This document shows positions 1 to 64,000 of a stretch of 64,000 nt of DNA, piece by piece (within the stretch, counting starts at the first letter, position 1; the number at the start of each line of letters is the position of its first letter). Under the pieces are notes generated by a model. That model worked only from the letters and a program-made list of their open reading frames with translations, had not been told where the DNA came from and searched no databases. The DNA lies in assembly GCF_001854325.1 (NCBI RefSeq), contig NZ_CP017755.1:1488001-1552000 (forward strand), written 5' to 3'. This DNA is from Cupriavidus malaysiensis. Lineage in GTDB: Bacteria > Pseudomonadota > Gammaproteobacteria > Burkholderiales > Burkholderiaceae. Position numbers and translations under genes: made by a program.

Positions 1-1083
1 GCGCAGCCAGTTGGGCGCGTCATAGGGTTGGCGCGGGGCGATCTGGTCGATCTGGGTGATCGTGGCGGTGCTGCCGGACAGCGCGCGCGCGCCCAGCGCC
101 AGCCCCTGGGCGGCTTTCTTCAGCTCGGCGCTGTCGCGGCCCATCACCAGCAGCAGCTTGCCGTTCGCATCGCCCGGATTGGGCACGATGGCCACCGTCG
201 GGCCCGACACCGGCGGCAGTGCGACGCCGGCGGGGCGTTCGTCGGCGGTGGCGAAGACCACCGCGTTGCCGCTGGCGGGCACCTGGTTCAGCGCCGCCGG
301 GAAAGAAGCGCCGCGATAGCCGGCCAGGGCGCCGAACCACGAGGACACCGCACCGGCGGCTTCCAGCGTGGTGGTCGATGGCGCGCCGGCGAAGACGAAG
401 GGCAAGGTCAGCCGGCGCACGTCACGCCGGTCGAAGAAAGGCAGCGGCAGCAGCGCCAGGTCATTGGCCATGCCCAGCGAGGTGACCGTCAGTTCCAGCA
501 CGCTGGCATTGCTGACGGTGGCCCACAGGCTGCTGTGGAAGGGGTCCTCGCAGTCGGTGGTGTAGTGGCCGATCAACTGCAGGTTGAGCCGGTTGAACTC
601 GGTGATCAGCTGCGGCTCGATGGTGATCTCGCGCTCGATCGTCGTGCCCGCCTGTTCCTTGGGCACCGGCAGCGCCGCGGCGACTTCGCCGTTGACGATC
701 ACGTTGATATGCGACAGCGCGGGGATCAGCGCCGGGGAATAGGTGTAGCGCAGCTTGAGGCGGGCGCCGGTGACCACCTGGTCGGCGCGCACCGAGAAGG
801 GCACGCCGTTGACGCCGTCGACGCCGCGCAGCTGGAAGGGGTTGTCCGCGCCCAGCTGCTTCAGCGTGAAATTGACCTGTTGCGTGCCGGCGCGCGGCCC
901 CGCGGGCTGGGCCGTGCCATCGGCCGGGAGCGGCGATTGGCGCGAGGCGGCGGGCACGGTGGCGGCCTGGCGCTGGGCGCCGGCAGGGGCCGCGGCCAGC
1001 AGGGCCAGTGCCAGCAAGGCGCTCAGGCGGGCGGGCCGCGCGCGTCGTTGCGCGTGCGCGTCGGATGGGCGTCGAATCGTCAT
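1..1083 (-). CDS. bcsB: Cellulose synthase regulatory subunit BcsB (3' end outside window)
   Basis: BcsB is the periplasmic, inner-membrane-anchored partner of BcsA that guides the growing glucan chain out of the cell. The frame is open from the ATG at 1083 to the window edge, so only the N-terminal 361 residues are present. A signal peptide with a leucine/alanine-rich core (LSALLALALLAAAPAGA) is cleaved near residue 35. The family pattern follows: FTLKQLGADNPFQLRGVDG near residue 75, then a carbohydrate-binding-like stretch with INVIVNGE and the strongly conserved LIGHYTTDCEDPFHSSLW. It lies 67 bases after bcsA on the same strand and is surely co-transcribed. Identification is secure; the C-terminal membrane anchor cannot be seen. 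Confidence 0.95.
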   Translation of the reverse strand, partial: MTIRRPSDAHAQRRARPARLSALLALALLAAAPAGAQRQAATVPAASRQSPLPADGTAQPAGPRAGTQQVNFTLKQLGADNPFQLRGVDGVNGVPFSVRADQVVTGARLKLRYTYSPALIPALSHINVIVNGEVAAALPVPKEQAGTTIEREITIEPQLITEFNRLNLQLIGHYTTDCEDPFHSSLWATVSNASVLELTVTSLGMANDLALLPLPFFDRRDVRRLTLPFVFAGAPSTTTLEAAGAVSSWFGALAGYRGASFPAALNQVPASGNAVVFATADERPAGVALPPVSGPTVAIVPNPGDANGKLLLVMGRDSAELKKAAQGLALGARALSGSTATITQIDQIAPRQPYDAPNWLR

Positions 1084-1150
1084 CAAGGCTGTCTCTTCTT
1101 GTTCCTGAATTCCGTTGTTCTTGGGGGCCGGCCGCGGCGGGCCGGGGCCG

Positions 1151-3379
1151 TCAGCGCGCGCGCGCCTGCGGTGCGGGCCGGCGCAGCAAGCGGCGCATCT
1201 CCCGACCGAGGTGGAACATCACGTTCTGGAATCCCATCACGCCGATGCGCATGATCTGCCGTGCCGCCAGCCGCGGCGCGTCGGGGCGCTTGCGGCCCCA
1301 TGAGTCGATCCAGGCGTCGGCGCGGGCGAACGTGCACTGCACGAATTCCATCTCCTGGCGCGGCGTCATCTCGTCGAGCGCGAGGCCGGTATGGCTGCGC
1401 CCGTGGAACACCACCTTGCCGGTGAAGGCATGCTCGTCCTCCTGCAGGTAGAGCGACACGGTGACCGCGTCGCCCTTCTTCAGCTCGCAGCCGGGCGGCA
1501 GCTTGAGGCCGAGGCCGCCTTCGGCGAAGTCGCTGGTCTCGCAGACGATGGTATTGCCGTCGGCCAGGCGCAGCGCGGCCGGCAGGCGCATCGCCACGCG
1601 GTGCGATTCGCGGATCTGGCGCGTCTCGGTGGCCACCGCGATCGAAGCGCCCAGGATGATCAGGTTGTACACCGTCCAGATCAGGTTCAGCACCACCGTG
1701 GTGGTCTCGACCTCCTGCCAGACGAACAGGCGCATCACGCCCACCGCCAGCCCCAGCAGGTTCAGCAGCAGCATGATGAGGTAGGGGCGCGAGATTTCCC
1801 AGTCGAAGTAGGCTTCCTCGATCACGCCGCCCTTCGGTGTCACGTTGAACTTGCCCGCGGCGGGGTTGAGGAAGGCGACCAGGGTCGGGCGCATGATGTA
1901 CCAGGCCAGCACCGACTCGTAGACCTCGTTCCAGAAGGAATGGCGGAACTGGCCCTGCACGCGCGAGTTGGTCATATTGGCGTGCAGCAGGTGGGGCAGC
2001 GCGAAGATGGCGATGGTCAGCGCCGAGGCCTGGATCACGTGCGCGCCGAACAGCAGGTAGGCCAGCGGCGCGGTGAGGAAGACCAGGCGCGGCAGCCCGT
2101 AGAAGAAGTGCAGCATCGCGTTCAGGTAGCACAGGCGCTGCGGCAGCGACAGCCCGGGACCGAACAGCGGGTTGTCCAGCCGGCAGATCTGCGCCATGCC
2201 GCGCGCCCAGCGGATGCGCTGGCCCACATGGCCCGACAGGCTTTCGGTGGCCAGGCCGGCCGCCTGGGGAATGGCCAGGTAGGCGGTGCCATACCCCTTG
2301 CGGTGCAGCTTGAGCGCGGTGTGGGCATCCTCGGTCACCGTCTCCACGGCGATGCCGCCCACTTCGAGCAGCGGGGCGCGCCGGATGATGGCGCACGAGC
2401 CGCAGAAGAATGTGGCATCCCACAAGTCGTTGCCGTCCTGGACCAGGCCGTAGAACAGCTCACCCTCGTTGGGCACCTGCTGGAAGGTGCGCAGGTTCTT
2501 CTCGAACGGGTCCGGCGAGAAGAAATAGTGGGGCGTCTGCAGCATGGCGAGCTTGCGGTCCTTGAGGAACCAGCCGGTGCAGATCTGCAGGAAGGAGCGC
2601 GTCGGGATGTGGTCGCAGTCAAAGATGGCGACGAACTCGCCGTCGGTCTTCTTGAGCGCCTCATTGATATTGCCCGCCTTGGCGTGGCGGTTGTTGTCGC
2701 GGGTCAGGTGCGCGACGCCGACCTTCTCGCAGAAGGCGCGGAATTCCTCGCGGCGGCCGTCGTCCAGCACGAACACGCGGATCTTGTCGGCGGGCCAGTC
2801 GAGCGACATGGCGGCGAACACGGTCGGCTTCACCACCGAGAGCGGCTCGTTGTAGGTCGGGATGAAGACGTCCACCGTCGGCCAGGTCGAGGTGTCATCG
2901 GGCATCGGCACCGGTTTGCGCTTGAGCGGCCAGGCGGTCTGGAAATAGCCCAGCATCAGCACCGCGAAGGCATACAGCTCGGCCAGTACCAGGCCGGTGC
3001 CGAAGGCGACGTCGGTCCAGTTGGTGAAGCTCATCGTCTCGGTCAGGCGCCAGTACATGTAGCGGCTGGACGCCGACATGGACAGTACCACCAGGATCAG
3101 CGTAGCCAGCCGCCCGTGGATCCGGTTCAGCCACACCGCCATGGCGAAACAGGCGGCGGCGAAGCCGACCTGCTGCCAGAAGTCCAGCGGCACCGTCACC
3201 ACCAGCAGGAACAGGAACAGCGCGACCACAAGGGCAGCCACGCGTGCTCCCGGGTGGTTCCACAGCGGCAGGCCGACAAAGGTGTTGCCGAAGCCCCGCA
3301 CGCGCGAGGACAGGCGATCGAACCAGCCGGCGCGGGGTGCCGCGGTGGCGGCTGCGGGAGAGGAGGGCTGGCGCTTCAT
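1151..3379 (-). CDS. bcsA: Cellulose synthase catalytic subunit BcsA (UDP-forming)
   Basis: Inner-membrane family-2 glycosyltransferase that polymerises glucose from UDP-glucose into beta-1,4-glucan and exports it. The 742-residue protein has N-terminal membrane helices. The catalytic signatures appear in order: DVFIPTYNE, VLDDG, FDCDHIP (DxD), VTEDAHT (TED) and QRIRW (QxxRW), followed by further helices. A C-terminal PilZ domain starts near residue 589 with RESHR (RxxxR), so c-di-GMP should activate it. The second PilZ motif reads DFAEGG, with Ala in place of the usual Ser of DxSxxG. The ATG at 3379 overlaps the bcsQ stop as ATGA, which fixes the start and shows translational coupling. Length and motif set are normal for the family. 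Confidence 0.97.
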   Translation of the reverse strand: MKRQPSSPAAATAAPRAGWFDRLSSRVRGFGNTFVGLPLWNHPGARVAALVVALFLFLLVVTVPLDFWQQVGFAAACFAMAVWLNRIHGRLATLILVVLSMSASSRYMYWRLTETMSFTNWTDVAFGTGLVLAELYAFAVLMLGYFQTAWPLKRKPVPMPDDTSTWPTVDVFIPTYNEPLSVVKPTVFAAMSLDWPADKIRVFVLDDGRREEFRAFCEKVGVAHLTRDNNRHAKAGNINEALKKTDGEFVAIFDCDHIPTRSFLQICTGWFLKDRKLAMLQTPHYFFSPDPFEKNLRTFQQVPNEGELFYGLVQDGNDLWDATFFCGSCAIIRRAPLLEVGGIAVETVTEDAHTALKLHRKGYGTAYLAIPQAAGLATESLSGHVGQRIRWARGMAQICRLDNPLFGPGLSLPQRLCYLNAMLHFFYGLPRLVFLTAPLAYLLFGAHVIQASALTIAIFALPHLLHANMTNSRVQGQFRHSFWNEVYESVLAWYIMRPTLVAFLNPAAGKFNVTPKGGVIEEAYFDWEISRPYLIMLLLNLLGLAVGVMRLFVWQEVETTTVVLNLIWTVYNLIILGASIAVATETRQIRESHRVAMRLPAALRLADGNTIVCETSDFAEGGLGLKLPPGCELKKGDAVTVSLYLQEDEHAFTGKVVFHGRSHTGLALDEMTPRQEMEFVQCTFARADAWIDSWGRKRPDAPRLAARQIMRIGVMGFQNVMFHLGREMRRLLRRPAPQARAR

Positions 3380-4152
3380 GCTTCGACTCCGTGCAGGCCC
3401 AGCGCCTGGCGCAGCCAGCCGGCGCAGCGCAGCAGGTCCTGGGTGGCCTGGCTGTTGGGGTTGTATTCCAATACGCTGCGGTCGAAGGCCAGCGCTTCCG
3501 CCACGGCTTCGTCGCGATGGACCACGCCCAGCAGGCGGTCGCCGAACTGCTGGCGCAGCACCTGCAGCACATCCTTGCCCAGCTGGCGGCTGACATCGAC
3601 CTGGTTGACCACCACGGCATGGCCCAGATAGTCCGGCCGTCCCTCGCAGTAGGTCTGGATCAGGTCTTCCATCAGCGGCAGCGTGGCATACGAGGCCGCG
3701 TCGGCCAGCGTCACGACCACGCACACCTGCGCGCAGGACAGCGCCTGCCGCATATACGGGGAGGGGCCGGGCGGGGTATCGATGATGACCACGTCGTCGC
3801 GGCCCGGCAGTCCCAGCAGCTCCAGGTGCGAACGCAGCCAGGCGGGCTCGCCGGCAAGCCGCTGCTCGAAGCTCGAGCGGTCCGCTTCGTTGAGCGCGCC
3901 GAAGGGCAGCACCTGCACCGTCGAGCGGCCCCGGAACACGCTTTCGTGCCAGGGCTGGCCGGCCAGCGTGGCACGCGCATGGCCGTCGATCAGCTCGGGC
4001 GGCATGCCGAAATGCAGGCGCAGCGCGTTCTGCGGGTCGAGGTCGATGGCGAACACGCGTTGGCCCACCTGTGCCAGGGCCTGGGCGAGATTGGCGGAAA
4101 GGGTGGTCTTGCCGACGCCCCCCTTGGCCGACACTACAGCGACGACCTTCAT
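3376..4152 (-). CDS. bcsQ: Cellulose biosynthesis protein BcsQ (ParA/MinD-type ATPase)
   Basis: BcsQ (YhjQ) is a MinD/ParA-family ATPase that helps place or assemble the cellulose synthase complex at the pole in enterobacteria. This 258-residue protein opens with MKVVAVVSAKGGVGKTT, a deviant Walker A motif at residues 10-17. VFAIDLDPQN follows (Walker A' region), then VIIDTPPGPS (Walker B/switch) near residue 125 and VVNQVDVSRQLGKDV (nucleotide-base region). The start ATG at 4152 overlaps the bcsP stop (ATGA), and its own stop overlaps the bcsA start. The bcsP-bcsQ-bcsA part of the operon is therefore translationally coupled. Confidence 0.93.
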   Translation of the reverse strand: MKVVAVVSAKGGVGKTTLSANLAQALAQVGQRVFAIDLDPQNALRLHFGMPPELIDGHARATLAGQPWHESVFRGRSTVQVLPFGALNEADRSSFEQRLAGEPAWLRSHLELLGLPGRDDVVIIDTPPGPSPYMRQALSCAQVCVVVTLADAASYATLPLMEDLIQTYCEGRPDYLGHAVVVNQVDVSRQLGKDVLQVLRQQFGDRLLGVVHRDEAVAEALAFDRSVLEYNPNSQATQDLLRCAGWLRQALGLHGVEA

Positions 4153-4867
4153 GGGCGCTTCAACCGGTCGAGAAGGGAGCGGCGCAACTGTGCCCGCTCG
4201 GCGTCCGGATCCGCGCTGCGGCCTTCCAGGCGCGCGAACACCCGGGTGAGCTCGGTGCCGGACGCCTGGCTGGCGGCATTGGCCGATGCGGCGGCCACGG
4301 CGGAGGCGAACTGGGCCGGGGGCGCGACATAGGCCCGCGCCGGTGCCGGCGCGGGCGGCGGCGGCACGGTTGCGCCAGCCAGCCTTTGCTTGAGCGTCAG
4401 CCTGGCCGCTGCCGGGGTTGCCGAGGGGGCGGCGGGCTGTGTGGGCTGTGCGGCGCTGGACGCCGGCATGCCTTGCAGGCCCGGGTGGGCGACCGGTGCC
4501 GCGGGCGCTGCCGGGATTGCCGGCATGGGCTGCAGCAATGGCGCACCGGCCGGCGGCAGGCCGGCCGTGCGCACCGGCAGCGGCGGCCGCGTCGGGGCGA
4601 AGTGGGAGGGCGGCAGTGGTGCCTGGGGGGGGGTGCCGGAGGCAACTCCGGCTGCGCCGGCGCCGGCGGCTGCCGCAGCATGGCGCCCGCCAGCTCGCCG
4701 GGGGATACCGGCGGCACTTCGTCGGGCCGATCCGCCTGGACGGCAGACAGCAGCGGCCAGCGCGCGCGTGCTTGCTGCGCACCCTCGCTGCGGACGATTT
4801 CGCGGTAGGAGGTGGTGTCGCCACCGAACCGCTTGAACAATTTTGTCAGGTCGTCGGACTGGCTCAT
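4149..4867 (-). pseudogene. bcsP: bcsP (BcsR/BcsP-type cellulose biosynthesis protein), frameshifted at a poly-C tract
   Basis: The ATG at 4867 begins MSQSDDLTKLFKRFGGDT and continues SYREIVRSEG, the conserved N-terminal helix of BcsP/BcsR proteins. These regulate or stabilise the synthase together with BcsQ. After about 80 residues the frame enters a run of nine C on the coding strand (4625-4633). In that frame it continues as a Cys/Arg-rich nonsense tail stopping at 4397. The neighbouring frame carries a plausible continuation: a Pro/Ala-rich linker and the family-like end ELTRVFARLEG...RRSLLDRLKRP, stopping at 4149 exactly on the bcsQ start. One extra C (or two fewer) would restore a protein of about 238 residues. 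It may be a real mutation, a phase-variable switch or a sequencing error. Confidence 0.8.
4625..4633. repeat. Homopolymer G9 (C9 on the coding strand) inside bcsP
   Basis: Nine consecutive G on the plus strand mark the exact point where the two halves of bcsP change frame. Such tracts slip readily in replication and are also a common sequencing error site. Confidence 0.95.
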
Positions 4868-4944
4868 GGTCTTTGGCTGGTCGATAGATTCCGGTGCGGC
4901 GCGGCAAGCTCGTGCCGGGCGCCGCCGCCGGAGGCCCGGTCCAT

Positions 4945-5400
4945 TCAGCGCCCGAAACGGAAGGCGACTGTGCCAGTGGCGTCGATCTGCGTCACCTGCG
5001 TCAGGGCCAATGCGTCGGAGGAGCCGAGGACGCGGAACCAATGCTGGTAGGCGCCTTCGAGGAAGCCCGGTGACCACGCATCGGCCGACTCGCCAAGCGC
5101 CGTCCTGAGCGGGGCGCAATGGTGGTGGATGGTCAGCGTTTCGCCGTTGTCCTCGATCCGGGTCCAGCCCCAGTCGATGCGCAACCACACCTGCGTGAGG
5201 GCCTGCTCCAGGTCGGCGACGGTGTCGCAGCGGCCCAGGTCGAAGCGCTCGGCGAACCGCGCGCCGACCCGGCGCATCAGTTCGCGCAGGCTCGCGACAT
5301 CCAGCGTATCGGCCAGCTCGGATGCAAAAGCGCCAAGCACATCACGCCATTGCGAGGAGCAATGGCGTTCCGTCAGATATTGAAGCGTGGACAAAGTCAC
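4945..5400 (-). CDS. bcsD: Cellulose synthase subunit BcsD
   Basis: BcsD forms a periplasmic octameric ring that aligns glucan chains into ordered fibres in Komagataeibacter. It also occurs in bcs operons of Burkholderiales. This 151-residue protein matches the family in length and layout: N-terminal MTLSTLQYLTERHCSSQWRD, a helical LRELMRRVGARFAERF segment, and the WGWTRIEDNGETLTIHHHC beta region. The end is GAYQHWFRVLGSS...VAFRFGR. It is the first gene of the operon, 77 bases ahead of bcsP, so the operon promoter should lie in the AT-rich gap 5401-5735. Confidence 0.9.
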   Translation of the reverse strand: MTLSTLQYLTERHCSSQWRDVLGAFASELADTLDVASLRELMRRVGARFAERFDLGRCDTVADLEQALTQVWLRIDWGWTRIEDNGETLTIHHHCAPLRTALGESADAWSPGFLEGAYQHWFRVLGSSDALALTQVTQIDATGTVAFRFGR

Positions 5401-5735
5401 CCCGTAATTTCCTATTTTGATCTGCAGATCGCTGTTATTGATTTCCTGTTACATTTTCATGCCTTTTACGGTACCGAAGCAATTGCTTTGACTGCACTTT
5501 ATTCCGATGGGTAACATTGTCCCTTTCTCACAACAACCCCCCGAAATGGTGAGGAAAACCGCCGGATTGCTCTGATAGGATCGCGCCCCTTCGGCGCTTG
5601 TCCGGTCCCTTGTCGGGCGGGCCTCCGATACTCCCAGGCAGGGTGTGCGGATTATCTCCGAAGCCGGGCCAGAGGGCGATAAGATGCATCCAGAAGCGAT
5701 GTTAGACTGGCTCGTCGCTGTCTTGCCCCGATCCC
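5401..5735. other. Divergent intergenic region between bcsD and nsrR
   Basis: This 335-bp gap has no credible gene and its left part is markedly AT-richer than its surroundings, as expected for the bcs operon promoter. It contains a perfect 12-bp palindrome GATCTGCAGATC (5419-5430), 19 bases upstream of the bcsD start. An NsrR-like site lies near the nsrR side (5681-5703). Promoter hexamers could not be assigned with confidence. Confidence 0.6.
5681..5703 (+). promoter_or_regulatory. Candidate NsrR-binding site
   Basis: The 23 bases beginning AAGATGCAT carry one exact half of the published NsrR consensus (AAGATGCATTT, an inverted repeat). The second half is degenerate; by hand I count about 16 of 23 positions matching. 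It sits 33 bases upstream of the nsrR ATG, which suits autoregulation. Whether it also affects the divergent bcs promoter is inference. Confidence 0.5.
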
Positions 5736-6227
5736 ATGAGACTCACGGACTACACTGACTACAGCCTGCGCACGCTGATCTTCGTGGCGGTCCACCCGGA
5801 CGGGCTGGTGACCATCCAGCAGGTCGCGGACGCCTTTTCCATTCCGAAGAACCACCTGATCAAGATCGTCCAGCGACTCGGGCAGGCCGGTTTCCTGCAC
5901 ACCGTGCGCGGGCGCGCGGGGGGCATCCGGCTCGGGCGGCCCGCCGCGCAGATCCGGATCGGGGATGTGATCCGTGCCACGGAGCCGGATTTCGGCCTGG
6001 TCGAGTGCTTCCAGTCCGGCGAGAGCGCCTGCGTGATCACCCAGGTCTGCGGTTTGCGCGGCGTGCTGGCCGATGCCTTGCTGGCCTATTTCGATGTGCT
6101 GGACCGCTATACCCTGCAAGACCTGGTCGCCCGTCCGGCGCCATTGGTGCGCTTGCTGTCCGGGGCGGGCGTGTCCGTGCCCCTGCCTGCCAGGCCGGCG
6201 CGGCGCATGCCTGGCGGCGAGCCCTGA
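5736..6227 (+). CDS. nsrR: NsrR-type nitric-oxide-sensing transcriptional repressor (Rrf2 family)
   Basis: NsrR is an Fe-S cluster repressor that leaves DNA when nitric oxide nitrosylates its cluster, derepressing NO detoxification genes. The 163-residue protein begins MRLTDYTDYSLRTLIFVAV, very like characterised NsrR. The winged helix contains IPKNHLIKIVQRL and the wing G.LHTVRGRAGGI. Three cluster cysteines lie in ECFQSGESACVITQVCGL (C-X7-C-X5-C). The end, LDRYTLQDLVARPAPLVRLL, also matches NsrR rather than IscR. No NO reductase or flavohaemoglobin gene lies nearby; the divergent neighbour is the cellulose operon. Confidence 0.88.
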   Translation: MRLTDYTDYSLRTLIFVAVHPDGLVTIQQVADAFSIPKNHLIKIVQRLGQAGFLHTVRGRAGGIRLGRPAAQIRIGDVIRATEPDFGLVECFQSGESACVITQVCGLRGVLADALLAYFDVLDRYTLQDLVARPAPLVRLLSGAGVSVPLPARPARRMPGGEP

Positions 6228-6254
6228 ACGGGGCGGCAGGTCAATCCATTCTGT

Positions 6255-7139
6255 CTAGTGCAGCCAGCCGCTGGCGAAAGCCGCGGCGGGAAGCGGCTGC
6301 GAGAACAGGAAACCCTGTACCTGGCGGCATCCCAGCTTGCGCAGTATCTCCAGTTGCGCAGGCGTTTCCACGCCCTCGGCGACCACCTGCATGTCCAATG
6401 CGCGGGCCAGCGCGACCACCGCGGCGACGATGGCGCAGGTCTTGGGCTCCTGAGCGTCGAGCGGTGTCACGAAACTGCGGTCCAGCTTGAGCTCGTGTGC
6501 CGCCAGCGCATGCAGGCGCGCCAGGCTGGAGTGGCCGGTGCCGAAATCATCCAGCGCCACCCGCAGCCCGGCGGTGCGCAGCCGGGCCAGCACATCGGCG
6601 ATGTACTGCGGATCGTGCATCGCGGTCGACTCGGTGAATTCCAGCAGCAGGCGATGCGGGCCGATACCGTGGCGCCGCAGGCAATGCCCGATCTGCGGCA
6701 GCAGGTCCGCATTGCGCAACTCGCGCAGGGAAACGTTGACGGCGACCTCGGGCGTGGGAAGGCCCTCGGCATCCCAGGCCGCCAGTTGCCGGCAGACCTC
6801 GTCGACCATCCAGTGCCCGATCGACTCGATGTGGCCGCTGCGCTCGGCCAGGGGGATGAATGTATCGGGCAGCAGCAGTCCGAAGCGGGGGTGCTGCCAG
6901 CGCGCCAGTGCTTCCGCGCCGACCAGTTGTCCGGTTGCGGTGTCCAGCTTGGGCTGGAAGAAGGCGCGCAGCTCGCCGCGCCGCGCGGCGTGTGGCAGGT
7001 CGCGCAGCAAGGCCTGGCTTCCGGCCGCAAGCGCCGTGGTGGCGGGGCGGGTGTTGCTGCGGGGACGGGGGTCCGGGCTCGGCGTGCCGATCGTGTTCAC
7101 AGGGTTCCGGCCTTGGCGGGGCATGGTATCCAGCGCCAC
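6255..7139 (-). CDS. EAL-domain c-di-GMP phosphodiesterase
   Basis: The 294-residue protein is almost entirely an EAL domain, which hydrolyses c-di-GMP to pGpG, preceded by about 45 unconserved residues with no sensor domain or membrane helix. The catalytic signature is complete: GAEALARW (EAL), NVSLREL, LEFTES (metal-binding Glu), ALDDFGTG (DDFGTG loop), [10 protein letters not shown] and VAEGVET. It ends with the typical [12 protein letters not shown]. The enzyme should therefore be active and cytoplasmic. Its position near a PilZ-containing BcsA makes control of cellulose synthesis plausible but unproven. The ATG at 7139 is used; a later in-frame start is possible because the N-terminus is not conserved. 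Confidence 0.92.
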
Positions 7140-7798
7140 AGAGTTTCTCCAGTGACGAATAAGGCAATGTCCATGCCAAGCCTGCCGCCCGCGGTCGCTG
7201 GCCGCGCGCCGGTGGCGGGCCTTTGCCTGCTGCCAGGCGGGTTGCCGTCGCGTGCGCCGCCGCGCATCGGTATCGCGGCGCCGGGGCCGCGCCGCTCCAC
7301 GGCGGCGGCTCGCTTGCGGCAGTTCCTCGATCCGTTGCGAAAACGTTACGTGTTACGTCGCACGTAACGTAACACTCCTCCTTCAGCGGCCCTCCCGGCG
7401 CGCGCCACGGCGGACCTCCACGTGATTTCCCGATAGGCCGGAAACCCAGTCCCCACAAGGCTTTGCGGGTGGCAAGCCGGTTTTTGCGCCGTCCCGCGCG
7501 GCGACGCAGGCGCCGATGGCACAGCGATTGCACACCATGCCGGTACCGAGCAGGCACAAAGAGTACGCGTTCCAACGCGTCGACCAATGCAACGGGAGTG
7601 AAACGTCGTCAAGACGGATGGCGGCCGGACGGATGCAATCAAGTCCGCCGGGAACGCCGGGCACGGGCGCCTGCGCCCGTGTCCTTGTGGGGGGCGGCTG
7701 CCGCAGGCCACGTGCCGGGCGCCGCCGCCTGGTTTTGGGAAGGAGGCCGGAGCCGGCGCAAGCGGCTGCGGCAGCAATCTACGGGGAGAAACAACGTC
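7140..7798. other. 659-bp intergenic region
   Basis: I see no convincing gene; the open frames here are overlapping GC-rich shadows. The one clear structure is the repeated GTTACGT element at 7345-7375. The right end supplies the ribosome-binding site (GGGGAG) for the gene at 7799. Confidence 0.55.
7345..7375. promoter_or_regulatory. Repeated inverted GTTACGT element, possible operator
   Basis: The sequence holds GTTACGTGTTACGT, then CGC, then ACGTAACGTAACAC. That is four GTTACGT-type half-sites, two on each strand, around a 3-bp centre with a perfect 7-bp inverted repeat. Such a dense dyad in a 659-bp non-coding gap resembles an operator for a dimeric regulator. No regulator is assigned. 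Confidence 0.45.
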
Positions 7799-8662
7799 AT
7801 GGAAGCACGGGACAAGACTGTGTTCACGGCGGAGCAGCTCGACGCCTACTTTGCGTCCTACGTCGGCATGGAAGGTGGCGATCCGGCTGCCCCGGTCTGG
7901 TTCTGCGATGCCACGCCGCATACCTGGGCCGAAGCCCTGGCTGCGCCGCTGGTGCCGCGCGCCGAGCCGACCGCCTGGGACAGCGACTTCCGCGCGCGCC
8001 ATCACGATGTGATGCAGCGCTGGCAGTCCCACCAGAAGATCGCACGCATCATGGCGTCCGCTCGCGCCGAAGTGTTCCGTCGGCCGCAGAGTGAATGCGA
8101 CTGGCAGCACTATTTCGATACGCACCTGTTCGCGCCGGGCGGGGCCGAGTTCAAGATGAGCCTGTTTCCGCTGCCGGCCAACCATATCGGTTCGGTGCCC
8201 TGGTCGCAGGCATTCCGCGGCCAGCCGGCTCTGGTGCCCAAGCGGCGCTACCTGGACCTGTGCCGCAACGGCGGGCGCTTCCGCTTCGTCGCCGACACCC
8301 GCCGGCGCTGGAAGCCCAAGCTGGTGGTCTGCTTCGGCGAGCGGCACCGGGAAGATTTCGTGCAGGCATTCGGTCTCGGGCACGTGCACGCGAGCGAGCA
8401 CGTGCTGCAGCCGGCCGACCAGGCCAAGACGCTCTACATGGTCGAGCACGACAACACCACCTGGATCATGTGCGCGGCGCTGGCGGGCGCCGCCGGCATG
8501 ACCTCCGACGTGCTGCTGGATGCCTTGGGCGCCTTCATCGCGCCGTGGCTGGAGCAGGCCGACTTCGCGCGCTGCGGTGGGCACTGCGGCCGGGCCGCGG
8601 CGGTGTCGCCGCAGCGCCGGCTGCCGGAGTCGAGCTGGCTCGGAGCGCTGCGGGCGGCCTGA
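7799..8662 (+). CDS. Conserved-looking hypothetical protein, 287 aa
   Basis: I do not recognise this protein with confidence. The ATG at 7799 is preceded by GGGGAG about 11 bases upstream, and codon use looks normal for the replicon. It has no signal peptide or membrane helix. Noticeable segments are AYFASYVGMEGGDPAAPVWF near the N-terminus, FKMSLFPLPANHIGS in the middle, and RRRWKPKLVVCFGERHREDF followed by FGL. A hydrophobic core VCFGERH after a Pro-Lys is reminiscent of the uracil-DNA-glycosylase-like fold (PKLVV..G..), but that is only an impression. Cysteines (CGGHCG) cluster near the C-terminus. It stands alone, with about 200 bp before the next gene. Confidence 0.75.
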   Translation: MEARDKTVFTAEQLDAYFASYVGMEGGDPAAPVWFCDATPHTWAEALAAPLVPRAEPTAWDSDFRARHHDVMQRWQSHQKIARIMASARAEVFRRPQSECDWQHYFDTHLFAPGGAEFKMSLFPLPANHIGSVPWSQAFRGQPALVPKRRYLDLCRNGGRFRFVADTRRRWKPKLVVCFGERHREDFVQAFGLGHVHASEHVLQPADQAKTLYMVEHDNTTWIMCAALAGAAGMTSDVLLDALGAFIAPWLEQADFARCGGHCGRAAAVSPQRRLPESSWLGALRAA

Positions 8663-8861
8663 GCCTCCCGGGCGGCGGCACGCGCGGCCGGCCGCCGCCG
8701 ACCCGGTCGCCAAGGCGGCAACCGTGATCGCGCCCGCGCTGCGCCGGGCCTAGCTGGCGCGCACGATGTGCACGGGACGGCGCTTGCCACTGGCGGGGTG
8801 GCAGGCTTGGGAGTAAAATCGCTGCCTTCGCTCTTCCGGCAGTCCCCCCTATAACATAACA

Positions 8862-9938
8862 ATGAGCCCCCGTTCTTCGCGCTTGGCGTGCATCGATGCA
8901 CTCAAGGCGGTCAGTTCGCAGCTGATTGTTCTGCATCATCTCGCCTTCTACGGTCCGATGTCCGATGCGGCGCACGTGCTTGCGCCCGGCGTGCTCGACT
9001 GGCTCTCCCAATACGCCCGCATCGCGGTGCAGGTCTTCCTGGTGGTCAGCGGCTTCCTCGCCGCGCGCAGCCTCGCGCCGGGCGGCGAGCTGCTGGTGCA
9101 GCGCCCGCTGGCCGCCTTGTGGCGGCGCTACCAGAAGCTCGTGGTGCCCTATAGCGTGGCCATCGTGCTGGCCATCGCCGGGGCGGCGGTGGCGCGCCAC
9201 TGGATGCACCACGATTCGATTCCCGCGGCGCCGCACCTGCGCCAGTTCATCGCCCACGTGTTGCTGCTGCACAGCCTGCTCGACGTGGACGCGCTGTCGG
9301 CCGGCGTCTGGTACGTGGCCATCGACATGCAACTGTTCGCGCTGCTGCTGGCGCTGCTGTGGGCGGCCCGCACCATCGGCGCCGGTGCGCGCGGCTTCGG
9401 CATCGTCCTGGTCGTGGCGATGGCGCTGGCCTCGCTGTTCTGGTTCAACCGCGATGCCGCCTGGGACGTCTGGGCGGTCTACTTCTTTGGCGCCTACGGG
9501 CTGGGTACGCTGGCCTACTGGGCGTCCAGCCCCGGGCGCCCGGCGCTGCCCCTGCTGCTGCTAGGGGCGGTGGCCCTGCTGGCGCTGGCGGTGGACTTCC
9601 GCCTGCGCATCGCCCTGGCGCTGGTGGTGGCCTTGCTGCTCGGCGTGGTGCGGCGCCAGGGTTGGCTGGAGCAATGGCAGGGCGGGGCGCTGCTGGCCTG
9701 GTGCGGGCGCGTCTCCTACTCGGTATTCCTGGTCCACTTCCCGGTCTGCCTGGTGGTCAACGCCTTGTTCTTCCATTTCCTGCCTGGGCGGCCGCTGGCC
9801 AATGCCTGCGGCATGGTGCTGGCGTGGGCGGCCAGCAACGTTGCCGGGGCGCTGTTCCATCGCTATGTCGAGGCCGCCGGCCTGACCGGGCTGTTGCGCG
9901 CGCGCTGGATGCTCTGGCGCAGCGGCCATGCGGCCTGA
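8862..9938 (+). CDS. Acyltransferase-3 family membrane protein
   Basis: The 358-residue protein belongs to the OafA/YrhL-type acyltransferase 3 family, which transfers acetyl or other acyl groups to sugars or polymers at the inner membrane. The N-terminus ACIDALKAVSSQLIVLHHLAFYG carries the family's conserved Asp/Lys and His-His region. QVFLVVSGFLAAR follows, and about ten hydrophobic helices are visible. The late RVSYSVFLVHFPV matches the usual YS.YL.H motif. No periplasmic SGNH domain is present. Its substrate is unknown; cellulose acetylation is conceivable given the operon 3.5 kb away but has no direct support. A terminator follows at 9974. Confidence 0.88.
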   Translation: MSPRSSRLACIDALKAVSSQLIVLHHLAFYGPMSDAAHVLAPGVLDWLSQYARIAVQVFLVVSGFLAARSLAPGGELLVQRPLAALWRRYQKLVVPYSVAIVLAIAGAAVARHWMHHDSIPAAPHLRQFIAHVLLLHSLLDVDALSAGVWYVAIDMQLFALLLALLWAARTIGAGARGFGIVLVVAMALASLFWFNRDAAWDVWAVYFFGAYGLGTLAYWASSPGRPALPLLLLGAVALLALAVDFRLRIALALVVALLLGVVRRQGWLEQWQGGALLAWCGRVSYSVFLVHFPVCLVVNALFFHFLPGRPLANACGMVLAWAASNVAGALFHRYVEAAGLTGLLRARWMLWRSGHAA

Positions 9939-9973
9939 CCGGCGGCACGGGGCGCACAGGGTCGATCGTGCGA

Positions 9974-9998
9974 GCGGCACCCATCGGGTGCCGCTTTC
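9974..9998 (+). terminator. Rho-independent terminator after the acyltransferase gene
   Basis: A perfect 9-bp stem GCGGCACCC / GGGTGCCGC with a 3-base loop is followed by TTTCTC, 36 bases after the acyltransferase stop. Confidence 0.75.
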
Positions 9999-10113
9999 TC
10001 ATGGTGCCGTGCACCGCGCCTGATGCCCGCCGGCCGTCCGGCCGTGGCCCGTCCTGCACCTCGGTGGTGCGCGGATGGCGTGTGCTGCGCCTCACACAGG
10101 GCTGAAATCGAGG

Positions 10114-10143
10114 TTGGGAGATGGCACGAAGGTTGCCTAGTAT
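10114..10143 (+). promoter_or_regulatory. Candidate sigma-70 promoter of the URC operon
   Basis: TTGGGA (10114-10119) and TAGTAT (10138-10143) are separated by 18 bases. Transcription would start near 10150, just upstream of the RutR-like operator and about 40 bases before the first ATG. Confidence 0.5.
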
Positions 10144-10154
10144 GGAAGCGTAAA

Positions 10155-10172
10155 CCTGACCATTTGGTCAGG
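10155..10172. promoter_or_regulatory. RutR-box operator
   Basis: CCTGACCA-TT-TGGTCAGG is a perfect 8-bp inverted repeat. Its core TGACCA-N2-TGGTCA matches the RutR consensus TTGACCANNTGGTCAA at every position but the outermost pair. It lies just downstream of the predicted -10, where a bound TetR-type dimer would block transcription. The operon it precedes encodes a RutR-like regulator, so the operator and its regulator are linked. Confidence 0.82.
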
Positions 10173-10192
10173 ATTTCCTTACCGAGGCCGTC

Positions 10193-11427
<1,235 letters not shown>

Positions 11428-11431
<4 letters not shown>

Positions 11432-12732
11432 ACGCTTTTCCGGAAGGGGATCTGGCGGGGGCCGGCGGTGCGGACGCAGGGAGCGGCTGGCTCTGTCCGC
11501 TGCCGGAGGGGCATCCCGCGGCAGCGCTGCTGAGCGCGCGGGCCGTGCGCAAGCATTGTGCCGAAGTGACGCGTTTCGTTGCCTCCGGGGAGTCGGCGCT
11601 GTTCAGCTGGCACCCGGAACGGGTGCCGGAAATCGCGGACTACGTGAGCGCGACCATCCGGCGCCGCTATCCGGACCTGGTCGTGCCCTACCATAGCCGC
11701 TGGCGCCATTTCGAGGCCGGCGGGCCCGGCGAGACCGTCGACCGCTGGCGCATGCTGTGCGAGCGCGCCGGCCTGAACGGGCCGGAGCAGCGCGAGGAGC
11801 GCGCCCGCATCGGCATCGACCTGGTGATTCCCAGCGTGCTGCTCGACGCCGGCGCCGGGCCAGACTGGCGCTACCGGGATTCCGCCAGCGACCAGATGCT
11901 GAGCCGCTCGGAGGGACTCGGCGTGGCCAGCTTCGACCTGTTCGCCCGCGGCGGCTTCTCCGCCGCGCTGGGCGACCCGCTGCGCGCCGATGCCGAGCGG
12001 CTGATGCGCATCGACGTCTCCTCCATCGCCAGCGCCTTCCAGGTCGCGCAGCATAATCCGCTGGTCGGCCTGGACGGCCGCGCCGGCCTGCTGCGGCGCC
12101 TGGGCGAGGTGGCGCAGGCCACGCCGGCCGTGTTCGGCGCGCCGGCCCGGCTCGGCAACCTGTTCGACTACCTGCGGGCGCATGCCAGCGATGGCCGCAT
12201 CGAAGCCGGCTTCGTGCTGCGTACCTTGCTGGTGGCCCTGGGGCCGGTGTGGCCGGGGCGCATGGTGCTGGATGGCGTGCCGCTGGGAGACTGCTGGCGG
12301 CACGCCGCCGCCGCCGGCGGCCTGGTCCCGCTGCACAAGCTCACGCAGTGGCTGACCTACTCGATGCTGGAACCGCTGGAGGATGGCGGGCTGACGGTGA
12401 CCGGCCTGGACGCGCTGACCGGCCTGCCGGAGTACCGCAACGGCGGCCTGCTCTACGACTTCGCGCTGATGGTGCCGCGTGACCCGGGCTTCGCCGGGCA
12501 CGCCCACACGGTAGGCGAGCCGGCCATCGTCGAATGGCGGGCCTTGACCGTGTCGGGCCTCGACCTGGTGGCGCAGAGCGTGCGCGATGCGCTCGGGCTG
12601 TCGGCCGAGGCCTTCCCGCTGGCGCGCGTGCTGGAGGGCGGCACCTGGGCGGCTGGCCGGCGCATCGCCGCCCAGCGGCGGCCTGGCGGCCCGCCGCCGT
12701 TCTCCATGATCAGCGACGGTACGGTGTTCTGA
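11428..12732 (+). CDS. DUF1688 protein, URC4-like uracil catabolism enzyme
   Basis: The 434-residue protein matches the URC4/DUF1688 family, named from the yeast URC pathway that converts uracil to urea and 3-hydroxypropionate. Family-like segments are [18 protein letters not shown] at the start, [46 protein letters not shown] and the invariant-looking end [10 protein letters not shown]. The exact chemistry is not settled; it is thought to act after URC1, on a ribosylurea-type intermediate. The ATG at 11428 overlaps the URC1 stop, so the two proteins are made together. It appears cytoplasmic. Confidence 0.88.
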
Positions 12733-12755
12733 CGCGGGCGCGCGGCAGGCGGGCG

Positions 12756-12773
12756 GGCAGCCGCAAGGCTGCC
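12756..12773 (+). other. Intercistronic hairpin between the URC4-like gene and upp
   Basis: GGCAGCC-GCAA-GGCTGCC forms a 7-bp stem with a stable GNRA-type tetraloop and no U-tract. It may stabilise or attenuate the mRNA between the two genes. Confidence 0.4.
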
Positions 12774-12848
12774 GGCGCCGGCCGTTGCCGCCGCGTCCGC
12801 GGGCCTGTCTCGTGGTCCCCGTCTGCAACCTGCCCCAGGAGCGACAAT

Positions 12849-13517
12849 ATGAACGACATCTCTTCAGCGACCCGGCTCGAAGGCGCCGCGCCCAATGTGC
12901 TGGTGGTCAGCCATCCGCTTGTCCAGCACAAGGTCACGCTGGCGCGCAGCGAGGAAACCACCACCGACAATTTCCGCCGGCTGGTGCGCGAGATCAGCCA
13001 GTTGCTGACCTATGAGGCCACGCGCGACCTGGCCATGGAGACGATCGACATCAAGACGCCGATCGCGCCGATGCGCTCGCCGGTGCTGTCCGGCAAGAAG
13101 CTGTGCCTGGTCTCGATCCTGCGCGCCGGCAACGGATTCCTCGATGGCATGCTCGAACTGCTGCCGGCCGCCCGCGTCGGCCACATCGGCTTGTACCGCG
13201 ATCCGGAGACGCTCGAACCGATCGAGTACTACTTCAAGATGCCCGAAGACATCCACGAGCGCCTGGTGATCGTGGTCGACCCGATGCTTGCCACCGGCAA
13301 CTCCGCCGTGGCCGCGCTCAACCGGCTCAAGGAGGCCGGCGTCAGCGCGCTCAAGTACGTCTGCCTGATCGCCTCGCGCCCGGGCCTGCGCGCGCTGCAG
13401 GCGGCGCATCCGGACGTGGCCATCGTCACCGCGGCGATCGACGAGACGCTCAACGAGCACGGCTACATCGTGCCGGGGCTGGGCGACGCCGGCGACCGCC
13501 TCTACGGTACCCGCTGA
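12849..13517 (+). CDS. upp: Uracil phosphoribosyltransferase (URC6-equivalent)
   Basis: UPRT makes UMP from uracil and PRPP. The 222-residue sequence has the family landmarks [24 protein letters not shown] at the N-terminus, [13 protein letters not shown] and [19 protein letters not shown]. The PRPP-binding loop is [12 protein letters not shown] and the uracil-binding end is [17 protein letters not shown]. In yeast the URC pathway needs a UPRT (URC6) to form the nucleotide that URC1 attacks, so this copy probably serves catabolism as well as salvage. A good ribosome-binding site (AGGAG) precedes the ATG at 12849. Its TGA overlaps the next ATG by one base (TGATG). Confidence 0.95.
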
Positions 13518-14242
13518 TGGACCTCGCGGCCACGGCGGATGGCCGGCTGCCCCCGAGCGCGGCCGGCGCGGCGGGCGGGGGCCGCATCCGCCAGGAGAAC
13601 GAGGCGCGCATCCTGCGTGCGGCGGAATATGTATTCGCGCGGGCGGGATTCGCCGGCGCCACCATGGCCGACATCGCCGTGCGCGCCGGCGTGCCCAAGT
13701 CCAACCTGCACTACTACTTCCGCACCAAGCAGGCGCTGTACCGTGCCGTGCTGTCCCACACGCTGCGCCTCTGGCTGTCGGAAACCGACATCATCGATGC
13801 CGCTACGCCGCCGCGGCGCGCGCTGGAGCAGTACATCCGCGCCAAGATGCGGCTGTCGGCCAGCTACCCCGACGCGTCGCGCGTGTTCGCCAACGAGCTG
13901 CTGCACGGCGCGCCGGAGATCGCCGACGTGCTGGGTGGCGCCTTGCGCGCGCTGGTGGCGCGCAAGGCCGAGGTGATCCGGCAATGGGTGGCCAGCGGGC
14001 AGATGGCGAGCGTTGATCCGCAGCACCTGTTCTTCACTATCTGGGCCGCCACCCAGACCTATGCCGATTTCGAGACCCAGGTGTGCGCCGTGCTCGGCGT
14101 GAGCCGGCTCGGTGCACGCGAGTTCGAGCGCGCCACCGACCACCTGGTCGGGCTGTTGTTGCGCGGCTGCGGCCTCCCGGGCGACGAAGGCGGTGCCGCC
14201 ATGGCGCCGGCGGAAGGGGAGCGCGGCGACCACGGGGCCTGA
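13517..14242 (+). CDS. RutR-like TetR-family regulator of pyrimidine metabolism
   Basis: The 241-residue protein has a TetR helix-turn-helix (residues about 30-75: ILRAAEYVFARAGFAGATM, then VPKSNLHYYFRTKQALYRAV). Its C-terminal half closely parallels E. coli RutR: LSASYPDASRVFANELLHGAP, QWVASGQMASVDPQHLFF and IWAATQTYADFETQV each have direct counterparts. RutR binds uracil or thymine and then releases its operator. Here the gene is the last of the URC operon and the operon promoter has a RutR box, so negative autoregulation with induction by uracil is likely. The start ATG at 13517 overlaps the upp stop. Confidence 0.86.
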   Translation: MDLAATADGRLPPSAAGAAGGGRIRQENEARILRAAEYVFARAGFAGATMADIAVRAGVPKSNLHYYFRTKQALYRAVLSHTLRLWLSETDIIDAATPPRRALEQYIRAKMRLSASYPDASRVFANELLHGAPEIADVLGGALRALVARKAEVIRQWVASGQMASVDPQHLFFTIWAATQTYADFETQVCAVLGVSRLGAREFERATDHLVGLLLRGCGLPGDEGGAAMAPAEGERGDHGA

Positions 14243-14319
14243 ACGACCCGGACGTCCCGGACGTCCCGGTCGCCGCGGCATACTGGCGGGATCACGTACG
14301 GTAACCACAGGGACCCACC

Positions 14320-15606
14320 ATGCTCGACCTGATCCTGCGCCACTGCAGCCTGCCCGACGGGCGTAGCGACATTGACATCGGCATCGCCGGCGCCCGCATC
14401 GTGGCGCTGGAGCCGGCGCTTGCCGCCAGCGCCGGCGAAGAGATCGATGCCGCCGGACAACTGGTGTCGCCGCCTTTCGTCGATGCCCACTTCCATATGG
14501 ACTCGACCCTTTCCTACGGGCAGCCGCGCGTGAACCGCTCGGGCACGCTGCTGGAAGGGATCGCGCTGTGGGGGGAACTCAAGCCCCTGCTGACGCAAGA
14601 GGCCCTGGTCGAGCGGGCACTGGCCTATTGCGACTGGGCGGTGGCCAAGGGCCTGCTGGCGATCCGCTCGCACGTGGACGTGTGCGATCCGCGGCTGCTG
14701 GCGGTGGAGGCGCTGCTGCACGTGCGCGAACGGGTCCGGCCCTATCTCGATCTCCAGCTCGTCGCCTTTCCGCAGGACGGTCTGCTACGCGCGCCGGGCG
14801 CGCTGGACAACCTGCGCCGCGCGCTCGACATGGGGGTGGACGTGGTCGGCGGCATCCCGCACTTCGAGCGGACCATGGCCGATGGGACAGAGTCGGTGCG
14901 CATCCTCTGCGAACTGGCGAGCGAGCGCGGCCTGCGCGTCGACATGCATTGCGACGAAAGCGACGATCCGATGTCGCGGCATATCGAGACGCTGGCCTGC
15001 CAAAGCCAGCGCCTCGGGCTGCAGGGCAGGGTGGCGGGCTCGCACCTGACCTCGATGCATTCGATGGACAACTACTACGTGTCGAAACTGCTGCCCCTGA
15101 TGCGCGAGGCCGGCGTGGCCGCCATCGCCAACCCGCTGATCAATATCACGCTGCAGGGGCGGCACGACACCTATCCGAAGCGGCGCGGCATGACGCGGGT
15201 GCCGGAACTGCTGGCGGCCGGCGTGCCGGTCGCCTTCGGCCACGACTGCGTGATGGACCCCTGGTACGGCCTGGGCTCGGCGGACATGCTGGAGGTCGCG
15301 CACATGGGTCTGCACGTCGCGCAGATGACCGGCCAGGAAGCCATGCGCGAATGCTTCGCGGCGGTCACCGCGACGCCTGCCGCCATCCTCGGCCTGGAAG
15401 GCTACGGGCTGGCGCCAGGATGCCGCGCCGACCTCGTGCTGCTGCAGGCGCGCGATCCGGTCGAGGCCCTGCGGCTGCGCGCCACGCGCCTGCTGGTGCT
15501 GCGTGCCGGCAAGGTGGTGGCCAGGACGCCACCCGCGACGGCGACCCTCTACCTGTCCGGGCGCCCGCCTTCGGTCAGCTTCCAGCCGCCCCGGGGCCAG
15601 GCATGA
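14320..15606 (+). CDS. codA: Cytosine deaminase (amidohydrolase family)
   Basis: The 428-residue protein is a metal-dependent amidohydrolase of the CodA type, converting cytosine to uracil and ammonia. Metal ligands are seen in PFVDAHFHMD (HxH), RSHVDVCD, DMHCDESDD (His and the CodA-type Glu) and SHLTSMH. The late Asp is in PVAFGHDCVMDPWYGLG, which is diagnostic for cytosine deaminase. A 77-bp gap separates it from the regulator gene, so it may be in the URC operon or have its own promoter; I saw no second RutR box there. It would feed uracil to the upstream UPRT/URC enzymes. Related enzymes act on isoguanine or creatinine, so the substrate remains inferred. Confidence 0.87.
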   Translation: MLDLILRHCSLPDGRSDIDIGIAGARIVALEPALAASAGEEIDAAGQLVSPPFVDAHFHMDSTLSYGQPRVNRSGTLLEGIALWGELKPLLTQEALVERALAYCDWAVAKGLLAIRSHVDVCDPRLLAVEALLHVRERVRPYLDLQLVAFPQDGLLRAPGALDNLRRALDMGVDVVGGIPHFERTMADGTESVRILCELASERGLRVDMHCDESDDPMSRHIETLACQSQRLGLQGRVAGSHLTSMHSMDNYYVSKLLPLMREAGVAAIANPLINITLQGRHDTYPKRRGMTRVPELLAAGVPVAFGHDCVMDPWYGLGSADMLEVAHMGLHVAQMTGQEAMRECFAAVTATPAAILGLEGYGLAPGCRADLVLLQARDPVEALRLRATRLLVLRAGKVVARTPPATATLYLSGRPPSVSFQPPRGQA

Positions 15607-15684
15607 GAGCGGGCAGCCGGCGATGCCGCGGCGGCTGTGGCGCCTGCTCTGGCACATTTCTGTGACAATATTTTTGATAACCCC

Positions 15685-15713
15685 TTGACGTAGGTTGGGC
15701 TGCCAAGCATAAT
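15685..15713 (+). promoter_or_regulatory. Sigma-70 promoter of tRNA-Leu
   Basis: TTGACG (15685-15690) and CATAAT (15708-15713) lie exactly 17 bases apart, 40 bases before the tRNA 5' end. It is one of the clearest promoters in the window. Confidence 0.8.
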
Positions 15714-15753
15714 CTTGTTCTTCGCTTCGAACGCCGGTGGCGCGAGAGACGAA

Positions 15754-15840
15754 GCCCAGATGGCGGAATTGGTAGACGCACTAGGTTCAGGTCCTAGCGG
15801 TGGCAACACTGTGGAGGTTCGAGTCCTCTTCTGGGCACCA
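15754..15840 (+). tRNA. tRNA-Leu (anticodon CAG)
   Basis: An 87-base class-II tRNA with acceptor stem GCCCAGA / TCTGGGC, discriminator A and encoded CCA. The D-arm is TGGCGGAATTGGTAGACGCA, the anticodon arm CTAGG-TTCAGGT-CCTAG. A long variable arm is followed by the T-arm GGTTCGAGTCC. The anticodon CAG reads CUG, the dominant leucine codon of this genome. Confidence 0.98.
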
Positions 15841-16132
15841 TATCCAAAAGGCAGATGATCGCAAGATCATCTGCCTTTTTCATTTGTCCGCCCGGAAAGT
15901 CAGGTGCCTGCGCACCTGACGTGAGGACTCGAAGGGCCTGGCTTGCAAGCCAGGCCGGGGTCGCGCCAGTGTGACCGAGTCCTCTTCTGGGCACCATATT
16001 TGAAAGGCAGATGATCACAAGATCGTCTGCCTTTTTCATTTTGTCCGCCCGGAAAGCCGGGTGCCTGCGCACTTGAGGTGGGGACTCGAGGGCCTGGCTT
16101 GCAGGTCGGGCCGGTGCGGCCGCGTGCGCTTC
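15821..16132. repeat. 156-bp tandem duplication containing the tRNA-Leu 3' end and terminator
   Basis: Two head-to-tail units, 15821-15976 and about 15977-16132, each begin GAGTCCTCTTCTGGGCACCA (the last 20 bases of tRNA-Leu). They continue through a terminator hairpin and a shared GTCCGCCCGGAAAG segment. The period is exactly 156 bases. Unit 1 also holds a perfect 9-bp dyad (15899-15920) and a perfect 22-bp palindrome (15935-15956). Both are degraded in unit 2, indicating an old duplication under no constraint. Confidence 0.9.
15846..15880 (+). terminator. Rho-independent terminator of tRNA-Leu
   Basis: An 11-bp GC-containing stem GGCAGATGATC / GATCATCTGCC with loop GCAA is flanked by AAAA and TTTTT, five bases after the tRNA. 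A second, slightly decayed copy lies at 16003-16035 in the duplicated unit. Confidence 0.9.
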
Positions 16133-16458
16133 CGGGCGGCAATATCCGGTTCCGCGGGCAGCCGGATCGGCTTGTGATACATCGGCAGCGCCCGCCGAAA
16201 GAGCCTGCGCAGGCGGGCGCTTTGCATGCGCTTCTCGATGGTGCATCGCCTGCCGCATGAGCGGCGTTTCCCGTCTTTCCAGCGGTATCGGCAGCGCCGC
16301 CGCGCTGCCTCGTCCACGAAGTGTTACGTCGCTGTATCAAGGCCGCGCCGACCTCCGCGCGCAGCGTTGGCGCCCGCTCGCCGGCGCCTTACACGGCCTT
16401 GCGCAATCGCCTATGCTCAAGCAAATCGGGCGGCGTTCATTGGGCAGAGGGGCGCGCC
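16133..16458. other. 326-bp intergenic region
   Basis: Nothing convincing is seen between the tRNA-linked repeat and the next gene. Possible upstream starts for the gene at 16459 fall here, but the encoded residues are Arg/Ser-rich and unlike a leader. Confidence 0.4.
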
Positions 16459-17445
16459 ATGTGTGTTGTCTTGTCATGGTCGAGAGAGGGAGAGTCCGGA
16501 CGCCGGTCCGGACTTCGGCGTCGTCTTGTCGCCTGCGGCACTGCGGCGCCTCCCCATGCTTCCCGCCGCTGCGGGCTGCTGTTGCTGCTGCAACTGTTGC
16601 TGCTGCCGGCCTTCGTTCAAGCTGAGGAGTCCTCTGTCGAGTGGCGCCAGCCCCGTGCTGGCGACACGGCAGCCGATCGCGATGGCATGGTGGCCGCAGC
16701 CGCCGTGACCGGCGCCGCCACGGTAGCGCAGGATGCGCCGGCGGCGGTGGCCTCACTGGGGCGGCCGCTTGCGGGCGCCACGCCGTCGGCTGGCCTCGGC
16801 GGCACGGCAGAGGCGGCGGCTCGCAAGGCCGAGTCATTCACCTCGCCGATTCCGGCGCAGGTCGAGCCGGTCGAGTATGAGCGGCAGGCAGCGCCGGTGG
16901 GCGGCTATGGCTACAGCGGCGTGCCGGGCACCAGCCTGGCCGAGCGCGAGGCCGCGCTGGCCGCCCGGGCCGGCGCGGAGCCGCCGGCCATGCACGTCGA
17001 CGATGCCACCACCGCGATCGGCTTCGTCGATGCCCGCAGCAACGCTATGTCGCTTGCCTATGACCGCGTGTTGCCTGGTGCGGGCGGCGTGACCATCCAG
17101 TCGCGCTTGCAGTTTGCCTACCAACCGGGCGGAGGCCCCGGCCATCCGATCTTCGGCGACCAGTTGCTCGATGCCAGCGCGGCCGGGGTGGCGGTGCGCC
17201 TGTACAGTGCGCAGCCCACCCGGCTGGCGGGGGTCTACCCCTTCGTCGAAGCCGACTGGTGGCAGAACAGCCGTACCCAGACGATCAACGTCAACGGTAC
17301 CAAGGTCGACGCGGACCTGCTGCGCGGATTGTTCTCGGTCAATGTCGGCGCGCATGGCAACACGGTCAGCGGCATGAACCTGTGGCTCAAGGTGAAGGCG
17401 GGGCACAGCGGCGGCGCAACGGTCGGGGCGCGCTATCGCTGGTAG
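16459..17445 (+). CDS. Putative outer-membrane beta-barrel protein
   Basis: The protein is 328 residues from the ATG at 16459. After a long Arg-rich N-region comes a strong signal-peptide core LLLLLQLLLLPAFVQA, cleaved before EE. About 130 residues of Ala/Gly/Pro-rich sequence follow. The C-terminal half then shows alternating hydrophobic strands (NAMSLAYDRVLPG, VTIQSRLQFAY, GVAVRLYSAQ, VYPFVEADWW) and ends in the aromatic VGARYRW, typical of Bam-dependent barrels. I cannot assign a family or function. The unusually long positive region before the hydrophobic core makes the exact start uncertain. Hairpin 17484-17504 follows the stop. Confidence 0.65.
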   Translation: MCVVLSWSREGESGRRSGLRRRLVACGTAAPPHASRRCGLLLLLQLLLLPAFVQAEESSVEWRQPRAGDTAADRDGMVAAAAVTGAATVAQDAPAAVASLGRPLAGATPSAGLGGTAEAAARKAESFTSPIPAQVEPVEYERQAAPVGGYGYSGVPGTSLAEREAALAARAGAEPPAMHVDDATTAIGFVDARSNAMSLAYDRVLPGAGGVTIQSRLQFAYQPGGGPGHPIFGDQLLDASAAGVAVRLYSAQPTRLAGVYPFVEADWWQNSRTQTINVNGTKVDADLLRGLFSVNVGAHGNTVSGMNLWLKVKAGHSGGATVGARYRW

Positions 17446-17483
17446 CGCGGGGCCGGCAGGCCGAGGCCCTTCGATGCCCCTCG

Positions 17484-17504
17484 GACGCCCTATCTTAGGG
17501 CGTC
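17484..17504 (+). terminator. Hairpin after the putative outer-membrane protein gene
   Basis: A perfect 9-bp stem GACGCCCTA / TAGGGCGTC with a TCT loop lies 39 bases after the stop. It is not followed by a U-tract, so termination is uncertain. Confidence 0.35.
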
Positions 17505-17516
17505 ATAAGAAAATGC

Positions 17517-17545
17517 TTGCGTTCGGTGCGAAGCTGGTCAATAAT
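17517..17545 (+). promoter_or_regulatory. Candidate promoter of tRNA-Arg
   Basis: TTGCGT (17517-17522) and AATAAT (17540-17545) are separated by 17 bases and end 13 bases before the tRNA. Confidence 0.6.
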
Positions 17546-17558
17546 TGCGTCCTCGCGT

Positions 17559-17635
17559 GCGGCTGTAGCTCAGTTGGATAGAGTACTTGGCTACGAACCA
17601 AGGGGTCGTGGGTTCGAATCCTGCCAGCCGCGCCA
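17559..17635 (+). tRNA. tRNA-Arg (anticodon ACG)
   Basis: A 77-base tRNA with acceptor stem GCGGCTG / CAGCCGC, discriminator G and encoded CCA. The D-arm is TAGCTCAGTTGGATAGAGTA, the anticodon arm CTTGG-CTACGAA-CCAAG and the T-arm GTGGGTTCGAATCC. A34 is expected to be edited to inosine, reading CGU/CGC/CGA. Confidence 0.98.
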
Positions 17636-17647
17636 CCTATTAAAAAA

Positions 17648-17675
17648 GGGCTTCCGGAAACGGAAGCCCTTTTTT
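17648..17675. terminator. Bidirectional rho-independent terminator
   Basis: GGGCTTCCG-GAAA-CGGAAGCCC with A6 before and T6 after can stop both tRNA-Arg on the plus strand and the GGDEF gene arriving on the minus strand. Confidence 0.92.
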
Positions 17676-17756
17676 CATTGCATCGTTCCTCCCTTCAGCA
17701 TCACCGATTTCAGCATCACCGATGCATCACCGATCGTGCCGTCGCGCCGGCGCCGT

Positions 17757-18986
17757 TCAGGCGGCGCCGGCGACGGCCGCGCGCGCCAGCAGCGGCGTGG
17801 CATCGACCGTGTCTTCCGCGGCGCGCACGCGGTTGCGGCCATGTTGCTTGGCCTGGTACAGGGCCGCGTCGGCACGCGCTGCCAGTTCGGCCAGTCCTTC
17901 GCCGGGCCGCAGCGTGGCAAGGCCCGCGCTGAGGGTGTAGCCCACCGTGCCGAAATCGCCGTCGACGCGGTCGGCCGCGGCCAGCACGCGGATCCGCTCC
18001 GCGATGCGCCGTGCCGCGTTGCCGCCGAGCTCCGGCAGCAAGATGGCGAACTCCTCGCCGCCGAGGCGTCCGAGGCGATCGGCCGGCCGCGTCTGCGTGC
18101 GCGCGAGCCGGGCAAAGCGCTGCAGTACCACATCGCCGGCATGATGTCCGAAGCGGTCGTTGACGTGCTTGAAGTGGTCGATGTCGACGATCAGCAAGGT
18201 GAGGCTGAGCCCTTGCCGCCGCGCCGCGGCGAATTGCCGCGCGGCTTCGGACTCGAAGGCCTGGCGCGACAACGTGCCGGTGAGGAAGTCCGTGTTGGCC
18301 GCGTCTTCGAGCCGGCGCACGAGCCGGTCGTGGATCATTACCACGGTGCACAGTGTCATCGCTGGCATGGCCAGCGGGCCGAGCAGCAGGAAGCCGATAT
18401 GCAGGCCGGCAGGCGCCAGCGAGTGGCCTGGCGCGCCATCGGCCAGCGCGGCCAGCGCGGCCTGCGCCGACAGGAGGCTGCGCAGCAGGTAGACGGTGCC
18501 GAAGAACAGCGCGCAGGCGGCCGTGGCGTAGCGGCTCGCGGCATGGCGCTGGCCGACGGCTTCGCGGTCGCGCCGCAGCAGGACGATGCCTGCATGCAAG
18601 GACAACGCGGCCTGCAGCGCGGAGACGCAGGCCACGCGCAGGTTGAAATCGTCGCGCCCGTAGCGCCACGCCACCACGCCCGCCGTCACGGCGGCGATGG
18701 CCCACCACAGCCGGCGCCAGTCGGGCCGGCGCCCGCTGAAGCGGAGCAGGCCCGCGTAGAACTGTGCCGACCCCCACAGCAGCAGGAGATTGGCGGTAAT
18801 GACGGAAAGCAGGTCGCTGGCGTGGCCGCGCAAGCCGAACAGCAGCAGAGACATTGCCACCGCGACGTTGCCTTGCCACCACTGGCGTACACCGGGCACA
18901 TCGCAGCGCCGCAGCGACCAGACCATGACGAGCATCATGGCGCCCAGCACTGGCATGGCGATCTGGATGGCGAGCAAGGCCGGCAT
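17757..18986 (-). CDS. Membrane-bound diguanylate cyclase (GGDEF)
   Basis: The 409-residue protein has about six to seven N-terminal hydrophobic helices and a C-terminal GGDEF domain that makes c-di-GMP from two GTP. It shows DFLTGTLSRQAF (start of the domain) and LIVDIDHFKHVNDRFGH (metal and nucleotide site). The catalytic GRLGGEEFAILL is near residue 309, preceded five residues upstream by RPAD, an inhibitory I-site (RxxD), so product inhibition is expected. The ATG at 18986 is chosen because the hydrophobic region begins there; the same frame extends upstream without hydrophobic character. It ends close to a shared terminator. Confidence 0.92.
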   Translation of the reverse strand: MPALLAIQIAMPVLGAMMLVMVWSLRRCDVPGVRQWWQGNVAVAMSLLLFGLRGHASDLLSVITANLLLLWGSAQFYAGLLRFSGRRPDWRRLWWAIAAVTAGVVAWRYGRDDFNLRVACVSALQAALSLHAGIVLLRRDREAVGQRHAASRYATAACALFFGTVYLLRSLLSAQAALAALADGAPGHSLAPAGLHIGFLLLGPLAMPAMTLCTVVMIHDRLVRRLEDAANTDFLTGTLSRQAFESEAARQFAAARRQGLSLTLLIVDIDHFKHVNDRFGHHAGDVVLQRFARLARTQTRPADRLGRLGGEEFAILLPELGGNAARRIAERIRVLAAADRVDGDFGTVGYTLSAGLATLRPGEGLAELAARADAALYQAKQHGRNRVRAAEDTVDATPLLARAAVAGAA

Positions 18987-19581
18987 CGGGGCGGGTCCTC
19001 GGGTGGATGGGGCGCGTGCCGGACCGGAGGCGGCCTGGGTGCGCGAAACGGCTGCAATGATACCCACAGAGCGAGGGATCGGAGCAAGGCGCGGCAACGC
19101 GTCGCGCCGCATGGCACGTGCAACCGTGCCGGCGGCGGCAGTGGCGGAAAGGAGAAAGGGGCAGGCAGAGGCGAGGTCTCTGCCGCCCAAGCCGCAAGTG
19201 TGCGGCAACCGGTTCGACACATGCTAACCACGGTGCCGCCTTGCCAATGCCGCGAATAGGACAGGTTTTCCGTCGGCTTTCCGCGCGCGCTGCAGCCGGC
19301 GGGGACATGGGGTTGCCGCGGGACCCGCCGCGCGGGCCGTGCAGCCGCTTGGCGGGATACCTGTGCGATGTCCTGCCGGGAGCAGGGACCATGCGCGCGA
19401 AGGGAGCAAGAAAAAAGCCGCCAGGCGAGTCGGGCCGGCGGCATGGAGAAGCGAAACGAGGAGCACCGTGTGGTGTCGAATTCAGTCTAGTTCCGCGCGC
19501 GACAAGCGAATGCAATCAATTGTGAGTGGTCCAGGCAGCATGGCGGGGCCATCGGCCGGCGCCGCTTGCCTGCCCGCGGCG

Positions 19582-19618
19582 AAAAAACGCCCCGGTCCGG
19601 GGTGATGGACCGGGGCGT
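19582..19618 (-). terminator. Rho-independent terminator on the minus strand
   Basis: A perfect 12-bp stem (ACGCCCCGGTCC and its complement) with an 8-base loop is followed on the minus strand by TTTTTT. No minus-strand protein gene lies within 800 bases upstream, so it may end a small RNA. Confidence 0.75.
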
Positions 19619-19629
19619 GGGAACGTAGC

Positions 19630-19655
19630 CAATCCAACTGTGCAATCCAACTGTG
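19630..19655. repeat. 13-bp tandem repeat, two copies
   Basis: CAATCCAACTGTG occurs twice head to tail. Comparable 13-bp tandem duplications are found at 26576, 30522 and 30587. Confidence 0.9.
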
Positions 19656-20027
19656 GAAGCCTGTCTTCGCGCCTCTGGAATCAGCCGGCTTCGATTATTG
19701 CCGCTCCCGGCCCTCGCGGGCGGTTTCCCCGCGGGGGTCCCTGGCATGCTGATGCTTTACCGCAACTCACTCAAACAAGGTATGCCCCTGCGGCGGCCCC
19801 GCGCCTGATACACCGGATCCCGGACGGGTGCCGCCGGAGACACCGCCGGAATGGAATCCCTAACAAGGCGGGACAGGAAAATTCAGATCGCACGGCCGTG
19901 CCACGTGCCCGGCATTTCGCTAAAGTGGGCTCGCTTCACATCCGGCCGGCATCGTGTTGGTGCCGCCGGCGGGCGTGCACCGCTGCACCGGCATCTCGTC
20001 CGGCGGCGACAACATGGGGGGAGCATC

Positions 20028-20438
20028 ATGAGGCAAGGAGGTCGACAGTGGGAGAGCAGCGCGGAGTGGATGCAAGCGGTTCTGCTGGGGCATTTCAAGG
20101 CCTCGCTCTGGCATGCGCCGCATGCGCCGGCGGGCCGGCAATACGCGCGTGACTGGACCGGCCACGGCCGCATTCCCACGCTGCGGCCGGGTGGAGTGGC
20201 GGAACTGCCGCCGGGCGCCTGTGCCTGGCCGCACCAGATCGGCGAGCGGGTGGGGAGCTTCACCTGCATCTCGTGGCCGCGCGGCCTGAAGCGCAAGCGC
20301 GCGGCCTATCGCTGCCAGTGCGGGCAAGAACTGCTGGCGGGTTGGGAGCGCATCGCACGCGGGACCGCCCGCTGTACGGCCTGCGATCCGCTGCGGGGAC
20401 AGGCCGCATCGCGCCAGCGGCCGGCTGCCCCGGCCTGA
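20028..20438 (+). CDS. Hypothetical protein with C-terminal zinc-ribbon-like cysteines, 136 aa
   Basis: The ATG at 20028 follows a strong GGGGGGAG ribosome-binding site. The protein is soluble and unrecognised. Its last third, RCQCGQELLAGWERIARGTARCTAC, has a CxC...CxxC spacing of about 20 residues, suggesting a small zinc ribbon. Trp and basic residues (WPRGLKRKRAAYRCQC) precede it, compatible with nucleic-acid contact, but function is unknown. It converges on another small zinc-ribbon gene 23 bases downstream. Confidence 0.65.
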   Translation: MRQGGRQWESSAEWMQAVLLGHFKASLWHAPHAPAGRQYARDWTGHGRIPTLRPGGVAELPPGACAWPHQIGERVGSFTCISWPRGLKRKRAAYRCQCGQELLAGWERIARGTARCTACDPLRGQAASRQRPAAPA

Positions 20439-20461
20439 CGGGGCGGGCGTGCCCGGCCACG

Positions 20462-20656
20462 CTATTCCGGCGCGACCGGCAGGCCGCTTGCCTGCGCCAG
20501 GCGCGTGAGCGCGTCCCAGTCGATCGCCAGTGCGCGCTGGCATTGCGGGCAGGGCAGTGGCGCGGGCATGCGGCCGGAGATCGCGTCCTGCAGCGTCTCG
20601 GCGTGGACGTGGCCGCAGTGCGTGCAGGTGAAGAAGATGGGGATCGGTGACTTCAT
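20462..20656 (-). CDS. Small zinc-ribbon protein, 64 aa
   Basis: MKSPIPIFFTCTHCGHVH followed by APLPCPQCQRAL gives two CxxC knuckles about 21 residues apart, a rubredoxin-like zinc ribbon. It has GGAGG five bases before the ATG at 20656. The 5' leader contains a (GGAAAC)4 hexamer repeat on the coding strand. The role is unknown; such proteins can bind metal or nucleic acid. Confidence 0.7.
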   Translation of the reverse strand: MKSPIPIFFTCTHCGHVHAETLQDAISGRMPAPLPCPQCQRALAIDWDALTRLAQASGLPVAPE

Positions 20657-20677
20657 GGCAGCCTCCGCAGATCGCCT

Positions 20678-20701
20678 GTTTCCGTTTCCGTTTCCGTTTC
20701 C
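20678..20701. repeat. Hexanucleotide microsatellite (GTTTCC)4
   Basis: Four perfect copies of GTTTCC lie 22 bases upstream of the start of the 64-residue zinc-ribbon gene, in its presumed leader. Confidence 0.9.
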
Positions 20702-20829
20702 GGTATAGGCAGGGCGCTGCAAAGTCTGTCGAAAAGCCGGAGGCCTCCGTGTCAACGCCGTATCAACGCACCCCGCACGCAGTGCCCGGCGCGGTACTGC
20801 GCCGGGCACCGGATGCCGCCGCGGTGGCG

Positions 20830-22116
20830 TCAAGGCCGCCGCGGCCGGCTTTCGCCGCCTGCCGCTTCGGCTCCCGCGCGCACCGTGGCGCCGCGCCAAC
20901 GGGCGGCCGCGCTGCCGCTTGCGGCCTCCGCGGCGGGGCGCCAGCCCAGGGACAGCAGGAAGGCCGCGATTCCCGTGGCCAGCAGGAAGCCGAAGGCGGG
21001 CTGGAAGTTGTCCTGGAAACGCGCGATCAGCAGGCCCATGACCGCGGGGGCGATAGCGCCGGCCAATTGCCCGCCGAAGTTGATCAGGCCAGTGGCATTG
21101 CCCACCATCTCGTCGGGCAGCCGCTTGAGCGGGATGGCGAACACGGTGGCATAGACGAAGTTGTAGGACAGGGTGCTGAGCACCCAGCAGGCCATCAGCA
21201 CGACCAGGGAATCGGTCTGCATCACCACCGCCAGCGCCGCCACGCCCAGGGCCGAACTGGCGGCCATGCAGAGCCGCTCGCGCCCCTGGCCGGCCTTGTC
21301 GAGCAGCCAGCCCACGCCGTTGAGGCCGAGGAAGGCGAGCAGATAGGGCAGGGCCGCCATCAGGCCGGCGTGCAGCAGGTCGACGTGGTGCACGCGCATC
21401 AGGTAGGTCGGCATCCAGGCCTGCATGCCGAGGGCGCCCATATTCTTCAGGAACCAGATCATCGAGGTCTTGCGCACCATGGGGATGCGCAGCACCTGCA
21501 GCAGGCTGGCGCCGGCGCGCGGCGGCATGGCGCTGGCCGCTGCCACGGGCGGCCGGATAGCCAGCCAGAGCAGCCCGGCCAGGCCGATGCCGACCAGCCC
21601 GAGCCAGTGATAGGTGGCGCGCCAGCCATACTGGCTGATCGCCGCGGCCGCCACGCCGGAGCCGACCGCGCCGCCGAGCAGCACGCTGCTGATGACGAAG
21701 GACTTGGCGCGTGCGCGCTCGGCCCTGGGAAAGACCTCGGCAATGGTGACCGAGCTGGCCGGCGAGAAGCCGCCCTCGCCGATGCCGAACAGCAGGCGCA
21801 CGGCGACCAGGGAGGCGAGCGACCAGGCCTGGCCGGTCAGGCTGGTGAAGAGCGACCAGGAAAAGACGCAGAAGAGCAGGATGCGCCGGGCGCCGAAGCG
21901 GTGCGCCATCCAGCCGCCGGCGATCTGCATCACCGCGTAGCTGACGTAGAAGGCGCTGAGCACATAGCCGGCCGCGCGGGCATCGAGCGCGAACTCGCGC
22001 GAGATCGGCACGATGGCCGTGCTGATGGCAATGCGGTCGGCATAGCCGACCAGCCAGGCAAGGAACAGGCAGGCGAGCACGGCGCCGCGCCGGCGCGGGG
22101 AGTAGGCGGAGTTCAT
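20830..22116 (-). CDS. MFS transporter (anion:cation symporter-like)
   Basis: The 428-residue inner-membrane protein has about 12 hydrophobic helices. It shows the MFS signatures GYADRIAISTAIVPISREF at helix 1, GGWMAHRFGARRIL (loop 2-3) and RLLFGIGEGGFSPASSVTIAEVFPRAERARA, the pattern of the ACS family that imports organic anions. The ATG at 22116 overlaps the stop of the upstream D-aminoacylase (ATGA), so the pair is co-translated. The transported compound is therefore probably an N-acyl-D-amino acid or related carboxylate; this is inference from context. Confidence 0.9.
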   Translation of the reverse strand: MNSAYSPRRRGAVLACLFLAWLVGYADRIAISTAIVPISREFALDARAAGYVLSAFYVSYAVMQIAGGWMAHRFGARRILLFCVFSWSLFTSLTGQAWSLASLVAVRLLFGIGEGGFSPASSVTIAEVFPRAERARAKSFVISSVLLGGAVGSGVAAAAISQYGWRATYHWLGLVGIGLAGLLWLAIRPPVAAASAMPPRAGASLLQVLRIPMVRKTSMIWFLKNMGALGMQAWMPTYLMRVHHVDLLHAGLMAALPYLLAFLGLNGVGWLLDKAGQGRERLCMAASSALGVAALAVVMQTDSLVVLMACWVLSTLSYNFVYATVFAIPLKRLPDEMVGNATGLINFGGQLAGAIAPAVMGLLIARFQDNFQPAFGFLLATGIAAFLLSLGWRPAAEAASGSAAARWRGATVRAGAEAAGGESRPRRP

Positions 22117-23561
22117 GCCCTGCTCCCGTCGCCCGCGCCGCGCCCCAGCAGGCGGCCGGCGCGCTGGCCGGTCGGCGCGCTGTCTTCCCACACCGGCCGG
22201 CCGTTGGTGAAGACGTGGAGGATACCGCTGGACGGCAGCGCCGGGTTCTCATAGGTCGCGTTGTCGCGCACCGTGGCGGGATCGAACACCGTGATGTCGG
22301 CGAACCAGCCTTCGCGCAGCAGGCCGCGCCGCTGCAGGCCGAAGCGCTGCGCGGGCAGGCCGGTCATCTTGTGCACGGCACGCTCCAGCGGCATCAGGCC
22401 GAGATCGCGCGCATAGCGGCCGAGCACGCGCGGGAAGGTGCCCCACAGGCGCGGATGCGGCTGCGGCTGGTCGTTGACGCCGTCGGAGCCGATCATGGCG
22501 AGGTCGTGGTTGAGGATGCGGCGCACGTCGTCCTCGCTGAGCATGAAGTAGGTGGCGCCCGCCGGGTGCAGGGCCTCGCACAGCGCCTCGACCGTGCAGC
22601 CGCGCTCCTGCGCCAGTTCGCGCGCGTCGCGGCCCACCACCTCGGGGTAGCGCGCGCAATGCGTGATCAGGGTGCGCTGCGAGATGCGGACGCGGTCCGC
22701 GCGCAGCATGGTGGACGAGGCATCGTAGGGATAGACGTCCATGCCGACCGCCTGCGTGGCGGCCATGGCTTCGATGGCCGCCAGGGTCTCGCGCGAGCGG
22801 CCATGGTTGCGCACGCCGGCACACTTGTGATGCGAGATGACGACCGGCACGCCGAGCGCGCGGCCGATGGCCGCGGTTTCCTCGAGCGACGCCATCACGC
22901 CGTCGGCCTCGTCGCGCATATGCGTGGTGAAGATGCCGCCGGCGCCGCGCAGGGGCGCGCAGACGCGGATGATCTCGTCGGTGGTGGCGGCGCGCGCCGG
23001 CGGGTAGAAGGTGCCGGTGGATATGCCGAGCGCACCGGCCGCCAGCGCGTCGGACAACAGGGCCCGCATGGCGCCGATCTCGCTGTCGCTGGCGCTGCGC
23101 GTGATGTCCGGCATCACGCTGGCGCGCAGCGAGGAATGCCCGACCAGGGCGCCGACGTTGACCGCGCCGGGCCGGTCGCGCAGTGCGCCGAGGTAGTCGG
23201 CGAAGTGCTCGAAGCCGGCGCGGCCGGCCGCGGAGGAGCCCATCAGTTCCGCTGCGCGGGAGGCTGGCGCGGCGCTGATGCCGCAGTTGCCGACGATCAC
23301 GCTGGTCACGCCCTGCGAGACCTTGGCGCGCATCTCGGGCCGCACCAGGACTTCGGCGTCGTCGTGGGTATGGGTATCAATGAAGCCAGGCGCCACCGCC
23401 ATGCCGCTGACGTCGATTTCCCGCCGCGCGCGGGCGCCGTCGAGCCTGCCGATGGCGGCGATGCACTCGCCCTGGATGGCGACGTCGGCGCGGCTGGCGA
23501 CGCTGCCGCTGCCGTCGATCACCCGTCCGCCGCGCAGGATCAGGTCGTAGTGTCCGGTCAT
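22113..23561 (-). CDS. N-acyl-D-amino-acid deacylase (D-aminoacylase)
   Basis: The 482-residue amidohydrolase releases D-amino acids from N-acyl-D-amino acids. It shows LRGGRVIDGSG at the N-terminus and the metal motif GFIDTHTHDD. VIVGNCGIS contains the D-aminoacylase Cys metal ligand. THMRDEADG, VVISHHKCAG and the Asp in MIGSDGVND follow. FADITVFDPATVRDNATYENP near the end is typical of the family. The ATG at 23561 is preferred over one 21 bases upstream because AGGAAAGG precedes it at good distance. It heads an operon with an MFS transporter and is divergent from a LysR gene. Confidence 0.92.
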   Translation of the reverse strand: MTGHYDLILRGGRVIDGSGSVASRADVAIQGECIAAIGRLDGARARREIDVSGMAVAPGFIDTHTHDDAEVLVRPEMRAKVSQGVTSVIVGNCGISAAPASRAAELMGSSAAGRAGFEHFADYLGALRDRPGAVNVGALVGHSSLRASVMPDITRSASDSEIGAMRALLSDALAAGALGISTGTFYPPARAATTDEIIRVCAPLRGAGGIFTTHMRDEADGVMASLEETAAIGRALGVPVVISHHKCAGVRNHGRSRETLAAIEAMAATQAVGMDVYPYDASSTMLRADRVRISQRTLITHCARYPEVVGRDARELAQERGCTVEALCEALHPAGATYFMLSEDDVRRILNHDLAMIGSDGVNDQPQPHPRLWGTFPRVLGRYARDLGLMPLERAVHKMTGLPAQRFGLQRRGLLREGWFADITVFDPATVRDNATYENPALPSSGILHVFTNGRPVWEDSAPTGQRAGRLLGRGAGDGSRA

Positions 23562-23638
23562 CTTGCCTTTCCTGGTTATCATTAGGAAATGGCATGCTAA
23601 TCAATGCTATGGCCTTGAAAAAAGCGAATATTTTTGAT

Positions 23639-23665
23639 GATTGCATGAGAATCTAGAATGCAATC
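23639..23665. promoter_or_regulatory. Candidate LysR operator in the divergent promoter region
   Basis: GATTGCAT-N11-ATGCAATC is a perfect 8-bp dyad. The size and spacing suit a LysR-type recognition site, in the 118-bp gap between the deacylase and lysR starts and just upstream of lysR. Confidence 0.6.
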
Positions 23666-23679
23666 GGGAGGGGAGTGCG

Positions 23680-24615
23680 ATGAAGAGAGGATTGCGGCGC
23701 AATATTCCGTCGAGCGACAGCCTGGTCATCTTCGAGGCCGCCGCGCGCCACCTGAGCTTCACCCGCGCCGGCGAGGAACTGGGCCTGACGCAGGGCGCGG
23801 TCAGCCGGCAGATCCTCGACCTCGAAGCCTTTCTCGAGGCACCGCTGTTCGACCGTTCACGGCGCGCCCTGGCCCTGACCGAGGCCGGCCGAGACTATCG
23901 GGACAGCGTGTGCCCGCTGCTCGACGCGCTGGAGAGCGCCACGCTGCAGGCACAGGCTCAGCGCACGCTGCGCCGCGCTATCAACCTCTCGGTGGCGGCG
24001 AGCTTCTGCAACCGCTGGCTGATTCCCAAGCTGCCTGGCTTCGTGTCGCGCCATCCGGGCGCGCTGGTCAACGTGTCGTCGCGCGTGGGCCGTATCGACC
24101 TCGATAGCAGTCCGTTCGACGCCGCCATCATCAATGCGGCGGCGCCGCCGCCGGGGGTGGCATCGGTGCCGCTGATGCCGATCCGGCTCGTCCCCTATGC
24201 TTCGCCGCGGCTGCCTGGCGCGCGTCCGCCGCTCGCTGCCGCACAGTTGCGCGCCTTGCCGCTGCTGCATCTGTACGAGGCGCCCAAGGCCTGGGAGGCC
24301 TATTTCCAGGCCATGGGGGCGGCCGACGCGCCGCTGCCGGCCGGGGCCCAGCACACGCTGTTCCTGGTGAATTGCGAAGCCGCGCTGGCGGGGCTGGGGG
24401 CAGCGCTGCTGCCGCCGGAGTTCGTCGAGGAGGACGAGCGCACGGGGCGGCTGCTCCGGCTCGCGGAGCCGGCGCTGGTCGGCGATCGCAGCTATTTCCT
24501 GATCTGGCGGGAGGCGGCGGCCGAGCGTATCGCACCCTTGCGGGCGTGGATGCTGGAGACGCTGGGAGGCGTCGCGCCGGACGCGGCGCCTGGATCGGCG
24601 CCCGGGGCCCGGTAG
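23680..24615 (+). CDS. LysR-family transcriptional regulator
   Basis: The 311-residue protein has an N-terminal LysR helix-turn-helix (SDSLVIFEAAARHLSFTRAGEELGLTQGAVSRQI, then LEAFLEAPLFDRSRRALALTEAG) and a substrate-binding effector domain. The HTH and effector style resemble GcvA-type regulators. The start at 23680 is chosen over 23641 because GGAGGGGAG precedes it. Divergent orientation and the dyad at 23639 suggest it controls the D-aminoacylase/MFS operon, probably in response to a D-amino acid derivative. Confidence 0.92.
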   Translation: MKRGLRRNIPSSDSLVIFEAAARHLSFTRAGEELGLTQGAVSRQILDLEAFLEAPLFDRSRRALALTEAGRDYRDSVCPLLDALESATLQAQAQRTLRRAINLSVAASFCNRWLIPKLPGFVSRHPGALVNVSSRVGRIDLDSSPFDAAIINAAAPPPGVASVPLMPIRLVPYASPRLPGARPPLAAAQLRALPLLHLYEAPKAWEAYFQAMGAADAPLPAGAQHTLFLVNCEAALAGLGAALLPPEFVEEDERTGRLLRLAEPALVGDRSYFLIWREAAAERIAPLRAWMLETLGGVAPDAAPGSAPGAR

Positions 24616-24639
24616 CGGCGCGCCCGCTTCGTGTCCGCT

Positions 24640-24981
24640 TCAGGGAGGCGGCGCTGCCGCCGGGGGCGCCGCGACGCTGTCGGCGCTGCCGCGCAGGCGG
24701 GTGAGTGCGCGCGTCAGCAGGCAGCCTTCTTCGGCTAGGATCGCCGACTGGAAGCGTGCCATGGCGTCCTCGACGCCGCTGCAGTCGCGCAACTCGCTGC
24801 CGCGCCGCGTGCGCAGCGCTTCGTACTCGGCCTCGATTTCCCGGCCGAGCTTGCGCGCGAACTCGGGATCGATCAGCTTCTGGCTGGCCGCGTGGGTGAT
24901 GTGGTAGAGCAGGGCGGTCAGGCCCTCGGGGGTGGTTTCGCTCTCCTTCGCTGTGCGTGCACGCGCTGTTCGTGCGCTCAT
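24640..24981 (-). CDS. Hypothetical protein, 113 aa
   Basis: The ATG at 24981 follows an excellent AAGGAGG ribosome-binding site. The protein is soluble, rich in Ala/Arg/Glu and mostly helical (LTALLYHITHAASQKLIDPEFARKLGREIEAEYEAL), with a Pro/Ala tail. I recognise no family. It is monocistronic and convergent with lysR. Confidence 0.65.
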   Translation of the reverse strand: MSARTARARTAKESETTPEGLTALLYHITHAASQKLIDPEFARKLGREIEAEYEALRTRRGSELRDCSGVEDAMARFQSAILAEEGCLLTRALTRLRGSADSVAAPPAAAPPP

Positions 24982-25406
24982 GGATGGATCCTCCTTGAGG
25001 CCATTGTAGTGGCCGGCCGGCGTCCGGTACATGCCACTTCCAAGGGGGACGTACGCAGCGCGACGCTCCTTCCGGCTGCTGGATGGCACAAACAAAGAGA
25101 GCCATCGGGAGCGATGGCTCGAGGTTTCCCCGCTGCATCAATGGAAGGCACACGGGAGGCCGCCGCACACTCGGCAGGTGTGCTGGCGAAGGGTCCTTCC
25201 CGCGGGATGGCTGTCGTCGGCGCAGGCGCGCGATGTGATTCCCAGCATGTTTCACCGGCCATCGCGCAGCAGTCTGGCGGCACTCCATGGCAGGCGCGTG
25301 TCATCGCAGCAGGCTTGATATTCCTCAACCCATCCCGTGCATCCTCTCTATACTCTGGTGACGCAGCAGGGCACAGACCTGTGCCCGCCACGACGTCGAG
25401 GGAAAC
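24982..25406. other. 425-bp intergenic region
   Basis: No credible gene is present. A TATACT hexamer at 25349-25354, 53 bases before the DUF3562 gene, could be its -10 element; no matching -35 at normal distance is visible. Confidence 0.4.
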
Positions 25407-25592
25407 ATGCATACCCAGTCGCAGAAGGAATTGATCGAGAAGATCGCCGAGCAGACCGATACGCCGTTGCGCGACGTGGAAAATGCCTTCCAGGAAGCCT
25501 GGAACGACCTCAAGCAGGAGGCGCGCTTCCACGATTTCCTGCCATTGCTCGCGGCCAAGCGCGTCAGCGAGCGCTTCCGGAAGCTGCACTAG
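25407..25592 (+). CDS. DUF3562 family small protein
   Basis: This 61-residue helical protein starts MHTQSQKELIEKIAEQTDTP and ends HDFLPLLAAKRVSERFRKLH. The arrangement of an N-terminal helix followed by a D.LP.LA.KRV motif matches DUF3562 proteins, common in Burkholderiales and of unknown function. AGGGAAAC precedes the ATG. Confidence 0.75.
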   Translation: MHTQSQKELIEKIAEQTDTPLRDVENAFQEAWNDLKQEARFHDFLPLLAAKRVSERFRKLH

Positions 25593-25847
25593 TTCACCGG
25601 GTCATTCGACGAATGGGCAATGGACGAGCGTGCAGGCGGCGCCACTGCGCCATGCCGCATGTGCCGGTGTCGTTGCGTGCCGCCTGCGCCGGCCGCTGAC
25701 GTGCCGCCACGGAGATTGACATTGGTGTCCCGAATGATCACGCTGTGGATTCCATGCCGGACCGCCCGGCGGCATGGACTGGACGGAGCGCAACGGCCTT
25801 CGCGGCCGGCGCCGGTTCGGGCGGACGTTGTGCTTGGAGGAGTTGCA

Positions 25848-26156
25848 ATGAAGACCGTGTTGTCGATAGCGCTTGCGCTCAGCCTGGGGGCCCTTGCCCT
25901 GCAGGCTTCCGCTCAAGGGTCGGGCAAGCAGTTCGATCCCTATTCCCAGGGTGCCAAGGCGGGCGACAAGTTCGACCCGTATTCGCAGGGCGCGAAATCG
26001 GGCGACAAGTTCGATGCCTATTCGCAGGGCATGAACCAGAGCACCCGCGCCGACCTGGCGGCCGAGCCGGCCAAGCCCGCGAAGGCGGTCAAGCCGCCCA
26101 AGGGAAGCCACACCAAGTCCAAGAAGGAGGAGCCGGCGGCGAAGCCGGAATCCTGA
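25848..26156 (+). CDS. Exported small protein with FDxYSQG repeats
   Basis: The 102-residue protein has a clear signal peptide (MKTVLSIALALSLGALALQASA) and then three near-identical 13-residue repeats of the type GDKFDPYSQGAKS. It ends in a Lys/Pro/Ala-rich tail. GGAGG lies 6 bases before the ATG. It is probably periplasmic; the function is unknown. A terminator follows at 26202. Confidence 0.8.
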   Translation: MKTVLSIALALSLGALALQASAQGSGKQFDPYSQGAKAGDKFDPYSQGAKSGDKFDAYSQGMNQSTRADLAAEPAKPAKAVKPPKGSHTKSKKEEPAAKPES

Positions 26157-26201
26157 TCCATCGGTTCTCCGCCAGGATCGCGAGGTCTCGATCCGTCAAA
26201 T

Positions 26202-26236
26202 CAAAGGGTTACGTGAGTCATTTGCGTAACCCTTTG
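26202..26236 (+). terminator. Stem-loop terminator after the FDxYSQG protein gene
   Basis: A perfect 12-bp stem CAAAGGGTTACG / CGTAACCCTTTG with an 11-base loop lies 46 bases after the stop. The stem's own TTTG provides only a weak U-tract. Confidence 0.6.
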
Positions 26237-27016
26237 TTGTATCCCGCTTCGTATCGGCGCACCTCCCCTCCGCCTTCGGCCGCTGCGATGGCTCTCCGTG
26301 CAAACGGGCCTGGCACGCCGGGCCCGCGTCTGTGCCTATGACGGAGGTAGCGCGGGGTCCCGGGGAAGCGAGGGAAGCAAGGGAAGCGAGAGATGTCCTG
26401 GAGAGAACGAGAAGCGCGGCCAATGAGACATCTTTTCCGTTCCGATCCACCGCTGGCGCGGTTGCGGTATTGCCGGCTCCTTGCGGGATGCGTGCTGCTC
26501 TCAGGCGTGGCATATCTCACATGGGTGTATCTGCTGAGAGGGTGAGGGCGTCCTGAAGCCGAGGGGCAAGCCGCGGCGCGATGTCGTGGCGCGATGTCGT
26601 GGCGTGATAGCGACGCGCTTGCAGCGGAGCCACGATGTACCTGTGAATTCTCTCAAGGCATGGCTGGCGACGCGTGGGGTCCTTGCGCGGTCTCCGGTGG
26701 CAAGCAGGTTTCAGCCAATGGCCGGTGCAATTCCTGCACGAAGCAAGCCTGAGCAGATCCCCTGGATTCCTCCGCGTGCAGCCGGAGCGGGCTGGCCCAT
26801 GGCCACCAGGCCCATCGGGGCGCATGCAGGCGTTGGACCGGAGGCAACTCCACTCGCGGCGCGAAGATGCGAAGATGCGAAGATCCGAACGCTGCAGCAT
26901 CCACCAGGAAGGATGTGCACGCGGAGGATGAACGCCGTGTAGGACGCCAGCCGATTTCAGCGATCCTAAGCAGTGCCTAAGCTGAAACCACGGCACTCTT
27001 TTCCGGTGACATCGTC
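26237..27016. other. 780-bp intergenic region with several short tandem repeats
   Basis: No credible gene was found. The region holds repeated GGGAAGC-type units (about 26361-26391), a 13-bp tandem repeat GCGCGATGTCGTG (26576-26601) and three GCGAAGAT octamers (about 26860-26883). It looks like slippage-prone non-coding DNA. Confidence 0.5.
26576..26601. repeat. 13-bp tandem repeat, two copies
   Basis: GCGCGATGTCGTG occurs twice head to tail, followed by the partial copy GCGTGATAG. Confidence 0.85.
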
Positions 27017-29656
27017 ATGGCGAGGACCATCCGGCAGGCTCCGGCAACAGCACCAGGCGTTGCCGCGAAAGCGCAGCAAGCGACTGGCAAGCGGCTGCAG
27101 GATGCGCTCGCGCCGTACCGGCGCCGACGGGACTTCCGGACCACGCCGGAGCCGCGCGACGAGGCTGCGGCACGCCCGCGCCGCGTCGCCGGCAGGCATG
27201 GCAGAGCGCTTGCCTTCGTGGTTCAGAAACATGCCGCGCGCCGCCTGCATTACGACTTCCGCCTCGAACTGGACGGCACGCTCAAGAGCTGGGCCGTTCC
27301 CAAGGGGCCCAGCCTCGATCCGGCCGACAAGCGCATGGCGGTGCACGTGGAAGACCATCCGGTGGACTATGCCGAGTTCGAAGGCGTGATTCCGCCCGGC
27401 CAATATGGCGCGGGCACCGTCATCGTATGGGATCGTGGCGCGTGGATCCCGGAGGGCGACCCGCGTGCGGCCTATCGTGCCGGGAAGCTGACGTTCGAGT
27501 TGCGCGGGGAGAAGCTGCGCGGCCATTGGACGCTGGTCCGCATGCACGGCAACAGGCAGAAGGACCAGGATGCATGGCTGCTGATCAAGGGCCGCGACGA
27601 AGCCTCCGTGCCGATCACGGAACTCGATGTGGTGGAGGCCATGCCAGACAGTGTCCTCTCCGGAGCGGCAGGGCGAGCGCCGCGCAAGGGCGCATCAGCG
27701 CGGAAGTCAGGCAAGCCGAAGGCAGCAGAGGACGTGCCCCTGCCTCGCGGCGCCAGGGCGGCTCGGTTGCCGCTGACGCTGTCGCCACAACTGGCAACGC
27801 TGGTCGAGACGCCACCCGCCGATGAGCAGGACTGGCGCTATGAGATCAAGTTCGATGGGTATCGGCTGCTGGCGCGGATCGACGGCAAGGGCGTCCGCCT
27901 GTTCACGCGCGAGGGCAACGATTGGACTTCCAGGCTGCAAGCGGTGGCGCGCGACGTCGGGGCGCTCGGCTTGCCCGATGGCTGGTTGGATGGCGAGATC
28001 GTGGTGTTGGGCAAGCATGGAGAGACCGATTTCCAGGCGTTGCAGAACGCCTTCAGGACTTCGTCCGTCGATGCTATCCAGTACTTCGTCTTCGACCTGC
28101 CCTTCTACGCCGGCCACGACTTGCGCAAGGTGCGCCTGGCGCAGCGCCGCGGGCTTCTCAGGCGGCTCTTCGAACGCAATACTTCGCCGCGCCTGCAATT
28201 CAGCGAGGAATTCGAGGCTGGCCCGGCTGACATGCTGGACGCGGCGTGCCGCATGAAGCTGGAAGGCGTCATCGGCAAACGCGCCGATTCGCACTACGTC
28301 AGCGCGCGCAGCAAGACATGGATCAAGCTGAAATGCACGCTGCGGCAGGAGTTCGTGATTGGAGGCTTCACCGACCCCAGGGGCAGCCGGCACGGTATTG
28401 GCTCCTTGCTGCTGGGCGTGCATGCCAGCAACGGGCACCTGCGCTATGCCGGCAATGTCGGCACGGGTTTCGACGAGCGCATGCTCAGTACTTTGCGCGC
28501 CAAGCTGGATGGGCTGGTCACTGACACGACACCATTCGACGCGCCGCCGGCATCGCTGAACGTGCATTGGGTGCGCCCGAAACTGGTGGCCGAAGTTTCG
28601 TTCGGTTCGTGGACGCGTGATGGGCGGGTGCGGCATTCGGTTTTTCATGGCCTGCGCAGTGACAAGCCCGCATCTGCCGTCATTCTCGAACAGCCTGCCG
28701 AGGTCCCCGCCGGGCCAGCACGGCCTTCACACAAGCATAAGCACGGGCACAAGCCGACTGCCGCGGGCGGGAGGGTCGCCATCAGCCACGCGGATCGCAT
28801 CGTCGACCAAGCCACGGGAATCACCAAAGGAGAACTCGTGCGCTACTACGAGCGCGTGGCGCCGCTGATGCTGCCGCACCTGCGTGACCGTCCGGTCGCC
28901 CTGGTGCGCGCTCCCGACGGCGTGGGCGGCGAGCAGTTCTTCCAGCGCCATGGCGACACGCTGCGGGTCGACGGTATCCATGTTCTGGATGCCGGCCTGT
29001 GGCCGGGACATCCGGGATTGCTGGAGATCGTCTCGGCACCGGCGCTGGTGGCGGCTGCACAGCTCAACGCGATCGAGTTCCACACCTGGAATGCCAGCAA
29101 ACGCAGTATCGCCAAGCCCAACCGTATCGTCTTCGACCTGGATCCCGGCAAGGGCTTGTCCTGGGCGCATATGCGCGAGGGCGCGGCGATGGTGAAGGCG
29201 CTGCTCGATGAACTTGGACTCGTCAGCTTCCTCAAGACCAGCGGAGGCAAGGGGCTGCATGTCGTGGTACCGGTGACGCCGAGGGCAGGCTGGGACGAGG
29301 TGAAGGACTTCGCCCACGCCGTGGTCTTGCATATCGCCAAGCTCATCCCGCAGCGCTTTGTCGCCAAACGCGGCGCTGAGCGGCGCGTCGGGAAGATCTT
29401 TATCGACTACCTGCGCAACGGTATCGGGGCTACCACCGTCGCGGCCTTCTCGGTGCGTGCGCGCCCTGGTCTGGGCCTGTCGATACCTGTAGGCTGGGAT
29501 GAACTGGAATCGTTGGAGAGCGCCGCGGAGTGGAGCGTTTCCAACTGTGGGCGCCGGCTGGAAGCGCTGGCATCTCGTGATCCATGGGAAGCCTATGCCC
29601 GGACGCGCCAATCCATTTCGCGCGCTGCGGCCCGGCTGGCAAGCGCGCCTGGGTGA
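27017..29656 (+). CDS. ligD: Multifunctional ATP-dependent DNA ligase LigD (PE-LIG-POL)
   Basis: LigD is the end-processing and sealing enzyme of bacterial non-homologous end joining. The 879 residues show three domains. A 3'-phosphoesterase lies at about 65-200 (HAARRLHYDFRLELDGTLKSW, EDHPVDYAEFEGVIP, GQYGAGTVIVWDRG). The ligase is at about 250-560, with nucleotidyl motif EIKFDGYR (Lys near 278), LDGEIVVL, EGVIGKRADS and TWIKLKC. A polymerase/primase lies at about 595-870 (HADRIVDQATGITKGEL, VFDLDPGKGLSW, SGGKGLHVVVPV). PE-LIG-POL is the order usual in Burkholderiales. No Ku gene is visible in the window. Weak ribosome-binding site; neighbours are small stress-type genes. Confidence 0.95.
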   Translation: MARTIRQAPATAPGVAAKAQQATGKRLQDALAPYRRRRDFRTTPEPRDEAAARPRRVAGRHGRALAFVVQKHAARRLHYDFRLELDGTLKSWAVPKGPSLDPADKRMAVHVEDHPVDYAEFEGVIPPGQYGAGTVIVWDRGAWIPEGDPRAAYRAGKLTFELRGEKLRGHWTLVRMHGNRQKDQDAWLLIKGRDEASVPITELDVVEAMPDSVLSGAAGRAPRKGASARKSGKPKAAEDVPLPRGARAARLPLTLSPQLATLVETPPADEQDWRYEIKFDGYRLLARIDGKGVRLFTREGNDWTSRLQAVARDVGALGLPDGWLDGEIVVLGKHGETDFQALQNAFRTSSVDAIQYFVFDLPFYAGHDLRKVRLAQRRGLLRRLFERNTSPRLQFSEEFEAGPADMLDAACRMKLEGVIGKRADSHYVSARSKTWIKLKCTLRQEFVIGGFTDPRGSRHGIGSLLLGVHASNGHLRYAGNVGTGFDERMLSTLRAKLDGLVTDTTPFDAPPASLNVHWVRPKLVAEVSFGSWTRDGRVRHSVFHGLRSDKPASAVILEQPAEVPAGPARPSHKHKHGHKPTAAGGRVAISHADRIVDQATGITKGELVRYYERVAPLMLPHLRDRPVALVRAPDGVGGEQFFQRHGDTLRVDGIHVLDAGLWPGHPGLLEIVSAPALVAAAQLNAIEFHTWNASKRSIAKPNRIVFDLDPGKGLSWAHMREGAAMVKALLDELGLVSFLKTSGGKGLHVVVPVTPRAGWDEVKDFAHAVVLHIAKLIPQRFVAKRGAERRVGKIFIDYLRNGIGATTVAAFSVRARPGLGLSIPVGWDELESLESAAEWSVSNCGRRLEALASRDPWEAYARTRQSISRAAARLASAPG

Positions 29657-29744
29657 GCGGCGAGGCAGGCTGTCATGGACGTAACCCACCGAGTCACCTG
29701 CATTGCCCGGTGCGCGCTGGTGACCGCGCAAACAGGAGAGCAAG

Positions 29745-30077
29745 ATGAACGACATCAGGACCGATTATTCGATGCATAGGGATGTATTGACGCGCGACGT
29801 CAATGCACTGCTCACCGACGTGCAGGCGCTCTTGCGCGACGTCGCGAACGAGGCCGGCACGGAGGCGGCGCAAGCGGGAACGGAGGTCGGCATGCGGCTG
29901 CGTGAACTCCAAGGGCGACTGGACATGCTGCGTCAGACGGGCATGGAGCGCGTCTCCCAATGGGCCAACAGCACCGACCAGTATGCGCGCGAACATCCGT
30001 GGCAATGCATAGGCACCGCCGCCACGGTGGCGGCGGCCGTCAGTGCAATCGTCACGCTGTCGCTCTATCGGCGGTAG
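29745..30077 (+). CDS. DUF883 family (ElaB/YqjD-like) membrane-anchored protein
   Basis: The 110-residue protein has an amphipathic helical body (LTRDVNALLTDVQALLRDVANEAGTEA...RLRELQGRLDML) followed by REHPWQCIGTAATVAAAVSAIVTLSLYRR. That is the C-terminal single helix with the (R/E)HPW motif typical of ElaB/YqjD, stationary-phase inner-membrane proteins that associate with ribosomes. An AGGAGAG ribosome-binding site precedes the ATG. Confidence 0.85.
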   Translation: MNDIRTDYSMHRDVLTRDVNALLTDVQALLRDVANEAGTEAAQAGTEVGMRLRELQGRLDMLRQTGMERVSQWANSTDQYAREHPWQCIGTAATVAAAVSAIVTLSLYRR

Positions 30078-30257
30078 CCAGTGCCATCTCTGTCCGCGAC
30101 GAGGTCGCCGCCAAACGCGCCTTCGCGCGCAGAAGAGGGGGGCCTCCCGATGGATGGCCCGCAGGCGCGAACGCCGGCGCGCCGCGGGTGCGCCGAGAGA
30201 TCTTCGCGATAGGGATGTGCCCGAAGGGGAGCAATCATCGTAGCTGTGGAGACAACC

Positions 30258-30476
30258 ATGTCAGGCGATATCCATGTTGTCCGGCACGACAGTGAGTGGG
30301 CGATTGTCATCGAGGGGCCCGGGACCCTGACGAGGTTTCCATCGCGGGAAGAAGCCATTGCTGTCGCCACCCGGCTGGCGAAATGGAACAGAGTAGGATT
30401 GCTGATTCATGATCGCAACGATCAGCTTCTTGAGCGGAATATCGTGGCCCGTGCTTCCGTGAAGCAGCGAGGCTGA
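30258..30476 (+). CDS. DUF2188 family small protein
   Basis: The 72-residue protein, MSGDIHVVRHDSEWAIVIEG followed by FPSREEAIAVATRLAKW and LLIHDRNDQLLERN, matches the DUF2188 layout of two short beta-hairpin/helix units. Its function is unknown. The ATG at 30258 is preferred over 30246 because GTGGAGA precedes it at proper spacing. Confidence 0.78.
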   Translation: MSGDIHVVRHDSEWAIVIEGPGTLTRFPSREEAIAVATRLAKWNRVGLLIHDRNDQLLERNIVARASVKQRG

Positions 30477-30521
30477 ACGGGAACGCCGGGAATTCCATGC
30501 GTGTTGCGCACCCCGTTGCGC

Positions 30522-30547
30522 GACAAGCATGCTGGACAAGCATGCTG
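30522..30547. repeat. 13-bp tandem repeat, two copies
   Basis: GACAAGCATGCTG occurs twice head to tail in the 217-bp gap after the DUF2188 gene. Confidence 0.9.
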
Positions 30548-30586
30548 CTGTGCCTCTTCCCTGGCAGAGGCGGTCATCGGTGTCTG

Positions 30587-30621
30587 GTCCACAGCGCTAG
30601 TCCACAGCGCTAGTCCACAGC
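30587..30621. repeat. 13-bp tandem repeat, 2.7 copies
   Basis: GTCCACAGCGCTA occurs twice and is followed by GTCCACAGC. It lies 40 bases after another 13-bp tandem repeat of unrelated sequence. Confidence 0.9.
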
Positions 30622-30693
30622 ATCTCGCAGCCATCGCCACGCAGGTGCCTCCTGGCGTTCCTGCGGCGGCGAAGAGCGTGGATCTGCCGCCCG

Positions 30694-31719
30694 CTATGGC
30701 TTCGTCTGCAGGCGCAGATACTCGTCTCGCTTCATTTGCATATACTGCTGCCGGCCAATCTCGTGCAGCTGCCGCGGGTACTGCTCGCTGGCGCTGAACC
30801 AGTTGCTCAGGCGCTGCTCCAACCGCCTGTCCAGGGGGGACGATAGGGCACCCAGATAGGCATCGATGGCCAGGTAATAACGCATGGTGTTGCGCTCCGC
30901 GAGGCCGCGTACCCCCTCGATGTATTTCGGCTGCGCCGCGGACGGATCCGCCAGGTTGGTGAACCCGATCCGGCCGCGGCCGAAAGTCGCCAGATAGCCT
31001 TTCAGGGCAAGCCGCCCGACCACACCATAGCCGTAGGCGTAGGTCAGATGCAGGAACGTCCGGTGGCCACCCAGCGCCGTAGCCTCCATGACGATCCGAT
31101 AGTCCCGCGTGTTCAACGGTCCGCTATCGGCATTGAGCCTTACCTGGAAGTACTCCGGGCCGGTGATGGCAGCGTCGTAGTTGAATTGCACGCGCGACGT
31201 GCTGCTGAGTTTCTCGGGGGCCTCCTCTTTGCTGATGTTCACCGTCAGTGTGCTTCCGCTGCTGCCATCCGACGCGAGGCAGTACTTGATATTCGGATGC
31301 AGCATCAACATATCGCACCAGTTCATCGGGCCTTGCGAACTCTCATTCAGGGCGTAGCGCACTGTCGTGAACGGGTAGTCCATCACCGCGTAGATTTCAC
31401 CCTTGACCGTGGATGGCGATTCCTCCGAATAGAGATACAGCTGCCGCTGAAAGGCGTTATGGTCAAGCTCGGGTACGAGGTTCTGGTATATCTGGCGCAA
31501 GGCGGTGGCATCGCCGGAGCCTTGTGCCGATACCCCCTGGCTCAGCAGGCAGCATGCCGCCAGAACGGCCAGCGTGCATGCCAACCTTGTTGCGGGCCGA
31601 TTGGCAGGGTTTCCTGCCGGCAGGCAGCCGGCTCCCGACGGCCGGGGCCATCTTGCAGGCCGCGCCTTGACTGCCTTGCGGCCGAACCGGATGGCTACCA
31701 GCGTACGTCCTGCTCCCAT
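30694..31719 (-). CDS. Exported hypothetical protein, 341 aa
   Basis: From the ATG at 31719 the protein has an Arg-rich leader of about 40 residues, then a signal core RLACTLAVLAACCLLSQGVSAQ. The mature part is mixed alpha/beta and predicted periplasmic (e.g. EIYAVMDYPFTTVRYAL, TRDYRIVMEATALGGHRTFLHL, YGYGVVGRLALKGYLATFGRGRIGF). I do not recognise the family. The proposed start overlaps the end of csbD by 25 bases, so the two may be co-transcribed; a start nearer the signal core is possible. The repeated D/E-rich C-terminus (SASEQYPRQLHEIGRQQYMQMKR) is helical. Confidence 0.7.
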   Translation of the reverse strand: MGAGRTLVAIRFGRKAVKARPARWPRPSGAGCLPAGNPANRPATRLACTLAVLAACCLLSQGVSAQGSGDATALRQIYQNLVPELDHNAFQRQLYLYSEESPSTVKGEIYAVMDYPFTTVRYALNESSQGPMNWCDMLMLHPNIKYCLASDGSSGSTLTVNISKEEAPEKLSSTSRVQFNYDAAITGPEYFQVRLNADSGPLNTRDYRIVMEATALGGHRTFLHLTYAYGYGVVGRLALKGYLATFGRGRIGFTNLADPSAAQPKYIEGVRGLAERNTMRYYLAIDAYLGALSSPLDRRLEQRLSNWFSASEQYPRQLHEIGRQQYMQMKRDEYLRLQTKP

Positions 31720-31898
31720 GCCTTCAGTTCTTCCTCGGCCTTCTCCTTGGTGCAGCCGTAGCGCTCCTGGATCCGGCCGATCAGTTGCTCCCGCTTGCCG
31801 TTGATTCTCGTGATGTCGTTCTCGGTGAGCTTGCCCCACTTTTCCTTGACCTTGCCTTTGACTTGTTCCCACCTGCCTTCGATCTGATCCCAGTTCAT
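31695..31898 (-). CDS. CsbD family stress-response protein
   Basis: The 67-residue, highly charged protein MNWDQIEGRWEQVKGKVKEK, with WGKLTENDITRINGKREQLIGRIQERYGCTKEKAEEEL, is a textbook CsbD/YjbJ family member. These small proteins are induced by general stress and of unknown biochemical role. GGAAGGAG precedes the ATG at 31898. Confidence 0.93.
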   Translation of the reverse strand: MNWDQIEGRWEQVKGKVKEKWGKLTENDITRINGKREQLIGRIQERYGCTKEKAEEELKAWEQDVRW

Positions 31899-32393
31899 GT
31901 CTGGCTCCTTCCATTGGTGCCCCAGGCCGGCCGCGCTCCCTGAGCGTGCCTCGTCGCCTGTCCGTGTCTCAAGGTTAGGTTCGGACTGGGCGAGGAAGAT
32001 GAAGGGGCAGTTCCGAAAGTTGTGTCAGATGATTCCGACGACAGCGGGCCTTGGCGGCGCAAGCGCGTCATCCTGACCCGGCAGCCCTGTCGCCGCGGTG
32101 GGGGATGGCGCCGTGGGGTTTGCCGGCCGTCCTTTCGGCCAGGCAGATGAGATGAGCGCCGGACGCATCATCGCCATGCGCTGCCCTGCGTCGCGCCAGC
32201 GCGTGGTGCGCGACATGGTGGGGCTGGCTGCCCTGAAGAAGACACCCCCGCCGGTCGGCGGGGGTGTGAACAGGAACGGGCCTCACGTCAGTGGGCCGCG
32301 TTCCAGTCTAATCCGCGCGACCACTCTTTCATCCCCACGGACGTGGGGCGTCGGCAGGGGCAGGGCGGCCGCCGAAGCGGGCGCGACGGCGGC
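31899..32393. other. 495-bp intergenic region between csbD and the porin gene
   Basis: No credible gene is seen. It contains the porin terminator hairpin (32242-32267). The csbD promoter should lie near 31930-32030 on the minus strand, but hexamers could not be assigned with confidence. Confidence 0.5.
32242..32267 (-). terminator. Candidate terminator of the porin gene
   Basis: A perfect 11-bp stem ACACCCCCGCC / GGCGGGGGTGT with loop GGTC is followed on the minus strand by the U-rich TCTTCTTC. It lies 127 bases after the porin stop. Confidence 0.6.
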
Positions 32394-33491
32394 TCAGAAG
32401 CGGTGGCGCACGCCGACGATGGCACCGAACTGGTTCTCGCCATTGGCGACCTGCGCCGAGGTGTTCACCAGCGTGGTGGCGGCGGGGTTCAGCGAGGGAT
32501 TGAGGCCCGTCAGGCTGAGACCCGAGCCGTCGCGGTTCTTCGCGTAGCCGAGGATCGTGTAGAGGTCGGTGCGCTTGGACAGCGCATAGGAGCCGGACAG
32601 CACGAAGCTGTAGGGGTCGGCCGAGGTGTGCGCGACATCCGTGTAGTAGACGGCCCCGGTCACGGTCAGCGCCGGCGTCGCGCGGTACTGCACGCCGGCC
32701 CAGTAGAGATTGGTCAGCAGCGAGGTGCCGGTGCTGTCGAAGATGCCGTGGTAGTAGCGGTAGCCGGCCAGGACCTTGGCCGGGCCGAACTGGTAGGACA
32801 GGCCCAGGGTGGCGCGCCGTTCCACATTGTCCTGCAGCGCGACCGTGCTGCCGCGTGCCTCGTCGTAGGCACTGCCGATGGCGAAGGGACCGCTGGCGTA
32901 GCCCAGCGAGGCGGACCATTCCTTGCCGGCCTTGTAGGCGCCGGGGATCTCGCCCCCGGCCTGGCTGTCGTAGCCGGTGCTGTAGAGCAGGCCGTAGTTG
33001 ACCGGGCCCGAGGCACCGTAGAACTTGATGGAATTGTCCGCCCGCCCCGACATCCATTTGTCGTGCATGATGACCGAGTAGCGGGTCGCGATCACCATCG
33101 GGTCGAACGACGAGGAGAAGTCGTACAGCAGGTTCTGGTGACGGCCGAAGGTCAGCGTGCCGAATTGCTGCTGCAGGCCCACGAAGGCCTGGCGGCCGAA
33201 CAGGCGGCCACCCTGGTTGGCGCTGCCGGTGTCGAGGTCGAAGCCGTTCTCCAGTACGAAGACGCCCTTGAGGCCGCCGCCCAGGTCTTCCACGCCGCGC
33301 AGGCCCCAGCGGGAGGTGGACAGGTTGCCGGTCGACATCCGGACCAGCGAGCTGCCGCCGCCGCTGTTGGGAACGCTGTTGATGTACTCGATGCCGGCAT
33401 CGACGATGCCGTACAGCGTGACACTGCTTTGGGCAAGCGCGCTGCCGGGAATCAACGGCAGCAGCGCCAGCCAGGCGCGGGATTTCTTCAT
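32394..33491 (-). CDS. Gram-negative porin (OmpC/OpcP type, Porin_4)
   Basis: The 365-residue protein has a signal peptide (MKKSRAWLALLPLIPGSALA) and then QSSVTLYGIVDAGIEYIN, the classic first strand of betaproteobacterial trimeric porins. Conserved segments are SRWGLRGVEDLGGGLKGVFVLENGFD, LFGRQAFVGLQQQFGTLTFGRH and the terminal strand FGAIVGVRHRF ending in Phe for Bam recognition. It forms a diffusion channel in the outer membrane. It is monocistronic, 160 bp after an unrelated membrane-protein gene. Confidence 0.95.
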   Translation of the reverse strand: MKKSRAWLALLPLIPGSALAQSSVTLYGIVDAGIEYINSVPNSGGGSSLVRMSTGNLSTSRWGLRGVEDLGGGLKGVFVLENGFDLDTGSANQGGRLFGRQAFVGLQQQFGTLTFGRHQNLLYDFSSSFDPMVIATRYSVIMHDKWMSGRADNSIKFYGASGPVNYGLLYSTGYDSQAGGEIPGAYKAGKEWSASLGYASGPFAIGSAYDEARGSTVALQDNVERRATLGLSYQFGPAKVLAGYRYYHGIFDSTGTSLLTNLYWAGVQYRATPALTVTGAVYYTDVAHTSADPYSFVLSGSYALSKRTDLYTILGYAKNRDGSGLSLTGLNPSLNPAATTLVNTSAQVANGENQFGAIVGVRHRF

Positions 33492-33650
33492 CGTGACCTT
33501 CCTTTGTCGATCTTATGCTTATCGGCGCCGCACCTGCGCGCTCCCGTGGACGGAGGGAGCAACCAGGGTGTTGCGGCGGCGCCACTATAGCGGCAGCACT
33601 ACGCAGGACAAAGCCGGATCCGGAGATAGATTGTTCGCCTCCTTGGACAG

Positions 33651-34163
33651 TCAGGGTTTGCCGGTGTCGGGCGCGTCGACAGGGTCCGGGTCGGAAATCG
33701 TGCCGGCGTCCATGGCTGCCGCTTCGTCCGCCTCGGCCGGTACGGACTCCGACAAGAAGATCCACAGCGTGCGCACCCGCACGATGCCGTCGCCGGGTCC
33801 ATCGTGGGTCAGGCGACTGGCCAGTCGCTTCAGTGTAGTCCACGACTGCGGGCGCAGTTGCGTACGCAGGACTTCCAGTTGCGCCGGTGGTACAGGCAGG
33901 TTCTCGCGATTGCCGCCGACGAGGCGCTGCAGCACGAAGACGGCGGCAGCCAGCACTGCCGCGCCGATGCCGACGTCGCTGACCTCGGGCGCGCCGAGGC
34001 TGCCGATGCTCAGGCACAGCACGGCGAACACCACGGCGCCGATGAAGAGCATGCGCGCGGCACGGTAGGCTGGCGGATAGGCCAGGCGCTGGGCGGTCGC
34101 GCGCAAGGTGTCGATTTCGTGGGCTTGCAGCCTGTGCAGTTGCTTGGGAGAGGGGAGTTTCAT
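33651..34163 (-). CDS. Hypothetical protein with two membrane helices, 170 aa
   Basis: From the ATG at 34163 (AGGGGAG ribosome-binding site close upstream) the protein starts MKLPSPKQLHRLQAHEIDTL. It has two adjacent transmembrane helices (MLFIGAVVFAVLCLSIGSLG and VGIGAAVLAAAVFVLQRLVGG), then a soluble C-terminal region ending in an acidic tail. No family is recognised. Confidence 0.65.
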   Translation of the reverse strand: MKLPSPKQLHRLQAHEIDTLRATAQRLAYPPAYRAARMLFIGAVVFAVLCLSIGSLGAPEVSDVGIGAAVLAAAVFVLQRLVGGNRENLPVPPAQLEVLRTQLRPQSWTTLKRLASRLTHDGPGDGIVRVRTLWIFLSESVPAEADEAAAMDAGTISDPDPVDAPDTGKP

Positions 34164-34595
34164 CGTGCTGCCAGGTCTCCGGTTGGGTTCCGGCGGGCGC
34201 TTGTGGCACGCTGTCACGGCCGTGCCGCGCGCGCCGCAGGCGCTGCTGCCGGTCGATTCGCTGCGGTCGCCGCAGCGCGGCCCGCGCTGTGATGGTAACG
34301 CGGCGCGCCGTGCCGTCAAGGCTCCCTTGGTGGGGGTGCGCAATGCCGGCTTTGATGGCAACGCCACGCTATGCCGGTCAATTCCGCTTCATGTGGCGCC
34401 ATTCTGTAGCAATCTACACCCACGCGCAGTCCGGCACTGCCGCGCTGTGTTCGCTGCCGCGCGCAGGGCCTTGGGCCGCCGATTGACAGTGCGAAAGCAA
34501 TGGTTCCATCATTTGCCGACAGAGAGGCACACGCGCGCCGCCGGCAGGCATCCGGCGCCACGATGCGTTGCCCGGACAAACACGGGAACGGGGTC
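34164..34595. other. 432-bp intergenic region
   Basis: This divergent gap separates the two-helix membrane protein from the DUF1254 lipoprotein. A TTGACA hexamer at 34483 could be a -35 element for the latter, but no good -10 is found 16-18 bases downstream. Nothing else is visible. Confidence 0.4.
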
Positions 34596-36002
34596 ATGAA
34601 TCCAATTTTTCGCCGCGCCGGCATCGCCGTGCTCGGCCTCCTGCTGTGCGCCTGCACGGCCGGTGGCATGTCTTCAGGGCCGGTCGCGGCCGGCGCGCCG
34701 CAGCAGCCGGATCCGGCCATGCGCGCCCTCGCCGGCGAAGTCTTCGTCTACGGTTATCCGCTGGTGCTGATGGATGTCACGCGCGAGACCATGAGCGCGC
34801 GGACGCCCCCCAACGCCTTCCACCACGCTCGCGTCTTCCCGGATGCCAGCTTCACCGACGTGGTCAGCCCCAACGCGGACACCCTGTACTCGACCGCCTG
34901 GCTCAACCTGGGCGACGAGCCGGTCGTGCTGACGGTGCCGGCCATGCGGGGCCGCTACTACCTCGTCCAGATGCTCGATGCCTGGACCAATGTGTTCGCC
35001 GCGCCCGGGACGCGCACCGCCCCCGACGGGCGGGCGGTGGACTATGCCATCACCGGGCCGGCCTTCACCGGCCGCTTGCCGCAGGGGGTGGTCGAGATCC
35101 GGTCGCCGAGCCAGATGGTGTGGCTGATCGGCCGGATCCAGACCAACGGCAAGCGCGACTACGGCGCCGTCAACCGCCTGCAGGACCAGTTCAAGCTGAC
35201 GCCGCTGTCCGCCTGGGGGCGCACCGGCCAGTCGGCGGCGCGCGAGGGTCCGATGGCCCTGTCGCCGCGCGAGGGCTCGCCGGCGGACCAGGTGGCGCAG
35301 ATGGATGCCCAGGCCTTCTTCAGCCGGCTGGCGGAGCTGCTGCCGGCCAACCCGCCGCTGCCCGGCGATGGCGTGATGGTGGCCAAGATGGCCCGCCTGG
35401 GCATCGTCGCCGGCCAGCCGTTCAAGACCACGGTGCTGGAGCCGTCGACCGCGCGCGCCGTGCAGGAAGGCGCCACCGCCGCGCTGGCCCGGATCCAGGC
35501 AGCCGCGCGGCCGGCAGCCGGCACAGGTGGCTGGCAGGTGGCGCGCAATCTGGGCAGCTACGGTAGCGCCTATCTGCAGCGCGCGGTGGTGGCGCGCACC
35601 GGCCTGGGGGCGAACCTGCCGCAGGACGCGCTCTACCCGAACACCCGCACCGATGCCGACGGCCAGCCGCTGGATGGCGCGTCGCGCTATGTGATGCACT
35701 TCCCCAAGGGGCAGCTGCCGCCGGTGCGCGCGTTCTGGTCGCTGACGCTGTACGACGAGAAGCATGTCTTTGCCGCCAATCCGCTGGGCCGCTACGCGCT
35801 GGGCGACCGCGACCGGCTGCGGCGCAACCGCGACGGTTCGCTCGACCTGTATATCCAGCATGAACGGCCGCAGGGCGCCCGCGTGGCCAACTGGCTGCCG
35901 GCGCCCGCCGGGCCGTTCGGCCTCACCATGCGGCTGTACTGGCCCAAGGCGGAGGCGCTGGATGGCAACTGGATGCCGCCGCCGGTGCGCCGCGAGCGCT
36001 AG
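34596..36002 (+). CDS. DUF1254/DUF1214 domain lipoprotein
   Basis: The 468-residue protein has a lipoprotein-like leader (MNPIFRRAGIAVLGLLLCAC) with a probable lipid-modified Cys near residue 19. The DUF1254 domain follows: FVYGYPLVLMDVTRETM, NADTLYSTAWLNL, VPAMRGRYYLVQMLDAWTNVFA. A C-terminal DUF1214 domain has FPKGQLPPVRAFWSLTLYDE and NRDGSLDLYIQHERP. These periplasmic two-domain proteins are widespread but enzymatically uncharacterised. The ATG at 34596 is chosen because the hydrophobic leader begins there; the ribosome-binding site is weak. Confidence 0.88.
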   Translation: MNPIFRRAGIAVLGLLLCACTAGGMSSGPVAAGAPQQPDPAMRALAGEVFVYGYPLVLMDVTRETMSARTPPNAFHHARVFPDASFTDVVSPNADTLYSTAWLNLGDEPVVLTVPAMRGRYYLVQMLDAWTNVFAAPGTRTAPDGRAVDYAITGPAFTGRLPQGVVEIRSPSQMVWLIGRIQTNGKRDYGAVNRLQDQFKLTPLSAWGRTGQSAAREGPMALSPREGSPADQVAQMDAQAFFSRLAELLPANPPLPGDGVMVAKMARLGIVAGQPFKTTVLEPSTARAVQEGATAALARIQAAARPAAGTGGWQVARNLGSYGSAYLQRAVVARTGLGANLPQDALYPNTRTDADGQPLDGASRYVMHFPKGQLPPVRAFWSLTLYDEKHVFAANPLGRYALGDRDRLRRNRDGSLDLYIQHERPQGARVANWLPAPAGPFGLTMRLYWPKAEALDGNWMPPPVRRER

Positions 36003-36059
36003 CGCCGGCGCCGCCCGTCCCGGCATCGCCGCCGGGTCCGTGCCGCCGGCCGAGGACGA

Positions 36060-36118
36060 TCAGAACCTGTAGCGCAGGCCTGCGTAGAAGGACCGCCCCG
36101 AGCCCGGCTGCAGGGCGA
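36060..36118 (-). pseudogene. 3' remnant of a TonB-dependent receptor gene
   Basis: On the minus strand the last 19 or so codons read ALQPGSGRSFYAGLRYRF then stop, the characteristic C-terminal beta strand of TonB-dependent siderophore receptors. Nothing upstream in that frame continues the receptor; the sequence runs directly into a metR-like fragment on the other strand. It is a scar of a deleted gene. Confidence 0.65.
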
Positions 36119-36119
36119 T

Positions 36120-36725
36120 ACGCGCGGCGAGTTGCGCATCGTGCTGGAGTGCCACACCTGCTTCGACTGGCTGATGCCGGTGATGGACGAATTCCGGCGC
36201 CGCTGGCCGGAGGTGGAGATCGACCTGGTGGTGGGCTCGAAGCCGGCCGCCCGGCGCGCGCTGTCGGTGACGCCGCTGTTCCGCTTCGAGATCCTCGCGG
36301 TGATCGCCAACGAGCACCGCCTGCGCAACCGGCGCCGGCTCGGGGCGCAGGATTTCGTCGGCGAGACGCTGATCACCTATCCGGTGCCGGAGCCGCGCAT
36401 CGACCTGATCCGCGAGGTGCTGGAGCCCGCCGGCATCAAGCTGCAGCGGCGCACGGCGGAACTGACCGTGGCCGTGCTGCAGCTGGTGGCCAGCCGGCGC
36501 GGCGTGGCCGCGCTGCCCAACTGGGGCGTGAAGAACTACGTCGACCACGACTACGTGCTGGCCAAGCGCATCGGCGCCAAGGGCCTGTGGAGCGAGTTGC
36601 ATGCGGCGGTGCCGGCCGCCATCGCGGCGCGCCCCTACGTGCGCGATTTCATGGTCATCGTGCGCGATATCGTCGCCGCCGAGCTGGACGGCATCGAACT
36701 GCTGCCGGAGAGCGCGGCGGCGTGA
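36120..36725 (+). pseudogene. Truncated metR-like LysR regulator gene
   Basis: The frame encodes the MetR-type effector domain: GELRIVLECHTCFDWLMPVMDEFRRRWPEVEIDLV, later FRFEILAVIANEHRL and VAALPNWGVKNY. The entire DNA-binding N-terminus is missing. There also appears to be an internal in-frame loss: after DLVVG the sequence jumps to SKPAARRALSV, lacking the usual segment FHADPV...LAVVSE. No start codon with a ribosome-binding site precedes it; a TTG at 36132 is the first possible. It abuts a TonB-receptor remnant, so a deletion probably removed both genes' 5' parts. An intact MetR controls methionine synthesis genes. Confidence 0.8.
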
Positions 36726-36767
36726 GCGCGGCAGCCGCCGCGTGCGGCCCCGGTTCAGGCGGCCGGC

Positions 36768-37055
36768 TCAGGCGGCCTGCAGGGCGAGCGCGCCGCCCGC
36801 CGCATGGCTCTCGTCCGCGCCCAGCACTTCCAGGTCCATGCCATTCTCCAGCCGCCGCACGAACAGCCCGAGCAGGTCGGCCTCCTCGGCGCACACCGAC
36901 AGGCGGATGGGCGTGGCGGCATCCTGGCCGACCCGCAGCGAATGCAGGCTCAGGCCGGTACGGCGGGCATTGGCCAGCGCCCATTCCAGGGCCCCGAACA
37001 GGTCGGAACCGGTGCAGCGCAGGGTCAGATGGAGGGTGGGCAGGCAGGGCATCAT
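36768..37055 (-). CDS. Small ACT-like domain protein (IlvM-like), 95 aa
   Basis: The protein, starting MMPCLPTLHLTLRCTGSDLF and continuing ALEWALANARRTGLSLHSLRV, then IRLSVCAEEADLLGLFVRRLENGMDLEVL, has a beta-alpha-beta-beta-alpha-beta pattern. It resembles ACT domains, most like the small regulatory subunit IlvM of acetolactate synthase II. No catalytic subunit gene is nearby, so a role in branched-chain amino-acid synthesis is only a suggestion. ATG 37055 is chosen over GTG 37064 because GGTGA precedes it suitably. It is divergent from an Lrp-type regulator, which probably controls it. Confidence 0.65.
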   Translation of the reverse strand: MMPCLPTLHLTLRCTGSDLFGALEWALANARRTGLSLHSLRVGQDAATPIRLSVCAEEADLLGLFVRRLENGMDLEVLGADESHAAGGALALQAA

Positions 37056-37143
37056 GGTGTTCACCGCGTGGTTTGTCGTTCAGATGAATTTACCAGCGCG
37101 GCTGCGGAATTGCCTTCCTGTTTATCTGTATCGATCGCAAGAA

Positions 37144-37193
37144 TTGAGAATAATCGACTGCCGATGATAGGATTGGCAGTCAATGATTCTCAA
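37144..37193. promoter_or_regulatory. Long inverted repeat, probable Lrp/AsnC operator
   Basis: Two 19-base arms, left TTGAGAATAATCGACTGCC and right its complement with only two mismatches, flank a 12-base centre. The element lies in the 149-bp gap between the divergent ACT-like and Lrp-type genes and ends 11 bases before the latter's start, ideal for autoregulation. Confidence 0.75.
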
Positions 37194-37204
37194 GAGATAA
37201 GGTG

Positions 37205-37675
37205 ATGGCCACGATACCCCGCCTGGACGAGACCGATCGCCGCATCCTGCGCGCGCTGCGTCGCGACGGCCGGCTTTCCAATGCCAAGCTCGCCGAGCAG
37301 GTCGGGCTGTCGGCAACACCCTGCTGGAACCGCGTGCGTGCGCTGGAGGAGAACGGCGTCATCGAGGGCTATGCGGCGATGCTGAACCAGAAGGCGCTGG
37401 GCCTGCCCGACACCGTGCTGATCGAAGTCACGCTGGACCGGCATGACGACGACATGCTGCACCGCTTCGGCGAGGCGCTGGCGGAGCTGCCCGAGGTGCT
37501 GGAGGCCTATCTGTTGACCGGCGAGTACGACTACCTGATCAAGGTGGCGGTGGCCGGCACCGAGGGCTACGAGGAGTTCCTGCGGCACAAGCTGTACAAG
37601 CTGCCCGGACTGCGCCACAGCCACTCGACCTTCGTGCTGCGCTGCCTGAAGCGGCAGACCTCGGTCGAGCCCTGA
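37205..37675 (+). CDS. Lrp/AsnC family transcriptional regulator
   Basis: The 156-residue protein has the Lrp helix-turn-helix (LDETDRRILRALRRDGRLSNAKLAEQVGLSATPCWNRVRALEENGVIEGY) and the RAM effector domain (LIEVTLDRHDDD, AYLLTGEYDYLIKVAVAG, LPGLRHSHSTFVLRCLKR). Such proteins form octamers and sense amino acids. The ATG at 37205 follows GATAAGG. The long dyad upstream and the divergent ACT-like gene suggest that pair as its local target. Confidence 0.93.
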   Translation: MATIPRLDETDRRILRALRRDGRLSNAKLAEQVGLSATPCWNRVRALEENGVIEGYAAMLNQKALGLPDTVLIEVTLDRHDDDMLHRFGEALAELPEVLEAYLLTGEYDYLIKVAVAGTEGYEEFLRHKLYKLPGLRHSHSTFVLRCLKRQTSVEP

Positions 37676-37708
37676 GCGGCGCCGGCCGCCAGGGCCCTGC
37701 AGGGGCGC

Positions 37709-38695
37709 TCAGCCGCGCGCCGCCGCGTGGCGCCGCAGGCGCGGCCCCAGCGCCGAGGTGGCGACGCCCAGCGCGATCAGCGCCAGGCCGGCGGACAGGT
37801 CCGGCGAGATGCGCTCGTGGAAGGCCAGCGCCGACAGCAGCAGGCCCAGCAGCGGCACGCACAGCATGGCGATCGAGGTGGCCGCGGGCGGCAGCGTCTG
37901 CGTGATGTTGAGCACCACGATGAAGGTCAGTGCGGTGGCCAGCGGCCCCGTATAGAGCACCACCGGCCAGACCGCGCCGAGCGCTGCCGTGCTCGGCAGG
38001 CCGTCGCGCAGCAGCGCCAGCGCCAGCAGCGGCAGCGTCGCCACCGCGCATTCCCAGGGAATCATGTCCGCGCCCAGGCGCACCTCGCGGTGGGCGCGCA
38101 GCTGGATGATGTTGACCGACCAGGCCAGCGAGGCGCCCATCAGCATCAGCAGGCCGAGTGCCAGGTGGGCCTGCCAGTGGGCCAGCGCCGGCGCCACGAT
38201 GAGAATGATGCCGCCGTAGCTGAAGGCGGTGGCCAGCCACTGGGCGCGCGACAGCTTCTCGCGCAGGACCAGGGAGGACAGCGGGATCACCCAGATCGAG
38301 GTGGCGTAGGCGATCACCGAGGCGCGCCCGGGCGGCACGTACTGCAGCGCCCACAGCGCCAGGGCGGTGAACGCCGCCATCTGCAGCAGGCCGACGCCCA
38401 GCACCAGCGGCCATTCGCGCCGCGTGGGCAGGCGCAGGCGGCCCAGCAGGGCCAGCACGGCGAAGCTGATGAGCGCGGCGGAACCGAAGCGCGCGGCGGC
38501 GAACCACAGCGGGCTGACGTGGGTCAGGCCCAGCTTCATCACCGGCCAGTTGCCGCCCCAGATGACCACCGCGCCGGCCAGCGGCAGGAAAGCGCGGATG
38601 CCGCCGCGGGCGGCGCGGCCGCCGTCCTGGCCGGAGGGCGTGGCCGGCGTGGCGTGGGCGGCGGGAAGGGTGGGGCTGGCTGGGGAGGCTGGCAT
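37709..38695 (-). CDS. EamA (DMT) family transporter
   Basis: The 328-residue protein has ten predicted helices in two EamA repeats, e.g. [22 protein letters not shown] (helix 1, with the family's W..N.P), [36 protein letters not shown] and the second-repeat end [24 protein letters not shown]. These drug/metabolite exporters often efflux amino acids. It is divergent from an Lrp-type gene, a typical arrangement for a regulated amino-acid exporter. The ATG at 38695 is used; a GTG 30 bases upstream is less likely. Confidence 0.92.
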
Positions 38696-38801
38696 GGCGC
38701 AAGGGAAAGAGGCTGCCGCGGCCACTTGCCGCGGATGGGATGAGTCTAGGGCGCATTGCGCCGCAGCATTTCCCGTATTTCGCTGCCCCAGCCTATCGGT
38801 T

Positions 38802-38816
38802 CAGCATAGAATGCTG
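38802..38816. promoter_or_regulatory. Short dyad upstream of the second Lrp-type gene
   Basis: CAGCAT-AGA-ATGCTG is a perfect 6-bp dyad 26 bases before the GTG start, in the gap shared with the eamA gene. The 15-bp size suits an Lrp/AsnC site. Confidence 0.4.
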
Positions 38817-38841
38817 CCCATGCCATTTTCAGGAGCATGAT

Positions 38842-39312
38842 GTGCTGGACGTCGATCTCGATGCCACCGATATCCGGATTCTCAGCGAACTGCAGCGCGA
38901 CGGCAGCTTGACCAATGTGGAGCTGGCCAGCCGCGTCAACCTGTCGCCTTCGCCCTGCCTGGCGCGCGTGCGGCAGCTGGAGAAGCAGGGCGTGATCTCG
39001 CGCAAGGTGACCCTGCTCGATGCGCGCAAGCTGGGCCTCAAGGTGGTGGTCTTCATCCAGGTGTCGCTGGACAAGCAGCGCCGCGAAACCCTCGACAGCT
39101 TCGAGCGGCGCATCGCCGGCCTGCCCCAGGTGATGGAGTGCTACCTGATGTCGGGCGATGCCGACTACCTGCTGCGGGTGGTGGTGCCCGACGTGGAGGC
39201 GCTGGAGCGCCTCATCATCGACCAGATCACGCGCATCCCCGGCGTGTCCAGCATCCGCTCCAGCTTCGCGCTCAAGCAGGTGCTGTACAGCACGGCGCTG
39301 CCGCTGGGCTGA
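38842..39312 (+). CDS. Lrp/AsnC family transcriptional regulator (second copy)
   Basis: The 156-residue protein contains [50 protein letters not shown] (HTH) and a RAM domain with [37 protein letters not shown] and [20 protein letters not shown] at 38842 is taken as the start because AGGAG lies six bases before it; the two nearby ATGs are out of frame. Divergence from eamA suggests it controls that exporter in response to an amino acid. It is clearly diverged from the copy at 37205. Confidence 0.92.
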
Positions 39313-39369
39313 GCACGCCGGCCCGGGCGGCCCGGGCGGCTCGGGCGGCCCGGGGCGCTCAAGGGCGAT

Positions 39370-40017
39370 TCAGGCGGGCGCGGTGCGCCGGCACTCGCGC
39401 AGGTAGCCGTGCAGCGCCAGCCGCACCTGCCGCCGCAGCCGCTCGTGGTCGACGCGCGCGCCCGCGCTGATGCAGGCGCGCGCGATCAGTCCGTAGACCA
39501 GGGTCTGGGCGGTGGCCGCGGCCTCCTGGGCATCGACTCCGGCCGGCCAGTCGCGCGCCAGCAGGAAGGCGCGCCGCCAGGCGTCGATGAAGCGGTCGTA
39601 GGTCTTCTGGTAGGCGGCCTGGCCCGAATAGTGGCGCTCCAGCAGGTAGAGCGGACCCCAGCGTTCGGGGGTGGGGCGGTGGTGGTCGATGTTGACGTCG
39701 ATGAGGCGCTCGGTGACGTCGCGCAGGCGGCGCCCCGCGCAGTCGTCGAGCGCCTGTCCCATGGCCTGCAGGATGGCCTTGGTGCGCAGGTGCAGGCAGA
39801 CCCGCACCAGTTCTTCCTTGTTGGCGAAGTACTCGTAGAAGGTGCCCAGGCCCACGCCGGCGAGGTCGATGATGGCGCGGATCGTGATGCCGTCGTAGTC
39901 GCCCGTCTGCACCAAAAGCCGAACAAAGGCTTCCTGGATGGCCAGCGAGGTCTGCCAGGAGCGGGCCTGGATGGGTTTGCGGCGCGTGCGGGACGGGGCT
40001 TTGGCGGGCAGCGGCAT
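39370..40017 (-). CDS. TetR-family regulator
   Basis: The 215-residue protein has a TetR HTH at residues about 20-65 (QTSLAIQEAFVRLLVQTGDYDGITIRAIIDLAGVGLGTFYEYFANKEELVRV) and an all-helical ligand domain. The ATG at 40017 is preceded by GGAG five bases away and is favoured over 40050. Divergent to the acyl-CoA dehydrogenase/acyl-CoA synthetase pair, so it probably represses fatty-acid or aromatic-acid degradation genes and responds to an acyl-CoA. Confidence 0.9.
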   Translation of the reverse strand: MPLPAKAPSRTRRKPIQARSWQTSLAIQEAFVRLLVQTGDYDGITIRAIIDLAGVGLGTFYEYFANKEELVRVCLHLRTKAILQAMGQALDDCAGRRLRDVTERLIDVNIDHHRPTPERWGPLYLLERHYSGQAAYQKTYDRFIDAWRRAFLLARDWPAGVDAQEAAATAQTLVYGLIARACISAGARVDHERLRRQVRLALHGYLRECRRTAPA

Positions 40018-40132
40018 GGTTCTCCGGAAGCCGAACAGTCGGGGGCGCATTCCTTCCTAGAATGACCGCTCGACTATACCAAGGGCGGGCCGGGCCGGAG
40101 CGGCCGGGCGCCGCCGGCCAAGGAGACCCGCC

Positions 40133-41782
40133 ATGACATGGAAGACCCACGACGTCAGCAACCAGGTGCCGGAGCTGAAGGACTACAACCTCTACGCCAC
40201 GGACCTGCCGCTGCAGCGTGCCGTCGAGCGCGGCGGCGCCGGCTGGCATGCGGCCGAACTCAGCCGCCAGGGCGCCGAGCTGGGCTCGGAGGCGATGCTG
40301 CGCCGGGCCGAGGCTGCCAACCGCTACACGCCGGAGCTGCACACGCACTCGCGCCTGGGCGAGCGAATCGACCAGGTGCGTTTCCACCCGGCCTGGCATG
40401 AGGTGATGCAGATCGCGCGGCGCAGCGGCCTGGCCAACCTGCCGTTCGCCGACAGCCGGCCGTCGGCCTGGGCCGCCTACGGCGCCGCGCAGTACATGCA
40501 CAGCCAGATCGAGTCGGGTTCGCTGTGCCCGACCAATATGACCCAGGCCTGCATCCCCGTGCTGCAGAAGGAGCCCGCGCTGTACGAGCGCATCGGGGCC
40601 AGGCTGCTGGCGCGCGACCACGATGCGCGCGACCTGCCGGCCGAGCAGAAGACCTCGATCACGGTCGGCATGGGCATGACCGAAAAGCAGGGCGGCAGCG
40701 ACGTGCGCGCCAACACCACGCGCGCCGTCAGCCTGCGCGGCGAGGGGCGCGGCGCCGAGTACCTGCTGACCGGGCACAAATGGTTCTTCTCGGCGCCGAT
40801 GTGCGACGCCCACCTGGTGCTGGCCAATACCGAGGCGGGCTCGTCCTGCTTCTACGTGCCGCGCTGGCGGCCCGACGGCAGCAAGAACGCGGTCGAGATC
40901 CAGCGCCTGAAGGACAAGGTGGGCAACCGTTCCAACTCCAGCAGCGAGGTGGAATTCAAGGAAGCCTGGGGCATCCTGGTCGGCGAGGAGGGGCGCGGCA
41001 TTCCCACCATCCTGGAGATGGCCACCTACAGCCGCCTGAACTGCGCCCTGTCGAGCGCCGGTTTCCTGCGCCAGGCGCTGGCGCAGGCCCTGCACTACGC
41101 GCGCCACCGCCGCGCCTTCGGCAAGATGCTGGTGGAGCAGCCGCTGATGCGCCGCCTGCTGGCCGACCTGGCCCTGGAGAGCGAGGCCGCCATGCTGCTG
41201 TCGATGGACCTGGCCAGCGCCTTCGGCGAAGACGACGAGGCCGTGGTCGGCTGGCGTCGCGTGCTGACCCCGGTGGCCAAGTTCTGGGTGTGCAAGCGCG
41301 CGGTCGAACTGACCGGCGAAGCGATGGAAGTGTTCGGCGGCAACGGCTATGTCGAGGACGGCCCGATGGGGCGGCTGTTCCGCGACGCTCCGGTCAATTC
41401 GATCTGGGAGGGCTCGGGCAATGTGATGTGCCTGGACGTGCTGCGCGCCATCAGCCGCAAGCCGGGCGACTTCGCCGCGGTGCTGGCCCGCCTGCAGGCG
41501 CTCGGCGGCGGCGACGCCCGCGTCGCGGCCAGCCTGCGCAAGCTGCAGGACGCGCTGGCGCTGCCGCCCGAGGTCCAGGAAGCCGAAGCGCGCCGCTTCA
41601 CCACCCGCCTGGCGCTGACCGCGCAGGCCTGCCTGATGCTGCGCCATGCCGATCCGCTGGCGGCCGAGGCCTTCGTGGCCAGCCGCTTCGATGCCGATTG
41701 GGGCGCGGTGGCGGGCATCAGCGCCGGGCTGGGTCGCGGCGCCGACGAAGCACGGCTGCTGGAGATGGCCTGGGCGGCCTGA
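40133..41782 (+). CDS. AidB-like acyl-CoA dehydrogenase
   Basis: The 549-residue flavoprotein matches the AidB branch of acyl-CoA dehydrogenases in length and in its N-terminal extension (HDVSNQVPELKDYNLYATDLPLQRAV). FAD-domain motifs are TVGMGMTEKQGGSDVRANTT, HKWFFSAPMCDAHLV and RHRRAFGKMLVEQPLMRRLLADL, and EVFGGNGYVEDGPMGRLFRDA near the C-terminus. E. coli AidB is induced by alkylation and binds DNA. In beta-proteobacteria homologues beside acyl-CoA ligases are more likely metabolic. AAGGAGA precedes the ATG; it is followed after 128 bp by an acyl-CoA synthetase. Confidence 0.9.
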   Translation: MTWKTHDVSNQVPELKDYNLYATDLPLQRAVERGGAGWHAAELSRQGAELGSEAMLRRAEAANRYTPELHTHSRLGERIDQVRFHPAWHEVMQIARRSGLANLPFADSRPSAWAAYGAAQYMHSQIESGSLCPTNMTQACIPVLQKEPALYERIGARLLARDHDARDLPAEQKTSITVGMGMTEKQGGSDVRANTTRAVSLRGEGRGAEYLLTGHKWFFSAPMCDAHLVLANTEAGSSCFYVPRWRPDGSKNAVEIQRLKDKVGNRSNSSSEVEFKEAWGILVGEEGRGIPTILEMATYSRLNCALSSAGFLRQALAQALHYARHRRAFGKMLVEQPLMRRLLADLALESEAAMLLSMDLASAFGEDDEAVVGWRRVLTPVAKFWVCKRAVELTGEAMEVFGGNGYVEDGPMGRLFRDAPVNSIWEGSGNVMCLDVLRAISRKPGDFAAVLARLQALGGGDARVAASLRKLQDALALPPEVQEAEARRFTTRLALTAQACLMLRHADPLAAEAFVASRFDADWGAVAGISAGLGRGADEARLLEMAWAA

Positions 41783-41910
41783 GCCCGATCCATCGGTCCC
41801 GGCGGCGGGCACCCCCGGACCTGCCGCCCGGCCCGCAGCGCGCGGCGGCCGCGCCGTGCGCGATCACGACTACGACTACGACTACGTCCACGACAGATGG
41901 GAGACACAGC

Positions 41911-43428
41911 TTGAACCTTGTCGCAATGCTCGAGGCCACGGTGCGCAACCAGCCGCACCGGCCGGCGCTCCGCTACGAAGGCGCAACCCTCAGCTACCAG
42001 GACTTCAACGCCATGACGCGGCGTGCCGCCACCGTGCTGCAGGGGCGCGGCGTCACGCGCGGCAGCCGCGTGGCGCTGATGTGCACCAACACGCCCGGCT
42101 TCCTCGTGGCCATGTTCGGCGCGCTGCGCCTGGGCGCGGCGGTGGTGCCGGTCAACCACAAGCTGCAGGCGGCGGAAGTGGACTACATCCTCGCGCATAG
42201 CGGCGCCCGGCACTGCATCCACGACGGGCGCTTCGCCGCCGTGCTGGCGGGCGTGTCGGCGCCGCTGCAATGCCTGACCACGGCCACCGCCGCCGCCGGC
42301 AGCGACGACTTCGATGCGCTGGTGGCCGCGGCGCCGGAGCACGCCGGCATCGAGCCGGATGTCGGCGATCTCGCCGAGATCCTCTATACCTCGGGCACCA
42401 CCGGCAAGCCCAAGGGCTGCCTGCACACCCATGCCAGCGTGTTCGCCGCCGCGCTGGGCACCGCCGCCGGCATGTCGATCACGCGCGAGGAGCGCATGCT
42501 GGTGGCGATGCCGATCTGGCATGCCTCGCCGCTCAACAACTGGACCCTGTCGACGCTGCTGATGGGCGGCACCGTGGTGCTGCTGCGCGAGTACGAGCCG
42601 GCCGCCTTCCTGCGCACGATCCAGCAGGAACGCACCACCTGCACCTTCTGCGCGCCGGTGGCGCTGCTGGCGCCGCTGCATGCGGTCCCGGACTTCGCCG
42701 CCTACGACCTCGGCTCGATGCGGCTGTGGACCTGCGGCGGCGGCCCGCTGGGCGCCGGGATGGCGCGCCGGCTGGCGGATGCCTACCGCTCGCCGCACTT
42801 CGTGCAGGTCTACGGCATGACCGAGACCGGGCCGCTCGGCACCGCGCTCTATGCCGACGAGGCCATCGCGCGCGCGGGCTCGATCGGGCGCGCCAGCATG
42901 CCGGGCGTGCAAATGCGCGTGATCAAGGACGACGGCAGCCCGGCCGGGCCCGGCGAAGTGGGCGAGATCCGGCTGCGCTCGGACGCGATGATGCAAGGCT
43001 ACCTCGATGATCCCGAAGCCTCCGCGAACGCCTTCGACAGCGATGGCTGGTATGCCAGCGGCGATCTCGCGCAGGTGGACGAGGACGGTTACTTGACCAT
43101 CGTCGACCGTGCCAAGGACATGGTCATCACGGGCGGGGAAAACGTCTATTCGAAGGAAGTCGAGGACGTGCTGAGCACGCATCCGCTGGTGCAGGACGTG
43201 GCGGTGATCGGACGGCCCCACCCCGAATGGGGCGAGACCGTGACCGCCTGCGTGGTGCTCAAGCCGGGCGCGGCACCCGGCGCGGCCGACGTCGAGGCGC
43301 TGCGCACCTTCCTGGCGCCACGCCTGGCGCGCTACAAGATTCCCCGCCGCGTCGAGCTGTACGACACGCTGCCGCGCACGCCTACCGGCAAGCTGATGAA
43401 GCACGTGCTGCGGGGGCGGGCGGTGTAG
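41911..43428 (+). CDS. Acyl-CoA synthetase (AMP-binding, ANL superfamily)
   Basis: The 505-residue enzyme activates a carboxylic acid to its CoA thioester through an acyl-adenylate. Signatures: P-loop-like YTSGTTGKPKGCLHTH, VYGMTETGPLG, DGWYASGDLAQVDEDGY, IVDRAKDMVITGGENVYSKEVED, and the C-terminal catalytic Lys in LPRTPTGKLMKHVL. TTG at 41911 is taken as start because GGGAG precedes it by seven bases; an ATG at 41926 is the alternative. It is probably co-transcribed with the acyl-CoA dehydrogenase. The chain length of its substrate cannot be read from the sequence. Confidence 0.9.
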   Translation: MNLVAMLEATVRNQPHRPALRYEGATLSYQDFNAMTRRAATVLQGRGVTRGSRVALMCTNTPGFLVAMFGALRLGAAVVPVNHKLQAAEVDYILAHSGARHCIHDGRFAAVLAGVSAPLQCLTTATAAAGSDDFDALVAAAPEHAGIEPDVGDLAEILYTSGTTGKPKGCLHTHASVFAAALGTAAGMSITREERMLVAMPIWHASPLNNWTLSTLLMGGTVVLLREYEPAAFLRTIQQERTTCTFCAPVALLAPLHAVPDFAAYDLGSMRLWTCGGGPLGAGMARRLADAYRSPHFVQVYGMTETGPLGTALYADEAIARAGSIGRASMPGVQMRVIKDDGSPAGPGEVGEIRLRSDAMMQGYLDDPEASANAFDSDGWYASGDLAQVDEDGYLTIVDRAKDMVITGGENVYSKEVEDVLSTHPLVQDVAVIGRPHPEWGETVTACVVLKPGAAPGAADVEALRTFLAPRLARYKIPRRVELYDTLPRTPTGKLMKHVLRGRAV

Positions 43429-43444
43429 CGGCGGGGGCGCACTC

Positions 43445-44962
43445 TTACGGGGATGGGGGCATCGAGCCGTTGACGCAGATCACGTAGATGACCGAGCCCG
43501 TGCCGGTGAGCGGTATGTTGTAACCGCTCAGGTCGGGCAGGTTGAAGAGCGCGCCGTTGCCACCGTAGGTCGTGCCGATCACATTGTAGAGACCGGGGTA
43601 TTGCCCCTGGAACAAGGCCCTGCCATCGGCGGGCAAGTACCAGCTGTTGCTCGTCAGGCTTGGATTGCCGAGGTTGGTCGCGACCATCCACACCGTGCCG
43701 AGTATGCAGCTGCTTGGGCCGGTCGCACCGGTCGCTCCGGTCGCTCCGGTCGCGCCCGTGACGCCGGCGCTGCCCTGCGGCCCCGTCGCGCCGGTGGCTC
43801 CCGTCACACCCATGGCTCCTGTCACACCCGTCGCACCCGCAGCGCCGGTGGCTCCGGTGGCGCCCGCCGGGCCGGTGGCTCCGGTGGCCCCCGCCGTCCC
43901 CGTGGCACCCGTTACACCGGTAGCCCCGGTCGCACCCGTCGCGCCAGTGGATCCGGTTGCGCCCGTGGCGCCGACGGGTCCGACGGGTCCGACGGGTCCG
44001 ACGGGTCCGACGGGTCCGACGGCGCCAGCGGGGCCGGTCGCGCCGGTCGCCCCGATCGCGCCGGTTGCGCCGGTTGCGCCGGTTGCGCCGGTTGCGCCGG
44101 TTGCGCCCGTCGTACCCGTGTAGCCCAAGGCCCCGGTCGCCCCGGTCGCCCCGGTCGCTCCCGTTGCGCCAGTGGGGCCGGTCGCTCCCGTGGCACCCGC
44201 CGCGCCGGTGGCGCCGGTAGCACCCGCTGCACCCGTGGCCCCGGTCGCTCCCACGGCGCCGGTCGCCCCAGTGGCGCCTGTAGCCCCCGCAGCCCCCGTC
44301 GCGCCGGTGGCCCCCGTGGCGCCCACGTTGCCATTGGCGACATCCTGCTTGATCGCCGCCAGCGTCGCGTTGGCCGCCGTCAACTGGGCGCGCAGCGCTT
44401 CGAGCTTGTCGTCGTAGCTGTCGCCGTTCTTGGGCTGGAACGCCTGGTTGAGCAGGTTGAGCCCGCGCACGTCCACGCCCAGGTTGGACAGGCGCTGCTG
44501 GGTCAGCAGGATCGCGCTGTCGAGGCGGCCGCTGATCTGCGAGGCGGAATTGGCCGACAGGCCGCTATACACCGACTCGGTGTCCGAAGTGCCGGCAGCC
44601 GCGGCCACCACCAGTTCGGTGAGCGGCGTGATGTTGGTGTTGCCGGCACTGGCGATGAAGGTGTGCAGCACGCTGCCGTCCGGCGCGACCACGCGCCCGA
44701 CGCAAGGCAGGACGAGGCCGGCCGAACTGACCTTCCAGCTGCCGTCGGAGCCCGTCGTTGCCGAGGCTTGACCCTGCACGCACTTGAGCAGTACCTGGGC
44801 GCTCGCGATGGGCGAACCGATGGCCGCGATGCCGTTGATGCTGGCAACTTGCGGCGCCGCGCCATTGCTGCTGACCGGCGCGGCGTCGTCGCCGCCGCCG
44901 CACGCGCTCAGGAGCGTGCTTGTCGCGAGCGACAGGCACAATGCCCAACTGGATTTCCGCAT
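43445..44962 (-). CDS. Collagen-like repeat lipoprotein with phage tail-collar domain
   Basis: The 505-residue protein has a lipoprotein signal ([24 protein letters not shown], lipid Cys at 21). A globular region to about residue 210 has Ig-like [17 protein letters not shown]. About 68 uninterrupted Gly-X-Y triplets follow, mostly GAT with a GPV block. The C-terminal domain of about 75 residues reads [38 protein letters not shown], the tail-collar (PF07484) signature. It should be an outer-surface, trimeric, thread-like protein; Thr in the Y position is a likely O-glycosylation site, as in Bacillus BclA. The repeat DNA is slippage-prone. ATG 44962 follows GGGGAAA. Confidence 0.88.
43715..44331. 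repeat. Collagen-type GXY coding repeat (9-bp minisatellite blocks)
   Basis: About 68 tandem 9-base units encode Gly-X-Y triplets. Two blocks are nearly perfect: GACGGGTCC units at about 43972-44020 (GPV) and GGTTGCGCC units at about 44058-44103. Other units match the GGTCGCCCC unit of the minisatellite in the AI-2E-type gene. Confidence 0.85.
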
Positions 44963-45257
44963 GATTTTCCCCAAAACAATTTGTCGTTGTGAAATGATCC
45001 GGTCGCATGCGCTCCGGACCTGTTTGCGTCTTCTTGGTCTATCCGAGTGGATATGGTGCGTGTGCATCGGGCGCGACATCGTTTGCCAACAAAGGGCCAG
45101 CGACGCAGGCCATCCGCTACCATTCGGAAATGACCGAGCGGATTATATTGTTCAATCTGATAATGTTGTCAGATTCGACAAAATCACTAGACATTAGCGA
45201 TACACGGCGGCCGGGCGTCTGGCCGGCCGGTGCGCGGAGAAAGGAAAGGACGGCAAG

Positions 45258-47654
<2,397 letters not shown>

Positions 47655-47775
47655 GTCGAAGTCACCTTGTCGGGGGCGCAGTCCCCGCGCCGCCGGGTGG
47701 CGCGGGCTGCCGAAGCTCCAAGCTTACCAAGTCCGCGTGACGGCGCGTGTGTGCCGGCGGCCTCCGCCCGCGGAG

Positions 47776-48057
47776 TCAGCCGGGTGCGCCGAGCGCCGCG
47801 CGCAGCGGAAAGCGAGCGGTGAGCGCGCCGCCCAGCGACGGGCGGCCGACCCGGTAGCGGTGGCATTCGCCGCCGCTTTCGAAGGACAGGCTGTCCGGCT
47901 GCCAGCGCAGCGCGTCGATGCGCCAGGTCTCGACGCCGCGCACGCTGATGGCGCCGTCGTGGACCACCACGGTGGTGCAGGGCAGGCGGACGGTTTCGCG
48001 GTCGCCGGGCAGGAAGTCGGCTTCCAGCAGGATGGAAGTGGCAAGAAAGGCAGGCAT
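47776..48057 (-). CDS. Hypothetical protein, 93 aa
   Basis: The protein MPAFLATSILLEADFLPGDR, with ETVRLPCTTVVVHDGAISVRGVETWRIDALRW and a short basic C-terminus, is predicted to be a small beta-rich soluble protein. No family is recognised and the ribosome-binding site is weak. It is divergent from the tandem uvrA gene and its start lies 25 bases from the LexA box, so it could share SOS control. Confidence 0.55.
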   Translation of the reverse strand: MPAFLATSILLEADFLPGDRETVRLPCTTVVVHDGAISVRGVETWRIDALRWQPDSLSFESGGECHRYRVGRPSLGGALTARFPLRAALGAPG

Positions 48058-48081
48058 GGGACTTGGCAAGGCGTGTAACGA

Positions 48082-48101
48082 TACTGTACGGATATACAGT
48101 A
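48082..48101. promoter_or_regulatory. LexA (SOS) box overlapping the uvrA promoter
   Basis: TACTGT-ACGGATAT-ACAGTA fits the LexA consensus CTGT-N8-ACAG perfectly, including the flanking T and A. A TATAAT -10 hexamer (48100-48105) overlaps its right end, so bound LexA would block RNA polymerase. Confidence 0.9.
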
Positions 48102-48105
48102 TAAT
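48100..48105 (+). promoter_or_regulatory. -10 element of the tandem uvrA gene
   Basis: A consensus TATAAT sits directly against the LexA box, predicting a transcript start near 48112. No good -35 is visible at 16-18 bases. Confidence 0.6.
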
Positions 48106-48257
48106 TCTGACCCGCTGGGTCGGGAATAGATCAGGGAATGCCCAGCGTCTTTCCGAGTTCCCGGCCGAACGTCCTCCTGCTTTGGTGTGATACTGTGGCT
48201 TTCCGCGCCTCGGCCCGGCGCTGGATTGCGTGTAATGCCTTGATTTGGAAGAACAAA

Positions 48258-51200
48258 TTGTCCAGGGAAAATCTGATCAGCATCCGCGGCGCGCGCCAGC
48301 ACAATCTCAAGGAAGTCGACCTCGACCTGCACACCGGTGAGTTGACCGTGGTGACCGGGCCGTCCGGTTCGGGCAAGTCCAGCCTGGTCTTCGACACCCT
48401 GTACGCCGAAGGCCAGCGCCGCTACGTCGAAACCTTCAGCGCCTACGCGCGCCAGTTCCTCGACCGCATGGACCGTCCGCAGGTGGATCGCGTCGACGGC
48501 GTGCCGCCCGCGATCGCCATCGACCAGACCAATCCGGTGCGCAGCTCGCGTTCGACGGTCGGCACCATGACCGAGCTGAACGACCACCTGAAGCTGCTGT
48601 ACGCGCGCGCGGCCGAGCTGTTCGACCGTGACACCGCCCAGCCGGTGCGGCACGACACCCCCGAGACCATCTATGCCGAGCTGCTGGCGCGCACCGCGCC
48701 TGGCACCGCGCACGCGGGTGCGCGCCTGGTGGTGACCTTCCCGGTCGAGCTGCCCAGCAGCACCACCGAGGAAGAGGTGCAGCAGTGGCTGTCGGTGAGC
48801 GGCTATACGCGCGTGCAGGCGCAGCGCGAGGCGGACTCGCCGACCGGGCGGCGCAAGATCCTGGACGTGGTGGCGGACCGCTTCCGCCTGCCGGGAGCGG
48901 ACAAGGCCCGCGTGATCGAGGCGCTGGAAGCCTCGCTCAAGCGCGGCGGCGGACGCGTCGACGTCCACGTGCTGGCCGAGGAGGGCGAGGCGCAGTTGTG
49001 GCGCTTCTCCACCGGGCTGCATTGCCCGGACAGCGACCTGCGCTATGCCGAGCCCCAGCCGGCCTTGTTTTCCTTCAATTCGGCCTACGGCGCCTGCGAC
49101 ACCTGCCGCGGATTCGGCCGCGTGATCGGCGTGGACCTCGGCCTGGTGATCCCCGACGGCCGCAAGAGCCTGCGCGACGGCGCCATCAAGCCGATGCAGA
49201 CGCCGGCCTGGAAAGAATGCCAGGACGACCTGATGCGCTACGCGGCGCGCGCCGGCATCCCGCGCGACATTCCCTGGGAGCAGCTCAGCGAGGCCGAGCG
49301 GCACTGGGTGGTGCACGGCTCGCCGGAGTGGGACGGCCAGTGGAACAAGCAGTGGTACGGCGTGATGCGCTTCTTCGACTACCTGGAGTCGAAGGCCTAC
49401 AAGATGCACATCCGCGTGCTGCTGTCGAAGTACCGCAGCTATACGCCCTGCGAGACCTGCGGCGGCGCGCGCCTGAAGACCGAGCCCCTGCTGTGGCGCC
49501 TGGGTAGCCGTGACAACGCCGATGCCGTGCTGGCACCGGCGCAGCGTTTCCTGCCGCGCGGCACGCACTGGCAGCGCGAGCAGCTCGAAGCGCTGCCGGG
49601 CCTGACCGTGCACGACCTGATGCTGCTGCCGATCGAGCGCATCCGCCGCTTCTTCGACACCCTGACCCTGCCCAGCGCGCTGCTGGACGATGCCCTCAAG
49701 CTGCTGCTGGCCGAGGTGCGCACGCGCCTGAAGTACCTGTGCGACGTCGGCCTGGGCTACCTGACGCTGGACCGCCAGAGCCGCACGCTGTCGGGCGGCG
49801 AGGTGCAGCGCATCAACCTGACCACGGCGCTGGGCACCTCGCTGGTCAATACGCTGTTCGTGCTCGACGAACCCAGCATCGGCCTGCACCCGCGCGACCT
49901 GAACCGCATCGTCGAGGCCATGCACCGCCTGCGCGATGCCGGCAACACCTTGGTGGTGGTCGAGCACGATCCGTCGGTGATGCTGGCCGCCGACCGCCTG
50001 ATCGACATGGGCCCGGGACCGGGCGAGCGCGGCGGCACCATCGTCTTCGACGGCACGCCGGGGCAGATCCGCGGCGTCGCCACGCTGACCGGCGACTACC
50101 TCGGCGGACGCCGCCGCGTGGCCGACGCCACCCACTGGCAGCGCCGGCCGGTGGCGGACGACACGCCGCGCATCGTGCTGGAGGGTGCCAGCGAACACAA
50201 TCTGCAGGACGTCACGGTATCGATCCCGCTGCACCGCCTGGTATGCGTGACCGGGGTGTCGGGCTCGGGCAAGTCGACGCTGCTGCAGGACGTGCTCTAC
50301 CCGGCCATGGCACGCCACTTCGGCAAGGCCACCGAAGCGCCCGGCGCCTACCGCGCGCTGTCCGGCGCCGGCCAGGTCAGCGACGTGGTCTTCGTCGACC
50401 AGTCGCCGATCGGCAAGACCGCGCGCTCGAACCCGGCCAGCTACGTCGGCGCCTTCGACGAGATCCGCAAGCTGTTCGCCAAGGCGCCGGTGGCGCTGCA
50501 GCGCGGCTACACCGCCGGCACCTTCAGCTTCAACTCGGGCGACGGGCGCTGCCCCACCTGCGGCGGCTCGGGCTTCGAGCACGTCGAGATGCAGTTCCTG
50601 TCCGACGTCTACCTGCGCTGCCCGGACTGCGACGGCACGCGCTACCGCGCCGAGGTGCTGGAGGTCAAGATCGAGCGCAGCGGCGCCGACGGGCGGCCGC
50701 GCCTGCTGAGCGTGGCCGACGTGCTGGACCTGACCGTCAGCGAGGCGGCCGCGCTGTTCGCGCGCGATGCCGGCGTGCTGCGCGTGCTGCAGCCGATCGA
50801 GGACGTTGGGCTGGAGTACGTCAAGCTGGGCCAGCCGGTGCCGACGCTGTCGGGCGGCGAGGCGCAGCGCCTCAAGCTGGCCGGCTTCCTCGCCGAGACC
50901 GCGCAGGCCACCAGCGGGCGGGTCAGGCCCTTGCCCGAGGAAGGCAAGCTCTTCATGTTCGACGAGCCCACCACCGGCCTGCACTTCGACGATATCGCCA
51001 AGCTGATGCGGGCCTTCGGCAAGCTGCTCGACGGCGGCCATTCGCTGATCGTGATCGAACACAACCTGGACGTGATCCGCGCCGCCGACTGGCTGGTCGA
51101 TCTCGGCCCCGAGGGCGGCGACGCGGGCGGGCGCGTGCTGTGCGAAGGCACGCCGGAAACGGTCAAGCGCTGCGCCGCATCGCATACCGGCCGGGCCCTG

Positions 51201-54146
51201 GCGCAGTACGAGGAAGCGATGGCGGCCATGGCCGCCGCGGCGAGCGAGGCGGCCGCGCCGGCAGCGGAGGGAGAAGGCGAGGGACTGCCACTGCAGACCG
51301 CGCTGCAGGCGGCTCGGGCACGGCGCCTGCCGCCGCAGTCGGTGCGCATCGTCAACGCGCGCGAGCACAACCTGAAAGCGCTCGACGTCGACATCCCGCA
51401 CGGCAAGTTCAACGTGGTCACCGGCGTGTCGGGCTCGGGCAAGTCCACGCTGGCCTTCGACATCCTGTTCCACGAGGGCCAGCGGCGCTACCTGGAATCG
51501 CTCAATGCCTATGCGCGCTCCATCGTGCAGCCGGCCGGCCGGCCCGAGGTGGACGCGGTGTACGGCATCCCGCCGACCGTGGCGATCGAGCAGCGCCTGT
51601 CGCGCGGCGGCCGCAAGAGCACGGTGGCCACCACCTCCGAGGTCTGGCACTTCCTGCGCCTGCTCTACGTCAAGCTGGGCATCCAGCATTGCATCCACGA
51701 CGGCACGCCGGTGACCTCGCAGAGCATGGAATCGATCGCCGCGCAGCTGCTGCGCGATTATCGCGGCCAGCATGTCGGCCTGCTGGCGCCGCTGGTGGTG
51801 AACCGCAAGGGCGTCTATACCGACCTGGCCAAGTGGGCCAAGGCGCGTGGCAACACGCACCTGCGCGTCGACGGTGAATTCCTGCCGGTCGATCCCTGGC
51901 CGCGCCTGGACCGCTTCCGCGAGCACACCATCGAACTGCCGGTGGGCGACCTGGTGGTGTCGCCCGACGACGAAGGGCGCCTGCGCGAACTGTTGGCGCA
52001 GGCGCTGGAGATCGGCAAGGGCGTGATGCACCTGCTGGCGCCGCTGGACGGGCTGGACCACGCCATGCGCCAGGGCGGCACGGCGCGCGTGGGCGAGACC
52101 AAGGTCTTCTCCACCAAGCGCGCCTGCCCGGTGTGCGGCACCAGCTATGCCGAGCTCGACCCGCGCATGTTTTCCTACAACAGCAAGCACGGCTGGTGCA
52201 CGAGCTGCGTCGGCACCGGCCTGCAGCTGACGCGCGAGCAGCGGGCCGCCTACGACGACACCGTGCTGGCCGAGGACGGTCGCGGGCGCGAGCAGACCCT
52301 GCCCTCGGAAGAGCAGGAGCCCGAAGGCGTGGGTGAGACGCCGTGCGCCGATTGCGGCGGCACGCGGCTGAACCCGGCGGCGCGCGCGGTCACTTTCGAT
52401 GCCTGCGCCATCGTCGACGTGGCGCAGTGGACCGTGTCCGACACGCGCGCCTGGATCGCCGGCCTGTCGCTGTCGGGGCGCGACGCCGAGATCGCGCGGG
52501 ACGTGGTCAGCGAGATCCGCAGCCGGCTGGAGTTCCTGGAGGAGGTGGGGCTGGGCTACCTGAGCCTGGACCGCGCCGCGCCCAGCCTGTCCGGCGGGGA
52601 AGCCCAGCGCATCCGGCTGGCGGCCCAGCTCGGCAGCAACCTGCAGGGCGTGTGCTACGTGCTGGACGAGCCGACCATCGGCCTGCATCCGCGCGACAAC
52701 CGGATCCTGCTCGACGCCCTGCGCAAGCTCGGCGACAAGGGCAACACGCTGGTGGTGGTCGAGCACGACGAAGACACCATCCGCCGCGCCGATCACATCA
52801 TCGATATCGGACCGGGGGCGGGCAAGCGCGGCGGCAGCCTGGTGGCCCAGGGTGGCGTGGCCGAACTGGAGGCCAGCGCCGCCTCGACCACCGGCCGCTT
52901 CCTCGCCAATCCCATGGTGCATCCGCTGCAGCCACGCCGGCCGGTGCGCCCGGGCCGCGCCGGCGGACCGGACGAGCAGGCCGAGCCGGCGCAGTGGCTG
53001 ACCGTGCACGGCGCCTCGCTGCACAACCTGCGCAAGGTCACGGCCGCGCTGCCGCTCGGCCGGCTGGTGGCGATCACCGGTGTGTCGGGCTCGGGCAAGT
53101 CCACGCTGGCGCGCGATGTGCTGATGGCCAACCTGCTCGACGCGGTGGGGCGCTCGGTGCTGTCGTCGCCGGCCACGCGCCGCGCGCGCGCCGCCGCGCA
53201 GAAAGAGGCCGCCGAGGCCGGCAAGGCCAAGGCGCGCGCCAAGGTCGAGGCGCGGCCCGAGTGGCGGGGCTGCGAGCAGATCACCGGCTGGGAACAGATC
53301 GACCGCGTGCTGGAAGTCGACCAGACGCCGATCGGCAAGACGCCGCGCTCCTGTCCGGCCACCTACATCGGGGTGTGGGACACCATCCGCAAGCTGTTCG
53401 CCGACACCCTGGAAGCACGCGCGCGCGGCTACAGCGCCTCGCGTTTCTCCTTCAACACCGGCGATGGCCGCTGCCCGGCCTGCGAAGGCCAGGGCGTGCG
53501 CACCATCGGCATGAGCTTCCTGCCGGACGTCAAGGTGCCATGCGATGTCTGCCACGGGCAGCGCTTCAATGCCGAGACCCTGGCCGTCACCTGGCGCGGC
53601 AAGAACATCGGCGATGTGCTGACCATGGAGATCGACGAAGCCGTCGAGTTCTTCGCGGCCATGACCAGCATCGCCCACCCGCTGCAGCTGATGAAGGACG
53701 TGGGCCTGGGCTACCTGACGCTGGGCCAGCCGTCGCCGACGCTGTCCGGCGGCGAGGCGCAGCGCATCAAGCTGGTGACCGAGCTGTCCAAGGTGCGCGA
53801 CGACATCACGCGCCGCGGGCAGAAGGCGCCGCACACGCTGTACGTGCTGGACGAGCCCACCGTCGGCCTGCATATGGCGGACGTGGCGCGCCTGATCCGC
53901 GTGCTGCACCGTCTTGCCGACGGCGGCCACAGCGTGGTGGTGATCGAGCACGACCTCGACGTGATCGCCGAGGCCGACTGGATCCTGGACCTGGGACCGG
54001 AGGGCGGCGCGGCGGGCGGCACCATCGTCGGCGCGGCCGCGCCGGAGGCGCTGGCGCGGCTGCAGGCCAGCCACACCGGCGCGGCGCTGGTGCCGGTGCT
54101 GGCGCGCCAGGCGCCGGCGGCGGCACGGGAGGCGCGCGAAGCGTAG
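48258..54146 (+). CDS. uvrA: Tandem-fused excinuclease ABC subunit A (double UvrA)
   Basis: A single frame of about 1,960 residues holds two complete UvrA modules, twice the usual 940-960. Each module has two ABC ATPases. Module 1 shows [17 protein letters not shown] / [13 protein letters not shown], then [17 protein letters not shown] / [13 protein letters not shown]. Module 2, from about 51343, shows [17 protein letters not shown] / [13 protein letters not shown], and again [17 protein letters not shown] / [13 protein letters not shown]. Zinc-finger CxxC pairs occur in both (e.g. [32 protein letters not shown]). UvrA works as a dimer in nucleotide-excision repair, so this may be a covalent dimer. 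Start TTG 48258 lies just before [23 protein letters not shown] 48138 would add 40 unconserved residues. A LexA box lies upstream. Confidence 0.9.
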
Positions 54147-54197
54147 GCGCGGCGGCCGGCGTGTCGGCAGGCACGTCAGCCAGCGCCGGCCGGCGCG

Positions 54198-55421
54198 TCA
54201 AGCGGCGGTAAGCAGCGCGGCCACCGCCGGGAAGACCTCGTCGCGCCAGCGCGGGCCGGTGAAGAGTTCGTAATGTCCGCTGCCGGCCACCATCAGGTGG
54301 TGCTTGTGCCGGGCCGCGAGGCCGCTGCACAGGTCGGCCGCGGCCCGTGTCTGGCCGGGGCCGGCGATGTCGTCGAGCTCGCCCTCGACGGTCAGCAGCT
54401 CGATGCCGCGGATGTCCTGGGGCCGCACCGGCCGGCCGCCGACGCTCCAGTCGCCGCGCGCCAGGCGGAATTCCTGGAAGACGATGCGGATCGTGTCGAG
54501 GTAGAACTCCGCGGCCATGTCGATCACCGCGTTGTACTCGTCGCAGGTGCGCAGGTGCAGGGCGGCCGCGGCGCGGTCGCCCTGCATCAGGTCCATGTAG
54601 TAGTCCCAGTGCGATCCCATCAGCCTGGACGGGTGCGCGGCGACGAGGCCGGCGTGCTGCAGGAAGCTGGGATAGACCCGGCGCCCCGCGCCTGCGTAGC
54701 GGGGTGGCACGGTGTGGATCAGGTGGCGCGCGAACCAGGAGAGCGGCTGGCGCAGCGCCAGCCGGTCCACCGCGGTCGGATTCTCGCGCGCGTCGATCGG
54801 GCCGCCCACCAGGGTCAGGCTGGCCGGCAGAGGCTCGCCGGCGCTGGCCAGCAGCGAAACCGCGGCCAGCGCCGGCACCGTGGCCTGGCAGACCGCCAGC
54901 AGATGGCGGGACGGCGCCTCGATGGCGCGCAGGAAATCCTGCAGGTAGGCCACGTAGTCGTCGAGATGGAAACTCCCGGCCGAAAGCGGCACCTCGCGCG
55001 CATCGATCCAGTCGCTCACGTAGACGTCGCACAGCGGCAGCAGGGTCGAGACCACCTCGCGCAGCAGCACCGCGTGATGGCCGGCCAGCGGCGCGCACAG
55101 CAGCACGGCCGGGCGCGTCGCCGCGACCGCCGCCGGTGGCGGCGCGAAGCGCAGCAGGCGGCAGAAGGGCCGCTCGGTGATCACCTGTTCCTGGATGGGC
55201 AGTTCGCGTGCGCCGTCAGGCACCGAAGCAATGGCGAAGTCCGGCTTGCCATACTCGCGCCCCAGGCGCGCCAGCATGTCGCAGCCGGCCGCCACGCAGG
55301 GCGCGCCAGGCATGCGCGCCAGCGGGCTGTCCGGGTCGGCGAAGGCGCGCGTCAGCTCGGAGGCCCAGTCGGAGACGGGCGTCAGCAGCGAACGCTGGTA
55401 TTCGAGGAGCTGGTACAGCAT
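54198..55421 (-). CDS. phaZ: Intracellular poly(3-hydroxybutyrate) depolymerase
   Basis: PhaZ breaks down stored PHB granules inside the cell. The 407-residue protein starts MLYQLLEYQRSLLTPVSDWA, like Cupriavidus necator PhaZ1. The catalytic nucleophile is the Cys in LLAVCQATVPALAAVSL (Cys 178), replacing the Ser of a lipase box as known for this family. The supporting residues are in ELLTVEGELDDIAGPGQT (Asp) and AGSGHYELFTGPRW (His). There is no signal peptide, as expected for a granule-bound cytoplasmic enzyme. It converges with uvrA. Confidence 0.93.
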   Translation of the reverse strand: MLYQLLEYQRSLLTPVSDWASELTRAFADPDSPLARMPGAPCVAAGCDMLARLGREYGKPDFAIASVPDGARELPIQEQVITERPFCRLLRFAPPPAAVAATRPAVLLCAPLAGHHAVLLREVVSTLLPLCDVYVSDWIDAREVPLSAGSFHLDDYVAYLQDFLRAIEAPSRHLLAVCQATVPALAAVSLLASAGEPLPASLTLVGGPIDARENPTAVDRLALRQPLSWFARHLIHTVPPRYAGAGRRVYPSFLQHAGLVAAHPSRLMGSHWDYYMDLMQGDRAAAALHLRTCDEYNAVIDMAAEFYLDTIRIVFQEFRLARGDWSVGGRPVRPQDIRGIELLTVEGELDDIAGPGQTRAAADLCSGLAARHKHHLMVAGSGHYELFTGPRWRDEVFPAVAALLTAA

Positions 55422-55736
55422 GGGGAGTTCCGGACAGTGGGCGGGAGGCAGGCGCCAGCGGATGCGGCCCGTTTCCTTTCACTATACGTGCAGGTGCCCG
55501 CGCGGCAAGCTTCGCGTGGCCGCCTCCATTCTCCATTGTCCGGAGTTTGCTACATGGAATCCGCCGGCCATCCACGCCTGCCGCAATGCGGGATTCCACG
55601 GGATGGCCACCGGATCCGTGTCGCCTTGTGAGTGACAGGGCAGCCCTGCGCCGGGCTTTTGCGGCGCCCGGCGGGCGCCGCCGCCTGGCGCGGCCCCGTC
55701 CGGGGCAGGCGCGCCAAGGCGGGGAGATGGGGGGTC
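55422..55736. other. 315-bp intergenic region between phaZ and mccA
   Basis: It should contain the phaZ promoter and the end of the liu transcript. An 8-bp dyad TGGAATCC / GGATTCCA (55555-55598) and a GC-rich hairpin GCGGCGCCC / GGGCGCCGC (55661-55681) are seen. The hairpin has no U-tract on the minus strand, so it is not a clear terminator. Confidence 0.45.
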
Positions 55737-57770
<2,034 letters not shown>

Positions 57771-57954
57771 AGTGTCTCTACCTGTGTGGTGTAGGGGCAG
57801 GATCGGCGCTGGTCGAGGTGCGCTCTCATCACTTCCCGTTCCGGTCTGGGTGGCTACGGGGTCGGGAGGGGGCCGCCGTGCCGCCGCGCGTTAGACGCGG
57901 TCTGGACGTGGTCTGGACGCCGTCATGCTGGCAAGTGCCAGCCCTCTCCCCCGG

Positions 57955-57980
57955 CCCCTCTCCCGCGAGCGGGAGAGGGG
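57955..57980. repeat. REP-like palindrome in the liuC-liuD gap
   Basis: CCCCTCTCCCGC-GA-GCGGGAGAGGGG is a perfect 12-bp dyad. It sits in a context (CCCTCTCCCCCGG before, AGCAAAG after) of the kind dispersed in many proteobacterial genomes. The 235-bp gap it occupies is unusually wide for this operon. Confidence 0.75.
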
Positions 57981-58005
57981 AGCAAAGCTCGTGTCGTGCG
58001 CAGGC

Positions 58006-58794
58006 TCAGGCGGGACGCCAGGCTGGTGTGCGTTTCTCCAGGAAGGAGCGCACGCCTTCGCGGCCTTCGTCGGAGGCGCGGATGGCGGCGATGCGCTCGG
58101 CGGTGTCGGCCAGCAGGTCGTCGTCGATCGGGCGGCCGGCTACCTCGCGCACCAGGCGCTTGCTTTCGCGTACCGCGTTCGGGCTGTTGGCGACCAGCGC
58201 CGCGCTGATCTCGTTGACCTTGGCGTCGAGCGCATCGGCGCCGGCCACGGCATGGACGAAGCCCAGGCGCAGCGCCTCGGCGGCATCGAAGCGCTCGGCG
58301 GTGATGAAGTAGCGGCGCGCTGCCTGCTCGCCCATGGCGCGGATCACATAGGGGCTGATGGTGGCGGGCAGCAGGCCCAGGCGCGCCTCCGACAGGCAGA
58401 AGTGCGCATGGTCGGCGGCCACGGCGATGTCGCAGGCCGCGGCCAGGCCGACGCCGCCGGCGTAGGTGTCGCCATGGATGCGGGCGATCACCGGCTTGGG
58501 GCAGGACCAGATGGTGTACAGCATCTCGGCCAGCGTGAGCGCGTCGGCATGGTTCTCCTCATTGGAGTAACCGGCCATCTTCTTCATCCAGTTCAGGTCG
58601 GCGCCGGCGCAGAAGGCCGGGCCGTTGCCGGCCAGCACGATGGCGCGCACCTCGGGCTCCGCGCCCAGCGCGCGGAAGGCGCCGGTAAGCTCCGCGATCA
58701 CGGTCTCGTTGAAGGCGTTGCGCACGTCCGGGCGGTTCAGCGTGACCGTGGCGACGTGGCGGGCGGTAGTGACGGTGAGGGTGGTGAATTCCAT
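58006..58794 (-). CDS. liuC: Methylglutaconyl-CoA hydratase (enoyl-CoA hydratase family)
   Basis: The 262-residue crotonase hydrates 3-methylglutaconyl-CoA to HMG-CoA in leucine degradation. Signatures: VTLNRPDVRNAFNETVI, the oxyanion segment FCAGADLNWMKKMA, IHGDTYAGGVGLAAACDIAVA and FCLSEARLGLLPATISPYVIRAMG. The catalytic Glu region (SEARLGLLP) is intact. ATG 58794 is chosen because the family begins there. It lies 26 bases after mccB in the liu operon. Confidence 0.93.
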   Translation of the reverse strand: MEFTTLTVTTARHVATVTLNRPDVRNAFNETVIAELTGAFRALGAEPEVRAIVLAGNGPAFCAGADLNWMKKMAGYSNEENHADALTLAEMLYTIWSCPKPVIARIHGDTYAGGVGLAAACDIAVAADHAHFCLSEARLGLLPATISPYVIRAMGEQAARRYFITAERFDAAEALRLGFVHAVAGADALDAKVNEISAALVANSPNAVRESKRLVREVAGRPIDDDLLADTAERIAAIRASDEGREGVRSFLEKRTPAWRPA

Positions 58795-58820
58795 GGGGCG
58801 ATCCTGTAGATGTCGGCCAC

Positions 58821-60428
58821 TCACATGCGGAAGACGCCGAACTTCATGTCTTCGATCGGTGCGTTGAGGCTGGCCGACAAGCCGAGGCCGAGCACGGTGC
58901 GGGTCTGCGCCGGGTCGATCACGCCGTCGTCCCACAGTCGCGCGCTGGCGTAGTAGGGGTGGCCCTGGTGCTCGTACTGGTCGCGGATCGGCTGCTTGAA
59001 GGCCTCTTCCTGCTCGGCGCTCCAGTTGCCGCCCTTGGCCTCGATGCCGTCACGGCGCACGGTGGCCAGCACGCTGGCGGCCTGCTCGCCGCCCATCACC
59101 GAGATGCGGGCGTTGGGCCACATCCACAGGAAGCGCGGCGAGTAGGCGCGGCCGCACATGCCGTAGTTGCCGGCGCCGAAGGAGCCGCCGATGATCACGG
59201 TGAACTTGGGCACCTGGGCGGTGGCGACCGCGGTCACCATCTTGGCGCCGTTGCGCGCGATGCCTTCGTTCTCGTACTTGCGGCCCACCATGAAGCCGGT
59301 GATGTTCTGCAGGAACACCAGCGGGATCTTGCGCTGGCAGCACAGTTCGATGAAGTGCGCGCCCTTGAGCGCCGATTCGGAGAACAGGATGCCGTTGTTG
59401 GCGACGATGCCGACCGGGTAACCCCAGATGCGGGCGAAACCGCACACCAGCGTGGTGCCGTAGCGGGCCTTGAACTCGTCGAAGTCGGAGTCGTCGACGA
59501 TGCGCGCGATCACCTCGCGCACGTCGTACGGCTTGCGCGTGTCGGTGGGGATCACGCCGTACAGCTCTTCCACCGGGTAGCGCGGCGGCTTGGGCTCGTG
59601 CAGGCGGATCTGGTCGGGCTTGCGGCGGTTCAGGTGCTGGACGATATTGCGCGCCAGCGACAGCGCGTGCAGGTCGTTCTGCGCGAAGTAGTCGGCCACG
59701 CCGGACAGGCGGGTGTGCACGTCGGCGCCGCCCAGGTCCTCGGCGCTGACTTCCTCGCCGGTGGCGGCCTTCACCAGCGGCGGGCCGCCCAGGAAGATGG
59801 TGCCCTGGTTCTTGACGATGATGGACTCGTCACTCATCGCCGGCACGTAGGCGCCGCCCGCGGTGCAGGAGCCCATCACCACGGCGATCTGCGGAATGCC
59901 CCGCTTGGACAGGTTGGCCTGGTTGTAGAAGATGCGGCCGAAATGGTCGCGGTCCGGGAACACCTCGTCCTGGTTCGGCAGGTTGGCACCGCCGGAGTCC
60001 ACCAGGTAGATGCAGGGCAGGTTGTTCTCTTCGGCGATCTCCTGCGCGCGCACGTGCTTCTTCACCGTCATCGGGTAGTAGGTCCCGCCCTTGACGGTGG
60101 CGTCGTTGCAGACGATCACGCATTCCTGGCCGGCCACGCGGCCGATCCCGGTGATGATGCCGGCGCCGGGCGCCGCATCGTCGTACATGTCGTAGGCCGC
60201 CAGCTGGGACAGCTCCAGGAAAGGCGTGCCCGGATCGAGCAGTTGCTGCACGCGGTCGCGCGGCAGCAGCTTGCCGCGCGCCAGGTGCTTGTCGCGCGCG
60301 GCTTCGCCGCCGCCTTCGGCGAGCTTGGCGATCTTGGCCTTGAGGTCGGCCACCAGGGCCTGCATGGCCTCGGCATTGGCCTTGAAGGCCTCGGCGCGGG
60401 CATTGAGCTTGGATTCGAGGATGGGCAT
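58821..60428 (-). CDS. liuB: Methylcrotonoyl-CoA carboxylase carboxyltransferase subunit
   Basis: The 535-residue beta subunit transfers CO2 from biotin to 3-methylcrotonoyl-CoA. It has both carboxyltransferase halves: [75 protein letters not shown], then [52 protein letters not shown] and [32 protein letters not shown]. These are diagnostic for MCC beta. Ends GVFRM as usual. It lies between ivd and liuC. Confidence 0.95.
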
Positions 60429-60519
60429 GGGGTCTCGCGGTTCGGGGCGGATCAGGGCGGATCGGGTCCGGGGCGGGCGCGGCGGGCGCAGTGGCAGCGC
60501 GGCCCGCCGCGGCGCGGGC

Positions 60520-61701
60520 TTACATGGTCTCGGCGAACAGTTCGCGGCCGATCAGCATGCGGCGGATCTCCGAGGTGCCGGCGCCGATCTCGTACAGCTT
60601 GGCGTCGCGCCACAGGCGGCCGGCCGGGTATTCGTTGATGTAGCCATTGCCGCCCAGGATCTGCACCGTCTCGCCGGCCATCCAGGTGGCCTTCTCCGCC
60701 GTGTACAGGATCACCGCCGCGCAGTCCTTGCGCACCTGGCGCACGTGGTCGCTGCCGAGCGCGTCGAGGTTCTTGCCGACCGTGTACAGGTAGCTGCGCG
60801 CGGCCTGCAGCGTGGTGTACATATCGGCCACCTTGCCCTGGATCAGCTGGAACTCGCCGATGCTCTGGCCGAACTGCTTGCGGTCGTGGATGTAAGGGGT
60901 GATCACGTCCATGCAGGCCTGCATGATGCCGACCGGGCCGCCCGACAGCACGGCGCGCTCGTAGTCGAGGCCGCTCATCAGCACCTTGGCGCCGCCGTTC
61001 TCGGCGCCGAGGATATTTTCCACCGGCACTTCGACGTCCTCGAACACCAGCTCGCCGGTGTGCGAGCCGCGCATGCCCAGCTTGTCCAGCTTCTGCGCCA
61101 CCGAGAAACCCTTCATGCCCTTCTCGACGATGAAGGCGGTCATGCCGCGCGCGCCCAGCTCGGGCTCGGTCTTGGCGTAGACCACCAGCACGTCGCAGTC
61201 GGGGCCGTTGGTGATCCACATCTTGGTGCCGTTGAGCACATAGCGGTCGCCCTTGAAGTCGGCGCGCAGCTTCATGCTGACCACATCCGAGCCGGCATTC
61301 GGCTCGCTCATGGCAAGCGCGCCGATCCATTCGCCCGAGACCAGCTTGGGCAGGTAGCGGGCCTTCTGCGCCGGCGTGCCGTTGCGGTGGATCTGGTTCA
61401 CGCACAGGTTGGAGTGGGCGCCGTAGGACAGGCCCACCGAGGCGGAGGCGCGGCTGATCTCCTCCATGGCGATCATGTGGGCGAGATAGCCCATATTGGC
61501 GCCGCCGTATTCCTCGGCCACGGTGATGCCGAGCACGCCGAGGTCGCCCATCTTCTTCCAGGCGTCCATCGGGAACTGGTCGGTGCGGTCGATCTCGCCG
61601 GCGCGCGGCGCCAGCTCGGCCTGGGCCCAGTCGCGCACGGCGGAGCGCAGCATCTCGATGTCTTCACCGAGGTCGAATTTCAGTCCGGGGAGTTCGGTCA
61701 T
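60520..61701 (-). CDS. liuA: Isovaleryl-CoA dehydrogenase
   Basis: The 393-residue FAD enzyme oxidises isovaleryl-CoA to 3-methylcrotonoyl-CoA, the committed step of leucine breakdown. It shows [64 protein letters not shown] (FAD site), [18 protein letters not shown] and [20 protein letters not shown]. In the last motif the Glu of YERAVL matches the catalytic Glu254-type residue specific to isovaleryl-CoA dehydrogenase. The C-terminal [32 protein letters not shown] is also typical. The gene lies between the acyl-CoA synthetase and mccB genes. Confidence 0.95.
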
Positions 61702-61837
61702 GGTCGTGTGCCTTTCGTCAATGGTTGAGCGCCGTTGTTCGGCTTGTCGTTCTGGCTTGCTGGCAGTCCTGCGCGACCGGTCCCGCGGGCGGGGCCGGAC
61801 GCTTCGGGGTTCGGGGTTCGCGGTTCGAGACGCAGGT

Positions 61838-63565
<1,728 letters not shown>

Positions 63566-63597
63566 GGTCGTCTCCAGATGGGTGCTTGCCGTTGAAT

Positions 63598-63614
63598 GTT
63601 GAGTGTGTCTCAAC
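63598..63614. promoter_or_regulatory. Candidate operator upstream of the liu operon
   Basis: GTTGAG-TGTGT-CTCAAC is a perfect 6-bp dyad 33 bases before the synthetase start. A second, weaker dyad TTGCA-AA-TGCAA lies at 63718-63729 in the same AT-rich divergent gap. Either could bind the adjacent TetR-type regulator. Confidence 0.45.
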
Positions 63615-63813
63615 TATGTTACGGCTATCTGACTGCCTGATTTTTTTGCTTTATTTCTGCTTTGAGCGACGATCGCTTCGCCGCCAACGGGGTAAAATTA
63701 CACCGGCATTGGCAAAATTGCAAATGCAAATTGAGTGACATTCAAGAAACTGCGGAGCACGGGCGGAGGCGGCAGCCGCCATCCCGGCCGGCCCACGCAA
63801 AGAGGATAGTTCC

Positions 63814-64000
63814 ATGGACGACACCCTGGCCAGGCGGCGCGTACCGGCGCGCGCCAAGGCGGAACAACGCATACGCGACATCCTGCGGATCAGCCGCGAG
63901 GTGTTCTCCGAGCTGGGGTACGAGCGCACCACCACGACCGAGATCGCCCAGCGCCTGGGGATCTCGGAAGGCACCATCTTCACTTACTTCCACAGCAAGC
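63814..64000 (+). CDS. TetR-family regulator, N-terminal part (cut by window edge)
   Basis: The open frame from ATG 63814 (AGAGGA ribosome-binding site) runs off the right edge after 62 codons. It encodes a TetR helix-turn-helix: AEQRIRDILRISREVFSELGYERTTTTEIAQRLGISEGTIFTYFHSK. Divergent to the liu operon. Comparative studies describe a TetR-type regulator (LiuQ) of leucine degradation in beta-proteobacteria, so this is a candidate, but only the DNA-binding domain is visible. Confidence 0.88.
   Translation, partial: MDDTLARRRVPARAKAEQRIRDILRISREVFSELGYERTTTTEIAQRLGISEGTIFTYFHSK

What the first reader, a model, noticed from the sequence alone, without database searches (positions are those of the whole stretch)
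10114..15606. A URC-type uracil catabolism cluster wired to a RutR-like repressor
URC1-like, URC4-like (DUF1688) and UPRT genes are translationally coupled or closely spaced and followed by a RutR-like TetR gene and cytosine deaminase. RutR normally controls the unrelated Rut pathway; here the same kind of sensor is attached to the alternative ring-opening route known mainly from yeast. It would be a self-contained cytosine/uracil to UMP to ribosylurea-type system in a bacterium. Bacterial URC chemistry is little studied.
Basis: partly seen in the sequence, partly recalled or inferred. Interest (0 to 1): 0.78.

Follow-up and report, generated by a model that had tools for sequence, protein, structure and literature searches.

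The report
Uracil-breakdown operon with swapped-in uracil sensor
A Cupriavidus bacterium carries a compact set of genes that probably lets it take nitrogen from cytosine and uracil by a route best known from yeast, apparently switched on by a uracil-sensing repressor whose relatives often control a different uracil pathway.

Summary
In detail: URC1 (10193-11431), URC4/DUF1688 (11428-12732), UPRT (12849-13517), a RutR-like TetR (13517-14242) and cytosine deaminase (14320-15606) form one co-directional cluster in a Cupriavidus-type genome. New here: (1) A RutR-type palindrome, CTGACCATTTGGTCAG, lies 21 nt before URC1; it is present in 41 of 41 Cupriavidus-type loci and in 1 of 29 other URC loci, the only one of those with a RutR-like neighbour. 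(2) The five uracil-contacting residues of E. coli RutR are conserved in 41 of 41. (3) The regulator is not RutR proper; it groups with regulators of reductive-pathway operons. (4) The genome has no RutA or PreA over cut-off but has urease. (5) URC4's predicted fold matches Qng1, a nucleotide N-glycosylase, suggesting how urea is cut from ribose. Bacterial URC genes were already known and RutR-family control is not limited to Rut, so this is a regulatory variant of a known pathway. No function was tested.

The parts
10156..10171 (.). RutR-type operator palindrome CTGACCATTTGGTCAG, 21 nt before the URC1 start codon
   Evidence: Exact match to TGACCANNTGGTCA; one of only two exact places in 7.95 Mb, the other inside a frame that by eye is pheT; conserved in 41 of 41 Cupriavidus-type loci
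10114..10143 (+). possible promoter (TTGGGA - 18 nt - TAGTAT), just upstream of the operator
   Evidence: Read by eye; partly conserved columns across 41 loci; below the threshold of the consensus scan, so weak
10193..11431 (+). URC1: GTP-cyclohydrolase-II-family ring-opening enzyme of the URC pathway
   Evidence: PF12471 275 bits, PF00925 50 bits; PRK07198 783 bits; PDB 7eev/7ej3 644.7 bits over residues 3-411
11428..12732 (+). URC4 (DUF1688): proposed N-glycosidase that releases urea from ribosylurea (phosphate)
   Evidence: PF07958 451 bits; AlphaFold2 pLDDT 89.7; 11 best PDB matches all Qng1/DUF2419, E 6.1e-11 to 8.0e-9
12849..13517 (+). uracil phosphoribosyltransferase (upp / URC6-type)
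   Evidence: PF14681 256 bits; TIGR01091 269.3 bits over cut-off 208.35
13517..14242 (+). RutR-like TetR repressor with conserved uracil pocket
   Evidence: PF08362 169 bits; TIGR03613 193.7 bits, under cut-off 368; 3loc/4jyk E 2.6e-44; residues equivalent to W77, Y97, W167, Q171, Q179 conserved in 41 of 41
14320..15606 (+). cytosine deaminase
   Evidence: NCBIfam PRK07572 823 bits over cut-off 438

Best explanation
It is a URC-type uracil/cytosine catabolic operon under a local uracil-sensing repressor. Without uracil the RutR-like TetR sits on the palindrome at 10156-10171, just in front of URC1, and blocks the operon, its own gene included; uracil (or thymine) in the conserved pocket releases it. 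Cytosine is deaminated to uracil; UPRT makes UMP; URC1 hydrolytically opens the pyrimidine ring at the nucleotide level (UMP, or UTP after ordinary kinases), leaving a C3 fragment and a ribosylurea phosphate; URC4, a distant homologue of the queuosine-nucleotide N-glycosylase Qng1, cuts the N-glycosidic bond to give urea and a ribose phosphate; the urease encoded elsewhere then releases ammonia. Shown here: gene content and order, operator and its conservation, pocket conservation, absence of RutA/PreA over cut-off, presence of urease alpha, URC4 fold relationship. Inferred: repression and its relief by uracil, every reaction, flux to urea, one transcript.
For: Families and coupling. Operator in 41 of 41 Cupriavidus-type loci with 18-40 nt to the URC1 ATG; 13 of 16 box columns at least 95% conserved against 6 of 60 upstream and 4 of 60 downstream. 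Operator (at most 1 mismatch within 260 nt of URC1) in 42 of 42 URC loci with a RutR-like neighbour and in 0 of 28 without, whose best sites have 3 or more mismatches. Of 60 genus genomes searched, the 30 exact-site loci returned all lead into URC1. Pocket residues 41 of 41 (residues from PMC10891134, passages). No RutA or PreA over cut-off, urease alpha 967 bits. URC4 fold matches Qng1, with weak sequence support: 11 of 30 URC4 proteins match PF10343, best E 5e-5. Yeast parallels: URC4 assigned to ribosylurea-to-urea in L. kluyveri (PMC7530994, passages); the S. pombe urg1-urg2-urg3 cluster (URC1-, UPRT- and URC4-type) is induced by uracil (PMC2174524, passages).
Against: No experiment. The TetR misses the RutR equivalog cut-off, so the effector could differ. 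In the window, sites with up to 2 mismatches (4) are only modestly over chance (mean 1.13; 4 of 100 shuffles reach 4); in the genome, places with at most 1 mismatch (20) are fewer than those of the reversed control pattern (32); across the genus all 60 genomes have a match with at most 1 mismatch, but many also match the control pattern. Only exactness, place and conservation speak for the site. One URC locus without a RutR-like neighbour (L164) has a 1-mismatch site further upstream, inside its deaminase gene. The palindrome also scores as terminator-like. A dihydropyrimidinase/hydantoinase over cut-off exists elsewhere (C1:513059-514429), though no PreA was found. The oxidative (barbiturase) route, a second upp gene and urea amidolyase were not searched. 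The substrate of URC1 in vivo is open. PF10343 matches stay below its gathering score (23.4 of 25 bits at best among those scored singly) and the window's own URC4 has none.
Confidence: 0.82

Rival explanations
1. The enzymes are a URC operon, but the TetR responds to another ligand (a pathway intermediate such as ribosylurea, or a nucleotide) rather than to uracil.
For: Only moderate similarity to E. coli RutR (43% identity); under the RutR cut-off.
Against: All five uracil-contact residues conserved in 41 of 41 and the operator is of RutR type; the closest relative found outside Cupriavidus sits in a uracil-reductive operon.
Confidence: 0.12
2. URC1 is a riboflavin-pathway GTP cyclohydrolase II, as NCBIfam names it, and the cluster is not for uracil breakdown.
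For: PRK07198 'GTP cyclohydrolase II' 783 bits.
Against: The other GTP cyclohydrolase II models listed score far below their cut-offs (38.8-55.9 bits against 148-764); URC1 lies with URC4 and UPRT in 41 of 41 Cupriavidus-type loci, and with UPRT in the fetched flank in 28 of 29 others; the solved relative of similar length is, by recall, the UTP cyclohydrolase.
Confidence: 0.03
3. The palindrome before URC1 is an intrinsic terminator or attenuator rather than an operator.
For: Listed as terminator-like, 7 pairs; lies between the possible promoter and the start codon.
Against: Two terminator-like hits against 1.3 expected; the same palindrome type lies by RutR-like operons of other pathways and, near URC1, only where a RutR-like gene is a neighbour.
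Confidence: 0.06
4. Uracil in this genome is mainly used by another route (for example a reductive one through the dihydropyrimidinase at C1:513059) and the URC cluster is for salvage or detoxification.
For: Dihydropyrimidinase/hydantoinase 519.7 bits over cut-off.
Against: No PreA over cut-off (best 29.5 of 335 bits) and no RutA; the neighbours of that gene that I scanned give weak matches to arylmalonate decarboxylase/EutA and strong ones to amidohydrolase, not to DPD.
Confidence: 0.07

Closest known systems
URC pathway of Lachancea kluyveri / urg1-urg2-urg3 cluster of Schizosaccharomyces pombe
   Same: URC1, URC4 (DUF1688) and UPRT together; uracil-induced in S. pombe; ribosylurea to urea step assigned to URC4
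   Different: Yeast uses other regulators (recalled) and urea amidolyase (URC3,5); here a TetR-family repressor and, elsewhere in the genome, urease
E. coli RutR and the rut operon
   Same: TetR family with YcdC-type C-terminal domain, uracil-pocket residues, palindromic operator
   Different: Different enzymes; the regulator falls outside the clade of the four Rut-linked regulators (100/97) and under the RutR cut-off
RutR-like regulators of reductive (PreTA-dihydropyrimidinase-carbamoylase) operons, e.g. L232 and Azospirillum sp. B510 L259
   Same: L232's is the closest regulator found outside Cupriavidus (61%); L259's is 54% identical. L232 has 1-mismatch boxes at the 5' edge of its called preT-like frame and before its transporter operon
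   Different: They stand with the reductive pathway, whose PreA this genome lacks over cut-off
Azospirillum brasilense plasmid URC operon (L167)
   Same: URC1-URC4-UPRT, then BMP-type ABC transporter, then cytosine-deaminase-like gene (76% identity)
   Different: No RutR-like TetR between UPRT and the transporter; the window lacks the transporter in this place
Qng1 / DUF2419 queuosine-5'-monophosphate N-glycosylase
   Same: URC4 model matches it best (E 6.1e-11, TM 0.74 on target); weak sequence-profile matches
   Different: 14-20% identity in the fold alignments; substrate differs; URC4 is about 100 residues longer than the solved chains

Membership tests
bacterial URC cluster | URC1 + URC4 (DUF1688) + UPRT linked | tested here: met
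bacterial URC cluster | uracil used as nitrogen source through urea | not testable with these tools
   needs growth and metabolite tests; only urease alpha presence shown
RutR (TIGR03613 equivalog) | score at or over the curated cut-off of 368 bits | tested here: not met
   193.7 bits
RutR (TIGR03613 equivalog) | linked to rutABCDEFG | tested here: not met
   no RutA over cut-off in the genome; linked to URC genes instead
RutR-like superfamily (TetR with YcdC-like domain PF08362) | PF08362 plus TetR_N over gathering score | tested here: met
   169 and 52.4 bits
RutR-like superfamily (TetR with YcdC-like domain PF08362) | uracil-contact residues W77, Y97, W167, Q171, Q179 | tested here: met
   41 of 41 Cupriavidus-type proteins, plus L166 and L232
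RutR-like superfamily (TetR with YcdC-like domain PF08362) | TGACCA-N2-TGGTCA operator upstream of target | tested here: met
   consensus letters recalled; binding itself not testable here
Qng1-type N-glycosylase fold (URC4) | shared fold | tested here: met
   11 best PDB matches, next best E 0.03; on a predicted model
Qng1 family (PF10343) proper | score at or over gathering cut-off 25 | tested here: not met
   best member 23.4 bits; window protein has no PF10343 match

The most novel reading that the evidence does not exclude
One uracil sensor plus its DNA operator acts as a portable module that has been moved between unrelated uracil-breakdown pathways: in Cupriavidus (and perhaps independently in Pseudoroseomonas) a regulator of reductive-pathway ancestry was inserted into a horizontally acquired, Azospirillum-like URC operon. 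And URC4/DUF1688, a family still named 'unknown function' in Pfam, is a nucleotide N-glycosidase of the Qng1 fold that cuts urea off ribosylurea phosphate.
Probability: 0.6. Interest if true: 0.75.

Novelty: new variant of a known kind. Interest (0 to 1): 0.62.

Why it matters
It makes the bacterial URC pathway testable in a culturable genus, with a defined operator, a predicted inducer and, in this genome, no PreA or RutA over cut-off to confuse the result. It shows how a sensor can be kept while the enzymes under it are exchanged. The fold link gives DUF1688 a concrete bond-breaking mechanism to test, in line with the ribosylurea-to-urea step assigned in yeast. It also bears on database names: bacterial URC1 proteins are labelled 'GTP cyclohydrolase II', which hides a uracil pathway under riboflavin.

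Tried and rejected
A wider regulon in the genome: 20 places with at most 1 mismatch, against 32 for the reversed control. The second exact place lies in a frame that by eye is pheT. A box-like site recurring in other Cupriavidus genomes lies, in the 4 examined, in a frame that by eye is transketolase; of two further sites looked at, one lies in a called frame and one (L256) between two convergent frames. So a one-operon regulon is favoured, not proven. A reductive pathway at C1:513059: dihydropyrimidinase present but no PreA over cut-off. PDB sequence search for URC4: nothing relevant; only the fold search worked. Single origin of URC-linked regulators: two label changes on the tree, but one clade is not rejected (p-AU 0.103). 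URC-linked RutR-like genes outside Cupriavidus: 1 of 29 URC loci (L166), within fetched flanks. My rough gene caller missed URC4 in some loci; counts rest on tblastn instead. Whether RegPrecise already lists a Cupriavidus RutR regulon with URC genes could not be seen (PMC5343134: passages only; those passages do not mention URC). Paper searches showed no title or abstract start that reports this wiring; I looked at listings only, capped (25 of 69; 30 of 52; 10 of 15), in a library that lacks most subscription journals. The link URC4-Qng1 was not searched for as such.
Full report
WHAT IS THERE. The window is part of a 7.95-Mb, three-contig genome whose nearest named matches are Cupriavidus: 40 named loci encode a relative of its URC4, 39 of them 74-81% identical (all labelled Cupriavidus except one Ralstonia sp. 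and one Burkholderiaceae bacterium) and one, Ramlibacter, 48%. Five co-directional genes lie at 10193-15606: URC1, URC4/DUF1688, UPRT, a RutR-like TetR and cytosine deaminase. URC1 and URC4 overlap by ATGA, UPRT and TetR by TGATG. The cluster is followed by a tRNA-Leu gene at 15754. Below, 'Cupriavidus-type loci' are the window's own, those 39 and C. metallidurans CH34 (41; L258 makes 42).

OPERATOR. Twenty-one bases before the URC1 ATG stands CTGACCATTTGGTCAG (10156-10171), an exact match to the RutR-type core TGACCANNTGGTCA (letters recalled). The whole genome has two exact places; the other lies inside a frame that by eye is pheT. Loose matches are not enriched: 4 in the window against 1.13 expected, reached by 4 of 100 shuffles, and 20 places in the genome against 32 for the reversed control. 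What carries the claim is conservation: in 41 of 41 Cupriavidus-type loci the site has 0 (23) or 1 (18) mismatch within 260 nt of URC1, with 18-40 nt to the ATG and 13 of 16 box columns at least 95% conserved, against 6 of 60 and 4 of 60 flanking columns. In the genus, 60 of 60 genomes hold the pattern with at most 1 mismatch, though many also match the control pattern; more telling, the 30 exact-site loci returned all run into URC1. Of 29 other URC loci only one has the box within 260 nt of URC1, a Pseudoroseomonas cervicalis plasmid (L166), and it is also the only one with a RutR-like neighbour, divergent from URC1; one more (L164) has a 1-mismatch site inside its deaminase gene.

THE REGULATOR. 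Its best solved relative is E. coli RutR (E 2.6e-44). The residues that hold uracil there, W77, Y97, W167, Q171 and Q179 (PMC10891134, passages), and K52/K62 are identical in 41 of 41 Cupriavidus-type proteins and in L166 and L232. It nevertheless misses the RutR equivalog cut-off (193.7 of 368 bits). In a sample of 398 genomes of the phylum, 125 have a relative at E <= 1e-20. I fetched 18 of these loci by choice: 9 hold PreA, 1 dihydropyrimidinase plus carbamoylase, 1 carbamoylase only, 3 rutA and rutB, 4 none of these markers. The closest, 61% identical (L232, same order), sits with preT-like, PreA, dihydropyrimidinase and carbamoylase genes, with 1-mismatch boxes at the 5' edge of the called preT-like frame and before a transporter operon. 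Trees place the Cupriavidus regulators with L232 (98/93; with L232 and a Klebsiella plasmid reductive operon, 95/93), while the four Rut-linked regulators form their own clade (100/97; joined by one regulator of unknown context, L246). Regulators in reductive context occur on both sides of these trees. Three annotated plasmid loci with reductive genes confirm the context. So the sensor here is of reductive-pathway kind rather than a RutR taken from a rut operon. Two separate attachments to URC are favoured but one is not rejected (p-AU 0.103).

THE OPERON'S HISTORY. DUF1688 is patchy: 4 of 369 genomes of the class and 26 of 398 of the phylum are over cut-off, and in a sample of 249 genomes of the family all 30 positives are of this genus, 1 of 25 genera. 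URC1 of Cupriavidus does not group with URC1 of its order-mates (these join Gordonia, 100/100) but with a mixed clade containing Azospirillum and Pseudoroseomonas (95/89), which suggests horizontal transfer. Among 42 Cupriavidus-type loci, 21 have cytosine deaminase straight after the TetR, 20 have a four-gene BMP-type ABC transporter there (deaminase seen after it in the one with enough flank, L258), 1 is cut by the contig end. Azospirillum brasilense has the long order without the TetR. I infer that the TetR was inserted between UPRT and the transporter, and that the short form, as in the window, lost the transporter.

ALTERNATIVE URACIL ROUTES. RutA: best 81.7 of 498.3 bits. PreA: best 29.5 of 335 bits. 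A dihydropyrimidinase/hydantoinase over cut-off lies at C1:513059-514429; of its neighbours scanned, one matches arylmalonate decarboxylase and EutA weakly and one amidohydrolase strongly, none DPD. Urease alpha is present, 967 bits.

URC4. No solved sequence relative was found. AlphaFold2 on 27 aligned URC4 proteins gives pLDDT 89.7, pTM 0.88. The eleven best PDB matches are all Qng1/DUF2419, E 6.1e-11 to 8.0e-9, probability 1.00, target TM 0.71-0.75; the next match has E 0.03. By sequence, 11 of 30 URC4 proteins match PF10343 (Q_salvage) at E <= 10, best 5e-5, while no other foreign family matches more than 2 of 30; the matches placed lie in the C-terminal half and stay under the gathering score, and the window's own protein has none. 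Qng1 frees queuine from queuosine-5'-monophosphate (PMC12301720, passage). In L. kluyveri URC4 is assigned to ribosylurea-to-urea (PMC7530994, passages). The two fit: URC4 as an N-glycosidase freeing urea from ribosylurea phosphate. The stretches HKLxQW (303-308) and LTxLxEYRNGG (330-340), with invariant H303, K304, Q307, W308 and T331, E335, Y336, R337, N338, resemble, from memory, Qng1 active-site motifs; not verified.

WHAT WAS KNOWN. [quoted passage not shown] that bacterial URC1, URC4 and UPRT genes are linked is recalled from the abstract of Andersen et al. 2008 (not seen here; cited in the reference list shown). S. pombe urg1-3 are clustered and uracil-induced (PMC2174524, passages). 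UTP cyclohydrolase: titles in reference lists only. RutR regulons in 68 genomes of 13 groups with taxon-specific motifs: PMC5343134, passages. Public records already call the neighbour 'URC4/urg3 family protein'.

VERDICT. Real, conserved, coherent; a regulatory variant of a known pathway, with a testable enzyme assignment for DUF1688. All function is inferred.

Noticed in passing
window 15754-16041: tRNA-Leu(CAG) whose 3' end plus following hairpin is repeated 156 bp downstream (15820-15885 and 15976-16041, 92%), as if by tandem duplication or an old integration event.
   Followed up: partly
L041 and L174: URC1 is split over two reading frames in Cupriavidus basilensis OR16 (L041) and in one unnamed genus genome (L174): a broken gene or a sequencing error.
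   Followed up: no
L261 (Klebsiella quasipneumoniae plasmid NZ_CP147547.1): A complete-looking reductive pyrimidine operon with ABC transporter and RutR-like TetR on a plasmid typed as conjugative; PreA also on three other Klebsiella plasmids.
   Followed up: partly
L167 and L259: Within Azospirillum plasmids, A. brasilense carries the URC operon (no RutR-like gene within the fetched flank), whereas Azospirillum sp. B510 carries a reductive operon with a RutR-like gene: possibly a natural pathway exchange inside one genus.
   Followed up: partly
own genome C1:513059-514429 (L036): A dihydropyrimidinase/hydantoinase over cut-off without any PreA over cut-off, next to a gene with weak matches to arylmalonate decarboxylase/EutA.
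   Followed up: partly
L237, L238, L240, L246: RutR-like regulators with no Rut, reductive or URC marker in the fetched flank; their targets are unknown.
   Followed up: no
window 6255-7139 (-) and 17757-19220 (-): EAL-domain and GGDEF-domain genes lie on either side of the cluster at some distance.
   Followed up: no
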